This document shows, in pieces, positions 1 to 64,000 of a stretch of 64,000 bases of DNA (its first letter is position 1; each line of letters starts with the position of its first letter). Source of the stretch: an uncultured Spartobacteria bacterium (GTDB lineage: Bacteria > Verrucomicrobiota > Verrucomicrobiia > Chthoniobacterales > Chthoniobacteraceae); NCBI GenBank assembly GCA_903882875.1, contig CAIRYQ010000079.1, forward strand, positions 1 through 64,000. Reading direction: 5' to 3'. The position numbers and the translations under genes were made by a program. The notes under the pieces are model-generated. The model was given only the letters and a program-made list of their open reading frames with translations, was not told the origin of the DNA and made no database searches.

Positions 1-6
1 AAGTGG

Positions 7-237
7 TTTTCCGGTTTGTAAATCGTGTTCTCCAGTTTGGAAAATGCGTCCGCCGGTTTGGAAGGTGCATTTTCCAGTTTGGAAAACCGCTTCTCCAAGT
101 TGGCGGATGACTTTTCCAAGTTGGAAAATCCATTCTCCGATTTGGAAAACACGATTTCCGATTTGGAAAATGGCTTTTCCAAGTTGGAAATTTCATTTTT
201 CGGTTTGGAAATCGCGATTTCCGAAATAGAAGACGCC
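7..237. repeat. Degenerate 21-bp tandem array 1 (11 units)
   Basis: Eleven consecutive 21-bp units start at 7, 28, 49, 70, 91, 112, 133, 154, 175, 196 and 217, with no insertion or deletion breaking the phase. The plus-strand consensus is close to TTTTCCRRKTTGGAAAA followed by four variable bases, so most units are themselves a 6-bp inverted repeat (TTTTCC / GGAAAA). The array may extend left of the window. It can be read as heptapeptides on either strand (plus: F-S-x-L-E-N-x), but the TCC, TTG and GAA triplets show almost no synonymous change, which argues for conservation of DNA or RNA sequence rather than protein. On the minus strand the array follows the leader at 241-300. Confidence 0.85.
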
Positions 238-240
238 TTT

Positions 241-300
241 TTCCGACCCAAAACGGCCTCTTTCAAAGGACGGCCCGGTTTTCCACCATTTTCCGTCACT
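241..300 (-). other. Conserved leader of repeat array 1
   Basis: Read on the minus strand from 299, this segment starts GTGACGGAA, continues with GGAAAACCGGGCCGT and then GAGGCCGTTTT, and runs into array 1. The same blocks in the same order border array 2 at 46980-47029. Between GGGCCGT and GCCGTTTT the two copies differ by one base, which would shift a reading frame, so the shared sequence is probably not conserved as protein. GTG could act as a start codon of a heptad-repeat ORF running off the window's left edge, but I do not call a CDS. Confidence 0.6.
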
Positions 301-483
301 TAAGGCTTGCTGAACAGACCGCAAATCCCCACCGTCGCGCCTCCGGCTTCCCTGCGCGGGAAGCATCAACCTCAGAAACCAAAACCCGGTAGCCCCTTGC
401 CCAGATTCGATGCCACACCACCTGCACGGATGGATGCCGGCCTCCGGATGGACTCGGGAGCTCCCACCCACACACCCCGCAAA

Positions 484-1107
484 ATGAGCAAGATCAACCG
501 CAACTGGCCGAAACTCCCCATCAGCGACCGCATCGCATTCATGCGCCAGGCCGTGAACAAGCAAAAGGCAACGCCGTCCCCCATCCCGCATCCCTATGCG
601 GACCTCGCCGCGCTCGATACCCTCGTCGCCGACGCGGAGACCGTGGACGGCCAAATCACCGCCCTCGAAACCCAGCTCAGCTCCCTCCGCGCCGCGCGCA
701 ACACGAAGACGGACGCCGCCATGGCGGAATTCGACCTCGATGCCATGCACGTGGAGGCCGACACGAAGGGCGACGCCGCAGGCGAAATCGCCGCGGGCTT
801 TGCCGTGGTCGGTGCCTCGCCCACGCCCGCCATCGTGAAACCGGTAAATCTGAGCCTCAGTATGGGCAGCAACGACAGCTCGGTTGACTGGCATTCCCAT
901 CCCGTGCACGGCGCCATCGGCATGGAGACTTCCACCACCGCCACGCCGACGGACGCCGCAAGCTGGGTTTCCCACGGCACCGTCTCGCAATCCAGCGGCA
1001 CCATCACCGGCCTCACCAGCGGCATCCGCACCTACGTCCGCATCCGCGCCATCTTCCCCACCGGCCCCGGCCCGTGGAGCGACCTCGCGAGCCAGATGGT
1101 GCCGTAG
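484..1107 (+). CDS. Small protein with C-terminal fibronectin-III-like domain
   Basis: A protein of 207 residues. I chose the ATG at 484 because the upstream in-frame extension from 307 is proline-rich and looks like non-coding sequence, whereas MSKINRNWPKL starts a plausible fold. The N-terminal half is charged and helical with a probable coiled coil near residues 40-80 (many Ala, Leu, Glu). The C-terminal ~85 residues carry Ser/Thr-rich strand patterns ending in TYVRIRAIFPTGPGPWSD, typical of the last strands of a fibronectin type III domain. No signal peptide is visible. It ends in TAG. The function is unknown; a surface-binding or structural role would be inference. Confidence 0.65.
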   Translation: MSKINRNWPKLPISDRIAFMRQAVNKQKATPSPIPHPYADLAALDTLVADAETVDGQITALETQLSSLRAARNTKTDAAMAEFDLDAMHVEADTKGDAAGEIAAGFAVVGASPTPAIVKPVNLSLSMGSNDSSVDWHSHPVHGAIGMETSTTATPTDAASWVSHGTVSQSSGTITGLTSGIRTYVRIRAIFPTGPGPWSDLASQMVP

Positions 1108-1176
1108 AGACCAGCCGAATGTTCTTTTTTTTTGGTCCCTGCTTAATTGAAATACGCCGTCCCAAGAATCCCAATA

Positions 1177-1491
1177 ATGCAAACACTAATCCAAGTCTTC
1201 TCCAGAGGAACCACATCCCTTCGCGATAGAGTCGTTAACGATGCCAAGCTGGAGGAATTCGGACTCAGCGTCGCTGAGCACAAAAAGCAAGGCCGTCCTA
1301 ACGGATGGTCAAAGCTTCATATGAAAGGGTCACATGGAGCAGTAAACATCCAGTGGCATGCTTCTTCACAATTGCTCATCTGCCGAATAGTCACTCGTGG
1401 CGGCAAACCACATTCGATTGCCAGCGCATTTATCGACTTTCTACTAGCTCGTATGCCACGACAAATCGCGGCCATTCACATCGTTCCATAG
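1177..1491 (+). CDS. Hypothetical protein, AT-rich patch
   Basis: About 104 residues from the ATG at 1177; an earlier in-frame start at 1147 adds ten residues. I do not recognise a family. The sequence is soluble and mixed alpha/beta, with a basic centre (HKKQGRPNGWSKLH) and a hydrophobic C-terminus. Base composition is clearly AT-richer than the chromosome to the right, and the gene sits with two equally AT-rich small genes (1514-1714 and 1728-2363), suggesting a short acquired segment. No catalytic motif is evident. Confidence 0.5.
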   Translation: MQTLIQVFSRGTTSLRDRVVNDAKLEEFGLSVAEHKKQGRPNGWSKLHMKGSHGAVNIQWHASSQLLICRIVTRGGKPHSIASAFIDFLLARMPRQIAAIHIVP

Positions 1492-1513
1492 CATACATCC
1501 AAACAAAAATATT

Positions 1514-1714
1514 ATGCCATCGATGCGAGATCCTATTGTTAAGCGAGTCCATGAAATCATGGGAGACTCCAGCGTCCCCGAGATCGTTGAGTCACTTCTC
1601 GTTATTTCTCGCCACTATAAACGGCAGCTCAAACGTGAGCATAATGGTGAGTATGAAGGCTGGGCGGTATTGGAGGCCGCATTGGCCAAAGCCCTCACCG
1701 CAATAGAGGGTTGA
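1514..1714 (+). CDS. Hypothetical 66-residue protein
   Basis: A short helical protein (starts MPSMRDPIVKRVHEIMGD) in the AT-rich patch, between the gene ending at 1491 and the nuclease-like gene starting at 1728, all on the same strand with gaps of 22 and 13 bases. I do not recognise it. The tight spacing suggests co-transcription with the nuclease-like gene. A small antitoxin-like or accessory partner is possible, but nothing in the sequence proves that. Confidence 0.45.
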   Translation: MPSMRDPIVKRVHEIMGDSSVPEIVESLLVISRHYKRQLKREHNGEYEGWAVLEAALAKALTAIEG

Positions 1715-1727
1715 AATAATCGATCGA

Positions 1728-2363
1728 ATGAAGACGGAACTAGAAACAAAACTGAGAGCCATGATCGCTACTCTCGATGCTAAGAACGCGCGTCTTGAAG
1801 GGGAAGTGTGTGGACTCAAAGAACAAATCGAAGTTCTTAAACATCACCCAACATTAGCGGCGGGGCTTGCGGGTGAGCGATTAATTTCGAAATTGGTTCG
1901 CGGAAAACTGACCGCCTTCGTGTGCGACCATGATGTGGTCACAGAGAAAGGAAAGCTGCTTGAAATCAAGAGGTCTAATCTGAGTATAAAGTATCAAAAG
2001 AATGGCGTTTTAACTCATCGTTGGACTTGGCGTCATGTCCTTGGCAACGGCGGCAAAAAGAAGTTTCACCGGCTGATTCTGGTTGGGGATGTTGATGGGC
2101 GGTATCGAAAACTGTACAATGATCCCAAGTCACCGTACGTGTTCTTCGACCTTTCTCGTCGCACCGCAGAGCGGCTTATGCAAAAAGGCCGCGAAGGCCG
2201 CGAAGGTGTGATCCAAATAATTACTAACCCAGATCGTGTAACAGCGACTGGAGCGAGAGAGCTGTTTTGCCAATTTCAAACGACGCTTCGGGAATTGGAG
2301 CGTCGCTACGGGGATTTAACCAGTCCGATAAGGCTCCTTCCGCGGAAGGAGTTGGGGAAGTAG
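1728..2363 (+). CDS. Coiled-coil protein with PD-(D/E)XK nuclease-like motif
   Basis: A protein of 211 residues. Residues 1-40 form a coiled coil (MKTELETKLRAMIATLDAKN onward). Then come AGLAGERLISKLV (Glu50), Asp67/Asp69 in VCDHDVV and LLEIKRS (Glu79-x-Lys81). The spacing Glu, Asp, ~10 residues, E-x-K fits the PD-(D/E)XK nuclease fold. The rest (WTWRHVLGNGG, RLILVGDVDG, YVFFDLS) alternates strands and helices as expected for that fold. The family is inferred from motif layout only. Base composition is AT-richer than the neighbouring chromosome, and the two genes just upstream share that, pointing to a small transferred unit, perhaps of defence or mobile-element origin. Confidence 0.55.
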   Translation: MKTELETKLRAMIATLDAKNARLEGEVCGLKEQIEVLKHHPTLAAGLAGERLISKLVRGKLTAFVCDHDVVTEKGKLLEIKRSNLSIKYQKNGVLTHRWTWRHVLGNGGKKKFHRLILVGDVDGRYRKLYNDPKSPYVFFDLSRRTAERLMQKGREGREGVIQIITNPDRVTATGARELFCQFQTTLRELERRYGDLTSPIRLLPRKELGK

Positions 2364-2528
2364 GGACGGACTAATTATCTGTTCCATTACCGACGGTTTC
2401 ACCGCTCAGTGAACGGCGCAGATGGGAATTTCGCAGCACGGTTTTTCCTGACAGATAGGAATAAGGCGGGACCGTATTCCGAGCAGGCTTGCAAGGACTT
2501 CGAGTGCCACGGGCGCGATGCGCTCCCG
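2364..2528. other. Intergenic sequence without visible feature
   Basis: I see no gene, hairpin or repeat. It separates the AT-rich patch from the truncated DUF1553 gene. Confidence 0.5.
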
Positions 2529-2962
2529 CTATTCCCGCGTCACGGTTTCGTCGAGGTTCAGCAGCGCGCGGGCGGCGTTGAGCGTGCCGAGGGTTTTCAG
2601 GATGGAGAGTTCACCGGGCTTTGGCGCGCGTGAGGTGCAGCGGCGGAAGGCGGCTTCGAGGCCGTCCCTGCGGATGATTTTCTCCAGCGCGGTGGCGAAC
2701 TCGAAGAAGCTGCTGTCGTTCATCAGCGTGAGTGCCTGGAGCGGCGTGTTGCTGCGGATGCGGCGGGTGCAACTGCTGAAGCCGTCGGGGGCGTCGAAGA
2801 CATTCAGCGAGGGCGGCGGCGAGGCGCGATAGACGAAGGTGTAGAGGCCGCGGCGGTAGCGGTCCTCGCCCTTGCTCACGGTCCAGATGCGCTTCACCTG
2901 GCCCTGGCCCATCACGCCGTCGGGGATGGGCGGATACACGGGCGGGCCGCCCATTTTTTCCG
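2529..2962 (-). pseudogene. C-terminal remnant of a DUF1553 (PSD1-type) protein
   Basis: The minus strand carries the hallmark C-terminal end of DUF1553 proteins: GGPPVYPPIPDGV, DRYRRGLYTF, NTPLQALTLMNDSSF and the closing ARALLNLDETVTRE before TAG. Family members usually have several hundred residues before this, with DUF1549 and often a cytochrome domain. Here homology stops near 2962, immediately beside the 65-bp duplicated segment at 2970-3034, so the N-terminal part is missing and there is no start. I read it as a gene beheaded by a rearrangement. It is unlikely to make a functional protein. Confidence 0.8.
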
Positions 2963-2969
2963 ATTGAGA

Positions 2970-3034
2970 TTTCCGCTTCCCCATCGCGCGGGGCGCACGG
3001 CATGGTGCGGGATGAAATTCGGAATCTGCAACGC
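2970..3034 (+). repeat. 65-bp direct repeat, copy A
   Basis: This segment (TTCCGCTTCCCC ... GCACGGCATGGTGCGG ... ATGAAATTCGGAATCTGCAA) is a near copy of 6230-6295, which spans the upstream region and first seven codons (MKFGICN) of the TIM-barrel gene at 6273. It sits exactly at the truncation point of the DUF1553 remnant and just upstream of the secreted-protein gene. It makes an artificial N-terminal extension to that gene's reading frame. Confidence 0.85.
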
Positions 3035-3119
3035 GGATATTCGGAGGTGGATGCGGGACTCTGATTTTAAGACGAATGTGTGGGCTTGGCACTGTCAGTG
3101 CAGGTGGCATTCTTCCTCC

Positions 3120-6101
3120 ATGCGCCGACTCCTCCTCCCTCTCTTGTGCATCGCCATTGCCGGATCGCTGAATGCTGGCGACATCACTTTTGAACTCGGC
3201 GAACCCGCCAATGTCGTCTCCGCCGGGATCTATGACGCAAAAGGCACGCTCGTGCGCACGCTCCTTTCGGGTGGGAAACAGGAAGCGGGCAAGCACTCGA
3301 TCGCGTGGGATGGACTGGATCGGAACGGCCGGCCGGTCGCGCCGGGCAAATACGACTGGCGCATCTTCACGAGCGAGGGATTGAAGGCCGAGTATTTGCT
3401 GGCGCTGGGCACGAGCCCGGACTGGCCGGCGTATGACGGATGGATCGGCAATCACGGCGGGCCGGCGGCTCTTGCGCTGGATGCCCAGGGCAACATCTAT
3501 TGCGGCGCAGAGTTCGGCGAAGGCCCGCCGCTCCTTCAGAAGATGTCGCCGGATGGAAAACAGAAACTCTGGTCAGACGAGCAATATCAAATTGGCTCAG
3601 GCATCTATCGCATGGCGGTCATCAGCGAGATACTCTATGTGATGCAGCTTGAGCGGAAGGTCGTCGCGGTTTCCACCGCCAACGGTGGAAACCTCAGCGG
3701 CTACCAAAAGGCGCTTTATGACGCCCTGTTCCCCGGCGACGTAGTCTGGGACTCGCAAATGGATTCCAAAAAGGTCAAAGTCGGATCCATGGACATGGAG
3801 GCTGTCGGCGGGCAATTGGCGATTAGTTATCGTGCTCACGACGTAGTCCGATTTCTGTCTGTCACCGATCACCGCATCACCCGCGAGGTAAAGATTGAAC
3901 GTCCCGGCGCGCTCGCAGCGGGAGCGGACGGCAAGTTATTCATTGCCTGCGAGGGGCAGATTGTGTCGCTCGATGCCGGCGCGGATCAGGTGAAGCCGGT
4001 CATCGAAGATGGTGAGCTGAAAACTCCGGTCGGCATGACCTTCGAACCGGTGAGCGGCGACCTCATCGTGTCGCTCAATGCACCCGACGCGCAGCACATT
4101 CGCCGCTATCACGATGGCAAACTTGTTCGCACTTATGGCCGCACGGCAGGGCGCGAATGGGGCGCGTTCCATCCGGGCGACTTCGGTGGCCTGCGCGACG
4201 TGCAGGCGGATGGGAAGGGCGGATTCTTCGCTATCGAAGCCACGCCGCGACGCATTGCTCATTTCACGGAGGACGCGACGTTGCCTGACCGGGAGTGGTA
4301 TGGCAGCGTGCATTGGGGAGCGGCGATGACGATTGACCCCGAGGATCCAAGCGTCGCCTACTTTGAAATGGAACAGGGCCAGGGCCAGTTCATGCGAGCC
4401 AAGCTCGACTTCAAAACCAGGCGCTGGGTGCTCACGCACATCTATGAACGCTTGCAATGGCCCGAACCCACTGAAATGAACTACTTGCGATGGCGCGTCA
4501 TGCGGCGCGGCGGGCGCACCTATCTGGTAAGCTGGGGCAACAATGAACGCACTTCGCCCTTCGTTGTAGAAGTGCTTGATGGTGGGACTCGGCTGCAAAT
4601 GGCTTCGTTCCTCGGACGAAGCTTGAAGATCCCGCGGTATGATTGGTGGCTGGAAACAGCCAAACGTGAAGGTGTCGTGGCAGGGAATTCCTGGGTCGGG
4701 ATGAGCTGGGTGGACACCAATGGCGATGGAAAGATTCAAAGCGAGGAAGTGAGCACCCATGCGCCCGTCGGCTGGGGCAGCCACGTCTGGCTGGACAAAG
4801 ACTGGAATGTCTATGTGGCCGGGACCGATGAGAAGGTGGACGATGATGGCCGTGCCGTCCTTTGGTATGTCGTTCCGAACCGGGCCGCGCGCGCGGAAGA
4901 TACGCCGCATTGGGACTGGAAAGACGCCCGCGCGGTGAAGGCCGAGATGCCGGCGGAGTTACCCCGCTGGCGCTTCCCCGCGATGGTCGGAATTGCCGTG
5001 GGCGACGACGGCAGCGTGTATCAGATGACCCGGCCCAGCTATCGCATTGGAACGACTGATGAAGAACGCGGTTTTAAGGAAGAACGACACGGCAACGGGT
5101 GGCCGCACAGTTACTCGGCGGTAGTTAGGATCTTCAAATGGCGGCCCGATGGGACTCTGGCTTGGGCCATTGGCAAGAAAGCCAATGACAAGACACACGA
5201 GCAGCCCGGCGAGCTGGCCTGTCCCGTTGCATTCCTCGGTTTCGCGGGCGACAAGTTCTTCATTCACGATCGCACGGGCCGCGTCACCACGGCATGGACG
5301 ACCGATGGCCTCGCCGCCGGTTACGTCTTCGACCGCCACGCAGACGACGGGTTGCCCGCCGATAGAATCTACCATGTGAACGGTTACTGGAAGTGCAATT
5401 ACCTCATGGGTGATGACCATGTGATTGAGAACTTCGACCTCGCCCGCGACGGCCAGATCTACTGGTCCACGCCCGCCGTGGATGCGGCGGCGCTTTATCG
5501 CATCCATGACTGGCAAGGGGGCGCACGACATAGCGGAGTCATCGAAATCAAGTCGCCCGCCTCCGCCGCGAAACTCACGGGCAGCGGATTGAAGGCCGAG
5601 TATTTTCCCTCGCCCGATCTGAGCGGCGCGGCGGCCGTGACGCGTGTGGACGACCAAGTATGGTTTCGCGGGCTCTATTTGTCGTTTACTCCCGAGGTCA
5701 AGGCCCGACCGTTCTTTACCAAGGATAGCCCGTTGCCCGAAGGCAAGTTCTCGGCGCGCTGGACCGGCGAAGTCGAGCCGCGCTTCAGCGAGGACTATCG
5801 TTTCGTCATCTATGCCGACGGCGACGACGGCCTCACTCCGCCACCGGGCGGCAAGGTTCGTCTATGGATAGGCGACCAACTGGTGGTGGACCATTGGGAA
5901 AAGATCCCGCCCCACGCCGGCGGCCCGCGCACGGCCATGTACGCCAGCTCCCTGATAGCGCTCACGGCCGGCACTCGGGTCCCGATCCGGCTGGAGTTCT
6001 CAGCCAACGAGTCCCAGGTTCCGCACTTCCACCTGTGCTGGGAGAGCCGGACTCAGGACCGCGAACACGTCCCAGCCGCGACCCTTTATCCGGCCAAATG
6101 A
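3120..6101 (+). CDS. Secreted FlgD-Ig / beta-propeller / PA14 protein
   Basis: A protein of 993 residues. I chose the ATG at 3120 because it opens a clear signal peptide (MRRLLLPLLCIAIAGSLNAG). The open frame reaches back to 2964, but only through the duplicated MKFGICN fragment. Domains in order: an FlgD-like Ig domain (~20-90; AGKHSIAWDGLDRNGRPV); a long NHL-like beta-propeller stretch (~100-800) with a calcium-binding-type loop DTNGDGKIQSEE; and a C-terminal PA14 domain (~840-990; GLKAEYFPSPDLSG, FSARWTGEVEPRFSEDYRF, DGDDGL). PA14 domains commonly bind carbohydrate, so an envelope or extracellular polysaccharide-related role is plausible. The enzymatic activity, if any, is unknown. Confidence 0.85.
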   Translation: MRRLLLPLLCIAIAGSLNAGDITFELGEPANVVSAGIYDAKGTLVRTLLSGGKQEAGKHSIAWDGLDRNGRPVAPGKYDWRIFTSEGLKAEYLLALGTSPDWPAYDGWIGNHGGPAALALDAQGNIYCGAEFGEGPPLLQKMSPDGKQKLWSDEQYQIGSGIYRMAVISEILYVMQLERKVVAVSTANGGNLSGYQKALYDALFPGDVVWDSQMDSKKVKVGSMDMEAVGGQLAISYRAHDVVRFLSVTDHRITREVKIERPGALAAGADGKLFIACEGQIVSLDAGADQVKPVIEDGELKTPVGMTFEPVSGDLIVSLNAPDAQHIRRYHDGKLVRTYGRTAGREWGAFHPGDFGGLRDVQADGKGGFFAIEATPRRIAHFTEDATLPDREWYGSVHWGAAMTIDPEDPSVAYFEMEQGQGQFMRAKLDFKTRRWVLTHIYERLQWPEPTEMNYLRWRVMRRGGRTYLVSWGNNERTSPFVVEVLDGGTRLQMASFLGRSLKIPRYDWWLETAKREGVVAGNSWVGMSWVDTNGDGKIQSEEVSTHAPVGWGSHVWLDKDWNVYVAGTDEKVDDDGRAVLWYVVPNRAARAEDTPHWDWKDARAVKAEMPAELPRWRFPAMVGIAVGDDGSVYQMTRPSYRIGTTDEERGFKEERHGNGWPHSYSAVVRIFKWRPDGTLAWAIGKKANDKTHEQPGELACPVAFLGFAGDKFFIHDRTGRVTTAWTTDGLAAGYVFDRHADDGLPADRIYHVNGYWKCNYLMGDDHVIENFDLARDGQIYWSTPAVDAAALYRIHDWQGGARHSGVIEIKSPASAAKLTGSGLKAEYFPSPDLSGAAAVTRVDDQVWFRGLYLSFTPEVKARPFFTKDSPLPEGKFSARWTGEVEPRFSEDYRFVIYADGDDGLTPPPGGKVRLWIGDQLVVDHWEKIPPHAGGPRTAMYASSLIALTAGTRVPIRLEFSANESQVPHFHLCWESRTQDREHVPAATLYPAK

Positions 6102-6229
6102 ATAGACAGGAATACGATCGTCCCAATTTCTGAGCCGTTTTCCGCGAGAGGAAAGGGCTCAGGCATCGGGTGTAGAATTGACGGTAAGCGACGGGTTGAA
6201 CGGCTCCGAGCCTTAATCCTCCGATGATG

Positions 6230-6295
6230 TTTCCGCTTCCCCCGCGCACTGCGCGCACGGCATGGTGCGGGGATGAAATTCGGAATCTGCAACGA
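6230..6295 (+). repeat. 65-bp direct repeat, copy B (likely parental)
   Basis: This copy overlaps the 5' end of the intact TIM-barrel gene, so it is the likely source of copy A at 2970-3034. The two copies match at most positions and lie 3.26 kb apart in the same orientation, bracketing the secreted PA14 gene. Confidence 0.85.
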
Positions 6296-7088
6296 GATTT
6301 TCAAAGACTGGTCGCTGGAGGACACGTTCGCGTTCGCGAAGAAGGCGGGGTATGACTTCGTGGAGATCGCGCCGTTCACCATCGCGAAGAATGTGACGGA
6401 GATTTCCACGGCGGAGCGGGCGCGCATCCGGGCGCTGGCGGCGAAGGTCGGCATCGGCATCAGCGGGCTGCACTGGGTGCTGGTGCAGACGGAGGGGATC
6501 TACCTCACGCATCCCGATGCGGCGGTGCGCGGGCGGACTTCGGATTATTTTGTCGCGCTGGTGGACTGCTGCGCGGACCTCGGCGGCACGCGCATCGTGG
6601 TCGGTTCGCCGAAGCAGCGGAACCTGATGGACGGCGTGACCTACGATCAGGCGTGGGCCTTTGCGACGGAGGTCTTCCGCGCGGCGGTGAAGCGTGCGGA
6701 GGAGCGCGGCGTGGTGCTGTGCTTCGAGCCGCTCGCGCCGAGCGAGACGGATTTTGTGAACACGGCGGCGGAGGGGCGGCGCTTTGCGGCTCAGTTTGCG
6801 AGCAGGGCGATGAGCATCATTCTCGATGTGAAGGCGATGAGTTCCGAGGGGACGCCGATCCCGCAGATCATCCAGGAGAGCGCGGGGAAGTTCGAATACT
6901 TCCACGCGAACGATCCAAACCTCAAGGGGCCGGGCTTTGGCGACATGGACTTTGCACCCATCGCCGCCGCGCTGCGCGATGCGGGGTACGACGGCACGGT
7001 GTCGGTCGAGGTGTTCAATTTCGACGAAGGCCCGGAGGTGATCGCCACGAAGAGCCGCGAGAATCTGCGGCAGGCGTTCGGCGAGTAG
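6273..7088 (+). CDS. Sugar phosphate isomerase/epimerase (hydroxypyruvate isomerase-like TIM barrel)
   Basis: A cytosolic protein of 271 residues, normal length for the AP-endonuclease-2/xylose-isomerase-like TIM-barrel family. Metal-binding positions are visible on successive strands: VVLCFEPL (Glu), SIILDVKAM (Asp), YFHANDPN (His, Asp) and VSVEVFNF (Glu). The start MKFGICNEIFKDW is typical of this family. Substrate cannot be fixed from sequence; hydroxypyruvate or a keto-sugar isomerase or epimerase fits. It is convergent with the MoxR gene seven bases away. Its first codons are duplicated at 3012. Confidence 0.85.
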   Translation: MKFGICNEIFKDWSLEDTFAFAKKAGYDFVEIAPFTIAKNVTEISTAERARIRALAAKVGIGISGLHWVLVQTEGIYLTHPDAAVRGRTSDYFVALVDCCADLGGTRIVVGSPKQRNLMDGVTYDQAWAFATEVFRAAVKRAEERGVVLCFEPLAPSETDFVNTAAEGRRFAAQFASRAMSIILDVKAMSSEGTPIPQIIQESAGKFEYFHANDPNLKGPGFGDMDFAPIAAALRDAGYDGTVSVEVFNFDEGPEVIATKSRENLRQAFGE

Positions 7089-7095
7089 CCGTGCG

Positions 7096-8157
<1,062 letters not shown>

Positions 8158-8220
8158 CGGGAAAAAGTCGCGCGAGTAGAACAGCACGCCGCGGCTTTGC
8201 CAACGGCCATGTCTGCGCGG

Positions 8221-8838
8221 CTACTGCCCGAGGAATGAGGGGAAGCTGGCGGCGACTTTTTCGGCCACCGCCTCGACCGTCACGCCTGCCGCGCCTTCGC
8301 GTTCGAGGCTCGTCATTTCGACTCCGGCGATGCCGCATGGCGTGATGTGCGCGAAGCCTTCGAGCGGGCCGCACACATTCAGCGCGAAGCCGTGCATGGA
8401 GATCCAACGCCGCACGCCGACGCCGAGGCTCGCGATCTTCTTAGCGCCCGCCCACACACCGGTGAGTCCCTCGCAGCGCGATGCTGCGACGCTGAATTCC
8501 GCGCAGAGTGAAATCAAAAATTCCTCAAGGTCACGCAGGTAGCGGTGGAGGTCGGAGCCGCGCTTGCGCAAGTCGAGCAGGGGATAGCCGACGAGCTGGC
8601 CCGGCCCGTGCCACGTCGCCTGGCCGCCGCGGTTGATCGCCATGAGCGGCGCGGGCAGCGCGGCAGGATCGCGCAGCGAGGAGTGGTCGCTCGTGCGGCC
8701 GATGGTGAAAATGGAGTCGTGTTCGAGCAGGAGCATTTCGTCCGGCGCGTCGAGATCGTCCGCCTTTTGCGCGACGATCTTTTCCTGCATCGCGAGCGCG
8801 TCGCCGTAGCTGATCCTGCCGAGCCAGCGGATGTTCAT
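8221..8838 (-). CDS. lipB: Octanoyl-ACP:protein octanoyltransferase
   Basis: A protein of 205 residues. It transfers octanoyl from ACP to lipoyl domains of 2-oxoacid dehydrogenases and the glycine cleavage H protein, the first step of lipoate synthesis. The signature RGGQATWHGPGQLVGYPLLDL is present in the middle, followed by GVWAGAKKIASLGVGVRRWISMHGFALN and the CGIAGVEMTSL block. The start ATG overlaps the upstream ruvC stop (ATGA), indicating translational coupling in a ruvC-lipB operon. It ends in TAG. Confidence 0.95.
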   Translation of the reverse strand: MNIRWLGRISYGDALAMQEKIVAQKADDLDAPDEMLLLEHDSIFTIGRTSDHSSLRDPAALPAPLMAINRGGQATWHGPGQLVGYPLLDLRKRGSDLHRYLRDLEEFLISLCAEFSVAASRCEGLTGVWAGAKKIASLGVGVRRWISMHGFALNVCGPLEGFAHITPCGIAGVEMTSLEREGAAGVTVEAVAEKVAASFPSFLGQ

Positions 8839-9338
8839 ATCCGCTCCAGCACGACCGCGCCGTGCCGTGCGCTCTCCGCGGTTTGGAAATGCGTGAGGCC
8901 GATGGCGAGCGCGTCCGCGGCATCCGGCGGCGGCGTTTCCTTCAGCCCGAGCAACACGCGGACCATGAAGCCGACCTGCTGCTTCTGCGCGCCGCCGCGA
9001 CCGACGACGCCCTGCTTCACGCGGCGCGGCGCGTATTCGTAAATCGGCAGCCCGCGCTCCGCCGCCGCGACGATCGCCGCGCCACGGGCGGCACCGAGCG
9101 TGATCGCGATGCGGTGGCTCTGCACAAAAATCACGCCTTCGATCACCATACACTCCGGCGTGTGCTGCGCGATCAGCTCCGCGACGCGCGTGCGGATCGC
9201 CACAAGGCATCCGCTCGGCAGCAGCTTCGGCGAGTTTTTCACCACGCCATATTCGAGCGTGCGGACTTTGCCGGAGATTTTCTCCAGCATGGCAAAGCCG
9301 GTGCAGCGCAGGGATGGATCGATCGCGATGATTCGCAC
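8835..9338 (-). CDS. ruvC: Holliday junction resolvase RuvC
   Basis: A protein of 167 residues from a GTG start (VRIIAIDPSLRCTGFAML). The open frame continues upstream, but the family N-terminus lies at this codon. Catalytic acidic residues are visible in AIDPSL (Asp), MVIEGVIFVQSH (Glu) and DAADALAIGL (two Asp). RuvC cleaves four-way junctions during recombination with RuvAB, which is not in this window. It is the first gene of an overlapping pair with lipB and is divergent from exbB, with 85 bases between the starts. Confidence 0.93.
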   Translation of the reverse strand: MRIIAIDPSLRCTGFAMLEKISGKVRTLEYGVVKNSPKLLPSGCLVAIRTRVAELIAQHTPECMVIEGVIFVQSHRIAITLGAARGAAIVAAAERGLPIYEYAPRRVKQGVVGRGGAQKQQVGFMVRVLLGLKETPPPDAADALAIGLTHFQTAESARHGAVVLERI

Positions 9339-9423
9339 GGTCGCTTCATACGCGGAGGGGGCGTGTCGCGAAACCGAAACTTCGTCCTTTCGCGCCGCAA
9401 TCGGGAGCGCGTAGAATCCCGCG

Positions 9424-10089
9424 ATGCTCCTCGATTTCATGCAAAAGGGCGGACCCGTGATGTGGTTCATTCTCGTGTGCAGCGTGCTCGGAAGCGCCGT
9501 GTTCCTGGAGCGCCTGATTTATTTTCACCGCATCAGCGTCCGCGTCGGCGAATTCATGCGCGGCCTCTCGAACCTGATCCGCGGACGCCGTTACGCGGAG
9601 GCGCAGATGGAGGCGGCGGCGACGCGCGGGCCGGTGCAGAGGGTCGTCCACGCCGCGATCATCCGCCACAGCGCGCCGCGCTCGGAGCTGAAGGACATCG
9701 TAGAGGAGGCCGGCCAGCTCGAGGTGCCGCGCCTCGAACGCCGCCTGGGGATGCTCGCGACGCTCGCCTTTCTCACGCCGCTGCTCGGGCTGCTTGGGAC
9801 GGTGGCTGGGATGATCCAGACTTTCCAAAGCATGGCCGCGACGCCCGGAATGACGAGCCCCGCCGACATCGGAAACGGGATTTACCAGTCGCTCATCACG
9901 ACGGCCTCGGGGCTTGCCGTGTGCATCCCGTGCGCGATGGCCTACGCATATCTCAGCGCGCGAGCGAACGCGGTCATCCACGACATGGAGCGGGCGGGCA
10001 TCGAGGTCGTGAACCTGCTCGTGGAAAGCCGGCAGCATCCGGACATCATCGAGTTTGGCGAGACGCAGCGGCGCTCGGAAAAGACCTGA
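9424..10089 (+). CDS. exbB: MotA/TolQ/ExbB proton channel protein
   Basis: A protein of 221 residues with three expected membrane spans: near the N-terminus (VMWFILVCSVLGSAVFLERL) and two in the second half (LATLAFLTPLLGLLGTVAGM and SLITTASGLAVCIPCAMAYA). The TVAGMIQTFQ and LITTASGLAV stretches are family hallmarks, including the channel threonines. With ExbD it harvests proton-motive force to drive TonB. The stop lies two bases before the exbD GTG start, so the three genes 9424-11260 form one operon. Confidence 0.92.
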   Translation: MLLDFMQKGGPVMWFILVCSVLGSAVFLERLIYFHRISVRVGEFMRGLSNLIRGRRYAEAQMEAAATRGPVQRVVHAAIIRHSAPRSELKDIVEEAGQLEVPRLERRLGMLATLAFLTPLLGLLGTVAGMIQTFQSMAATPGMTSPADIGNGIYQSLITTASGLAVCIPCAMAYAYLSARANAVIHDMERAGIEVVNLLVESRQHPDIIEFGETQRRSEKT

Positions 10090-10091
10090 CC

Positions 10092-10496
10092 GTGAAGCTC
10101 GATCGCAGCTATCACTTTCACCTCGCGCTGTTCGGCATCATGCCGCTGCTGAACGTGCTCGTGCTTGTGCTCGTCTTCTATGTGCTCGGGTCGAAATTCA
10201 CGCTCACGCCGGGCGTGCAGGTGAGCCTCCCGGTCACGTCGTTCGCGCTCGGCGCGCAGCGCAATGCGGAGATCGTGAGCATCACTGGCGGGCCCGCGCC
10301 CGCGATCTACCACCGCGACCGCGAGGTTACGATGGACGAGCTGCGCGGCAACCTTTCCGAAAACAAATCCGCGGAGAAATGGCTGGTGATCAAGGCCGAC
10401 GCCGGCACGCCCGCGGGCATCGTCGCCGCCGTCACGGACGAGGCGCTGCGCCGCAACTACTCGGTGATCCTCGCAGGCGACATCCCGAAAAAATGA
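10092..10496 (+). CDS. exbD: ExbD/TolR-type biopolymer transport protein
   Basis: A protein of 134 residues from a GTG start (VKLDRSYHFHLALFGIMPLL). It has a single N-terminal membrane span (IMPLLNVLVLVLVFYVLGS) followed by a periplasmic domain with the family motif KWLVIKADAGTPAGIVAAV. In most ExbD/TolR proteins a conserved membrane Asp precedes the span's centre; here I see MPLLNVLVL, with Asn at or near that place, so proton coupling may differ from the norm. The stop overlaps the tonB start. Confidence 0.88.
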   Translation: MKLDRSYHFHLALFGIMPLLNVLVLVLVFYVLGSKFTLTPGVQVSLPVTSFALGAQRNAEIVSITGGPAPAIYHRDREVTMDELRGNLSENKSAEKWLVIKADAGTPAGIVAAVTDEALRRNYSVILAGDIPKK

Positions 10497-11260
10497 ACGA
10501 CACGGAAGCCGGGACGCCCGTGATTTTCACATGGGCCGACAAGGAAAGCAGCTCGTGGTGGCTCGCGGCGCTCATCTTCGTTTCGCTCTTCCTGCACAGC
10601 GCGGCGTTCTTTCTTTTTCGGGGTAAGGAATCCGCCGCGCCCCGCATGGTGCGCACTGCGCCGATGGTGCAGATCCTCACCGCTTCGGCCGACCCGTCGC
10701 GGCACAATTCCGAGGCCGATGCGCTGCTGCAATGGCTCGCGATGCACGATCCCGCGCTCGTGGCGAAGGTGCAGACCGTCGAGCCAGCGGGGTTGCTCGA
10801 CATCCGATACCGGCCGTCTTTTCAGGAGATCCGGACACAGCCGCTGACCGCGCCGCCGGAGCCGCCGACGATCCAGATCCCCCCCGCCCGCGATCCGCTG
10901 GCGATGATTCGCAGCGTCTCGCGGACGGAAAAGGCCACGCCTCCCGAATCCCAGCCGCAGGCGACGCAGGTGCGGTTTTCCGCGGCGTTGCAGCCGCACG
11001 TGAACCAACCGCAGACATTCGCGCCGACGGTGAAAACGGCCGCGCAGATGCGGCCGACGACCGTGCTCGCGGGCGTGGATGCCGATGGCGGGACGCGATT
11101 TGCATTCGTGCAGCAGGCTTCCGGCGACGAGGCGCTCGACCGCGATGCACTCGCATTCGTCCGCGCGCTGAATTTTTCCAAGACGGGCGACGGCGTGCAG
11201 TGGGGTACGATCACCATCATGTGGGGCGACGACGTCGTTGCGCCTGTGGCACCACGGTAA
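10493..11260 (+). CDS. TonB-like energy transducer
   Basis: A protein of 255 residues starting at ATG 10493, which overlaps the exbD stop (ATGA). It has a short cytosolic tail, one membrane anchor (WWLAALIFVSLFLHSAAFFLF), a proline-rich periplasmic linker (PLTAPPEPPTIQIPPARDP) and a C-terminal domain (FAFVQQASGDEALDRDALAFVRALNF ... WGTITIMWG) resembling the TonB/TolA C-terminal fold. Position after exbB-exbD supports a role coupling inner-membrane energy to an outer-membrane receptor. No TonB-dependent receptor lies nearby. The C-terminal domain is divergent, so TolA-like function is an alternative. Confidence 0.8.
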   Translation: MNDTEAGTPVIFTWADKESSSWWLAALIFVSLFLHSAAFFLFRGKESAAPRMVRTAPMVQILTASADPSRHNSEADALLQWLAMHDPALVAKVQTVEPAGLLDIRYRPSFQEIRTQPLTAPPEPPTIQIPPARDPLAMIRSVSRTEKATPPESQPQATQVRFSAALQPHVNQPQTFAPTVKTAAQMRPTTVLAGVDADGGTRFAFVQQASGDEALDRDALAFVRALNFSKTGDGVQWGTITIMWGDDVVAPVAPR

Positions 11261-11264
11261 CCGC

Positions 11265-11504
11265 ATGTTCCGACTCGAACTCCACGAGCTGCTTTTCGTT
11301 TACGCGGGCCTCTGCCTCGTGATCATCCTGCTCGCGTCGGTGCTGCACAATGTCCGCCGCAACAGCCGCGAGCGGCACGCGCACCGGACACTCGTGAAAT
11401 GCCACCTGTGCGCATTCGAGTTTCGCGACGAGACTGGCGCCGACCTTCCGATGTGCCCGTGCTGCGGCACGCCCGTGAACCGCGATCCGGTTTCGCGGCT
11501 CTGA
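11265..11504 (+). CDS. Small membrane protein with zinc ribbon
   Basis: A protein of 79 residues from ATG 11265. It has a hydrophobic N-terminal helix (LLFVYAGLCLVIILLASVL), a basic stretch (RRNSRERHAHR) and a four-cysteine zinc ribbon (CHLC ... CPCC). It starts four bases after the tonB stop, so it is probably the fourth gene of the exbB-exbD-tonB operon. No specific function is recognised; a membrane-tethered metal-binding adaptor is the simplest reading. Confidence 0.75.
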   Translation: MFRLELHELLFVYAGLCLVIILLASVLHNVRRNSRERHAHRTLVKCHLCAFEFRDETGADLPMCPCCGTPVNRDPVSRL

Positions 11505-11552
11505 ACGCACTTCCCGCTTTTCATCGGCCCGGTGCTTCTGGCAAGGTTCGAC

Positions 11553-13103
11553 ATGGCACCTCTCGACGACCAGTTCTACCAGCCGGCCGACCAGTTTTTC
11601 CCGACGCACAGCGGCGTCGGCCTCACCTACGACGACGTCACGCTCGCCACGCTCTACAGCGAAGTCATCCCGCGCGACGCGAGCCTCGACACACAGCTTC
11701 ACGAGCGACTCCAGCTCCGCCTGCCGATCATCTCGGCGGACATGGACACCGTGACGGAATCGCCAATGGCCATCGCGATGGCGCGCGCCGGCGGACTCGG
11801 CCACATCCATTGCTACATGCCCGAGCGCCAGCAGCTCTCCGAGGTGAGCCGCGTGAAAAACAACGTCCACGGTTTGATCCAGGAGCCGATCAAAGTCGGG
11901 CCGGAACAGCTCATCGGCGAAGTGCTCGCGATGATCGAGGATCGGCGCTTCGGCTTCAGCACATTTCCAGTCGTGGATGAAAAAAATACGCTGATCGGGC
12001 TGTTGCCGGGCAACGTGGTCCGCGAGCGGTATGCGAAGCGCAAAGTGATCGAAGCGATGATGCCGCGCGCGCAGGTCCAGACGATTCACGAGCGCGAACT
12101 GGGCAGCGAACCCATCAAGGCCGCGGACCATTTTTTCACCGCGCACATGGGCATCCACAAGCTGCTCGTCGTCGGCGAAGGCGATGTGCTGCGCGGCCTT
12201 TTCACGCTCAGCGACATCGAGCGCATCCTGCACGAGCACGGCTCGCATTTCAAACCGGCGCGCGATGAGAAATTCCGTCTGCTGTGCGGCGCGAGCATCA
12301 TCGGCCTGCGGAAAGCCGACGGCACGCTCGACCGCGAGCGCATCATCGGCCACGCGGGCGCGCTCGTCGAACGCGGCTGCGACGTGATCGCCGTGAGCAC
12401 CGCACACGGCCACAGCGCGGGCGTGGGCGACACGGTGAAGCTGATCCGCGACGCTTTTCCCGAACTGCCGATCATCGCGGGAAACGTCACGAGCGGTGCC
12501 GGTGTCGAGTACCTCGCGAAGTGCGGCGCAAATGTGATCAAGGTCGGCCAGGGCCCTGGTTCGATCTGCACCACGCGCGTCGTCGCGGGCGTCGGCATCC
12601 CGCAGCTCACGGCGCTCTACGTCGCGAGCCGCGCGGCGGAAAAATGCGGCGTCACCATCATCGCCGACGGCGGTGTGGTGAAGAGCGGCGACATCGTGAA
12701 GGCGCTCACGCTCGCGCAGGCGGTGATCTGCGGCGGACTGCTCGCCGGCTGCCCCGAGGCACCGGGGCAGATCATGGAAATCAACGGCAAGCTCTACAAA
12801 CAGTACCGCGGCATGGGCAGCGCCGCCGCGATGACTGCGGGCAGTGCTGCCCGCTACGGGCATTCGGCGAAGGACTCCACGCGCAAGGTCGCCGCCGAGG
12901 GCATCGAGGCGTTGAAGGAAGTCAGCCCGCCGGTGGAACTCGTCCTCGCGCAGCTCGCGGGCGGCGTTCAGAGCGGGCTCGGCTATCTCGGCTCGCGCGA
13001 TCTTCCCACGCTGCGGAAGGCCGCGCGCTTCATCCGCGTCACAAGCGCCGGCCAGCGCGAGAGCGCGCCGCACGATGTGATCGAGGTGAAGGCGACGAAG
13101 TGA
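11553..13103 (+). CDS. guaB: IMP dehydrogenase
   Basis: A protein of 516 residues from ATG 11553 ([16 protein letters not shown]). It oxidises IMP to XMP with NAD, the committed step of guanine nucleotide synthesis. Visible features: the N-terminal TYDDVTL block, tandem CBS region (~95-215, FSTFPVVDE and IHKLLVV ... [11 protein letters not shown]), the active-site loop [18 protein letters not shown] with the catalytic Cys, the phosphate-binding IIADGG and the flap YRGMGS. Length is normal for the family. Confidence 0.95.
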
Positions 13104-13107
13104 GGCG

Positions 13108-13188
13108 GTAGCCGCGCTTGTGAAAGCGCGGACACTTTTTTCTTTTGCGCCACCGAGAGTCAGCAAGCGTTTTCACCAGCGCAGCTAC
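13108..13188. repeat. Palindromic dispersed repeat (GTAGCCGCGC family), copy 1
   Basis: An 81-bp imperfect inverted repeat between guaB and ribH. The left arm GTAGCCGCGCTTGTGAAAGC pairs with the right arm ending CACCAGCGCAGCTAC. A better-preserved copy is at 44501-44580. It is a REP- or MITE-like element; at RNA level it forms a long hairpin that could terminate guaB transcription. Confidence 0.8.
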
Positions 13189-13234
13189 ACGCGCCCTTGC
13201 GCGTTCCGCTTCCCCCGCTACGCTCCGCGCCCCG

Positions 13235-13729
13235 ATGTCCGCCGCCATGCCAGACCGACCCGCGCCGCTCGCTGTTGCGAGGCGCTTCGCCGTGGTCGCG
13301 AGCATCTACAACTCCGAATTTGTGGACGGCCTCGTCGCCGCGGCACGCGAGGAACTCGCGGCCATCGCGCCGGGATCATCCGTCGAGGTGCATCGTGTGC
13401 CGGGCTCGTTCGAGATCCCGCTCGGCGTGCAGTTTGTCGGTGAGCGGAGAAACGTGGATGCGATTTTTGCATTCGGCCTTCTCTGGCAGGGTGAGACGAG
13501 CCACGCGGATCTCATCGCAACCTCCGTCACGAAGGCGCTGCTCGACATTTCACTGCGCATGAAGCTGCCGGTGCTGCACGAAGTCATCGTCGCGCAGACC
13601 GAAGAGCAGGCGCGTGAGCGGTGCCTCGGCACGAAAATCAACCGCGGCACCGAAGCCGCGCGCGCGGCGGTGCGGATGCTGCAAGCGATCGAGATCATTC
13701 GCGCCGTGCAACGGCAAACATTTCCATGA
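13235..13729 (+). CDS. ribH: 6,7-dimethyl-8-ribityllumazine synthase
   Basis: A protein of 164 residues from ATG 13235. It condenses the ribityl-uracil amine with dihydroxybutanone phosphate, the penultimate riboflavin step. The family pattern is clear: VASIYNSEFVDGLV (substrate-binding aromatic and Asn), HRVPGSFEIPLGVQ (the PGSFE motif), LLWQGETSHADLI (usually IRGxTxHF, with its catalytic His here) and TEEQARER. An ORF extension to 13145 crosses the palindromic repeat and is rejected. It overlaps nusB by four bases, the classic ribH-nusB arrangement. Confidence 0.94.
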   Translation: MSAAMPDRPAPLAVARRFAVVASIYNSEFVDGLVAAAREELAAIAPGSSVEVHRVPGSFEIPLGVQFVGERRNVDAIFAFGLLWQGETSHADLIATSVTKALLDISLRMKLPVLHEVIVAQTEEQARERCLGTKINRGTEAARAAVRMLQAIEIIRAVQRQTFP

Positions 13730-14154
13730 GCAAACGACGCGAAGGCCGCGAGGCGGCCGTTCAATTTCTCTACCAGCAGGACATCCACGGCGATCACACC
13801 ACGGATCTCAGCAAGGATTTCTGGGCGTTCCGCGAAGCAAAGGCGTCCGTGCGCGAATATGCCGACAGCCTCATCGCAGGTGTGAATGCAAACCTCGCGG
13901 GCGTGGATGCGCGCATCGTGAAATACGTCGAGAACTTCGGCATCGCGCGCCTGGCCGCGGTGGATCGCAACATTCTCCGGCTCGCGATCTACGAGATGTT
14001 TCACTGCATGGAGACGCCGCCGGTCGTGGCGATTAACGAGGCGATCGAGATCGCGCGGAAATTTGGAGGCGAGGACAGCAGCCGCTTCGTGAACGGCGTG
14101 CTCGACAAAATCAAAGGCGAACTCACGCGCCCGCTGCGCGAGGCGGCGAAATGA
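13726..14154 (+). CDS. nusB: Transcription antitermination factor NusB
   Basis: A protein of 142 residues. The start ATG overlaps the ribH stop (ATGA). It begins MSKRREGREAAVQFLYQQD, the RNA-binding arginine-rich N-terminus of NusB, and has the later family block LRLAIYEMFHCMETPPVVAINEAIEIARKFGGEDSSRFVNGVLDKI. NusB with NusE (S10) binds boxA RNA and promotes antitermination of rRNA operons. Length is normal. Confidence 0.95.
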   Translation: MSKRREGREAAVQFLYQQDIHGDHTTDLSKDFWAFREAKASVREYADSLIAGVNANLAGVDARIVKYVENFGIARLAAVDRNILRLAIYEMFHCMETPPVVAINEAIEIARKFGGEDSSRFVNGVLDKIKGELTRPLREAAK

Positions 14155-14280
14155 GTGCGGAGTGTACGCCGTCCATCCGGGAATTCCGACGCCATTCAGA
14201 ATTCAAGATTCATCATTCAGCATTCAAAGTGATCTGCCCGCCTCCTACCGTCGGCGGCTACTGATTCCGCACTCCGCACT
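14154..14280. repeat. Intergenic element with 11-bp inverted ends and ATTCA repeats
   Basis: AGTGCGGAGTG at 14154-14164 is the exact reverse complement of CACTCCGCACT at 14270-14280. Inside, at about 14195-14227, ATTCA-type words recur every seven or so bases. The element fills the whole nusB-ftsY gap and begins inside the nusB stop codon. It resembles short non-coding dispersed repeats; no second copy is seen in this window. Confidence 0.65.
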
Positions 14281-14286
14281 TTCCGC

Positions 14287-15135
14287 ATGGCCTTCGGCTT
14301 TCTCAAAAAAATCTGGAACAAATTCACCGGCAAATCGGTGGACTGGGACGAACTCGAGGAGTCGCTCATCCGTGCGGATCTCGGGATCGGCATGACGACG
14401 CGGATCATCAAGGCGCTCCAGGCGAGCAAGGATGTGCCGACGGCGGACAGCGTCGTGAAGGTCGCGCGCGAGGAGATCATCAAGATTCTTCCGACTGATG
14501 CGTGGACGCTGCGCCCGCACGCCTCGAAGCCGAAGGTGATCCTCGTCGTCGGCGTGAACGGCACGGGCAAGACCACGAGCACGGCGAAGCTTGCGGCACT
14601 TTTGAAAAAACGCGGGCACAGCGTGCTGCTCGTCGCGGCGGATACTTTTCGCGCGGCGGCGATCGAACAGCTCGGCGTGTGGGCGGAACGCATCGGCGTG
14701 CCGATCATCAAAGGGCAGTACAACGCCGATCCCGCATCGCTTTGCCACGACGCGTATCAAAAGGCGGAGAAGGACAACATCGAGTTCATCATCTGCGACA
14801 CCGCGGGACGGCTGCACACGAAGCACAACCTCATGGCCGAACTCGGCAAGGTGAAACGCGTGCTGCAAAAGACCGACGCCTCCGCGCCGCACGAGACGCT
14901 GCTCGTGGTGGACGCGACAACGGGTTCGAACGCGGTGAGCCAGGCGCGCGAATTTCACGCAGCGACGACGCTTACCGGTATCATCTGCACGAAGCTCGAC
15001 GGCTCGGGGAAAGGCGGCGTGGTCGTGGCGATCCGCGACGAACTCGGCATCCCGACGCGTTTCATCGGCACCGGCGAGAAGCTTGAGGACTTTGCGTTTT
15101 TCGACAGCCGGGAATTTGCCGAGGCGATGCTGTGA
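14287..15135 (+). CDS. ftsY: Signal recognition particle receptor FtsY
   Basis: A protein of 282 residues: the NG core with almost no acidic A domain, as in many bacteria. SRP-GTPase motifs: GVNGTGKTTSTAKLA (G1), VAADTFRAAAIEQL (G2), ICDTAGRLHTKHNLM (G3), TKLDGSGKGG (G4) and FIGTGEKLEDFAFF (closing loop). The N-terminus MAFGFLKKIWNKFTGK is an amphipathic membrane-targeting helix. FtsY receives Ffh-ribosome complexes at the inner membrane for co-translational insertion. Confidence 0.95.
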   Translation: MAFGFLKKIWNKFTGKSVDWDELEESLIRADLGIGMTTRIIKALQASKDVPTADSVVKVAREEIIKILPTDAWTLRPHASKPKVILVVGVNGTGKTTSTAKLAALLKKRGHSVLLVAADTFRAAAIEQLGVWAERIGVPIIKGQYNADPASLCHDAYQKAEKDNIEFIICDTAGRLHTKHNLMAELGKVKRVLQKTDASAPHETLLVVDATTGSNAVSQAREFHAATTLTGIICTKLDGSGKGGVVVAIRDELGIPTRFIGTGEKLEDFAFFDSREFAEAML

Positions 15136-15207
15136 TGCCGTCTGCGCGGCATTGATTGAAATGCACCGTCGTGCTTTTCGCGCGCCAGAGGCGCCTGTCT
15201 CGCAAGG

Positions 15208-15235
15208 GTGACGGAAGTTTTTCCAAAGGAAGCGC
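15208..15235 (+). other. Possible short leader-plus-unit relic of the 21-bp array element
   Basis: GTGACGGAAG is followed directly by TTTTTCCAAAGGAAGC. The first part equals the opening of the leader shared by arrays 1 and 2, and the second resembles one minus-strand unit of array 1. It lies in the gap between ftsY and the ThuA gene. With only ~26 bases this could be chance. Confidence 0.25.
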
Positions 15236-15314
15236 GTGCGTCGCAGGTTGTCCGCTCGCCGCGCGCACAGGGTGCGCAATTTCCCACCACTCCAAAATCC
15301 CAACCCATCGCACC

Positions 15315-16322
15315 ATGAAAAACCCCATCGCCCTCACGTTTGCCCTCGCATGTCTCGCAGGTGTTTCCTTTGCCGCAGAGAAAAAGCGCGTCGTCGTCTG
15401 CACTGTCACGACCGGATTCCGGCATGGCGGCTCGATCGCGGAGGCGGAGAAGACGCTGCCAAAGCTCGCGAAGGAGAGCGGAGCGTTTGAGATCGTAGAA
15501 TTTGTCCGCCAGCCGGATGCTCCAAAGATCCCGCAGCGCCCGCGCAAGCCGAAGGCTCTCGCGCCGAATGCGAGCGACAAGGACAAGGCGCGGTATGCGG
15601 ATGATCTGAAAAAATTTGAGGCGGAAAATGCGAAGTGGACGCCGGAGCTGGTCGCGGAGGAGAAGGCGGCGAAGGAGGGCTTCGACGCGGCGGTGAAGAA
15701 GAGCCTCGCGGCGCTGTCGCCGGAGCATCTGAGGGCAGAAAAAATTGACGCGGTGATTTTCGCAGACACGACGGGCGACCTGCCGCTGCCGGACAAGGAG
15801 GGCTTCATCAAGTGGATTGAGGACGGGCACGCATTCGTAGGGATGCACTCGGCGAGCGACACGTTCCATCAGTTCAAGGGCTACGGCGAGATGCTGCAGG
15901 GCGAGTTCAAGACGCACGGCAAGCAGGTGCCTGCGGATCTCGTGGCGGGCGACACTTCGCATCCGGCGAATGCGGGCATCGGCAGCAAGTGGGACCTCAA
16001 GCAGGAGGAGATGTACGAGATGAAGGACGGCAGCCATGACCGCTCGAAGGTGCATGTGATCTGGTTCCTGAAGCACCCGCCGCAGCAGCCGGACAAGGCG
16101 GAGTACGCGGCAGTGAGCTGGTGCCGCCTGGCGGGGACGGGACGCGTTTTTTACACGAGCCTCGGGCATCGCGAGGATCTGTGGAATGATGATCCGGCGC
16201 TGCCGGGCCGCATCAATTCGCCGGAAACCTCGAAGCAGTACCAGGCGCACATCCTCGGCGGCATCAAGTGGGCGCTCGGACTCGCGAGCGGCGATGCGAC
16301 GCCGAATCCCGATGTGAAATGA
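15315..16322 (+). CDS. Secreted ThuA-domain protein
   Basis: A protein of 335 residues from ATG 15315, with a signal peptide (MKNPIALTFALACLAGVSFA). The ThuA-like fold shows in VVVCTVTTGFRHGGSIAEAE near the start, DAVIFADTTGDLPLPDKEGFIKWIEDG in the middle, FVGMHSASDTFH and the late block GRVFYTSLGHREDLW. ThuA proteins act on or bind sugars such as trehalose derivatives and are glutamine-amidotransferase-like; activity here is unknown. A charged insert (~70-110; QRPRKPKALAP...) is unusual. Followed 34 bases later by the DUF1080 gene, a frequent partner. Confidence 0.88.
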   Translation: MKNPIALTFALACLAGVSFAAEKKRVVVCTVTTGFRHGGSIAEAEKTLPKLAKESGAFEIVEFVRQPDAPKIPQRPRKPKALAPNASDKDKARYADDLKKFEAENAKWTPELVAEEKAAKEGFDAAVKKSLAALSPEHLRAEKIDAVIFADTTGDLPLPDKEGFIKWIEDGHAFVGMHSASDTFHQFKGYGEMLQGEFKTHGKQVPADLVAGDTSHPANAGIGSKWDLKQEEMYEMKDGSHDRSKVHVIWFLKHPPQQPDKAEYAAVSWCRLAGTGRVFYTSLGHREDLWNDDPALPGRINSPETSKQYQAHILGGIKWALGLASGDATPNPDVK

Positions 16323-16356
16323 TGCGCTGCACGACGAACACCGAAGCATCCGTTTC

Positions 16357-16968
16357 ATGAAGACATCCGCCTTTTTCTTCGCGCTCCTGCTCGGCACCGC
16401 CGCCTTTGCTGCGGATGATGAGAAGGATTTCAAGCCGCTCTTCAACGGCAAGGACATGACGGGCTGGCACGTCCGCAAACCGGAATCGCACAATGCGTGG
16501 AAGGTCGAGGACGGTGTGCTGAAGAACGTGCTCGCGCCGAAGGAGCATGGCGTGGATCTCGTGACGGATGCGAAGTTCCGCGACTTCACGGTGCAATATG
16601 AATACATGGTGCCGGACGGATCCAACTCGGGCTTCTACCTGCGCGGACGGCACGAGATCCAGATTCTCGGCGACTACGCATCCGGCAAGGCGACGAAGGG
16701 CGGCAACGGGGCGATCTACAATTTCAAGGAGCCGTCGGAATTTGTGAGCAAGCCGGGGAACGAGTGGCAGACGGTGGAGGCCACCATCGTCGGAAACAAA
16801 ATCACCGTGATTTTGAACGGGAAGAAAATTCACGACGCCGTGGAGTGCGACAAGCCGACGGGCAGTCAGCTCGACAACGATGTGAAGGAGCCGGGCGCGC
16901 TATTTTTGCAAGGCGATCACGGGACGGTGTCGTTCCGGAACATCCGCATCAAGGAACTCGGGAAGTAG
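16357..16968 (+). CDS. Secreted DUF1080 (3-keto-disaccharide hydrolase-like) protein
   Basis: A protein of 203 residues with a signal peptide (MKTSAFFFALLLGTAAFAAD). The concanavalin-like DUF1080 pattern is complete: FKPLFNGKDMTGWHV, WKVEDGVLKN, FRDFTVQYEYMVPDGSNSGFYLRG, EIQILGDY, GAIYNF, NEWQTVEATIVGNKITVILNG and the closing GTVSFRNIRIKEL. Characterised relatives hydrolyse 3-keto-glycosides. It follows the ThuA gene on the same strand and is probably co-transcribed. It ends in TAG. Confidence 0.92.
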   Translation: MKTSAFFFALLLGTAAFAADDEKDFKPLFNGKDMTGWHVRKPESHNAWKVEDGVLKNVLAPKEHGVDLVTDAKFRDFTVQYEYMVPDGSNSGFYLRGRHEIQILGDYASGKATKGGNGAIYNFKEPSEFVSKPGNEWQTVEATIVGNKITVILNGKKIHDAVECDKPTGSQLDNDVKEPGALFLQGDHGTVSFRNIRIKELGK

Positions 16969-16980
16969 CCGGGTGAAAAC

Positions 16981-17067
16981 GTAGTGCTGGCATCTGTCGG
17001 CACGTCTCGAAGTGAGAGCGATGCGTGCTCCGTCCGTCCTGCAAGCCGACAGGATTGTCGGCTCTAC
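16981..17067. repeat. Palindromic repeat between convergent genes
   Basis: An 87-bp imperfect inverted repeat. The left end GTAGTGCTGGCATCTGTCGGC matches the reverse complement of the right end GCCGACAGGATTGTCGGCTC (+TAC). It lies exactly between the stops of the DUF1080 gene (16968) and the minus-strand kinase gene (17070), so it could act as a bidirectional terminator. Its sequence differs from the GTAGCCGCGC family, implying a second palindrome family. Confidence 0.7.
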
Positions 17068-17069
17068 GC

Positions 17070-19127
17070 TTACTGCGCGGCGTAGTACTTGGGATACTGG
17101 TAATAGTTGTATCCGGGGATCTCGGTGTCCACGCAATTCAGGATGAGGCCGAGGACGTTCACCTGGCGTTGATAGAGCGCGTTGAGGGCATTGCGGGTGA
17201 GGCGGGCGCTGGTGAAGGACGCGCGGATGACCATGAGCGTGCCGTCGAAATTTGGTGCGACGGTCGGCGTGTCGTCGGTCGCGAGGATGGGAGCGGTGTT
17301 GAAGATGACGAGGTCGTAGGCGGCCTTCCATTCCTCGAGGAGCTTCGGGAGGACGGGCATGAGAAGCAGTTCGCCGCTTTGGTTGGTCGTCGGGCCGCGC
17401 GGAATGATGTGCAGGTTTTCCTTGCGGCCCTTTTGGATGCAGGATTTCCACTCGGTCTCGCCGCGCAGGACGTTTGAAAAACCGGTGCGCCCGTCGAGGT
17501 CGAACAGCGCCGCGATGTCGCCGCGGCGGAGGTCGGCGTCCACGAGGAGCACGCGCGCGCCGGCATTGGCCATGGTGATGGCGAGGTTGCTGGTGATGGT
17601 GGACTTGCCTTCGTTCGGGATTGCCGAGGTGACGATGAGCGTCTTCAGCTCGGTCTGGTTCGGCATGAAGATGAGCGAGCTGCGGAGGCTGCGGAACGCC
17701 TCGGCGAACATGAACCGCTGGTCGTCCTCCTGAAGGAGAGGGAGGCCGACCTGCGTACGGCTGGATGCGACATCGGGAATCTGGCCGACGATGGCTTCGT
17801 TGAACTGCTCGATCATCTCCGAAGAGGAGGCGAGGCGGTCGTCGTTGCGGTCGAGGAGGAAGAGGATCGTCAGGCCGAGGAGGAAGCCGCCGATGAGGCC
17901 GGTGAGAATGTGGCGGACGATGCCTTTGTTTTCGATGACTGCCACTGAGGCCGGCTGGCGAAGTGCGAGAATTTCCTGTGTGCCGGAAGTGAGCCGGAAC
18001 TTGTCGAGTGCATCGCGTGACGTCTTGTAGGCGGTATCGGCCTCGTTCACCGCACTCTTGAGGGTCTCGTATTTCGCCATGATCTTGCTGAAGTCGCGAG
18101 CCTTGGCATCGAGTTCGGCGACAGCGGCATCCTTCGTTATGATTTCCGCTTCCAAGCGGCGTGCGGCGGCGTCGAGGTTTCTGTCGTTCTGCGCCTTGAG
18201 CACGTCCAGACTGAGGCGGAGGTCTGCGGCTTCCCTCTCAAGCTGCTGAAAGCGTGGATGGGCTGGTTTCCAGACGGTGGCGCGCTCCTTGATTTCGGCT
18301 TCTTTGATGGCTAACTGCTCCTGCTTGTCAATCCAGCGGCTGCCGATGGAATCAGTTCCCTGTGCGCTTCCGGGCCCTTTCTTTTCACTCTTGGGATTCA
18401 CGTCCAATTGTCCGGGCTGGTTCAGGTTCTTGTACATGTTCACCTGTTGGAGGAGTTCGCCGCGAGCTTTGCGGAGTTCGGCGAGTTCATTGGCGATTTG
18501 CTCGTTCTGCTGCTCGATGAAAGGCACGGCGCTGTCCTCCTTGAAACGGTTCAGCAAGGCGCGATTGGTCTCAAGCTTCTCATTCTCGGCGTCCACCTGT
18601 TTCTGCAATTTTGTCATCTCGCTGGCTTGGGCCTGCCCCTTTTCCTCGCGCCGCAACTGCATGAACGCGTCCATCGTCGCAGTTACGAAGGCGCGGGTGA
18701 ATTCCGGATTGGTGCCGGTGCCGGTGATGTCGAAGAAAAACGTGTTCGGCTCATTCTGCGCGTTGATGTCCACGGTCTCGACCAGCGCCGCATCATTCGG
18801 CCTTTCGACCGCGATTTTCTTGACGGCAAGCTCGCGGACGACCGGACTCTTGATGGTCTCGACGATCGTGAGATACCAACTGCTGATGCCGATCGTGCTT
18901 GCTCCGGCCTCACCGCTCACGTTTTCACTCACCGTGAGCTTGCCGACGGAGACAAAACGCGTGGGTTTTGTGACGATGACGAACACTTCGTACAGGAGCC
19001 CGGCGCTGACGCACAGAAGCAGCACCCACCAGAATTTCCTGATGACGGCGCGGTAGCGGTAGATGCGCAGGCCGACCGTGGAACCGCCTTCGTTGGTGGG
19101 CGGGGGAGTGGATTTTTGCTTGTCCAT
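17070..19127 (-). CDS. Wzz/BY-kinase-type exopolysaccharide co-polymerase, Walker B degenerate
   Basis: A protein of 685 residues. The N-terminal half has a membrane span after residue ~30 (FWWVLLLCVSAGLLYEVFVI), a Wzz domain, long coiled coils (~180-380), and a second span (GLIGGFLLGLTILFLL). The C-terminal CpsD-like kinase has Walker A (SAIPNEGKST, Lys508), Walker A' (LLVDADLRRGD, Asp530/532) and Walker B DLVIFNTAPI, where the usual Asp is Asn610. The tail YNYYQYPKYY is a tyrosine cluster like those autophosphorylated in BY-kinases. It regulates chain length and export of capsule or EPS. It is the last of three genes downstream of the outer-membrane barrel gene. Confidence 0.9.
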   Translation of the reverse strand: MDKQKSTPPPTNEGGSTVGLRIYRYRAVIRKFWWVLLLCVSAGLLYEVFVIVTKPTRFVSVGKLTVSENVSGEAGASTIGISSWYLTIVETIKSPVVRELAVKKIAVERPNDAALVETVDINAQNEPNTFFFDITGTGTNPEFTRAFVTATMDAFMQLRREEKGQAQASEMTKLQKQVDAENEKLETNRALLNRFKEDSAVPFIEQQNEQIANELAELRKARGELLQQVNMYKNLNQPGQLDVNPKSEKKGPGSAQGTDSIGSRWIDKQEQLAIKEAEIKERATVWKPAHPRFQQLEREAADLRLSLDVLKAQNDRNLDAAARRLEAEIITKDAAVAELDAKARDFSKIMAKYETLKSAVNEADTAYKTSRDALDKFRLTSGTQEILALRQPASVAVIENKGIVRHILTGLIGGFLLGLTILFLLDRNDDRLASSSEMIEQFNEAIVGQIPDVASSRTQVGLPLLQEDDQRFMFAEAFRSLRSSLIFMPNQTELKTLIVTSAIPNEGKSTITSNLAITMANAGARVLLVDADLRRGDIAALFDLDGRTGFSNVLRGETEWKSCIQKGRKENLHIIPRGPTTNQSGELLLMPVLPKLLEEWKAAYDLVIFNTAPILATDDTPTVAPNFDGTLMVIRASFTSARLTRNALNALYQRQVNVLGLILNCVDTEIPGYNYYQYPKYYAAQ

Positions 19128-19150
19128 TTTGGGCGGAATGGGGTGAAAAA

Positions 19151-19864
19151 TTACTCGTTGCTGCCGAGTCTCAAACCTACCGTTGGCACATAAATCTGAT
19201 CACCGTCTTGGAGCGGTATGTCTAGATCCGTCCGTCCGTCCTTTATCATCGCTCGCACATCGTGTTCCGTGCTCCGTCCACCGCGCGTGAGTTTCACCTT
19301 CCGCGTCTCAGCATACGGGCCGGTACCGGCCACCGTCACGGCTTCGGTCAATTTGAGAGGTGCCGAATCCATGAAATATTGGGGACCGGGGCGTCCGACT
19401 TTTCCCATGACGAGAACCTTGAAGGGGCGAACGCCGGCTCCGAGGGCCTTGGTCTTGATGCCGATTTCGACGGTCGCCTGATGATAGTACTTTTGCTTGA
19501 GGTAAGCCGCGACGAGGGCCGCGGCTTCCGTGCTCGTCCTGCCTGCGACGTACACGCGGCCGAGGCCGTTGAGTTCGACTTCGCCGGTGTCCGTCACGAT
19601 GGTCGTGAGCGCGGGGTCGTGATCTTCCTTGATCTCGACGGTGATGGTGTCGCCAGCTGTGAGCTTGGAATTCAGCGGCACCGTCACGCCGCCCACATGC
19701 GGGATTGCGGCGGGGAGCGCGGGTGCTTCGGGCGGAGGAAGGGCGGCCTTGTTGACGCCTTTCACGGGTCGCGAAGTGCCGAGCATGTCGGACTGCGCCG
19801 GGCTGACTGTTGAGAGGGCGGTGAGGAGGGCGGCGAGGACGCCGAGGATCAGACAGCTACGCAT
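19151..19864 (-). CDS. Polysaccharide export (Wza-like) periplasmic protein
   Basis: A protein of 237 residues with a signal peptide (MRSCLILGVLAALLTALSTVSPAQ). The polysaccharide biosynthesis/export domain is at ~65-150 (LTAGDTITVEIKEDHDPALTTIVTDTGEVELNGLGRVYVAG) and an SLBB-like segment at ~155-235 (VLVMGKVGRPGPQYF ... DIPLQDGDQIYVP). There is no lipobox Cys, so it is probably periplasmic rather than a lipoprotein like E. coli Wza. It lies between the barrel gene and the Wzc-like gene, gaps 17 and 23 bases. Confidence 0.88.
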   Translation of the reverse strand: MRSCLILGVLAALLTALSTVSPAQSDMLGTSRPVKGVNKAALPPPEAPALPAAIPHVGGVTVPLNSKLTAGDTITVEIKEDHDPALTTIVTDTGEVELNGLGRVYVAGRTSTEAAALVAAYLKQKYYHQATVEIGIKTKALGAGVRPFKVLVMGKVGRPGPQYFMDSAPLKLTEAVTVAGTGPYAETRKVKLTRGGRSTEHDVRAMIKDGRTDLDIPLQDGDQIYVPTVGLRLGSNE

Positions 19865-19881
19865 GGCTCATGGCTTGGTTA

Positions 19882-21240
19882 TCAGAATTTGTAGTAAAGG
19901 CTCAACATGACGAGGTTCTGATAGTAGTCAGCCCCGAACAGGTTGGAGTCTTTCACAAGATAGCGATAATCGAGCCCGGCCGTGAAATTATCCGAAAAAA
20001 CATGATAAATTCCGAGGGCCGCACCGACGCGGTGCGCCGACTCGGCACCGGGGCCGGAGGTCTTGTAGTACTCGTAGAAGAAGGTCGGCCGCAGGGTCGT
20101 TTTTTCGCGGATGACCCAGTCGAGACTGTATTCCACATGGTACAGATCGTAGAAATTTGAGAGGAACCCGAGTTCGGCGGTCTTTGTGAAGCTGAGCTTC
20201 TGCCGGAGGAATTCGGTGGGGCGGTTGATGATTTCGAGCTTCGCGTACCAGCCGTTCGCATTCTGAGTGTCGATGCCGGTTCCGGTCGTGACGCCTGTGA
20301 GCGGGTTCACGATCGGGAAGACGGTGCCAGTGTCGAATTTCGCCTGTTGGAAGCCCGCCTCAAGGTAGATATCCGTGTAATCATTCGCCTTCCAGCGGAC
20401 AAACGGGCCGACGAGGAGCGAGTGGCCGTTGGAGTGCGACGCCTGCCGGTAATCAAATATGCTGTACGACGCATTCACGCCGATGCTCACGCGAGGATTG
20501 AGCTTGAACGAAGGCCTGAAGAAAAACGTGTTGATGCTGTGATCCGCCGCAGCGTAGGCGCTGTCTGTCGCCCACAGGTCGTAGCGGTCGTAGCCGACGG
20601 AGAATTTCGTGTACTGGTTCGCGTCCCAGTCAATCTGGATGCCTGCCTGATTTTCGTAGCGGCTGTAACGCGCTACGTTCAGCGTGGGCTGCTCGAACGG
20701 ATCCTCCTGGTACGAGAGGCGCTCGCGGATGGTGAACTTGAACGCGCCGGCCTCCGCTGTCCATGTGATCGCCGAATTCGGCGAGATGAGAACCGAGTCG
20801 GAGTCGTACTGGCTGTGATCCAAATATTTTGCGTAGCTCAGGCCGACGCCGATGCGCAGCCTGCTCGTCTCGGAAAAACGGATTGAACCCTCAATGTCGA
20901 AAGTGGGCCGGATAATGATGTCCGACTGCCGGTGGAATTGGGACAGCGCAATGTTGTCATTGAACTCAAATCCAACGCCCGCCGCGAGCAGCAGATCCAC
21001 GATTCCGATCCGGATGTTGTAGTTGCGCTCGTCCTGTGCGAGTGCGGTGTCGGTGACGGGCTCGATGCCGTTCTGGTTATTGCCAAGGAACACTTCGGAG
21101 CCGGGCACGAGGCTCCCAATCCCACCCGAGGAGCGCGAGGTGCCGAAGTCACGGAAATATTCCTGCGACTTTGCCGAACCGGCGGCGAGGAGCGTGAGCG
21201 TGCCGAGAATGGGAACGATGCGACCTGAAAGAATCTTCAT
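19882..21240 (-). CDS. Outer-membrane beta-barrel protein (BBP2-like), EPS cluster
   Basis: A protein of 452 residues with a signal peptide (MKILSGRIVPILGTLTLLAAGSAKS). The mature part alternates short amphipathic strands rich in Tyr and Phe and ends YYQNLVMLSLYYKF, a C-terminal aromatic typical of outer-membrane barrels. Such barrels accompany Wza/Wzc genes in Gram-negatives and may form the exit channel. The assignment to a specific porin family is tentative. Confidence 0.8.
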   Translation of the reverse strand: MKILSGRIVPILGTLTLLAAGSAKSQEYFRDFGTSRSSGGIGSLVPGSEVFLGNNQNGIEPVTDTALAQDERNYNIRIGIVDLLLAAGVGFEFNDNIALSQFHRQSDIIIRPTFDIEGSIRFSETSRLRIGVGLSYAKYLDHSQYDSDSVLISPNSAITWTAEAGAFKFTIRERLSYQEDPFEQPTLNVARYSRYENQAGIQIDWDANQYTKFSVGYDRYDLWATDSAYAAADHSINTFFFRPSFKLNPRVSIGVNASYSIFDYRQASHSNGHSLLVGPFVRWKANDYTDIYLEAGFQQAKFDTGTVFPIVNPLTGVTTGTGIDTQNANGWYAKLEIINRPTEFLRQKLSFTKTAELGFLSNFYDLYHVEYSLDWVIREKTTLRPTFFYEYYKTSGPGAESAHRVGAALGIYHVFSDNFTAGLDYRYLVKDSNLFGADYYQNLVMLSLYYKF

Positions 21241-21322
21241 AAAATGGATGAGGCTGGCGATTTTCGCGCGCGCGCTTCTACCACCCCGCCCCTCTGGGTG
21301 GCAATGAAAAACTTCCGGTCGC

Positions 21323-24300
21323 TCAGTGTTTGCGCGGCTTCGCAGTCTCGCTGGCTTTCACGATGCGGAAGCCGTACGTGTCGTGCAGCGTGTCCGGCGA
21401 CGAACTGATGCGGCACGACGAGAGCAGGCTGAGCGGGATGGCACCGTTGTACCACGAGCCGCCGCGCAATGTCTTCGCGCGATTTTCGCCGTTCCAGAAA
21501 TCATTGACCCACTGCCACACGCTGCCGCCCATGTCATACAGGCCAGCCGCGTTGACCTTGAATTTTCCCACCGGCGAGGTGTTCGGGAAGCCGTCATTGT
21601 AGCCGGGAATCGGGATGTCCGTCGAGGTTTCTTCACCGGCGTAGTTGCCCGCGCCCGCGGGCGGTGGCCAAGCGTTGCCCCAAGGGTACACGTCCTGAAC
21701 ACCCATGTCGCGCTCCTCGGGATTCGCGCCGTTTTCGGAGGGAAGGCCGACGGCCTTGCTCCATTCGAGATCAGTCGGCAGGCGGTACAATTCGCCGGGT
21801 TTCAGCAGCCCGGCCTTGCGCTCTTTTTCCGTGAGCCATTTGCAAAATGCGTCCGCCTCGCGCCACGTCACGTTCACGACGGGATGGTCGGGGCCCTGCT
21901 TGAAGCCGGGATTCTTCCACGCCTCGGATTTCAATCCCGTCGCTGTGGCAAATGACTCGAAGTCCTTCACCGTCGTCAGATAGACGGCGAACTGCACGTC
22001 GCCCACCGGCACGAATCTGATGCCGAGCGAATTCACCGGCGCGCTGGTTTCCGCAGCCGGAGCCGGAATCGGTGGCTTGACGGCGGGCGTCGGCTCAGGC
22101 GGCGTCACCGGCGGTGTAGCCGCGGGCTTGGTGGTGGAAGTGGTCGTCTCCTTTTTCACCGGCAACTCTGGGCCAGTGCCGGAAAGGCGCGCGATCTCGG
22201 CCTGCTTGTCGCTGATCTGTTGCTGGGCGTCGGCCTTCTTTTCCTGAAGTTTTTTGATCGCCTCCTTGCCGGCATCGCCGAGTTCCTTGAGCTGTTCGAT
22301 CATCGTGTCGTGCCGCGCGATCTGGCCGTTCAGCGCAGCCATGTCCTTCTCGATCACCGTGATTTTTTCCGCGTTGGCCTTGCGCATGGCCTTGACTTCA
22401 TCAAGGCGGATCTTCTCACGCGCGGCTGTGATTTTCTGCAAATCCTGCTCGGCCTGCTGCTGGGAAAGCCGCGCCTGCATGCGGATCGTCTCGGCCTTCG
22501 TCTGCACCTGCGAAAGTGCGTCGAGATTTTTCGATACACCGGCGAGCAGACTGCTTGCGGTGCTCAGCTCCGCCTCCGCTTTCTGCCGTTCCTTGAGCTT
22601 GTCTCCGCCCTTTGCGATGGCGTCGTCGAGTTTTTGTTTGGCTGCCTCAGCCTGCTTTTTGGCTTCCGCGGCGGCGATGGCAGTCTTTTCGGCTTCGGTC
22701 TCGAATTTCTTGCGGTCCGCCTCGATCTGGTCGGACTGGAGGATGACCGGGCCGTAAAGTTTCTTCATCGCCTCGAGCCCCTTCTGAAGCTTGTCCTTTT
22801 CGGCCTTCGCGGTGTCAATTCGGCGCGTGGCTTCCTGATGCGCTACGTCCGCTGCGGTGGCCGCTGCGCGGATGTTCTGGACGGCCGCTTCGCGCTGCGT
22901 CTTGGCTTCGTCGAGTTGGGCTTTTGTCAGTTTGTCAACCACAATTTTCGCGAGCGGCTCGACCGGTTCGGGCAGTGTCGGAAGCGGCTCGTTCTTCGCC
23001 ACGGCCGGTGTCGGCGTCGCCGGTGCAGGCGCGGGAGTGGCGGCGGCTGGCGTGGCCGGCGGTTTGACTGCGACGTTTTGCGTCGGTGTGCCGCCCGGCT
23101 TCGGTGTCGTGGTTGCGACATTGGCCGGGGCTGGCGTCGCGGGAACGGGAGGCTCGCTGCCAATCAGGCTACCAGACTTCGGAGTCGCAGCCGCGGGAGT
23201 TCCGGCGGGCTTTGGAGTTTCGGCTTTCGGAGGCTCGACGTTTCCGACGGTTTGCGGGTTCGATACGATCTTCGGAGAATCAACGGGCTGCGGATCTGGC
23301 AAATCGCCAGGCGGCTTCGAAGCGGGCTCGGTGCCTTTCGTTTTTCCTTTCGTCTTTGGTTCTGGCGTGGAGGCCGGAGGCGTGTTGTCGTCCACTTTGG
23401 TCACTGAGCCGTTCGCGTCGCCCTCGCCGGAATCCGACTTGTTCTTCATGTAAATCCCGACGCCGATGATGCTCGCCGCGGCGGCGAGCCACACGAGCGG
23501 CGCCTTCGATCGCGGACGTTCCAGATCCGTATAATTTGCGGAAAGCGATGCTTTTGCCGGGGCCTTCCGCTCAGGCGGGATCGGTGGGATTTCGGGGTGA
23601 TGCGATCCGCTCGGGGCGGATGTTTCCGTGACCGCGGGTTTTTCCGCCGCAGACTGTGAGATGGCGGGTTTTTCGGATTCGGCGCTGCTCGCGGCGGCAT
23701 CGGAAACAGCAGAGGCTTTCAAAATCTCCTCCACTTCCGCGGGGATCTGCTGCGGCTCGCTGGCTGCGGGCTTTTCCACGACTGGCGCGGCCTCGGTGCG
23801 AGAACGCGCCGGGCCGGAATCCTGCCCGAGCAGCGTGAGCACTTCGGTGAGGCTGCGCGGCCTTGCTTCGGCGTTTTTTTCGAGGCAGGAGGAGATCAGT
23901 TTTTCCCACGAAGCAGGCACGGGTGCTGTCGCTCCCGCAGCGGCGCACACCTCCGAAATCGGCGCGGGGACGGTCTTGCGGATTTGCATCACCATGTCGT
24001 CACCGGTGAATGGCGGCACTCCTGCGAGCAGCGTGTACATGAGCACGCCGAAGCCGTAGATGTCGTCGCTGGCACCGGGGCGCTCGCCGTCAATCTGCTG
24101 CGGGCTGAGGAACGGCAGGTGCGCGTCCGCGCCCTTGGCGATTCCGGCGCGTTCGAGCGTGTTGAGGATCACACGGCTCACTCCGAAATTCGCGACGAGC
24201 AGTCCGCCGTTTGGTCGGAGGTAGAGGTTCGACGGCGCGAGGTCGCGGTGGAAAAGCTGGATGCGGTGCGCGTCTGCGAGCGTCTCGGCGAGCTGTGAGA

Positions 24301-24700
24301 TCCACGGCTTGATGTCCGCAGTGTCGAGCCGCCCTTTTCTTTTCAGCACGTCGTCGAGCGACTCGCCCTCGAACTCATCCATCGAGATCGCCGCGAGGCT
24401 GCCGTCCTCCACAAAATCATAAACGCGGAGGATGTTCGGGTGGATGAGCTGGCGGTTGCGCTTCACTTCCTGGCGCAGTTCGGCCATCGCGCGTGCGTTG
24501 CCCGCGACGGGGCCGGGGACAAAGTGGAGCGTCACGTCCTTCCCGAGCACCTCGTCGGTGGCGACCCACACGGGGCTCGTGTCGGACTTGCTCAGGTTGC
24601 GGCGCAGCACGTAGCAGCCGCCGATTTTCGTTCCTTCAGCGAGGGCCGTTTCGTTGTTCGCTGTTGCTGGTGTCTCGTCGTTCGGTGGTGATGTTTGCAC
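21323..24700 (-). CDS. Ser/Thr pseudokinase - coiled coil - FGE-sulfatase fusion
   Basis: A protein of 1125 residues, from a GTG start. Domains: kinase-like (~25-290), membrane span (~403-420, LVWLAAAASIIGVGIYM), Pro/Ala-rich linker (~430-590), coiled coil (~590-850), second Pro-rich linker, FGE-sulfatase domain (~920-1117; VTWREADAFCKWLT, YRLPTDLEWSKAVG, GLYDMGGSVWQWVNDF, LRGGSWYN). The kinase keeps HRDLAPSN (151-158) but lacks a glycine-rich loop, has His59 where the ATP Lys should be (VTLHFV) and Asn171 instead of the DFG Asp (ANFG), so it is probably catalytically dead. Upstream of the EPS cluster, 82 bases from it, and likely co-transcribed; probably a membrane-spanning sensor. Confidence 0.9.
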   Translation of the reverse strand: MQTSPPNDETPATANNETALAEGTKIGGCYVLRRNLSKSDTSPVWVATDEVLGKDVTLHFVPGPVAGNARAMAELRQEVKRNRQLIHPNILRVYDFVEDGSLAAISMDEFEGESLDDVLKRKGRLDTADIKPWISQLAETLADAHRIQLFHRDLAPSNLYLRPNGGLLVANFGVSRVILNTLERAGIAKGADAHLPFLSPQQIDGERPGASDDIYGFGVLMYTLLAGVPPFTGDDMVMQIRKTVPAPISEVCAAAGATAPVPASWEKLISSCLEKNAEARPRSLTEVLTLLGQDSGPARSRTEAAPVVEKPAASEPQQIPAEVEEILKASAVSDAAASSAESEKPAISQSAAEKPAVTETSAPSGSHHPEIPPIPPERKAPAKASLSANYTDLERPRSKAPLVWLAAAASIIGVGIYMKNKSDSGEGDANGSVTKVDDNTPPASTPEPKTKGKTKGTEPASKPPGDLPDPQPVDSPKIVSNPQTVGNVEPPKAETPKPAGTPAAATPKSGSLIGSEPPVPATPAPANVATTTPKPGGTPTQNVAVKPPATPAAATPAPAPATPTPAVAKNEPLPTLPEPVEPLAKIVVDKLTKAQLDEAKTQREAAVQNIRAAATAADVAHQEATRRIDTAKAEKDKLQKGLEAMKKLYGPVILQSDQIEADRKKFETEAEKTAIAAAEAKKQAEAAKQKLDDAIAKGGDKLKERQKAEAELSTASSLLAGVSKNLDALSQVQTKAETIRMQARLSQQQAEQDLQKITAAREKIRLDEVKAMRKANAEKITVIEKDMAALNGQIARHDTMIEQLKELGDAGKEAIKKLQEKKADAQQQISDKQAEIARLSGTGPELPVKKETTTSTTKPAATPPVTPPEPTPAVKPPIPAPAAETSAPVNSLGIRFVPVGDVQFAVYLTTVKDFESFATATGLKSEAWKNPGFKQGPDHPVVNVTWREADAFCKWLTEKERKAGLLKPGELYRLPTDLEWSKAVGLPSENGANPEERDMGVQDVYPWGNAWPPPAGAGNYAGEETSTDIPIPGYNDGFPNTSPVGKFKVNAAGLYDMGGSVWQWVNDFWNGENRAKTLRGGSWYNGAIPLSLLSSCRISSSPDTLHDTYGFRIVKASETAKPRKH

Positions 24701-25004
24701 GTTTGTATGTTTGGCTGTTCTTCTATGGCAGGATATGTCCGGGAACGCACGGGCGAAATGCTGACCTGCGTCGCGGCCCCGGTGGATCTGGCACCGCCAT
24801 TTTCAACACCGGAGAAAGCAAAAAGCCAATACAAGAATTTGGGCGGGCGCGAGAAAATCCAGAAAAATGCTTGCGGAGCTGCAAGGTTTTAGATATTTTC
24901 CGTAATCACCATAGAAGTGCGCCGCGCGCATCATGCCCGCGATTCCGCTCTGATTTGTCTTTCCACATTCGCCAATCGCCGCTAGAAACACACCACATCC
25001 GCAC
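24701..25004. other. Divergent promoter region
   Basis: 304 bases between the divergent starts of the pseudokinase gene (minus) and the secreted protein gene (plus). The AT-richer stretch at about 24815-24915 is the likely promoter zone for one or both. I see no convincing -35/-10 pair, operator or RNA structure. Confidence 0.4.
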
Positions 25005-26366
25005 ATGAAAAAATCCGCACTTGCCACCGTCATCGCGACCGCCTTCTCGACTCTGTCGTTCGCCGCGCCGCCCGAGAAATCCGCAGGAACCGCCACGCAG
25101 GGTTACCTGAAAAACATCGCCCGCCAGCACTCCAACACCACGCTCTCGCTCTACGATGCCGCTGCCCAGCGTTACGTGGACACCGAAGCCGCCGCCGCCT
25201 GGCTGGACGACGACATCGCCACCGGCTGGCCGGCGATCAAGGGCAAGCAGCACTACCTCGTCCGCCTCGCCGAGCCGCAGATGATCACCAATTTCGAACT
25301 CTCCACGAAGACTCCGAACGGCACGATCTCGCTCTACACCGGAGACACCGACGCCGCGCCCGGCGACAAGTCATGGACTCAGGTCGCGAAGGACGTGTCC
25401 GTCGAGAGCGTGAACAACCACAAGCTCGGGCACCGCATCAACAAGTTTGCGAAATACGTCCTCATCGAGACGAACATCGCCGACTCCTCGCCGATTTATA
25501 GCATCAACATTTTCGGCGAACGCGAGGCATCCGCGATGTCCATCGTGAAGCGCGCGGAGCCCGTGAACACCAAGCAGCTCCTCGGTGATTTCGTGAACAA
25601 CCAGACCGCCTTCAACATGGCCGGCATCTATGCGAAAGCCGCGGTCACCTTCGCAAACTCCGGCGGCAGCGAAGCCACATGGCAGCGGGCCATTGACGAC
25701 GATCCGGAGACGTCCCTCAGCGTGAAGCCCTCGACCGCCGAGTCCGGCCTCGTGCTCCGCTTCGACGGCGCGCAGCCCTTCACGCGCCTCTCGCTCCTCA
25801 CAAATGCCAAGACCCGTGGAAAAGTGGACATCTTCCTCCTCAGCGAAGCGCCGCAGAATTCCACGCCCGTAAGCATCGAAGGCGTGTCGCCATCCGTCAC
25901 CCTCTCCTTCGACGGCAGTTCGCAACGCGCGTTCGCAGACTTCGCAGAGACCAAGGCCACCGCCCTCGCGCTCCGCTGGACGCCCGAGAGCGGCGATGCA
26001 CCGCTCGCCCTCCGCGAGCTGAATGTCTTCGCAGACCTCGCGCTCGCCGAACATGAAGTCGCAGGCGCCCCGATAGCGATCGCGCAGGGGCCGGGCGAAA
26101 AGAACGAGAAGACCGAAAAATCCGACAAACCCGCCTACGCGAGCAAATCGGATGGCAAGAGCATCGCGGACGGCAAGGCCCCGATCGCCATGGGGCCGGG
26201 CAATGGCCTTGACTTCAAGGGCACCAGCGTGCCGCCAGTCGGAGCCGGCCCCGGCGGCTTCACTCCCGGCAGCCTCGGTTTCCCGCCGATCCTCGGCATT
26301 CCTCGGGATCCTACGAGCCCGAGTCCGACGCCAAATCCGACTCCGATCCCGGCGAGCCCGAAATAA
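25005..26366 (+). CDS. Secreted discoidin-like protein with Pro-rich tail
   Basis: A protein of 453 residues with a signal peptide (MKKSALATVIATAFSTLSFAA). Two beta-rich F5/8 type C (discoidin)-like segments follow: ~60-180 (DDDIATGWPA ... YVLIETNIADSSPIYSINIFGE) and ~205-345 (WQRAIDDDPETSLSVKPS ... LALRELNVFADL). The last ~100 residues are Gly/Pro-rich, ending PSPTPNPTPIPASPK, disordered and probably in or crossing the envelope. The pattern of a ligand-binding surface protein is clear, but the ligand is unknown. It is followed by a strong hairpin terminator. Confidence 0.75.
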   Translation: MKKSALATVIATAFSTLSFAAPPEKSAGTATQGYLKNIARQHSNTTLSLYDAAAQRYVDTEAAAAWLDDDIATGWPAIKGKQHYLVRLAEPQMITNFELSTKTPNGTISLYTGDTDAAPGDKSWTQVAKDVSVESVNNHKLGHRINKFAKYVLIETNIADSSPIYSINIFGEREASAMSIVKRAEPVNTKQLLGDFVNNQTAFNMAGIYAKAAVTFANSGGSEATWQRAIDDDPETSLSVKPSTAESGLVLRFDGAQPFTRLSLLTNAKTRGKVDIFLLSEAPQNSTPVSIEGVSPSVTLSFDGSSQRAFADFAETKATALALRWTPESGDAPLALRELNVFADLALAEHEVAGAPIAIAQGPGEKNEKTEKSDKPAYASKSDGKSIADGKAPIAMGPGNGLDFKGTSVPPVGAGPGGFTPGSLGFPPILGIPRDPTSPSPTPNPTPIPASPK

Positions 26367-26400
26367 CTCGGGCCGGGCACCATTTCCCAACATCAGCAGG

Positions 26401-26428
26401 CGCGCGGGATTCACGTCCCGCGCGTTTT
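26401..26428 (+). terminator. Rho-independent terminator after 26366
   Basis: CGCGCGGGA (26401-26409) pairs with TCCCGCGCG (26416-26424) around a 6-base loop and is followed by TTTT. It lies 34 bases after the stop of the secreted discoidin-like gene. Confidence 0.85.
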
Positions 26429-26593
26429 GCTTTTCCGCCAGGGCCGACGTCGTGACGTTGAAAGTCGCGCGTTGTGGATTCGCCTGAGTGCAAGGCGATG
26501 TCAGTGATCGCGCGCGCCAGATCGAAAAAATGCGCATTTTCTTTATCATTCCTCTTGCATCGGAAAAAATTCCCGGTAGCCATCCCGCCCTCT

Positions 26594-27007
26594 ATGGAAC
26601 TCCTCGTTGCTACCCTCGCTGACACTGCCGTCGAAAACCAAGGCAAACTGAACGTGCTTGGCGCGTTTGACGCCGTGATTGCGCAAACCTTCCCCGCAGG
26701 TTTCGCCTACACGCTCGTCCTCCGTTTCTCGTTCACCGCCGAAGACCACGGCACACACAAATTCTCCATCCGTCTCTCCGACGACTCCGGTGCCGCCGGC
26801 GACCAGCCTCAGAATGAGGCCGAGCTGCAGGTCAACATGCCTCCCGGCACGAAAGGCTTCTCGACGCAGAACATGATCCAGCCGCTTCAGGGCACCGTGC
26901 AGAAGGCCGGCAACTACCATTTCGCCGTCTATTTCGACGGAAAGGTGCTTGCCCGCATTCCGTTCCGCGTCATCAGCCAGGCTGAACTCCAGCAGCCGGC
27001 TGCCTAG
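26594..27007 (+). CDS. DUF6941-like protein
   Basis: A protein of 137 residues. I chose ATG 26594 (MELLVATLADTAVENQGKLN); the longer frame from 26474 crosses sequence that looks intergenic. The pattern ADTAVENQGKLNVLGAFD ... GFAYTLVLRFSFTAED ... QNMIQPLQGTVQKAGNYHFAVYFDGKVLARIPFRV matches small cytosolic proteins (DUF6941 type) common in bacteria; I am reasonably but not fully sure of the name. The function is unknown. It has its own terminator just downstream. Confidence 0.7.
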   Translation: MELLVATLADTAVENQGKLNVLGAFDAVIAQTFPAGFAYTLVLRFSFTAEDHGTHKFSIRLSDDSGAAGDQPQNEAELQVNMPPGTKGFSTQNMIQPLQGTVQKAGNYHFAVYFDGKVLARIPFRVISQAELQQPAA

Positions 27008-27038
27008 TCGACGTCCACAACCTTCAACCCCAATCCCT

Positions 27039-27078
27039 CAAGCCTGCCCGGCCACGCGCCGCGGCAGGCTTGATTTTT
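27039..27078 (+). terminator. Rho-independent terminator after 27007
   Basis: CAAGCCTGCC (27039-27048) pairs with GGCAGGCTTG (27063-27072), followed by ATTTTTT. Confidence 0.88.
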
Positions 27079-27252
27079 TCCGGAGAAAAGCAGGTGCGCG
27101 CATCGTCGCAAAAGAGTCACCGCGGTTTGACATCGTTCTGACAACTTCGTGCGGGCGTCGCCGATGGTTTGTGTCACGCTCCGCGCCGCATCTTGTCCGG
27201 CGGGCCGCGAACTTCTAACAAACCGCTTCCACCGTCCGTCAACGACCTCACC

Positions 27253-30200
27253 ATGAACTCACGCAACTGCCTCCCGATTACTCTCGCCGCACTCACCTCC
27301 ATCGTTTTCCCGACCGTGTGCTGGGCGGAAAACGAAGTCGGCTTCATTGAAAAATTTGCGCTCGCGCCGGATCGCGAAAAAGTCCTCGGCGAACTCGTCC
27401 CTGGCAGCGAGGACTACTATTTTTTCCACGCGCTGCACTGGCAGAACACGCGTAACGCCGCGAAGCTCGCGGACATCCTCGAGCAGTGGAAAAAACGTTT
27501 TCCAAACGAGAGCCAGCGTCGGCACGTGATCGAAAACCGCGCCGCGCTGCTCGACTACGACGCGTCACCGCAGAAGACGCTCGCGTATTTGAAAGAGCGG
27601 CTCGGCGTGCAGTTCAACCACCAGCAGGAAGTGCGCGATCAGAAGCCGGCCCTGCCGAGCACCCTCGATCCGAAGCGCGTCGCCCGCGATGTCTTCGAGA
27701 AAAATGCGCTCGCGAACAACGGCGACCTCTCGGTGCTTTCCGACACCGCGCTCGAATCGCTCATCGCTAACAAGGCGACGCTCACGGTGCAGCAGCGTCG
27801 CGCGCTGCTCGGGCGGCTGCATCGCCCCGACGTGCGGAACCTGCCCGAGCTGATCATCGCGGATTTGAAGTCCGAGGAGTCCGGCGGCTTCGGCAGTTTT
27901 GAAATCCACCGCGCGCTTCTGCCCGCGCAGCTCGATGTGCTCGCAAAGGCGATCCCCGATCTCGCGACGAACGAGGTGTTCGTTTTCACAAGGCTACGCA
28001 AGCTCGCGCCGGGCGCAGATACAGATGTGGAATTCGATCCCGTCGAGCGTGAGGCGTGGCTCGATCGCGTGTGGGCGTATGCGAAGACGCTGCCGCCTAC
28101 ATTCAACACGGTGAAGGCTCACATTCTTTTCCGACGTCTCGATCACGACCGGAAGAAGGGCGTGTACGACCGCGCACGCTTCCTCGAATATCTCAAGGTG
28201 CCGCGCCAACTCGACTACGTGAACCCGAAGTGGCTGGAGAAACGGAACAACGACGAGAACCTCGCCGACCTCGGCAGGGAATTCGACGAGCCGTTCCCCG
28301 GCGCGCGCCCCATCGGCAACGACGAGCCGCTCGTACGCGAATATTTCCTGCGGCTCTTTACGGACGGCGCGGCGAAGTCCGGCGACGTGGACACGATGCT
28401 CGCGCCGTGGAGCGACTACGTGCGCACGAGCTGGCTGAAGCCCGTGCTCGCGGAGGCGATGATCGTGAACGGCATCGGCAGCGCCGAGCGATGGGCGTCG
28501 CTGCTCACGCCGCAGGAATTTCAGGCGATCAAGGAGCGTGTGGACATCGAGTTCCCGCGCACGAACGCGGCGCAGTTCCAGCCGGTGGACGATGTGCAGG
28601 TGGACGTGGTTTTGAAAAACACGCCGAAGCTCATCGTGAAAATCTACGAGCTGAACGCGCTCAATTTTTTCCTCTCACAGCACCGTCAGCTCAACACTGA
28701 TCTCAGCCTCGACGGCCTCGTCGCGAACAGCGAGCAGACGCACACGTTCGACAACGGGCCGTTCAAGCGCACGCGGCAGACGTTCAAATTCCCCGAGCTG
28801 AAAGGCAGACGCGGCGAATGGATCGTGGAGTTCATCGGCGGCGGGCGCAGCAGCCGCGCGCTCGTGCGCAAGGGCCAGTGGCAGCTCCTCCAGCAGACGG
28901 GGCCGGGCGGCGATCTGCTCACGGTGCTCGATGAAAATGGCGCGCAGGTGAAGGACGCCGTCGCATGGCTCGACGGGCGCAAACTTTCGCTCGACGAAAA
29001 ACTCGGGCGTATCGTGGTGCCCTTCACGCAGCAGCCCGGCGAGCGGCCGATCGTGATCGCGAGCGCGGACGGGAGCTTCGCGACGCTCACGCAGTTCGAG
29101 CACCACTCGGAGGAATACACGCTCGACGCGCAGTTTCACATTGAGCGCGAGCAGCTTCTCGCGCGGCGCGAGGCGACGCTCGCGATCCGCACCGCGCTGA
29201 TGCTCGGCGAATCGCAGCTCGACCCGCGCCTGCTCACCGAGCCGAAGCTCACGATCACCTCCGTCTCGCTCGACGGCATTTCGACGACGCGCGAGGTGAA
29301 GGATCTCAAGTTCAGCGCGGGCAGCGTGCTCACGCATACGTTGAGCGTGCCTGAGCGCGTCGCGCAGATCAGTGTGACGCTGAGCGCAAAAGTGGACGTG
29401 CTCACCGCGGGCGGCGAGAAGCGCACGCTGAACGCATCGCACTCGTGGTAGCTCAACGGCATCGCCAAGACCGACGCGACGAACGACGGGCATCTCTCTA
29501 AATTCGGCGGCGACTACGTGTATGAACTGCTCGGCAGAAACGGCGAACCGATCGCCGACCAGCAGATCATCTTCACGTTCACGCACCGCGATTTCACCCG
29601 CACGGAAACCGTCGCATTGCGCACGGATGAAAAAGGCCGCGTGGCGCTCGGCGCGCTCGCGGAGATCAAGAGCTTCGCGGCGAAGTCGCCGAACGGGCGC
29701 GAAGGGCGTTTCAGCTTGGAGGATTTCGAGCGCACCTGGTCCGGCGAGATTCACGCGAAGGCGGGCGAAGTGCTGCAAATCCCGCTCCCGCCGGAACTCG
29801 CCGAAATGCAGCTTCGGCGGGCAACGAAGGATTGGGTGAAGGCTTACGTTTCGCTCCTCGAAGTGCGTGCCGGGACTTTCGTCTCCGATCACGGCGGACT
29901 GCTGTCAGTCAGCGGCGGGTTTCTCGTGATCGACGGCCTCCCATCCGGTGACTACGCGCTGCGTTTGCGCGGCGATGCGAGGGACATCACGATCAAGGTC
30001 GCGGGCGGAAAATCCGCGCACGGCTGGATTCTCGGCGCGAACCGGAATCTCGAGGCGATGCACGGCGCGCCGCTGCAAATCGCAAGCGCGGTGAACGATC
30101 ACGAATTCATCACCGTGAAACTCGCAAACGCGACGCCGCTCACGCGCGTCCACATCGCGGCGACGCGCTTCGTGCCTGCGGGGAATTTGTTTTCCGGACT

Positions 30201-33200
30201 CGGCGGCTTCGAGCGTTTCGGTGTCGCCGAGGGCGCGCCCGCGCGTCAGCCGAATCTCTACGCAGCGGGCCGGGAGATTGGCGACGAGTACCGCTACATC
30301 CTGGAGCGGCGCTACGCGAAAATGTTCCCCGGCAACATGCTCACGCGTCCCGGTCTGCTGCTGAATCCGTGGGCAATCCGCGACACGGGCCTTCAGGATC
30401 TCGCGCAGAAGACCGGCGAGGAAGCCTTGGCGACCGATGGCGACACCGCGGCGAGATTCAAGCGCAACGCAATGGAGCCCGCATCGCCCTTCGGGCATGA
30501 TCCGGAAGGCGTCGCGCGCGGCGCGGCGGAGTCCGATCTCGACTTCCTCGCGGCGAGCGCGCCCGTGATCTACAACTTGATCCCGGATGAAAACGGCGTG
30601 GTGAAGATTGAGCGCAAGGCGCTCGGGGATCGCCAGCATGTGCAAATTTATGCCGAGGATCTGCACGACGCGGTGTGGCGTTCATTTGCACTGCCCGAGG
30701 TGCCGACGAAATTCGCAGACATCCGCCTCGCGCGGAACCTCGATCCGGCCACGCCATTCACCCAGAAGAAAGAGGTGACCGTGCTCGAAAATGGAAAGAC
30801 GCTCACGCTCGCGGACATCCTCACGAGCGAGATGGAGACGTACGACACGCTCGGCGGAATCCACGCGCTCTTCACGACGTTGAGCCACGATCCGAACCTT
30901 GCGCAGTTTGCGTGGGTGCTCCAGTGGCCGAAGCTCAAGGACGATGAGAAGCGCGCGAAGTATTCCGAGTTTGCCTGCCACGAGCTGAACCTTTTCCTCG
31001 CGCGGAAAGACCCCGTGTTTTTTGAAAAGGTCATCAAGCCGTATCTCGCGAACAAGAAGGACCGGACCTTCATGGATGACTTCCTGCTCGGCAACGACGT
31101 GAAGCATTACCTCGAGCCGTGGGCTTTTGAAAAGCTGAACGCCGCGGAGCGCGCGCTGCTCGGCCTGCGGCTGCCGGATGAGGCGGCGAATCTCGCGCGC
31201 AATCTTCGCGAGAAATGGGAGCTGCTGCCGGCCGACCCGGAACGGCTCGACGTGCTTTTTGAAACGGGCCTGCGCGGTCGTGCGCTCGAACTGGCGGAGG
31301 GCGGCACTCCGCTTGCCTTGAATTTTCAGAATGAACGCGCCAAGGCTGAACACGCGGCGGCACCGAAGCCCGAGATGGCCCCTCACAAGCCGATGTCCAC
31401 CGCCGACGCGCCGCATCCGGGGCCGATGAACGCTCCGATGGAATCGGCAAAGGCCACAGATATGAAAGTCGCGGCGGATCAGCTCGGCCGCAAGGCAGTC
31501 GAAAAGCGAGCGCGCGGGCTCGCGCTCGGCTCCGAAGAGATGGACCAGCTTGTGGACGCGCAGAAGCAACTCGGGGCGGACAAACCCGCATTGCGCGCCG
31601 TGCTGAACCAGGCGGAAGCCCGCCGACAGGCGCTCGATGAATCCGGCCGTGCCGCGAAAGACGGCGAGGAAAAAGGGAATCAGTACGGATTTTTCGCCGC
31701 CGGTATCGCAGGGGAAAATCGTGCGGCGGTGCGTGCGTACTACCGGCAGATCGGCGCGACGAAGGAGTGGGCGGAGAACAATTACTACTGCCTGCGCATC
31801 ACGGATCAGAACGCATCGCTCGTGCCGGTGAACGCATTCTGGCGCGACTACGCCGCGCACGTCGCATCGGGCGCAAAGACGCCGTTCGTCTCGCCGCACA
31901 TCGCGGAGGCGAGCCGCAATTTCAGCGAAATGATGCTCGCGCTTGCCGTGCTCGATCTGCCGTTCGACGCGCCGAAACACACGACGAAGACCGACGGCGG
32001 ACAGCTCACGCTCACCGCGGGCGGCCCGCTGATTGTTTTTCACAAGGAGATCAAACCCGCCGCCGCCGCGAAGGCCGGGCAGGGAGAGTTGCTCGTTTCG
32101 CAGACCTTCTTCCGCCAGGGCGATCGCTATCGGCAGCAGGGCAACGAAAAGTTTGAAAAATACGTGACGGAGGAATTTCTCACCGGAGTCGTCTATGGCG
32201 CGAATGCAGTCGTGACGAACCCGACGAGCGCGCCGGTGAAGGCGGAGGTGCTGCTGCAAATCCCGCTCGGCGCGGTGCCGGTCGCGAGCAGCAAGGCGAC
32301 GGATTCGCGTTACGTGCGGCTGGAGCCGTACTCGACGAAGACGTTTGAGTATTACTTTTACTTCCCCGCGGTAAGCGCAAAGGCGGGCGTGAAGTTCCCG
32401 CACTTCCCGGTGAATGTCGCCGTCGCAAACACATCCGCGGCTGCGGCGAAGGCGTTCGAGTTCAACGTCGTCGGCAAGCTCACGCAGGTGGACAAGGCAT
32501 CGTGGGACTACATCTCGCAGTATGGCAGCGCGGACGACGTGTTCGCATTCCTCGGGCAGAACAACCTAGCGTCGCTCAATCTCACGCGCATCGCGTGGCG
32601 CTGCCACGAGGCCGCGTTTTTCAAAAAGCTCACGGCCTTCCTCGGCGGGCATCACATTTGGAACGAAACGATCTACAGCTACGCGCTCGTCCACAACGAC
32701 GCCGCGGCGCTGCGCGAATGGATCAAGCACAAGGACCCGTTCGTGCGCCAGTGCGGGCCGTGGCTTTCGAGCAAGCTCATCTTGCTCGATCCGATCGAGC
32801 GGCGCTCGTACGAGCATCTTGAGTATTCGCCTCTCGTGAATCAGCGCGCTCATCGCGTCGGCGGCGACTGGCGCATCGCGAATCCCGCCGTGCTCGGCCA
32901 GTACCGCTCGCTGCTGAACGTCCTCGCGCACAAGCCGCAGCTCGACGCGACGGACAACATGAGCGTGTCGTATTACCTCTTCCTGCAGGATCGCGTGGAC
33001 GAGGCGCTCACGCGCTTCCACAGCGTGGATGCGAATGCGCTTCCGACAAAAATTCAGCACGACTATTTCAAGTGCTACGCGGATTTCTACGAGGGCGATC
33101 TCGCCGACGCGCGCGGCATCACGTCGCGCTACGCCGACTTCCCGGTCGCGCGCTGGCAGAAACTTTTTGCCGAGGTGAACACGCAGCTCGACCAAATCGA

Positions 33201-33927
33201 GGGCAAGGCCGTGAAGCCGGAGAAAGGCGACAAGCCTGACCGCGAAAAAGCGCAGGGCGAACTCGCGGCGACCGAGCCGGGATTCGACTTCAAGATCGAG
33301 AACAAGGCCGTCGCGCTCACATGGAAGAATCTCGGTGACGTGACGATCAACTATTACCTGATGGACGCGGAGTTTTCATTCAGCAGCAATCCGTTCGTGA
33401 GCCAGGATGCGGGACGCTTCAGCATCGTGAAGCCAAGCAAGTCCGTGCGGCACGAATTGCCGAAGGACAAGGACGCGATCGAGATCGCGCTGCCCGGCGA
33501 ATTCGCAAAGGCAAACGTGCTCATCGAGATCGTCGGTGCGGGCCAGCGCAAGGCGCACGCGTATCACGCGAACACGCTCAAGCTCACCGTCGCCGAAAAC
33601 TATGGCCGCCTCGAAGTGCGCGATTCGGCGAGCGACAAGGCCGTGGGCAAGGCCTACGTGAAAGTGTACGCGCGGCTGAAAAACGGCACGGTGCGCTTTT
33701 TCAAGGACGGCTACACAGACCTCCGCGGACGCTTCGATTACGCGAGCCTGAACGGCAGCCCAGGGACGCACGCGGTGCAGCGCGGCCACGAAGTCCCGCC
33801 CGCCAACGGCCTCGACTACCAGATGCTCAAGCCCTCCGAGCTGAACGAAATCGAGAAGCTCGCGATCCTCATCCTCAGCGACACGAACGGAGCGACGACG
33901 CGCGAAATCAATCCGCCGCGGGAGTAG
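27253..33927 (+). pseudogene. Giant secreted protein gene with one in-frame TAG
   Basis: Two open frames, 27253-29451 (732 residues, signal peptide MNSRNCLPITLAALTSIVF) and 29518-33927, lie in the same frame and join without shift if the TAG at 29449-29451 is read through: 2,225 codons. The 22 codons between (LNGIAKTDATNDG ...) continue smoothly into YVYELLGRNGEPIADQQ, a block expected inside, not at the start of, a protein. The extracellular beta-sandwich-rich architecture is reminiscent of alpha-2-macroglobulin-like proteins, but I do not recognise a named family. Either a nonsense mutation (CAG to TAG would do), a sequence error, or readthrough. TAG also ends other genes here, so global reassignment is unlikely. 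Confidence 0.75.
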
Positions 33928-33994
33928 CGCCGGAGTTTTCCGAGCCGCATCATTTCCGCTCGTCCATGTGGCGGCGCGGTGCATCATCGCGACC

Positions 33995-36337
33995 ATGCGC
34001 GTTTCCCTCACGCTCCTGCTGTCGTGCGTCCTCGTGGCGCTTCATGCGGAACCGGCCCCGCTCGTGGCCGACGTGGATTTGCAGCCGCTCGCTGCGCAGG
34101 TGCGACGCGTGATCGAGGCCGCGGATTTTCTCGGTGCGCCGTTTTCCGCAGAGCAGCGCGAAGCCGTGGAGTCTGCGGTGCGCATGGAGGATCGTGCGAA
34201 GGCGGTGGAAAAAATCCAGGCGGTGTTCGATGCGCGTGTGCTGTTCGTCGTGAACATCAACCCCGAGATGCGCGTGAAGGCGGCGCAGGGCCCGGCGAAG
34301 GCGCTCGCGGTCGAGCAGGGTTGGCGGCTTTTTCTCGTGAAGGTGATCAACGAAGCCGGCGTGACCGCACCGCTGCGCATTCGCAGCCCGCAGGCGCAGC
34401 CGGTTTTCAATTCCACCGGAGCCATCCCCGGCAAGAAGCCGCTGCCCATCGGCGAGCCGCCGTTTGCGGAGCGATGGACGGACATTGAGATTTTCACGAA
34501 GCCGCCGATGAAGCCCGCGCTCAGCGGCCTCGCGGTGGAGTATGTGCTCGTCTCGCTCTTCAGCCGCGACGCGGGAAAACGCGAGGCGCGCTTTTCGTTC
34601 GACGTGGGGCAGGGGACGCAGGACCTCGGCTTCCGCAGCGATTGTGACGTGCTCTTCGACTGCATCCCCGCGCGCGCGATCACGCTGCGCGTACGTGACG
34701 ACATCGGCGCGCCGACCACGGCTTCGTTCCTCATCCGCGATCATGCAAAGCGCGTGCATCCCTCGCAGGCGAAACGTGTCGCGCCGGACTTCTGGTTTCA
34801 CCCGCAGATCTATCGCGCCGACGGCGAGACCGTGCGGTTGCCGGATGGCGAATACACGATCGAATTTTCGCGCGGCCCCGAGTCCGTCACCGAGACGCGC
34901 AAGGTGAACGTCGCAGCGGACACGCATGAGCTTTCCTTCGATGTGAAACGCTGGATCGATCCTGCGAAGTTCGGCTGGTGGAGCGGCGACCACCACATCC
35001 ACGCCGCAGGCTGCAAGCACTACTCAAATCCCAGCGAAGGCGTGCTCGCGACCGACATGGCGCGGCACTGCCGTGGCGAGGATCTGAAGATCGGCGCGAA
35101 CCTCACATGGGGGCCGTGCTTCGATTTTCAAAAGCAGTTCTTCACCGGCAAGGAGGACGCTGTCTCGCAGTGGCCCTACATCATCCGCTACGATGTGGAA
35201 GTGAGCGGCTTCGGCTCGCACAAGAGCGGACACCTCTGCCTGCTGCGCCTGCGCGACCAGATGTATCCCGGTGGCGATTCGACCGGGCACTGGCCCACGC
35301 TTTGCCTCAGCACGCTGAAGTGGGCGAAGGCACAGGGCGCGCTCACCGGCCCCGCACACAGCGGCTGGGGATTGCAGCCGATGGCCGGGGATGATCCTGC
35401 GCGCAGCCAGCCCTACAAGGGCGCGGGCGCGATCAAATCCGCGACGAATGATCCTTTCAATTTCATCGTCCCGCCTTTCAACGGCATCGGCGCGTGCGAA
35501 TACATCGTGGACGTAACGCACGACGTGCCCGGCCCCGATGGCAAGCCCGTGCCGGCGGTGGATTTTCTCTCGATGGTGGACACGCCGAGCCTGTGGGAGC
35601 TGAACATCTGTTACCAAACGCTGAACGCCGGATTCCGCACGCGCATCAGCGGCGAGACGGATTTCCCGTGCATCTACGGCGAGCGCGTCGGCCTCGGCCG
35701 CAGCTACGTGAGGCTCGATGGCAAACTGAATTACGACGACTGGTGCGAGGGCATCCGCGCCGGGCGCAACTATGTCGGCGATGGGAAAAGTCACCTCATG
35801 GATTTCAAGGCGAACGATGTCGCGATGGGCGAGAAGGGCAGCGAACTGAAACTTGCGCAGCCCGGAATCGTGAAGCTCACCGCCCGCGTCGCCGCACGTC
35901 TCGGTGAAAAGCGCGATCCGGAAATCCGACAGGGCGATCTCGAACAGAAGCCGTACTGGGACATCGAGCACGCGCGCATCGGCACGGGCCGCGAAGTTCC
36001 GGTCGAGGTGCTCGTGAACGGCCGCAGCGTCGCGCGGAAGAACATCGCCGCCGACGGCACGCTGCGCGATGTGAGTTTCGACGTGCCGATCGAGCGGAGC
36101 AGTTGGGTCGCGCTGCGCATCCTGCCTTCGTCGCACACGAATCCGATCTGGGTCACGGTCGCCGACAAGCCCGTGCGCGAGCGCCGCAGCCTCGAATGGT
36201 GCCTGAAGTCCGTGGATCAATGCTGGTCGCAGAAGGAAAAACTGATCGCGCCCGCGGAACTCGACGATGCCCGCGCAGCCTACGAGCACGCGCGGCAGGT
36301 GTACCGCTCGCGTCTCGCCGAGTCGCTCGAGCCGTAA
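33995..36337 (+). CDS. Secreted CehA/McbA-type PHP metallohydrolase
   Basis: A protein of 780 residues from ATG 33995, which opens a signal peptide (MRVSLTLLLSCVLVALHA). The N-terminal ~320 residues are an unassigned region; then comes a PHP-like domain with the metal-binding GWWSGDHHIHAAG (H-x-H), later GALTGPAHSGWG and DFLSMVDTPSLWELNICYQ, and the helical linker GLGRSYVRLDGKL. The C-terminal region (RPVEV, RSSWVALRIL) is beta-rich. PHP-type family members (CehA, McbA) hydrolyse carbamates and other esters; the native substrate here is unknown. It starts 67 bases after the giant gene on the same strand. Confidence 0.82.
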   Translation: MRVSLTLLLSCVLVALHAEPAPLVADVDLQPLAAQVRRVIEAADFLGAPFSAEQREAVESAVRMEDRAKAVEKIQAVFDARVLFVVNINPEMRVKAAQGPAKALAVEQGWRLFLVKVINEAGVTAPLRIRSPQAQPVFNSTGAIPGKKPLPIGEPPFAERWTDIEIFTKPPMKPALSGLAVEYVLVSLFSRDAGKREARFSFDVGQGTQDLGFRSDCDVLFDCIPARAITLRVRDDIGAPTTASFLIRDHAKRVHPSQAKRVAPDFWFHPQIYRADGETVRLPDGEYTIEFSRGPESVTETRKVNVAADTHELSFDVKRWIDPAKFGWWSGDHHIHAAGCKHYSNPSEGVLATDMARHCRGEDLKIGANLTWGPCFDFQKQFFTGKEDAVSQWPYIIRYDVEVSGFGSHKSGHLCLLRLRDQMYPGGDSTGHWPTLCLSTLKWAKAQGALTGPAHSGWGLQPMAGDDPARSQPYKGAGAIKSATNDPFNFIVPPFNGIGACEYIVDVTHDVPGPDGKPVPAVDFLSMVDTPSLWELNICYQTLNAGFRTRISGETDFPCIYGERVGLGRSYVRLDGKLNYDDWCEGIRAGRNYVGDGKSHLMDFKANDVAMGEKGSELKLAQPGIVKLTARVAARLGEKRDPEIRQGDLEQKPYWDIEHARIGTGREVPVEVLVNGRSVARKNIAADGTLRDVSFDVPIERSSWVALRILPSSHTNPIWVTVADKPVRERRSLEWCLKSVDQCWSQKEKLIAPAELDDARAAYEHARQVYRSRLAESLEP

Positions 36338-36512
36338 CGGGCACCACAGACTTGTTGTTCAGCCTGCCGCGGCTTTTGCGCAGTCCCCCGCGAGCCTGTC
36401 CTCCACGATTGGCTGCGCAGTGAGGGACGCACACAGATCTGGCATCAATGAAACGCAGGCGCTCACAGGCTCTCATTGCCAATGCTCTGCACAGGTGGAC
36501 AGTGCCTAAGCC

Positions 36513-36537
36513 GCCGGTTCAAACCCGGTTCCTTTTC
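36513..36537 (+). other. tRNA T-arm-like sequence (weak)
   Basis: GCCGG-TTCAAAC-CCGGT (36513-36529) has the pairing and loop consensus of a tRNA T-arm. I cannot build a D-arm, anticodon arm or acceptor stem from the sequence upstream, so I do not call a tRNA. It might be a decayed tRNA or an attachment-site remnant, or chance. Confidence 0.25.
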
Positions 36538-36545
36538 GGCTGAAC

Positions 36546-38738
36546 ATGTTCACCCTCCTTGCACCCTTCGCGCTTTCCTCATTCGCGGTGCTGGCTGTGC
36601 CGATCATCATCCATCTGCTGAAGCCGAAGCGCGTGCGCACGATGCCGTTCAGCAGCCTGCGCTGGCTGCGCTCGTCGCAGCACAAATTGTCGCGCCGCAT
36701 CCAATGGCATCAGGTGCTGCTCTTCCTGCTGCGCGCGGCGTTCCTTTCCGCGCTCGTGCTCGCGCTGACGAAGCCGATTTTCTCCACCGGCGGGAAACAC
36801 ATGCTCACCGAGCGGTTCGTGATTCTCGATGTGAGCCGCAGCATGGGCTACGAGCAGCCCGGCGGCGAAACGCCGTTCGTCCGCGGAAAAAAGATCGCCC
36901 GCGCACTTCTCGATCAAGGCCTGCCTGGCGACCGCGCGACGGTTCTGCTCACCGCGAACACCACCACCGCGTTCGGCCCGCTCGCGGAGGATCCCACGCG
37001 CTACGTCGCGCGCCTCGAAGCGGCACGCACGGGACTCGGCGACACCGATCTTTCCTCTGCGCTCGCGGTCATCCGCCCGATGCTTGCCGCGCCGCGTCCG
37101 AATGCGCGGGTGGAACTGATCTTCATCACGGACAATCATCAGGGCGCGTGGTCGCAGGGTGCTATCGCGGAATTCACCGCGGGGGTGAAAATGCCCGTTT
37201 CCGTGCGTGTGATGGATGTCGGTCCGTCCGCGCCGCGCAATGCGTGGATCGCCGACGTGCGGCCCGTCGAAGTGGGAGGCAAACATTTCCTCCACGCGCG
37301 TCTCGGCGCCTCGGGCAACGAGCCGCAGGAGCGCACGCTGCGGTTGAAGAAACCGTCCGGCCTCGGCGACATCGCGCAGAAGGTGACCATCGCGCCGGGC
37401 ACATTTGCCGAGGTGAGCTTGCCGATTCCGGCGGACTTCGACTTCGCGGGAAAAATCGCGGAACTCGTGCTCGAACCGCGCGACGCACTGCCGGACGACG
37501 ACATCTTCTGGGTGAACCCCGACGCACGCGGCGGCGTGCGCGTGCTGTTGCTCGAACCGGAGAGCACGCAGATTGAATCTCTCCAGCCGGGCTTCCACCT
37601 GCGCGCCGCGCTCGACGTGCTTGGCCGCGGAGACGCCGCCGCCGCACAGGTCACGCGCCGCACGCCGGAGGCCGTGGTCGCGTCGGATTTTGCAAACACC
37701 GATGTCGTCGTGATGGCGAATGTCGCGCAGTTGAGCGACGATCGCGTGCTCGCGCTGGAGAACAAAATCAAAGGCGGCGCGGGCCTGCTGATGTTTTTCG
37801 GACCCGCGGTGCAGCCGCCATTCTACAATACGAAGCTGCACAATCCGCAGCGCCCGACGGAGTGCCTGCTGCCGCGCCCGCTCGGGCAGATTGCCAGCGG
37901 CGATCTCGCGAGCCTCACGCGCATCGAGTGGACGCACCCGCTGCTCGCACCGCTGTTCGATCCGACATTCGGCGACTTCGCCCGCGTGCGCGCGCGGACA
38001 TTTTACCGCTTTGGCGACGCACCGCAGGGCGACACGAGCCAGGTGCTCGCGTGGTTTGGCGACGTCGCGCCCGCGCTCATCGAACACGAGTTTGGCGCAG
38101 GCCGCGTGCTCATTTTCAACACGACTGCAAACGACGAGTGGAGCGACCTGCCGCGCCGCAACAGCTTCCTGCCGCTGCTCGACCAAATGCTGAACCGCCT
38201 CACCCGCGTGCGGCTCGGGCGGAGTTTTCACACGGGCGAAGCGATCTCGCTCGCGCTGCCCGGCGTGGGAAAAGGTGCGACCGCAACGATCACGACACCG
38301 GGAGGGCGCAGTATCACGCCGACGTTGCAGGAATTCGGCGCGCAGACGATCGCGAGCCTCGCCGATGCGGACGAGGCCGGCGTGTATTCGCTGCGTGCGC
38401 ATGGCGAAAGCGGGAGCGCGGACTTCAGCTTCGTCGTCCACACGGGACGAGGCGACAGCACCGTCGCGAAGACGGACGCAGACACGCTCCGTTCGTGGTG
38501 GGGCAGCTCGGCGCTGGAAATCGTGCATCCCGATCCCGCTGCGAGTTCTGAGCGCGCCGCCGCGACGGGCCGTGTTCTGCTGTGGCCGTGGCTGTTCGCG
38601 CTCTCGGCGCTGCTGCTGCTTTTGGAGATGTATTTCGTCCACCGGCTCTGCCCGGTGATGAATCCCGCCGTCGCAAGCTCGACGGTCGCGAAACACGGCA
38701 TCATCGCGCCGACATCGAAGCCGGAGGTGAGGCGATGA
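36546..38738 (+). CDS. BatA/VWA-domain membrane protein
   Basis: A protein of 730 residues. The N-terminus has the BatA double-hairpin (MFTLLAPFALSSFAVLAVPI ... LLKPKRVRTMPFSSLRWL) and a second span (VLLFLLRAAFLSALVLALTKP). The VWA domain carries the MIDAS start DVSRSMG plus later TGLGDTDLSSAL and IFITDNHQG. A C-terminal span is present (LLWPWLFALSALLLLLEM). BatA-type proteins act with MoxR ATPases in the periplasm or envelope; a MoxR gene is at 7.1 kb. The stop overlaps the next gene's ATG. Confidence 0.87.
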   Translation: MFTLLAPFALSSFAVLAVPIIIHLLKPKRVRTMPFSSLRWLRSSQHKLSRRIQWHQVLLFLLRAAFLSALVLALTKPIFSTGGKHMLTERFVILDVSRSMGYEQPGGETPFVRGKKIARALLDQGLPGDRATVLLTANTTTAFGPLAEDPTRYVARLEAARTGLGDTDLSSALAVIRPMLAAPRPNARVELIFITDNHQGAWSQGAIAEFTAGVKMPVSVRVMDVGPSAPRNAWIADVRPVEVGGKHFLHARLGASGNEPQERTLRLKKPSGLGDIAQKVTIAPGTFAEVSLPIPADFDFAGKIAELVLEPRDALPDDDIFWVNPDARGGVRVLLLEPESTQIESLQPGFHLRAALDVLGRGDAAAAQVTRRTPEAVVASDFANTDVVVMANVAQLSDDRVLALENKIKGGAGLLMFFGPAVQPPFYNTKLHNPQRPTECLLPRPLGQIASGDLASLTRIEWTHPLLAPLFDPTFGDFARVRARTFYRFGDAPQGDTSQVLAWFGDVAPALIEHEFGAGRVLIFNTTANDEWSDLPRRNSFLPLLDQMLNRLTRVRLGRSFHTGEAISLALPGVGKGATATITTPGGRSITPTLQEFGAQTIASLADADEAGVYSLRAHGESGSADFSFVVHTGRGDSTVAKTDADTLRSWWGSSALEIVHPDPAASSERAAATGRVLLWPWLFALSALLLLLEMYFVHRLCPVMNPAVASSTVAKHGIIAPTSKPEVRR

Positions 38739-40972
38739 GCATCAGTTGGATGCCCGTACTGCCGCTGTGGGCCATTGCGGCCATCGTGCTCGCGCTGCTC
38801 GCGCTGCTGCTTTTTGGCTCGCTCGTGCTCGCAAAAAAACGGCTGCCTGCGCGCTGGATTGCGACGCTCGGCACGCTGCGCTTGGCTATCGTGCTCGTGT
38901 TTGCGATTTGCATGTTGCAGCCGGTCGTTTCGTTCCGCCGCACCGTGCAGGAAGAACCGCCGGTCCTTGTGCTGCTCGACGTTTCAAAGAGCATGGGCCT
39001 GAAGGACGCCGCCACCTCTGCGGATCGCCTGCACGACGCGGTGCAGTGGCTCGAAAAGAGCGGCCTGAAAAGCGCGCTCGCCGCGCGGAGCAATGTGCAT
39101 TGGTTCGCATTCGACGGGCACGCGCGCGCGGTGAATGCCGGCGATGTGGCGTCGCTCTCCGCGAATGGCGCGACCACGCGGTATGCGGAAAGTCTCACCG
39201 ATGCGTGGGAGCACTGCCGCCAGCAGCGCAGCGAGGGCGCACCGATCGTCCCCGGCGGACGCGCGCTGCTCGTGAGCGACGGACATGACGCCGGCACTCG
39301 CGACATCGCGGAGGTCGCGCGTGACATCGCGCTCACCGTGGACACGCTCTCGCCCGCGAGCACCCCGCCGGGAGCCGAACCGGCGCACGCGGACATCGTG
39401 CATGTGCAGGCGCCGCGGCGCGTGCTGCTCGGCGCGGAATCACGTTTCGCCGTCGCGCTGCGGCAGGAAGGACTCGCGGGGAAGCCGCTCACGCTGGAAT
39501 TGAAGGAAGGCGAGAAGCTCGTCGCGACGCAGCCGTTTTCTTTCGCCGCCGGAGAGCAGGAAAAGACGGTGGCCGTCTCATTCCGCCCCGAGGAGGCTGG
39601 GCTGAAGGAATACACCGTCGGCGTGGCGGACGGCGGAAAGTCGGAGGCGCGGAATTTCAGCGTGCAGGTCGTCGGCGCGAAGAACGAGGTGCTCTTTCTC
39701 GAGGACAACTGGCGCTGGGAATTCAAATTCCTGCGCCGGATTTTCGAGGACGATCCGAACTTCACACTCACCGCATTTCTGTCGCGCGGGCAGAACGCCT
39801 TTGTGCAGTTCGGCGAACCCGACCGCCGCACGCAGGTCGCGGGCTTTCCGCAGACGCGCGCGGAACTCGCGGGCTTCGACACGTTCGTGCTCGGCAGCGC
39901 CGACCCGCGCCGCTGGCCGCGCGGGTTTGCGGGCGCGCTCCAGCAGTTGGTCGAGGAGGATGGAAAATCGCTCGTCGTCCTCGCCGGGCCGAACCTGCGC
40001 GAGATGATGCAGCATCCCGCGCTTGCGGAACTGCTCCCCGTCGAGCTGTCGCCCGAATCCGCGATGCCCGTGGCCGGCCCGGTCGCCGTGCGCGTGACAC
40101 CCGAGGGGCTCGCGTCGCCATTCTTCGCCGCGCAGGGAAATGCGCCCGCCGCGCTGTGGGCCGGGTTGCCGCCGATGGATCAGGTCTATCCCGCGGTGCG
40201 CAAGAAGCCCGCGGCCACCGCGCTCGTCGAGGCGGAGAAGCTCACGAATTCATTCGGCCATCTCATCGTCATGGCCGAGCACACCGTGGGGCGCGGGCGC
40301 GTGCTGTTCATCGGCACCGACACGCTTTGGAAATGGCAGATGCTCGCGGGCAACACCGAGGGGCCGACGCCCTACCAGGTCTTCTGGCAGCAGGCCCTGC
40401 GTGCGCTCGCGCCGATCCGCCAGAGCGCGGGAAATGTGGGTCTTTTCCTCGAACCCGACCGCAGCCGCCACGAGATCGGCGAGAGCGTCGTGCTGCGCGC
40501 CGAGGTGCAGTCCGAGCGCCCGCTTGCAAAGCCGCGCTTGCAGGCGCAGGTCACGCTGCCCGACGGCAAACAGCTCCCGCTCGAATTTTCGCCGGACGCG
40601 AGCGCACCGGGGATTTTCACCGCGCGCTTCGAGGCCGCGATGCCCGGCCAGCACAAGGTCGCCGCCAGTGTGATTGCCGACGACAAGTCCGCCGCCGACG
40701 TGCTCATCGCCTTCGACATCGGAGAAAACACCACGGAACTTTCCGCGCACGGCATCAACGAGGCGAACCTCGACCGCATCGCGCGCGACACCGGCGGGCA
40801 CCGCATTGACCGCGCCGATCCCGCGACTTGGAAGGCGCTCGCGACGCCCGAAAAAGTCCCCGTCACGCGCACCGAGACCGTGGACCTCTGGAATCGCTTC
40901 GCCCTCATCGTCGTGCTCGTCATCCTGCTCGGTGCAGACTGGCTCCTGCGCCTGCTGCGGGGCTTCGCGTAG
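38735..40972 (+). CDS. VWA / glutamine-amidotransferase-like membrane protein
   Basis: A protein of 745 residues; ATG 38735 overlaps the preceding stop (ATGA), so the pair is translationally coupled. It has two N-terminal spans (IAAIVLALLALLLFGSLVLA and LAIVLVFAICML), a VWA-like start (VLLDVSKSMGL), a GATase1-like middle (LFLEDNWRWEFKFLRRIFEDD ... FDTFVLGSADPRRWP) and a C-terminal span (FALIVVLVILLGADWLL). The architecture is common beside BatA genes. It ends in TAG. The function is unknown, probably envelope stress or assembly. Confidence 0.85.
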   Translation: MSISWMPVLPLWAIAAIVLALLALLLFGSLVLAKKRLPARWIATLGTLRLAIVLVFAICMLQPVVSFRRTVQEEPPVLVLLDVSKSMGLKDAATSADRLHDAVQWLEKSGLKSALAARSNVHWFAFDGHARAVNAGDVASLSANGATTRYAESLTDAWEHCRQQRSEGAPIVPGGRALLVSDGHDAGTRDIAEVARDIALTVDTLSPASTPPGAEPAHADIVHVQAPRRVLLGAESRFAVALRQEGLAGKPLTLELKEGEKLVATQPFSFAAGEQEKTVAVSFRPEEAGLKEYTVGVADGGKSEARNFSVQVVGAKNEVLFLEDNWRWEFKFLRRIFEDDPNFTLTAFLSRGQNAFVQFGEPDRRTQVAGFPQTRAELAGFDTFVLGSADPRRWPRGFAGALQQLVEEDGKSLVVLAGPNLREMMQHPALAELLPVELSPESAMPVAGPVAVRVTPEGLASPFFAAQGNAPAALWAGLPPMDQVYPAVRKKPAATALVEAEKLTNSFGHLIVMAEHTVGRGRVLFIGTDTLWKWQMLAGNTEGPTPYQVFWQQALRALAPIRQSAGNVGLFLEPDRSRHEIGESVVLRAEVQSERPLAKPRLQAQVTLPDGKQLPLEFSPDASAPGIFTARFEAAMPGQHKVAASVIADDKSAADVLIAFDIGENTTELSAHGINEANLDRIARDTGGHRIDRADPATWKALATPEKVPVTRTETVDLWNRFALIVVLVILLGADWLLRLLRGFA

Positions 40973-41583
40973 CCGGAGATTCATCACTGAGACCTGCGCT
41001 GGCATCACCTTCATCGGCGAACCCTGTCCGACGCCCGTGCTCTGGAAAACTGGATTCGCGTCCGGCGGGAAGAAGCCATCCCGCACCCGATACACCGCTT
41101 CCATGCCCAGCCTCTCGCCGATGAAAAGGATCTGGCAAGTCCGGGTGTTCTTCCGGGCCTTGCGATAGGCTCGTCACGTTCATCAAGCGGATGACTTGCT
41201 GGCCGCTTAACTCGTCCGTCTGACGGATGGGGAGATTTCCGAATAGGCCTCGGGCTGCTCATCGGCATCAAAGAGACGGTTCAAACACTGTTCGTTGTCG
41301 GACATCGCGCCGGCGAGCCTCTGGTCGCCGTACGACTGAGCAAAGTCCTGGCTGCAGGACGCAGCCAGAAAGATTACCCGCAGGTGCCTGCACGGTCAGT
41401 GAGCCGCCGAGGCCCTGCGGGTTTCTAACTTTTTGCGCGGCGCGGTGAAAGGCGACCGCGGGAGGATGACCGCTGAATGAAAAACTGCGCCGGGCGATTC
41501 ACTGGCCAAAAGCCTTGACGCCTCTCGCGTGCGGCGGCTTCACTCCGCGCCGCAATTCCCCAGCAGCGTCCGCCTTTTCCCAC
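40973..41583. other. Gene-poor gap with hairpins and degraded ORF traces
   Basis: 611 bases without an intact gene. The minus strand holds short ORF pieces in different frames (SDNEQCLNRLFDADEQPEAY, then GQQVIRLMNVTSLSQGPEEH) that could be one gene broken by frameshifts. I cannot name the family. Two perfect stems are present: CTGGCTGC/GCAGCCAG at 41348-41368 (loop AGGAC) and ACCCGCAG/CTGCGGGT at 41376-41422. Confidence 0.45.
41348..41422. other. Two adjacent stem-loops upstream of the oxidoreductase gene
   Basis: An 8-bp perfect stem (CTGGCTGC/GCAGCCAG) with a 5-base loop is followed 7 bases later by an 8-bp stem ACCCGCAG/CTGCGGGT enclosing 31 bases. They lie 160-235 bases before the Gfo/Idh start. 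They could be a structured leader or a decayed element. Confidence 0.4.
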
Positions 41584-42714
41584 ATGTCCAAAAAAGATCG
41601 CATCAACGTCGCCATCGTCGGCCTCGGCTTCGGAGCCGAGTTCATCCCGCTCTACCAGCGGCATCCGAATGCGTGCATGTATGCCATTTGCCAGCGCGAT
41701 CCGAAGAAGCTGAACGCGGTGGGCGATGCGTTCGACATCGCGGTGCGCTACACGGATTTCAAGGAGCTGCTGAAGGACCCGAAGGTGGATGCGGTGCATA
41801 TCAATTCGCCGATCCCGGACCACGGCTGGATGAGCGTCGCGGCGCTGAAGGCGGGCAAGCACGTGAGCTGCACGGTGCCGATGGCGACGAGCATCGCGGA
41901 CTGCAAGAAGATCGTGGACCTCGTGAAGCAGACCGGCCTGAAATACACGATGGCCGAGACGGTGGTGTACGCGCGCGAGTATCTTTTCATGAAGGAACTG
42001 CTCGACAGCGGGAAGCTCGGGAAGCTGCAGTTCGTGCAGGCGAGCCATCAGCAGGACATGGACGGCTGGCCGAACTACTGGCCCGGCCTCCCGCCGATGT
42101 GGTACGCGACGCATTGCGTCGGCCCCGTCTCCGCGCTCGTCGGCGCGCCGGCGGAATATGTGTCGTGCTTCGGCAGCGGGACGATCCGCAAGGAACTTGT
42201 GAAGAACTACGGTTCGCCGTTTGCCGTCGAGACGGCGCACATCAAATACAAGGGCACCGACGTGAGCGCGCGGATCATCCGCAGCCTGTTCGACACGGCG
42301 CGGCAGTATCGCGAGAGCATTGACGTTTACGGCAGCAAGGCGTCCGTCGAGTGGCCGCTCATCGAGCACCAGCCGCTCGTGCTGCACACGGCGAAGCTCC
42401 CCGAGCCGAAAATCCCGACGCTCATCAAGACGCCCGACTTTGCCAAGCGTCTGCCGAAGCCGCTCCAGCCTTTCACCACCGGCGGCGTGTACGGCGGCAA
42501 GGGCAAGAAGGGTCACCGCTCCTTCACGCAGGGCGCTGGACACGGCGGCTCGCATCCGCACCTCGCGAATGAATTCGTCAACGCCATCGTCGAGAACCGC
42601 GACCCGTTCCCGAATGCGAAGCAGTCCGCCAACTGGACCAGCGTCGGCCTCTGCGCCCACGAGAGCGCGCTAAAGGGCGGTGCGATCGTGAAGCTCCCGA
42701 AGTGGACGCTCTGA
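41584..42714 (+). CDS. Gfo/Idh/MocA-family oxidoreductase
   Basis: A protein of 376 residues from ATG 41584; the longer frame starting at 41515 adds 23 residues with no support. The NAD-binding Rossmann start VAIVGLGFGAEFIPL (GxGxxG-like) and the DAVHINSPIPDH and KAGKHVSCTVPMA (the catalytic EKP region has T-V-P here) follow the family pattern, then the C-terminal beta-sheet domain. The usual Lys of the EKP motif is not at the expected place (TVPMA), so activity may be altered. It is 45 bases before the MFS gene on the same strand, suggesting uptake plus modification of a sugar-like compound. Confidence 0.88.
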   Translation: MSKKDRINVAIVGLGFGAEFIPLYQRHPNACMYAICQRDPKKLNAVGDAFDIAVRYTDFKELLKDPKVDAVHINSPIPDHGWMSVAALKAGKHVSCTVPMATSIADCKKIVDLVKQTGLKYTMAETVVYAREYLFMKELLDSGKLGKLQFVQASHQQDMDGWPNYWPGLPPMWYATHCVGPVSALVGAPAEYVSCFGSGTIRKELVKNYGSPFAVETAHIKYKGTDVSARIIRSLFDTARQYRESIDVYGSKASVEWPLIEHQPLVLHTAKLPEPKIPTLIKTPDFAKRLPKPLQPFTTGGVYGGKGKKGHRSFTQGAGHGGSHPHLANEFVNAIVENRDPFPNAKQSANWTSVGLCAHESALKGGAIVKLPKWTL

Positions 42715-42759
42715 TTTTCCTGACTCTAAATCCCCACCCACCAACCCAACACCATCCAC

Positions 42760-44406
42760 ATGTCAGCATCATCTGAAGGTATCGCACCAAACGCCAAACG
42801 GCTCCTGTTCGCAGGATTCATGGCCATCCTCGCAGCCGGCGTCGGCTTCGCACTGCGCAACGGTCTCACCGGAGAGTGGAAAACGCTCTTTGGTTTTACA
42901 GACGGCCAAGTCGGTCTCATCGGCGGCGCAGGTTTTTCCGGCTTCTGCTTTGGTATCATTTTGGGCGGCATCGTGGTGGACAAAATTGGCTACGGAAAAC
43001 TCGTGACAGCCGCATTCGCACTCCATGTGCTCTCTGCCATCGTTACGCTGTCCCCTGCTCCCAATGTGAGTCAGGCGACTGCCTTCAACTTGCTCTTCTG
43101 CGGCTCGTTTATCTTCGCGCTGGCAAACGGCACTCTCGAAGCTGTCGCCAATCCGCTGATTGCGACCGCCTTCCCAAAGAACCGCACCCACTATCTGAAC
43201 ATCCTCCACGCGAGCTGGCCTGCTGGAATGATTCTCGGTGCGCTGATCACGCTTTTTCTGGGCGACGTTCTGCCATGGAAAGCAAAACTCGGGTTGTATC
43301 TCATTCCTACCGCGATTTACGGCTTCCTGTTCTTCGGGCAGAAGTTCCCCAAATCCGAGGCTTCATCCAAGGGCTTCTCCCTTGGCCAGATGATGAAAGA
43401 CGTCGGAATCATGGGTGCCAGCATCGTTGGTGTTTTGCTCTTCCTATTCTTCCGTGACTCGCTGGGCGGCATCCTCGGCGGCATCACGGGCAACGAATTC
43501 TTCAAGTCCCAGACATGGGTCATCATTTCCGCCGTCGTCGGCGCCGGCTTTGTGGCTTGGGTGGCATTGATCACCAGGTTTGCGTTCGGCCACTGGATGA
43601 TTTTCATGCTGTTCATCGCCCACGCGATCATCGGTTCGCTGGAGCTTGGCACGGACTCGTGGATCGAAAACATCAACGGCAGCATCCTGACGGAGAAACA
43701 GGGCACGATTCTCTTCATCTTCGCGTCTTCGATGATGTTTACGCTGCGTTTCTGCAGCCACTGGATCGAGTCGAACCTCAAACTCTCCCCTGTCGCGATT
43801 CTGTTCACCTGCGCGGTGTTCGCAATCGTCGGCCTGCTCGCCTGCTCAGCAGTGACAACACTGACGGTCGCATTCGGCGCAGTGCTGCTCTACAGCATCG
43901 GGAAGACCTTCTTCTGGCCGACCATGCTTGCTGTCGTCGGTGATCGCTTCCCTCGCACCGGAGCGGTGGCGATGTCCATCATGGGAGGCATTGGCATGCT
44001 CTCCGTCGGGCAGATCGGCGGCCCCGGGCTCGGCTATGCCAAGGATCGCTTCGCTGCTGAACATCTGGAAGAGAAGGGCCAGAAGGCAATTCTCGAGGCA
44101 AACAAGGCAGAGAAGCCTTCAGGTCTCCTGGGCTTGTTCAAAGAAGTCTCGGCTCTCGACGGCGCCAAAATGCAGGCGGCAAGGGCACTGGCTGAAAAGG
44201 AAAAGCACGACAACACCCCGCCTGAAAAATCCGCGCTGACCGCCGATCAAAAAGCGATGGTCGAGGCAAATATCGCTGGCAGCCGCAAGACCCTCAGGGC
44301 CGATGCCGCCCTCCCGGTAGGAATGGCCGTCATCTACCTGTTGCTGCTTCTCTACTTCAAGTCACAGGGCGGATATCGTCCTCTGAAACTTGAAGAACAG
44401 CAGTAG
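42760..44406 (+). CDS. MFS transporter
   Basis: A protein of 548 residues with about twelve hydrophobic spans (FAGFMAILAAGVGFALRNGL, VGLIGGAGFSGFCFGIILGG, LVTAAFALHVLSAIVTL and so on). There is a large polar insert (~440-515; charged AEHLEEKGQKAILEANKAEK...) between late spans, followed by a final span VGMAVIYLLLLLYF. Substrate is unknown; context with the Gfo/Idh gene suggests a sugar or sugar derivative. Its base composition is somewhat less GC-rich than its neighbours. It ends before a strong terminator. Confidence 0.87.
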   Translation: MSASSEGIAPNAKRLLFAGFMAILAAGVGFALRNGLTGEWKTLFGFTDGQVGLIGGAGFSGFCFGIILGGIVVDKIGYGKLVTAAFALHVLSAIVTLSPAPNVSQATAFNLLFCGSFIFALANGTLEAVANPLIATAFPKNRTHYLNILHASWPAGMILGALITLFLGDVLPWKAKLGLYLIPTAIYGFLFFGQKFPKSEASSKGFSLGQMMKDVGIMGASIVGVLLFLFFRDSLGGILGGITGNEFFKSQTWVIISAVVGAGFVAWVALITRFAFGHWMIFMLFIAHAIIGSLELGTDSWIENINGSILTEKQGTILFIFASSMMFTLRFCSHWIESNLKLSPVAILFTCAVFAIVGLLACSAVTTLTVAFGAVLLYSIGKTFFWPTMLAVVGDRFPRTGAVAMSIMGGIGMLSVGQIGGPGLGYAKDRFAAEHLEEKGQKAILEANKAEKPSGLLGLFKEVSALDGAKMQAARALAEKEKHDNTPPEKSALTADQKAMVEANIAGSRKTLRADAALPVGMAVIYLLLLLYFKSQGGYRPLKLEEQQ

Positions 44407-44428
44407 CTCGTTCGGCATTCGAATCCAC

Positions 44429-44464
44429 AAACGGGGCCCGGCGCAAGCCGTGCCCCGTTTTGTT
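44429..44464 (+). terminator. Rho-independent terminator after the MFS gene
   Basis: AAACGGGGC (44429-44437) pairs perfectly with GCCCCGTTT (44452-44460), followed by TG and TTT. Confidence 0.9.
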
Positions 44465-44500
44465 TGCAGCCGACGACGGCAGGAGGCGGGCCGTTCTCCC

Positions 44501-44580
44501 GTAGCCGCGCCTGTGAAGGCGCGGGCACTCTTTGTGTTTCACGCCGGGAGATCAGCCCGCGCTTTCACAAGCTCGGCTAC
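44501..44580. repeat. Palindromic dispersed repeat (GTAGCCGCGC family), copy 2
   Basis: An 80-bp inverted repeat with ends GTAGCCGCGCCTGTGAAGGC and the near-complement GCTTTCACAAGCTCGGCTAC. The sequence between matches copy 1 at 13108-13188 over the left arm and loop start. Copies in non-coding gaps 31 kb apart show a dispersed REP- or MITE-like family. Confidence 0.85.
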
Positions 44581-44653
44581 CGTATCTTCTCTCCGCATCC
44601 GCCCCGAGGTGGCGGCCGGCAATCCCAGTCGGCTCTTTCCACGAAAACAAAAA

Positions 44654-44686
44654 GCCCCGGCCGCTTTCGCAGCCGGGGCCTTTTTT
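44654..44686 (-). terminator. Terminator of the rplU-rpmA operon
   Basis: GCCCCGGC (44654-44661) pairs with GCCGGGGC (44672-44679). On the minus strand it is followed by a run of T (complement of AAAAA before 44654); on the plus strand it is also followed by T, so it is bidirectional. It lies 18-50 bases after the rpmA stop. Confidence 0.9.
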
Positions 44687-44703
44687 GAAAATCGGACGCA
44701 GGA

Positions 44704-44961
44704 TTAGTTCGCCAAAGCGACGGGGTCCACGTTGATGCGGCGGCCGCCCTTGTCGAAGCGCACCTTGCCGTCCACGAGCGCCCAGATCGTGTAGTCGCGG
44801 CCGAGGCCGACGTTCTTGCCGGGCTGGAACTTAGTCCCGCGCTGGCGCACGATGATGTTGCCGGCGACGACGACCTCGCTGCCGAATTTTTTCACGCCGA
44901 GCCGCTTGCTGTCGCTGTCGCGACCGTTCTTGACGCTTCCCTGACCTTTCTTGTGTGCCAT
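44704..44961 (-). CDS. rpmA: 50S ribosomal protein L27
   Basis: 85 residues: [20 protein letters not shown] then [20 protein letters not shown] and [20 protein letters not shown]. It is a standard L27 of the large subunit, whose N-terminus reaches the peptidyl transferase centre. It directly follows rplU on the minus strand, the usual arrangement. Confidence 0.97.
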
Positions 44962-45006
44962 AAAATCTGAGTGGTTGAGTGTGGTGTTAAGAAATTAACA
45001 GGCGGT

Positions 45007-45318
45007 CTAGCCGTTGATGCCCGTGACCTTCACCTTCGTGAGGCGCTGGCGGTGGCCGACCGTGCGGTGGTAGCCCTTGCGGCGCTTGTAGCGGTAGGCG
45101 AGCAGTTTTTCGCCCTTCTCCTGCGCGAGGATTTCGCCGGTCACGGAGACACCCTTCGTGTCGCCGCCGACCTTGATGTTCGCACCCTCGCCGGTGAGGA
45201 GCACCTCGTTGAAAGTGACGGAAGCTCCGACTTCACCGTCGAGTTTTTCGATGGTGAGCGTATCGCCTTTGGCGACCCGGTATTGTTTACCACCGGTTTT
45301 GATGACTGCGTAGGACAT
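45007..45318 (-). CDS. rplU: 50S ribosomal protein L21
   Basis: 103 residues from ATG 45318 (MSYAVIKTGGKQYRVAKGD); an upstream in-frame extension to 45357 is not conserved in the family. The closing block YRYKRRKGYHRTVGHRQRLT binds 23S rRNA. Upstream of rpmA with a 45-base gap, as in most bacteria. Confidence 0.97.
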   Translation of the reverse strand: MSYAVIKTGGKQYRVAKGDTLTIEKLDGEVGASVTFNEVLLTGEGANIKVGGDTKGVSVTGEILAQEKGEKLLAYRYKRRKGYHRTVGHRQRLTKVKVTGING

Positions 45319-45476
45319 GGCGTTGTTTTCTTGGAAAATGGGCGCGGAAACTGGCACCGACGCCGCACGCTGGCAAGGGATAAAATCAACGGCGACGCAT
45401 TCTTTTTCATCGGCGGAATTCGCGCCCGCCGTCTCGCCGCTTGCGCTCCCTCCTCGGGAGGTTCAGCTTTTCCACC

Positions 45477-46499
45477 ATGAACACTCCCTCCCTCCCCTGC
45501 CCCGATTGCGAAACGCCGCGCATCATCGTCGTCCACGAACCGCTCCCGCAGATCGAGCGGCGCGCTTTTTTGAAAAAGACCGTCGGCGCCCTCGCGGCGA
45601 CCGCCATAGCGCCGTTCGCCCATGCGGCGAAGGGCGGGAAGAGCGAGACGCTCGTGCAGCAGTTTGCCAAGACGCTCACCACGGAGCAGCGCGCGAAGGT
45701 CTGGTTCCCGTTCGACGACCGCAAGCGCACGCTCGTGGACAACAACTGGCACATCGTGGACGAGAAAGTCGGCGCGTTTTTCACGAAGGATCAGCAGGCG
45801 ATGATCCGCGAGATTTTCCTCGGCCTGCACTCGCCGGAGTATGCGGAGAAAGTGATGCAGCAAGTCGCACACGACAGCGGCAAGGCGGGCTTCGAGGATT
45901 CGTCCGTCGCGCTTTTCGGCGAACCGGAGTCGGGCAAGTTCGAGTTCGTGCTCACGGGCCGCCACTGCACGCGGCGCTGCGACGGCGACAGCGTCGAGGG
46001 CGCGGCATTCGGCGGGCCGATTTTTTACGGCCACGCGGCGAAGGGCTTCAACGAACCCGCGGATCACGAGGGCAACGTCTATTGGTATCAGGCCAAGCGC
46101 GCGAACGCCGTCTTCCAGATGCTCGACGGCAAACAGCGTGAAAAGGCACTGCTCCCGCGCGGCCGCGAAGAGACCGGCAACGACACCGTGAAGCTCCAGG
46201 GCAAGAACGCAAACATCGAAGGCCTCGCCGTCGCCGACATGACGAAGGACCAGCGCGAAGGCGTGCGCAGCGTGATGCGCGATCTCCTCGCGCCGTTCCG
46301 CAAGGAGGACACGGACGAAGCGATGAAATTCGTCGAGGCCGCCGGATTTGAAAACATCCACATGGCATTCTACAAGGCCGGCGACATCGGCAACGACGGT
46401 GTGTGGGACGTGTGGCAGCTCGAAGGGCCGAACATGGTCTGGTATTTCCGCGGCTCCCCGCACGTCCACGTGTGGGTGAACATCGCGGCGAGCGCGTAG
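45477..46499 (+). CDS. Tat-exported DUF3500 protein
   Basis: A protein of 340 residues from ATG 45477. A short Cys-containing start (MNTPSLPCPDCETPRI) is followed by a twin-arginine signal (ERRAFLKKTVGALAATAIAP). DUF3500-type features: VWFPFDDRKRTLVDNNWHIV, VALFGEPESGKFEFVLTGRHCTRR, GGPIFYGHAAKGFNEP and the final NMVWYFRGSPHVHVWVNI. The function of this family is not established; His-rich motifs suggest metal. It lies divergent from rplU and just upstream of array 2. It ends in TAG. Confidence 0.82.
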   Translation: MNTPSLPCPDCETPRIIVVHEPLPQIERRAFLKKTVGALAATAIAPFAHAAKGGKSETLVQQFAKTLTTEQRAKVWFPFDDRKRTLVDNNWHIVDEKVGAFFTKDQQAMIREIFLGLHSPEYAEKVMQQVAHDSGKAGFEDSSVALFGEPESGKFEFVLTGRHCTRRCDGDSVEGAAFGGPIFYGHAAKGFNEPADHEGNVYWYQAKRANAVFQMLDGKQREKALLPRGREETGNDTVKLQGKNANIEGLAVADMTKDQREGVRSVMRDLLAPFRKEDTDEAMKFVEAAGFENIHMAFYKAGDIGNDGVWDVWQLEGPNMVWYFRGSPHVHVWVNIAASA

Positions 46500-46553
46500 C
46501 ACCACAGTTTCAACAAAGCGGCTCTCGTGCGCATCTGCGCACGCAAGGGGGGA

Positions 46554-46994
46554 TTGCCTTCCTGGAATCCCGGCGTTCCTGCTCACTTGCGCGAGCTCCC
46601 TTCTCGAAGTCCGCGCATCCGTGCGGCGTCCAATTTCATCTATTCCAAAGCCCGCTGCACGCCTCCCGGAATGCGGCGCCTTCCTCCGAAGCGCCAAAGC
46701 ATCCATGCGCGGGCTCAAAGTATCCATGCTTTGCCTCGGCGCATCCATGCGGCGGGAAAAAGTAGGCCTTCCACAGCCTTCCGCATGCCTCCACAAGCTC
46801 CGCGCAGGCCTGCGCAGCCCTAATGAAGCCCTCCGCAAGCTCGTGGAAGGCCTCCGCAAAGGCCGCGCATTCCTTCCACGACTCGCCGCATGGATGCTTT
46901 GATCCCGCGCATGGATACTTGGAGCGCTCGGAGGGATGCGGCGAGCTTCGGAAGGAATGCGCCGGCTCTCCGCAGCCCTGAAAAACGGCTTCTC
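46554..46994. repeat. Degenerate 21-bp phased array 2 (21 units) with inverted halves
   Basis: Units start every 21 bases from 46554 to 46974 with no phase break over 14 consecutive rows (46701-46974), all beginning with A and having T at position 6 and nearly all C at position 8 (pattern A-K-S-S-M-T-B-C). The middle of each unit is variable. The 33-base stretch around 46698-46730 matches the reverse complement of about 46888-46921 at about 30 of 33 positions (core GCATCCATGCGCGGG), so the two halves can form one long hairpin. Short ORFs across it are broken by stops and I do not call them genes. Confidence 0.85.
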
Positions 46995-47029
46995 TCTCGA
47001 AAACGGCCCCGTTTCCCGGCTTCCGTCAC
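46980..47029 (-). other. Conserved leader of repeat array 2
   Basis: On the minus strand this reads GTGACGGAAG, then GGGAAACGGGGCCGT and GAAGCCGTTTTTC, running into array 2. The same blocks occur in the same order beside array 1 (241-300). GTGACGGAA overlaps the end of bioD: the TGA of GTGACG is the bioD stop. Confidence 0.6.
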
Positions 47030-47706
47030 CGCACGATCTCGCGAAGCGACGGCGGCAAGGCCTGCGCGCCAAATTCGAGTTCACCGAGCAGCGGCACCGC
47101 GCCGCCGGGCAGCACGCCGAGCAGTTCCCCAAGCACGCCCGCATTCGTCACGACCGCCGCGTCACCATCTGCGGGCGGCTGCACTTGATTCAAAATCACA
47201 CCCGCGCAGCGCAGCCCGCGCGCGCGGATCGCCGCGATGGTGAGCAGCGTGTGATTGATCACCCCGAGCCGGTTCGCCGCCACGACGAGCACCGGCAGCG
47301 CGAATTCCGCCGCGAGATCCGCCATCGAAAAATCCCGCGCAATCGGCACGAGCCAGCCGCCCGCGCCCTCGACGATCACCGCCGCGTGAACCGCGCGCAG
47401 CTCCGCAAATTTTTCCCGCACCAGCGCTACATCCACCGAGCGCCCCTCGATCATCGCCGCCGCGTAGGGCGCCACCGGCGGACGCAGCCAAACTGGGTTC
47501 ACATCATTCAGCGCCACCGCACCGCTGCCGATCTCCGCATTCAGCTTCGAGGCCTCCGCGAGCAATTCCGCATCCTCACGCCCGCCGCAGCAGATCGGCT
47601 TGAAGCCCACCGCATCCACCTCCGCCGTGCGCAAAGTCCGCACGAGCATCGCCGCCACGCGCGTCTTGCCCACGCCCGTGTCCGTGCCGGTGATGAAAAT
47701 GCTCAT
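47026..47706 (-). CDS. bioD: Dethiobiotin synthetase
   Basis: A protein of 226 residues from ATG 47706 (MSIFITGTDTGVGKTRVAAM). It uses ATP and CO2 to close the ureido ring of dethiobiotin from DAPA. P-loop GTDTGVGKT, the substrate block VGFKPICCGGRED, the catalytic-site stretch VNPVWLRPPVAPYAAAM, EGAGGWLVPIARDFSMADLA and NRLGVINHTLLT are all present. No other biotin genes are adjacent. A partial copy of its 5' end lies at 48313-48522. Confidence 0.94.
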   Translation of the reverse strand: MSIFITGTDTGVGKTRVAAMLVRTLRTAEVDAVGFKPICCGGREDAELLAEASKLNAEIGSGAVALNDVNPVWLRPPVAPYAAAMIEGRSVDVALVREKFAELRAVHAAVIVEGAGGWLVPIARDFSMADLAAEFALPVLVVAANRLGVINHTLLTIAAIRARGLRCAGVILNQVQPPADGDAAVVTNAGVLGELLGVLPGGAVPLLGELEFGAQALPPSLREIVR

Positions 47707-47790
47707 GCGCGGCGAGCGTATGCGCGCGGGTGAAAATGGAAACCCAGAAGGACACCGGGCCGTCGCGATCCTCACGAGGCCCGCTGCAGC

Positions 47791-48213
47791 CTACTCCCGC
47801 TCCTTGGAAATCTGCGCGTGCGTCGCGCGGTCGCCCTCGAAAAAGATCATCGTCTTTTCCACCATCATCTGCCGTCCGGTCGTGATTCCGGGCTTGCTGG
47901 AACTCCCCCCGCCCTGGCTGCCAAGGGATCGCTCTTCGCCTCCACCCTCCCGTTCCACAAACGACTGGTGGGAATAGACCCACACGTCGCCCCGGTCGAA
48001 CTTCTCCACCGCGGTGGGATTGCCCGCTGCCAGACGCACCTGCTGCTTCGTCATCCCCTCGACGGCGAGCCCGCCACGGACGACACCGTGAATCAGGATG
48101 TCGCGATGGGCCGCCGACAGTTCGGGATGCGCCCTCGCATACTCCGAACCGGGAGTCGAACAGCCGGGAAGGCAGAAAAGCGCGAGGACGGCGAAGATGA
48201 GGACGGTTTTCAT
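47791..48213 (-). CDS. Lipoprotein with BamE/SmpA-like fold
   Basis: A protein of 140 residues from ATG 48213. Lipobox LPGC (signal MKTVLIFAVLALFCLPGC). The centre (ILIHGVVRGGLAVEGMTKQQVRLAAGNPTAVEKFDRGDVWVYS) fits the helix-hairpin-sheet of BamE/OmlA-type small lipoproteins. The C-terminal part is Gly/Ser-rich. Its location between bioD and the bioD fragment suggests the duplication spanned or inserted beside it. Outer-membrane anchoring is inferred. Confidence 0.7.
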   Translation of the reverse strand: MKTVLIFAVLALFCLPGCSTPGSEYARAHPELSAAHRDILIHGVVRGGLAVEGMTKQQVRLAAGNPTAVEKFDRGDVWVYSHQSFVEREGGGEERSLGSQGGGSSSKPGITTGRQMMVEKTMIFFEGDRATHAQISKERE

Positions 48214-48312
48214 ATCCCCAGCGAATTTACATTCGCGCGCGGAAAGTCGAGCAGAGAAATTTTTCCGCCTCAACGGAAAGTGACACCGTTGTTTTTCGAT
48301 GTCCTGCGTCCA

Positions 48313-48522
48313 TCAATTTCCGCCGCGCAAGAGCCATCTCATTTGCGTAACCACAGCTCCAGTGGACGCCTCCGCGAGCAGTTCCGCATCCTCGCGCCCG
48401 CCGCAGCAGATCGGCTTGAAGCCCACCGCATCCACACCCGCCGCGCGCAACGTCCGCACGAGCATCGCCGCCACGCGAGTCTTGCCCACGCCCGTGTCCG
48501 TGCCAGTGAGGAATAGGCTCAT
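48313..48522 (-). pseudogene. Truncated duplicate of bioD (5' part)
   Basis: 69 codons starting MSLFLTGTDTGVGKTRVAAM and continuing nearly identically to bioD through VDAVGFKPICCGGREDAELL, then leaving homology at AEASTGAVVTQ. The DNA match with 47550-47706 is high (about nine bases in ten). It lacks the rest of the enzyme, so it should not be functional, though it may still be translated. Confidence 0.88.
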
Positions 48523-48553
48523 CTATTCGGCGCTACTTCAGCCTACGCTCAGT

Positions 48554-49384
48554 TCAAACTCGGGCATATTTTTCGCTCCAAAAAATCACAATGTCGCGGG
48601 GACGGCGCTTCTTGTATTTGGCAAAATCTTTGAGCTGTTTGACTAGGCTTCTGGGAATTACTAATTCCAGTTCAGCGAAGTCCAAATTCGCCCGAGTCTG
48701 CTTCATGAAACAATCCGTCGAGCGTTTGGCCGAATCTTTAAGCAATGGTTCGGTTTGGTATTCACTATTTAGATGAGTGAGGGCGTAACTTTCAATCCAA
48801 AAGCTTATAATCTCACGGGGGCGACATTTTTTAGATTTAGCAAAATTTTTGAGCCGGTTGATAGAGACTACGGGAAGGCTCAATTCAAGCTCGACTGAGT
48901 CTAAGCCCCGATTGGCTTGTTCTATGTAAGAATTCCTTTTCGGCGCATCCTTCGTTAGTTTTTTGGCAAGATCTTCAGGCAACGGTTCGGTTTGATACTT
49001 ACCACATAGATAATCTTTGCGAAGCCACTGGCAGAGAAAGTCCAGCGACTTGATGCACGGCTCAACAAAATCCACAGTGATTTCGTCACTGGCGTCACCT
49101 TGATCGTGCGAACCGAAATTACCGTGACTCTGGATGGTTCTAAACTGGATCTTCAGACGCTGCGGGAGATGTTTTCCGTGCTTCAATTTTGCCAGCAAAT
49201 CTTCAAGGCCAATAGGTGGGGGGACATGCTGACTGATCTTATCGAAGTAGATGATTTTGCAGATCACCTCAGATGTCTTACGGGCGAACATTAGCGACAC
49301 CTCAGGATCGTCCAACATGTATTGGCGCGCCTTCGCGTGCCACCGCTGTATTCTGTTAAACGAAGAGATGTGCGGCAGGTTCAT
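48554..49384 (-). CDS. DUF4145-like protein with internal C-terminal duplication
   Basis: A protein of 276 residues. The N-terminal ~110 residues (WHAKARQYMLDDPEVSLMFA onward) resemble the coupling domain (DUF4145 type) seen in restriction-linked proteins. The C-terminal half holds two tandem repeats: first YQTEPLPEDLAKKLTKDAPK ... LELSLPVVSINRLKNFAKSK ... FWIESYALTHL (~133-210), then YQTEPLLKDSAKRSTDCFMK ... LELVIPRSLVKQLKDFAKYK ... FWSEKYARV. Each has a charged helix-strand-helix pattern. The gene is AT-richer than neighbouring glmS and is probably acquired. The function is unknown; a defence or DNA-linked role is speculation. Confidence 0.7.
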   Translation of the reverse strand: MNLPHISSFNRIQRWHAKARQYMLDDPEVSLMFARKTSEVICKIIYFDKISQHVPPPIGLEDLLAKLKHGKHLPQRLKIQFRTIQSHGNFGSHDQGDASDEITVDFVEPCIKSLDFLCQWLRKDYLCGKYQTEPLPEDLAKKLTKDAPKRNSYIEQANRGLDSVELELSLPVVSINRLKNFAKSKKCRPREIISFWIESYALTHLNSEYQTEPLLKDSAKRSTDCFMKQTRANLDFAELELVIPRSLVKQLKDFAKYKKRRPRDIVIFWSEKYARV

Positions 49385-49399
49385 TACTGGAACCCATTT

Positions 49400-51250
49400 T
49401 TACTCCACCGTCACGCTCTTTGCCAAGTTCCGCGGCTTGTCCACGTCGCAGCCGAGGGCGACGGCGGTGTGGTAGGCGAGGAGTTGTAGCGGGATCGCGG
49501 TGAGGATGGGCGAGAGGTAGTCGGGGCAGTGCGGGATGCCGATGAAGTCGTCGGCGACGCGCTGCAGCTTCGTGCAGCCTTCGGTGCCGATGGCGATGAT
49601 GGGGCCTTTGCGTGCGCGCACCTCCTCGATGTTGCTGATGTTTTTTTCCAGCACGGAATCCTCCGGCGCGATGACGATGGTCGGGACTTCGGGCGTGATG
49701 AGCGCGATGATGCCGTGCTTCAGCTCCGCGCTCGGGTGGCCGCTCGCGTGGATGTAGCTGATCTCTTTCATCTTCAGCGCGCCTTCGAGTGCGGCGGGGT
49801 AGTTGAACTGCCGGCCGAGGAACATCATCGCCGTGGCCTTCGCATATTTCTGCGCGATGGCCTTGATGTGATCGTCCTGTTTCAAAATCGCGCGCACTTT
49901 GTCGGGCAGCGCCTCGAGTTCGTTGATGATCTGCAATCCCTCCGTGGTCCTGAGATGCCGGATGCGCCCGAGCAGCAGCGCGATGAGCGTGAGGATAGTG
50001 ACCTGCGACGTGAAGGACTTCGTGGCCGCGACGCCAATCTCCGGCCCCGCGTGCATGTACACGCCGCCGTCGCTCTCGCGGGCCACGGTGCTCGCGACGT
50101 TGTTGCAGATGCCGAGTGCGCGAAGGCCCTTGCGCTTTGCCTCGCGCAATGCGGCGAGCGTGTCGGCGGTTTCGCCGCTCTGGCTCACGCAAAAGACAAG
50201 CGTGTTCTTCGGCAGCGGGAGCTGGCGGTAGCGGAATTCGCTCGCGAACTCGACCTCGACGGGCACGTGCGCGAGCGCCTCGATGATGTATTCGCCGCAC
50301 ATCGCCGCGTGCGCCGCGGTGCCGCAGCCGGTGATGATGATGCGGTCAATGTCGCGCAGTTCGCCGGGCGTCATGCCGAGGCCGCCGAGCTTCGCCGTGG
50401 CTTCCTCGCGGGAAAGGCGTCCGCGCATCGCGTCGCGGATCGTCTCGGGCTGCTCGAAGATTTCCTTGAGCATGTAGTGCGGATAGTCGCCCTTGCTCAC
50501 ATCCTCGGCACTGAACTCGACCTTCGTCACCTCGAAGCCGCTCGCGCCGCCGAGCAGGCTGGAGATTTCAAATTCGTCGCGGCCAATCACGGCGATGTCG
50601 AAGTCCTTCAGGTAAACCGCCTCGCGTGTGTGCGCGACGATCGCGCTCACGTCGCTCGCAAAGAAATTCTCGCCCTTCCCGACGCCGAGCACGAGCGGGC
50701 TTCCGCGCCGTGCGCCGACGATCGCATCCGGCACATCCGCGTGCATGAGCACGATGCCGTACGTGCCGACGACTCCGCGCAACGCCTCGCGCAGCGCCTC
50801 GACGAGCCGCGCCTTTCCATGCGGCGTCTTCAGCGCGTCGTAGTGCTTGCCGATGAGATGCGCGAGCACCTCGGTGTCCGTCTGCCCGGTAAAAATGTGT
50901 CCTTCGCGTGTGAGCTGGTCGCGCAGCGTGGCGTAGTTTTCGATCACGCCGTTGTGGCAGATCGCGAGACGCCCGCTCTCATCGAGATGCGGGTGCGCGT
51001 TTTCATCCGTCACTCCGCCGTGCGTCGCCCAGCGCGTATGCGAGATGCCGGTCTCGCCAGCGAGTGGAGAATCCTTCAGCAGCGCGGCAAGGTTTGCGAT
51101 GCGACCAGTGCGTTTGCGCGTCTCGATCGCGCCGTCGGTGATCGTCGCGACGCCCGCGGAATCGTAGCCGCGATATTCGAGGCGTCGGAGACCGTCGAGA
51201 AGGACGGGGACTGCTGGATTCTTACCGATGTAGCCTACGATGCCGCACAT
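49400..51250 (-). CDS. glmS: Glutamine-fructose-6-phosphate aminotransferase
   Basis: A protein of 616 residues from ATG 51250, so Cys2 of MCGIVGYIG becomes the N-terminal nucleophile after Met removal. It makes glucosamine-6-phosphate for peptidoglycan and lipopolysaccharide. Glutaminase blocks HTRWATHG and CHNGVIEN, and two SIS isomerase domains (ITGCGTAAHAA, VFCVSQSGETADTLAAL, VGAATKSFTSQ, NLAKSVTVE at the end) are intact. No glmS ribozyme-like structure is evident upstream. The stop is 16 bases before the start of the AT-rich gene at 49384. Confidence 0.96.
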   Translation of the reverse strand: MCGIVGYIGKNPAVPVLLDGLRRLEYRGYDSAGVATITDGAIETRKRTGRIANLAALLKDSPLAGETGISHTRWATHGGVTDENAHPHLDESGRLAICHNGVIENYATLRDQLTREGHIFTGQTDTEVLAHLIGKHYDALKTPHGKARLVEALREALRGVVGTYGIVLMHADVPDAIVGARRGSPLVLGVGKGENFFASDVSAIVAHTREAVYLKDFDIAVIGRDEFEISSLLGGASGFEVTKVEFSAEDVSKGDYPHYMLKEIFEQPETIRDAMRGRLSREEATAKLGGLGMTPGELRDIDRIIITGCGTAAHAAMCGEYIIEALAHVPVEVEFASEFRYRQLPLPKNTLVFCVSQSGETADTLAALREAKRKGLRALGICNNVASTVARESDGGVYMHAGPEIGVAATKSFTSQVTILTLIALLLGRIRHLRTTEGLQIINELEALPDKVRAILKQDDHIKAIAQKYAKATAMMFLGRQFNYPAALEGALKMKEISYIHASGHPSAELKHGIIALITPEVPTIVIAPEDSVLEKNISNIEEVRARKGPIIAIGTEGCTKLQRVADDFIGIPHCPDYLSPILTAIPLQLLAYHTAVALGCDVDKPRNLAKSVTVE

Positions 51251-51393
51251 GAAAAATGAGAGTTCGAAAATGGATGCCGAGTGAGGCGCGCACTTATGCA
51301 CACCGATGCGGCTGCGGCAAACGGCTTTCACCCAAAGGTCGTTCCGCAGAATCGCATCGCGCTCGGATGCAAAGCTTGAAATGATTTTTCACA

Positions 51394-52011
51394 ATGCCCC
51401 GCGCACCGAAGAGCCACGACCCGATCGCCGTCACGCGGCAGAGCCTCATCGCGCGGCTGAACGACTGGGGCGACCAGCGCAAGTGGCAGGAATTTTTCGA
51501 GACCTACTGGCACCTCATCCACAGCGTCGCGATGCGCGCGGGACTGCGCGATGACGAGGCGCAGGAGGTCGTTCAGGAGACGTGCATCGCCGTGGCGAAA
51601 AATGTCTCGGCCTACGACAGCAAGGCGGGCTCGTTCAAATCGTGGCTGCTGCAGATGGCGCGCTGGCGCATCACGGATCAGTTCCGCAAACGCGACAAAC
51701 GCCGCGCCGTGCCCAGCGAAGACGACACGCGCGCGACCGGCACGATGGATCGGCTGCCCGGCTCGGGCGGGGCGGCGTTCACCGAGATGTGGGAGGAGGA
51801 ATGGCAGCGCCATGTCCTCGCCGCCGCGCTCGCACGCATGAAGCGGCGCGTGGAGGCAAAGCATTACCAGATTTTCGACTGCATCGTGATGAAGGAGTGG
51901 ACAGCCACGAAGACCGCGAAGGAACTCGGCGTGAACATCGCGCAGGTATATCTCGTGAAGCACCGGCTGAAAGGGATGCTCAAAAAGGAACTGAAAGAAA
52001 TCGAACGGTGA
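51394..52011 (+). CDS. ECF-like RNA polymerase sigma factor
   Basis: A protein of 205 residues with region 2 (WQEFFETYWHLIHSVAMRAG ... EAQEVVQETCIAVAKNVSAYDSKAGSFKSWLLQMARWRITDQFRK) and region 4 (LAAALARMKRRVEAKHYQIFD ... WTATKTAKELGVNIAQVYLVKHRLKGML). It is a sigma-70-family regulator of the ECF class; the usual anti-sigma gene is not adjacent. The stop is close to the convergent pbpC stop. Its regulon is unknown. Confidence 0.9.
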   Translation: MPRAPKSHDPIAVTRQSLIARLNDWGDQRKWQEFFETYWHLIHSVAMRAGLRDDEAQEVVQETCIAVAKNVSAYDSKAGSFKSWLLQMARWRITDQFRKRDKRRAVPSEDDTRATGTMDRLPGSGGAAFTEMWEEEWQRHVLAAALARMKRRVEAKHYQIFDCIVMKEWTATKTAKELGVNIAQVYLVKHRLKGMLKKELKEIER

Positions 52012-52048
52012 CGTGCGACCGGGATGATTCGCGGGCTTTCGTCGTGCG

Positions 52049-54541
52049 CTACAATGCCTTCACGACGACCCACGTCGTCACCACCTGCCCGGATTCCGAA
52101 TCGCGTGCCGTGATGTCATGCCGCCCCTCAACCGCCACTGCAAACGTCCGCCCTGCCTGTTCGCGCAGTGAAAGCGTGCGGCTCTCCCATATCAGACGGC
52201 TCCCGCCGCTCGCGACGAGCGGCACGAACGAGGACGACGGCACATCCGGATCCAAGAGAAAGGTCGAGCCCGGCTGTGGTGAGATGAGGTGCAGCCTTCC
52301 AGCGTCCGCGAGTACAGTGCGCTCGCGCAGTTGGTTGTCCGCGCTTGCAATCCACTCGGTGTATTCCGTGCCGAGCTTCACGCGGCCGGCGGAATCATAG
52401 TCGTCCGTGCGCTCAGGCAGCGGCAGGCACGCTGCTGCAAATTTTTCCACCACCGCATCCGCGCGTGGTGTCGCGGGCGCCCGACCGGTGAGCGGATGCA
52501 CGGCGCGCTCGACGATCCCAGAAGGACGCTCAAACCACGTCGTGCCGAAGCGACGGTGCAGATGCTCCATCACATCGTGCATGATGGGCGCAGCACCCGT
52601 GACACCCGACACCTCGCGCATCGGCGAGCCGTTGAAATTTCCGACCCACACGCCGACGGTGAATTCCGGCGTGTAGCCCATCGCCCAGTTGTCGCGAAAA
52701 TCCGTGCTCGTCCCGGTCTTGCACGCGACTGGAAAATCGAACCGCAGCGCCGAGTTCGCACCGAAGGACGGCGTGCGCGCGACGTTGTCCGAGAGCATGT
52801 CGGCGATGAGCCAGCAGAGCTGTGATCTGGATATTCCAGTCTGCGCACCACTCTCATCGGCTATGTCTCCAAAATCACGCCTGCTCCCGAATGAAGCTCC
52901 GCCTTGGCCCCGCGCCGGGGAATTCGCCAGAGGACTCGCACACTCGAGAAGACGATATGGCCGCCACTCGCCCATCCGCGCGAGCGTCGCATAAAGATTC
53001 GCGAGTTCGAGCAGTCGCACTTCGGCGTTTCCGATTGTGAGGCCGAGGCCGTATTCGTCCGGCCCCTTCGGCAGCGTCGTCACGCCCCATGCTTGCAGCC
53101 GCTTTTGCAAAATCGCCGCGCCGCCGAGCGACTGGAGCACGCGCACTGCGGGAATGTTCAGCGAGCACGCGAGCGCCTCGCGGTAGCGCACGGGGCCCTG
53201 GCAGTGGCGGTGGTAATTCTCCGGGCGATACGGCCCGCTCGGCGTGGGAAATTCCGTCGGCACATCAGCCACGATCGTCGCAGGCGTGTCGCCGCGTTCG
53301 AGCGCGAGCAGGTAGGTGATCGGCTTGATCGTCGAGCCTGCGGAGCGCGGTTGCGTCGCGCCGTTCACCATCCCGCTGCCCGGTGCGAAATAATTCTCCG
53401 AACCGACGAGCGCGAGCACCTCGCCCGTGCGGTTGTCGAGCACGACGGCGGCGGCATCGCGCACATTTTCCGCGCGCAGGCCGGCGAGCCGCTCTGTGAC
53501 GCTGCGCTCGACGAAGCGGTTCAAATCGAGATCGAGCGTCGTGCGGACTTCGCCGCTGCGTTGATTTTGAATTTGGAAGCCAGAAAGCCAGGAAGATTTT
53601 TGCTGTTCGCCAGATGCGGAAGCGGACGCATCGCCGCCTCCTGATTTCCTGCCTTCCAAATTCAAATCCCTATCGTTCGTTCGTGCTGCGACAGCAAGTT
53701 CGCCCTTCGTGTATTGCAACACGAGATCCACAAAATGCGGCGCATTGAAAATCCTGCGCGCCTTTTCATACCGCAGCGGCTCCGCGACCGCGCGATCGTA
53801 ATCCTCCTGCGCAAGCCAGCCTGCATCGAGCATCCGCCGCAACACCGTTTCCTGCCGATGCTTCGCGCCCGCGGGATTCGCGTGCGGATTCAGTCGCGTA
53901 GGATTCCACGGCAGACCCGCGAGCAGCGCGGCCTCGGCATTGCTGAGGTCGGCGAGAGGCTTTCCAAAATAGTAGCTCGCAGCCTCCGCGATGCCGAAGT
54001 TAAGGTTCCCGAAATCGAGCCGGTTCAGATACGCCGCCAAGATCTCCTCCTTCGACCAAAGCTGTTCCAGCCGCAGCGCCGTCGCCATCTCGATGAACTT
54101 CGTCTTCAGCGTGCGCGGGCGCGGCACAGAGAGCTTGATGAGCTGCTGCGAGATCGTGGACGCGCCCGACGTCTTGCGCCCCGCGCGCACGCTCGACACC
54201 GCCGCGCGCGCCGACGCGAGCCAGTCCACGCCCGAGTGCGAAAAGAACCGCTTGTCCTCCGCCGCGAGCATCGCGTGGATCACGTTCGCCGGAATTTCCG
54301 AATACGCCACCTCACGCCGGAAGCGCTCACCCACGCGCGTCTCGCGCAACGTCTTCCCGTCGCGATCCGTGAACTCCACGCTCACCGGCGGCGTGCGCAG
54401 CAGCGCCTCGGGCACGGGGACAAACTTCAGTCCGATCCACGCAGCGAGAAAAAGCGCGGCCAGCGCGAGCGCGGTGCGCCTCAACCATCGCAGCCAGCGG
54501 CGCTTTTTCTGCGGAGTCTTCACGGCGGAATCATCGGGCAC
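52049..54541 (-). CDS. pbpC: Penicillin-binding protein 1C
   Basis: A protein of 830 residues from a GTG start. An N-terminal membrane anchor (LALAALFLAAWIGLKFV), then glycosyltransferase family 51 (AMLAAEDKRFFSHSGVDWLASARAA, GASTISQQL, ILAAYLNRLDFG), then transpeptidase with SxxK (RSAGSTIKPITY), SxN-like ACSLNIPA and KTGTS (VACKTGTSTDFRDNWAMGY), and a C-terminal PBP1C tail. Its gene follows the alpha-2-macroglobulin gene by 14 bases on the minus strand, a classic functional pair for envelope defence and repair. Confidence 0.93.
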   Translation of the reverse strand: MPDDSAVKTPQKKRRWLRWLRRTALALAALFLAAWIGLKFVPVPEALLRTPPVSVEFTDRDGKTLRETRVGERFRREVAYSEIPANVIHAMLAAEDKRFFSHSGVDWLASARAAVSSVRAGRKTSGASTISQQLIKLSVPRPRTLKTKFIEMATALRLEQLWSKEEILAAYLNRLDFGNLNFGIAEAASYYFGKPLADLSNAEAALLAGLPWNPTRLNPHANPAGAKHRQETVLRRMLDAGWLAQEDYDRAVAEPLRYEKARRIFNAPHFVDLVLQYTKGELAVAARTNDRDLNLEGRKSGGGDASASASGEQQKSSWLSGFQIQNQRSGEVRTTLDLDLNRFVERSVTERLAGLRAENVRDAAAVVLDNRTGEVLALVGSENYFAPGSGMVNGATQPRSAGSTIKPITYLLALERGDTPATIVADVPTEFPTPSGPYRPENYHRHCQGPVRYREALACSLNIPAVRVLQSLGGAAILQKRLQAWGVTTLPKGPDEYGLGLTIGNAEVRLLELANLYATLARMGEWRPYRLLECASPLANSPARGQGGASFGSRRDFGDIADESGAQTGISRSQLCWLIADMLSDNVARTPSFGANSALRFDFPVACKTGTSTDFRDNWAMGYTPEFTVGVWVGNFNGSPMREVSGVTGAAPIMHDVMEHLHRRFGTTWFERPSGIVERAVHPLTGRAPATPRADAVVEKFAAACLPLPERTDDYDSAGRVKLGTEYTEWIASADNQLRERTVLADAGRLHLISPQPGSTFLLDPDVPSSSFVPLVASGGSRLIWESRTLSLREQAGRTFAVAVEGRHDITARDSESGQVVTTWVVVKAL

Positions 54542-54555
54542 TCAGGTGCCGCGGC

Positions 54556-61596
<7,041 letters not shown>

Positions 61597-61631
61597 GCTC
61601 TGCGCGCAAAGACGCGTATCAACATTCACCC

Positions 61632-61668
61632 AAACGCCGGGCGGGCCGAAAGGCTCCCCGGCGTTTTG
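61632..61668 (+). terminator. Rho-independent terminator after gap
   Basis: AAACGCCGGG (61632-61641) pairs with CCCGGCGTTT (61657-61666), followed by T, 36 bases after the gap stop. Confidence 0.88.
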
Positions 61669-61804
61669 GCTGCCAGGATGACACCAATGGGCAACAATCG
61701 CGTGAGGAGATTCCGATGCGTGAATCCTGTCCCGAAACGCAACCATCTTGACGCTGAGCGTGCTTCACTGACAGCATCGCCGTTTCCACCAACCCCGCAC
61801 CTTC

Positions 61805-62446
61805 ATGAACCGCCGCGTCTTCCTCTCGCTCCTCCTCGTCACCTTCGCCGGCGCCGCCTTTTCTGCCGATGGGATCAAAGTCGCCTGCGTGGGTGACAGT
61901 ATCACGGCTGGTGCCGGCGTGAAGGACGCGAAGAATCGCTACCCCGCGCAGCTCGGCGAACTCCTCGGCTCGGGATACGATGTGAAGAATTTCGGCAACG
62001 GCGGCACGACGATGCTCGACGACGGCGACAAGCCGTACAAGAAGCAAAAGACCTTCACGGATGCCGTCGAGTTTGCCGCGGACATCGTCGTGATCAAGCT
62101 CGGCACGAATGACAGCAAGCCGCAAAACTGGGCGAAGAAGGACGGCTTTGCGCCTTCTACAAAATCGCTCGTCGAGGCGTTCACGAAGGCGAATCCGAAA
62201 GCGAAGATTTTCCTCTGCTACCCGGTCCCGGTGATCGGGAAGGGCAACTTCGGAATCCGCGAGGAGATCGTGAAAAATGAGATCATCCCGCTCATCAAAA
62301 AAACGGCCGACGAGCTGAAGCTGCCGGTGATTGACCTCTACGCGGCGCTGGACGGGAAGCCGGAGCTTTTCCCCGACCGCGTGCATCCGAATGACGACGG
62401 CGCAAAGCTCATCGCGCAAGCCGTGCATGCGGCGGTGAAAAAATAG
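61805..62446 (+). CDS. Secreted SGNH/GDSL hydrolase
   Basis: A protein of 213 residues with signal peptide MNRRVFLSLLLVTFAGAAFS. SGNH motifs: ACVGDSITAGAGV (Ser), NFGNGGTTML (Gly), VVIKLGTNDSKP (Asn) and DRVHPNDDG (Asp, His). An esterase of the acetylxylan-esterase/lysophospholipase type acting outside the cytoplasm; substrate unknown. It is 98 bases before the C39-like gene on the same strand, perhaps co-transcribed. Confidence 0.9.
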   Translation: MNRRVFLSLLLVTFAGAAFSADGIKVACVGDSITAGAGVKDAKNRYPAQLGELLGSGYDVKNFGNGGTTMLDDGDKPYKKQKTFTDAVEFAADIVVIKLGTNDSKPQNWAKKDGFAPSTKSLVEAFTKANPKAKIFLCYPVPVIGKGNFGIREEIVKNEIIPLIKKTADELKLPVIDLYAALDGKPELFPDRVHPNDDGAKLIAQAVHAAVKK

Positions 62447-62543
62447 CCGCAGCCGGCTTTGCGTCCGACGCGCTGGCGCGGCACGCACTCTGGCATTGCG
62501 CACCGCGGGGGCCTCGGCAACATGGGGTGAAATCCTCCTCGCC

Positions 62544-63920
62544 ATGCGCCATTCGATCCCCACCCGCACCCTCGCGTTTCTCGCATTCATTCCGGCCGTG
62601 CTTCTCGCGCCTCCGCTCGTGCGCGCACAGAAAAGCGCGTCCGCATCCGCCGCTCCGGCGATGTCGCTCGATTCGCTGATCGCAGGCGACAAGCCGTGGG
62701 AGACAACTCCGGATCAGCTCGAAGCGGCGGTGAAACCCGTGCGCACGCAGTGGCTCTCCTCGACGAAGGATTCGGCGCGCTATTTCGGCAACTACGCGAT
62801 CTGGAACGGCGCGATTCCGGTGAAGGAGGCGGTCGTCGAATTTCAAAACGGGAAGCTCTTCCGCGTGAACCTCTCCATCTTCAACCGCGGCGACAGCGAC
62901 AGCGGGAGCTTCGCGAGCCGCGTGGAATTTGAAAAACAGCTCGAAGCGTGGAAAACGGCGATCACCGCAAGGACCGGCGTGCAGCCCGTGGATCTCGGCA
63001 AGCAGAGCGCAAGCGCGGTGAAGGCGACGGGCTTTTCGTGGTCGAAGGCCCCGACGGTCTATCTGCTCGAATTCAGCTACCAGAAGGATGCGAAAGCGAC
63101 GGGCGTCCAGTTCCGCCCGGAGTTCGTGCGGCTGCGCGTGTCGGCGCTGCCGAAGCAGCTCGGCCTCGGCTCCGCGGGGGCGACGAGCGGTTCCGCCGGC
63201 CAGCGCGTGAGCAAGGCCGCGCTGCTCGCCAACGTCACGAAGGATCCGAGCGGCGATGTTTTCCTGAAAAATGTGCCGATGGTGGATCAGGGGCCGAAGG
63301 GCTACTGCGCGGTCGCGACGGCGGAACGCGTCTTCCGCTACTACGGGATGCCCGTGGACCAGCACGAGATGGCGCAGGTGGCAAACACCGGCGCGGGCGG
63401 TGGCACGAACCCCGACGCGATGCTGAAGGCGCTCACCGCATTGCAGGGGCGGCTGCATGTGCATGTGCGCGCGATCTCGAAGTGGGAATACGCGGAGTTC
63501 ACCCGGATGCTCACGGACTACAACCGCGAGGCGAAACGGAACAAGAAAAAGGAAATCAACATCACCGGCATGCACACGATTGATATCGGCGCAATCTACG
63601 GAGCGATGGATCCGGAGTCGCTGAAGGAATCCAAGACGGTGAAAAAGAAGGGCGACTTCGACAAATTCAAGCGCGAGATCGCAGAGAAAATTGACAAGGG
63701 GATCCCGGTGATGTGGGGCGTGGAACTCGGCCTCTATCCCGAGGCGGAAATCCCGCAGGCGCACGGCGGCCACATGCGGCTCATCATCGGCTATAACAAC
63801 AAGACGAACGAAATCATCTACTCCGACTCGTGGGGTGAAAAGCACGCGATGAAGCGGATGCCGAGCGACAACGCCTTCCCGATGACAACTGGGCTCTATT
63901 TCATGGAGCCATTTGAGTAA
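62544..63920 (+). CDS. Secreted C39-like (papain-fold) peptidase
   Basis: A protein of 458 residues from ATG 62544 (signal MRHSIPTRTLAFLAFIPAVL). The N-terminal half (~55-220) is an unassigned domain; the C-terminal half has a cysteine-protease pattern: DQGPKGYCAVATAERVFRYYG (catalytic Cys), AHGGHMRLIIGYN (His) and IIYSDSWGEKH (Asp). The order Cys-His-Asp fits C39-type peptidases. Substrate unknown; secretion suggests envelope or extracellular processing. Confidence 0.8.
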   Translation: MRHSIPTRTLAFLAFIPAVLLAPPLVRAQKSASASAAPAMSLDSLIAGDKPWETTPDQLEAAVKPVRTQWLSSTKDSARYFGNYAIWNGAIPVKEAVVEFQNGKLFRVNLSIFNRGDSDSGSFASRVEFEKQLEAWKTAITARTGVQPVDLGKQSASAVKATGFSWSKAPTVYLLEFSYQKDAKATGVQFRPEFVRLRVSALPKQLGLGSAGATSGSAGQRVSKAALLANVTKDPSGDVFLKNVPMVDQGPKGYCAVATAERVFRYYGMPVDQHEMAQVANTGAGGGTNPDAMLKALTALQGRLHVHVRAISKWEYAEFTRMLTDYNREAKRNKKKEINITGMHTIDIGAIYGAMDPESLKESKTVKKKGDFDKFKREIAEKIDKGIPVMWGVELGLYPEAEIPQAHGGHMRLIIGYNNKTNEIIYSDSWGEKHAMKRMPSDNAFPMTTGLYFMEPFE

Positions 63921-64000
63921 TATCTTTTCCCAACCGTCCAGGCCAAAGTAAGAAACACATTTTTCGTCCAGGCCCGGAAACATGGTCTTACATGAAATGC

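Follow-up and report, generated by a model that had tools for sequence, protein, structure and literature searches.

Dispersed arrays of 21-nt units with a common hairpin leader in a genome of the Chthoniobacter group

Two tandem arrays lie about 47 kb apart in a 64,000-nt stretch of DNA (the window), which is the start of contig C79 in a 5.78-Mb assembly of 129 contigs; judged by alaS, the genome is closest, among named organisms, to Chthoniobacter sp. RYN_611 (91% identity) and C. flavus (89%). The initial annotation had noted that the same three short blocks stand beside both arrays while the repeated units differ. What kind of element joins a common leader to locus-specific repeats? The features of the window that bear on this question are as follows.

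1 to 247, minus strand: array 1, about 11 units of 21 nt, with TTTTCC..GGAAAA arms conserved and loop and spacer variable
248 to 290, minus strand: leader of array 1, the double hairpin GGAAAACCGGGCCGT..GGCCGTTTTGGG
45441 to 46499, plus strand: convergent neighbour gene of bioD
46600 to 46977, minus strand: array 2, a single long and imperfect palindrome made of about 17 units of 21 nt, with its centre near 46809
46978 to 47018, minus strand: leader of array 2, GGGAAACGGGGCCGTTTTCGAGAGAGAAGCCGTTTTTCAG, consisting of two A/T-flanked GC hairpins
47026 to 47775, minus strand: bioD, dethiobiotin synthase-like (AAA_26), with its stop codon TGA at 47028-47026

The leader and array 2 fill the roughly 530 bp between bioD and its convergent neighbour, which we take to resemble DUF3500 proteins, as a candidate family only. 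A partial second copy of bioD, covering the first 51 residues at 92% identity, lies upstream of the intact gene at 48364-48516.

The three blocks were present as claimed: each array carries them at its high-coordinate end (291-299 and 47021-47029), on the minus strand and in the same order, with the one-base difference in spacing between the two leaders. The 21-nt period was confirmed in both arrays by identity peaks at lags of 21, 42 and 63. The first block, GTGACGGAA, is present at both arrays, but at array 2 its GTGA belongs to bioD, whose last coding base and TGA stop occupy 47026-47029; this block is therefore mostly the end of a gene and largely a coincidence. The core that the two leaders have in common is GAAA(A)C(S)GGGCCGT..GCCGTTTT. 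The units do differ between the arrays, although the description of array 2 as made of CATCCATG units was too narrow. Its units are of CATCC type on one flank, GGCCT type in the middle and GGATG type on the opposite flank, which makes the entire array palindromic over 364 bp, though imperfectly (62%, centre 46809). Array 1 is likewise a long imperfect palindrome (64%).

Array 1 reaches the start of the contig, and contigs C71 and C90 match its last 141 bp and then part ways, a fork that points to two genomic contexts or to strain variation. The sequence AGCAAGCCTT immediately precedes the leader of array 1 in C79 and immediately follows the array in C90 (window 1-310 compared with L026 and L027); only if C79 joins C90 would it be a 10-bp direct repeat, and on the same proviso AAGTG..CACTT ends plus AGCAAGCCTT would flank array 1 on both sides.

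The strict pattern GTGACGGAA..GGGCCGT..GCCGTTTT had exactly two matches in the 5.78-Mb genome (none for the reversed-pattern control) and none in 292 relatives, and the leader therefore had to be redefined. Its consensus is GAAAACGGSC(G)TTTTC followed, about 20-21 nt on and in register with the array, by a second A4..GCCG..T4 hairpin. In an 864-kb sample of this genome the core AAAACGGSC occurs 25 times, seven of them within 120 bp of an array against about 0.4 expected, compared with 0/44 and 2/27 for scrambled controls. With a gap of 0-3 nt before the T-run (AAAACGGSCN{0-3}TTTT), all nine sites in this genome stand at array edges, versus none of eight with a gap of 4 to 6, a split of short from long gaps that was chosen after the data were seen. 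When every gap up to 6 is allowed, the motif does not outnumber its reversed control across the genome; array sites are set apart only by the short-gap form and by a model of both hairpins.

A covariance model built from 16 leaders was run over the whole genome. Of the hits that it gave outside its training set, 13 were read; nine of these lay at a 21-nt array, against a background of 3.6% (binomial P ~7e-11), and two of the other four lay at contig ends. The refuting outcome named in the initial annotation, leaders at chance level or standing without arrays, was thus for the most part not what the search returned, and the proposed family of elements with a common leader and locus-specific units was borne out genome-wide. 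A second model (R2) was built from 15 other leaders, leaving out the window arrays and the homologues of array 2. On the 64 kb its top three matches were 46978-47018 (E 0.005 on one strand and 0.014 on the other) and 227-267 (E 0.026), the latter being the leader of array 1 scored one 21-nt register further in; the best match away from both arrays had an E of 1.3. In about half of the sampled arrays no leader could be detected, which makes the leader common rather than universal. Leaders next to arrays of other units were also found in G002, G007 and G009 and in another genus (G033), and on contig C74 of G007 the leader units grade into the array units.

How widespread is the 21-nt period itself? 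Tandem arrays with periods of 10-63 nt were counted in 864 kb of large contigs of this genome, and 20 of 27 had a period of 21, 42 or 63. This corresponds to 23 per Mb, a figure that rests on this sample; if it holds throughout, the whole genome perhaps carries a hundred or more. Several contigs start inside 21-nt arrays, for example L048:1-287 (start of C72) and L251:1-247 (start of C116), so that the assembly breaks at arrays and the count is probably too low. In smaller samples the density was 5.5 per Mb for the genus and 5.6 per Mb for the family, and a 197-kb sample of the order and class contained no 21-nt arrays. The unit sequence differs from locus to locus. Although the sample is 87% coding by our own simple gene caller, 17 of the 20 array calls fall outside predicted genes, and the neighbouring genes are divergent, tandem and convergent alike. 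On C3, an array with a 63-nt period and an identity of 0.92 (L212:362-609) is separated by about 0.9 kb from a gene for a Y1-type transposase.

Since 21 nt equals seven codons, the arrays could encode heptad-repeat (coiled-coil) proteins. Array 1 is open from a GTG at its leader for 99 aa of FSKLEN heptads, and the arrays found within alaS (below) are in frame. Codon 3-periodicity, however, was seen in 0 of 19 arrays, with no codon-position signal in the variation of their units, and three of the 19 are closed in all six frames. The frame of array 2 stops half way, there was no Pfam or PHROG hit, and the conserved columns of array 1 are its arms TTTTCC/GGAAAA and not codon positions. On this codon test and on array 2 we reject the heptad-protein reading suggested by array 1, and for the arrays in general we consider coding hardly credible. 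A first protein search of the genome contigs found no relative.

The nucleic-acid role favoured by the initial annotation gains support from this lack of codon periodicity and from folding. Both window arrays fold far better than shuffled sequences (z = -5.4 and -6.1), and in 20 of 23 arrays self-complementarity exceeded that of copies in which the 21 or 42 columns had been permuted. The young, nearly identical arrays (C59:67k and contig C2 of G007) fold no better than their permuted copies, and hairpins are therefore not required for expansion. In single-unit arrays, pairing within units was barely above pairing across units; selection on each unit's own hairpin is thus not supported by within-unit covariation, and the folding of the whole array is the stronger signal. 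For the family of array 2, 7 compensatory changes were counted against 2.7 by permutation, and 17 against 7.4, with 37 and 55 broken pairs, on a structure predicted from the same alignments. With so many pairs broken, a conserved structure in this family is suggestive only.

Such folds would also be expected of long hairpin RNAs or bidirectional terminators, in which the leader, with its A-run, GC stem and T-run, would be a terminator-like hairpin and the transcribed array would fold as RNA. The very stable folds and some excess of compensatory changes speak for this explanation. However, the arrays fold on both strands, a scan of nine array loci against Rfam gave no match at gathering score, gene orientation around the arrays is indifferent, and one leader with its array lies within the alaS coding sequence of G002. 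We regard this explanation as distinctly unlikely. Array 2 had no plasmid match and array 1 no phage match.

Comparison of loci shows how the arrays come and go. Array 2 is homologous with arrays on C68, C5 and C129 of the same genome, which are 75-79% identical among themselves over about 430 bp, and a second homologous family was found on C42, C8 and C121. Differences in unit number between homologues are largely multiples of 21, the gain and loss of whole units that characterise minisatellites (VNTRs). The arrays at C120:116.2k and C116 have leader and upstream sequence in common (82% over 454 bp) and different units, and C19 has the same units as C120:116.2k. In the sister species G003 the bioD locus has no array, only about 18 bp separating the gene from its convergent neighbour, nor is there one in any other genus member having bioD; the dus locus is array-free in the six sister loci examined. 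The initial annotation had suggested looking for such empty sites in related strains, and the orthologous bioD and dus loci provide them. Homologous copies at several loci together with array-free orthologous sites are as in MITE-like elements. They lend support to the suggestion that these elements move by a common mechanism, although no mobilising enzyme was identified. Other 21-nt arrays are carried by sister species and by distant Verrucomicrobiota. Another, distinct palindromic element, GAAAATAGCCCAGCGCTTCAGCGCTGGG..GGGCTATTTTC, has dispersed copies in this genome (seen in L089 of G004 and the right flank of L066), and in G004 it adjoins bioD where this genome has array 2.

Arrays were also found inside an essential gene. 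In this genome and in G002, 21/42-nt arrays of different units lie in frame in the same loop of alaS (alanyl-tRNA synthetase), and a leader-like stretch adjoins the one in G002. Three further Verrucomicrobiota MAGs have 21-nt arrays of yet other units in this loop, giving the following five.

L061:1859-2447: 21-nt array in the alaS loop
L119:15419-15960: 21-nt array in the alaS loop
L134:2197-2463: 21-nt array in the alaS loop
L152:2242-2530: 21-nt array in the alaS loop
L154:631-912: 21-nt array in the alaS loop

Flanked by ..STLPG and IAFRVIADH, the loop is a hotspot for insertions in Verrucomicrobiota. It holds REP-like peptides in L172, L183 and L191 and a DNA-binding domain of methylguanine-methyltransferase type in L206 (PF01035, E 8e-13), and the alaS frame of G002 (L119:14549-18199) also contains, in frame and downstream of the 21-nt array, a RAYT-like transposase (PF01797, E 3e-5). 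This tolerance of other inserts suggests that arrays have repeatedly reached a permissive site in alaS rather than that they have a role in the enzyme.

These observations bear on whether the arrays are protein-binding sites. A cooperative DNA-binding protein could nucleate at the leader and spread along one face of the DNA, which would select for a 21-nt (2 x 10.5) phase, and the arrays would then act as boundary, nucleoid-organising or segregation sites. The exact 21-nt step at most loci, the conserved A-tract/T-tract leader and the intergenic placement all agree with such a role. It is difficult to reconcile with the lack of any unit sequence common between families, with sister species that do without the array at bioD and dus, and with the arrays inside alaS, and we think it unlikely.

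The arrays are probably best explained as dispersed repeat elements of the Chthoniobacter group that are non-coding and non-autonomous, have an anchoring leader and turn over their units in 21-nt steps. Each member is a run of 21-nt units, two turns of the DNA helix, which jointly make a hairpin-rich imperfect palindrome, and many members carry at one end the conserved leader, whose two A4-GC-T4 hairpins keep the 21-nt register. A protein of the host or of the element may recognise the leader as the conserved end and so copy or anchor the element. Units could be replaced in whole 21-nt steps through slippage, unequal exchange or template switching at hairpins, and this turnover would make the unit sequence specific to the locus while period and leader persist. 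Because 21 nt corresponds to two helical turns, the phase of the DNA may be measured by a protein or by a step of replication. Against reading the arrays as mobile elements stands that the analysis established neither a transposase nor a rule for target-site duplication nor terminal inverted repeats.

A bolder proposal, which we put forward as speculative and on balance improbable, is that the arrays are built and remodelled by a dedicated machinery which begins at the conserved, in-register hairpin leader and, using a 21-nt ruler, writes self-complementary units specific to each locus; such arrays would be a categorically new class of bacterial repeat locus. No description of such an array family was found in the open literature. 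If the 21-nt step recurs with unrelated units, the period would be set by a factor other than the sequence, such as a protein, a polymerase step or the helical phase of DNA, and what measures two helical turns becomes a testable question in bacteria. The array family is also a source of fast-evolving markers, and such DNA can sit in frame inside the essential gene alaS in several Verrucomicrobiota.

Among known systems, REP and BIME elements, with their RAYT transposases, have GTAG/CGTC palindromes (PMC3733652) and include the REPINs (PMC3116915). They have been described in the Verrucomicrobium Opitutus terrae. Like the arrays reported here, they are dispersed, mostly extragenic palindromes that sometimes occur in frame within genes, and RAYT-type genes are present in this genome, so that mobilisation by RAYT (Y1) transposases had to be weighed. 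A REP family, however, has one conserved unit, whereas these arrays have locus-specific units, a strict 21-nt tandem spacing and a separate common leader. No palindromic unit is common to all copies, and the enrichment of 8-mers beside arrays traces to the leader core and to an unrelated palindrome with dispersed copies. Only three Y1_Tnp genes were found, and the repeats immediately flanking them are of other types than the array repeats. With too few transposases and other repeats beside them, a RAYT/REP origin is disfavoured, and we consider it very improbable. The double-hairpin and repetitive hairpin-forming elements of mitochondrial genomes are also small hairpin repeats, thought to spread intergenically (for example PMC2800124). 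They are single or double hairpins, whereas these arrays are long, keep a fixed 21-nt step and have a leader. CRISPR arrays, too, have a leader at one end and regular repeats; unlike them, these arrays have a 21-nt period and do not alternate one fixed repeat with spacers. Bacterial minisatellites change by whole repeats and have unit sequences specific to the locus, as these arrays do, but each minisatellite locus has a period of its own and no common flank, whereas these arrays keep 21 nt or a multiple of it at most loci (20/27 at 21, 42 or 63), with palindromic units and a common flanking leader.
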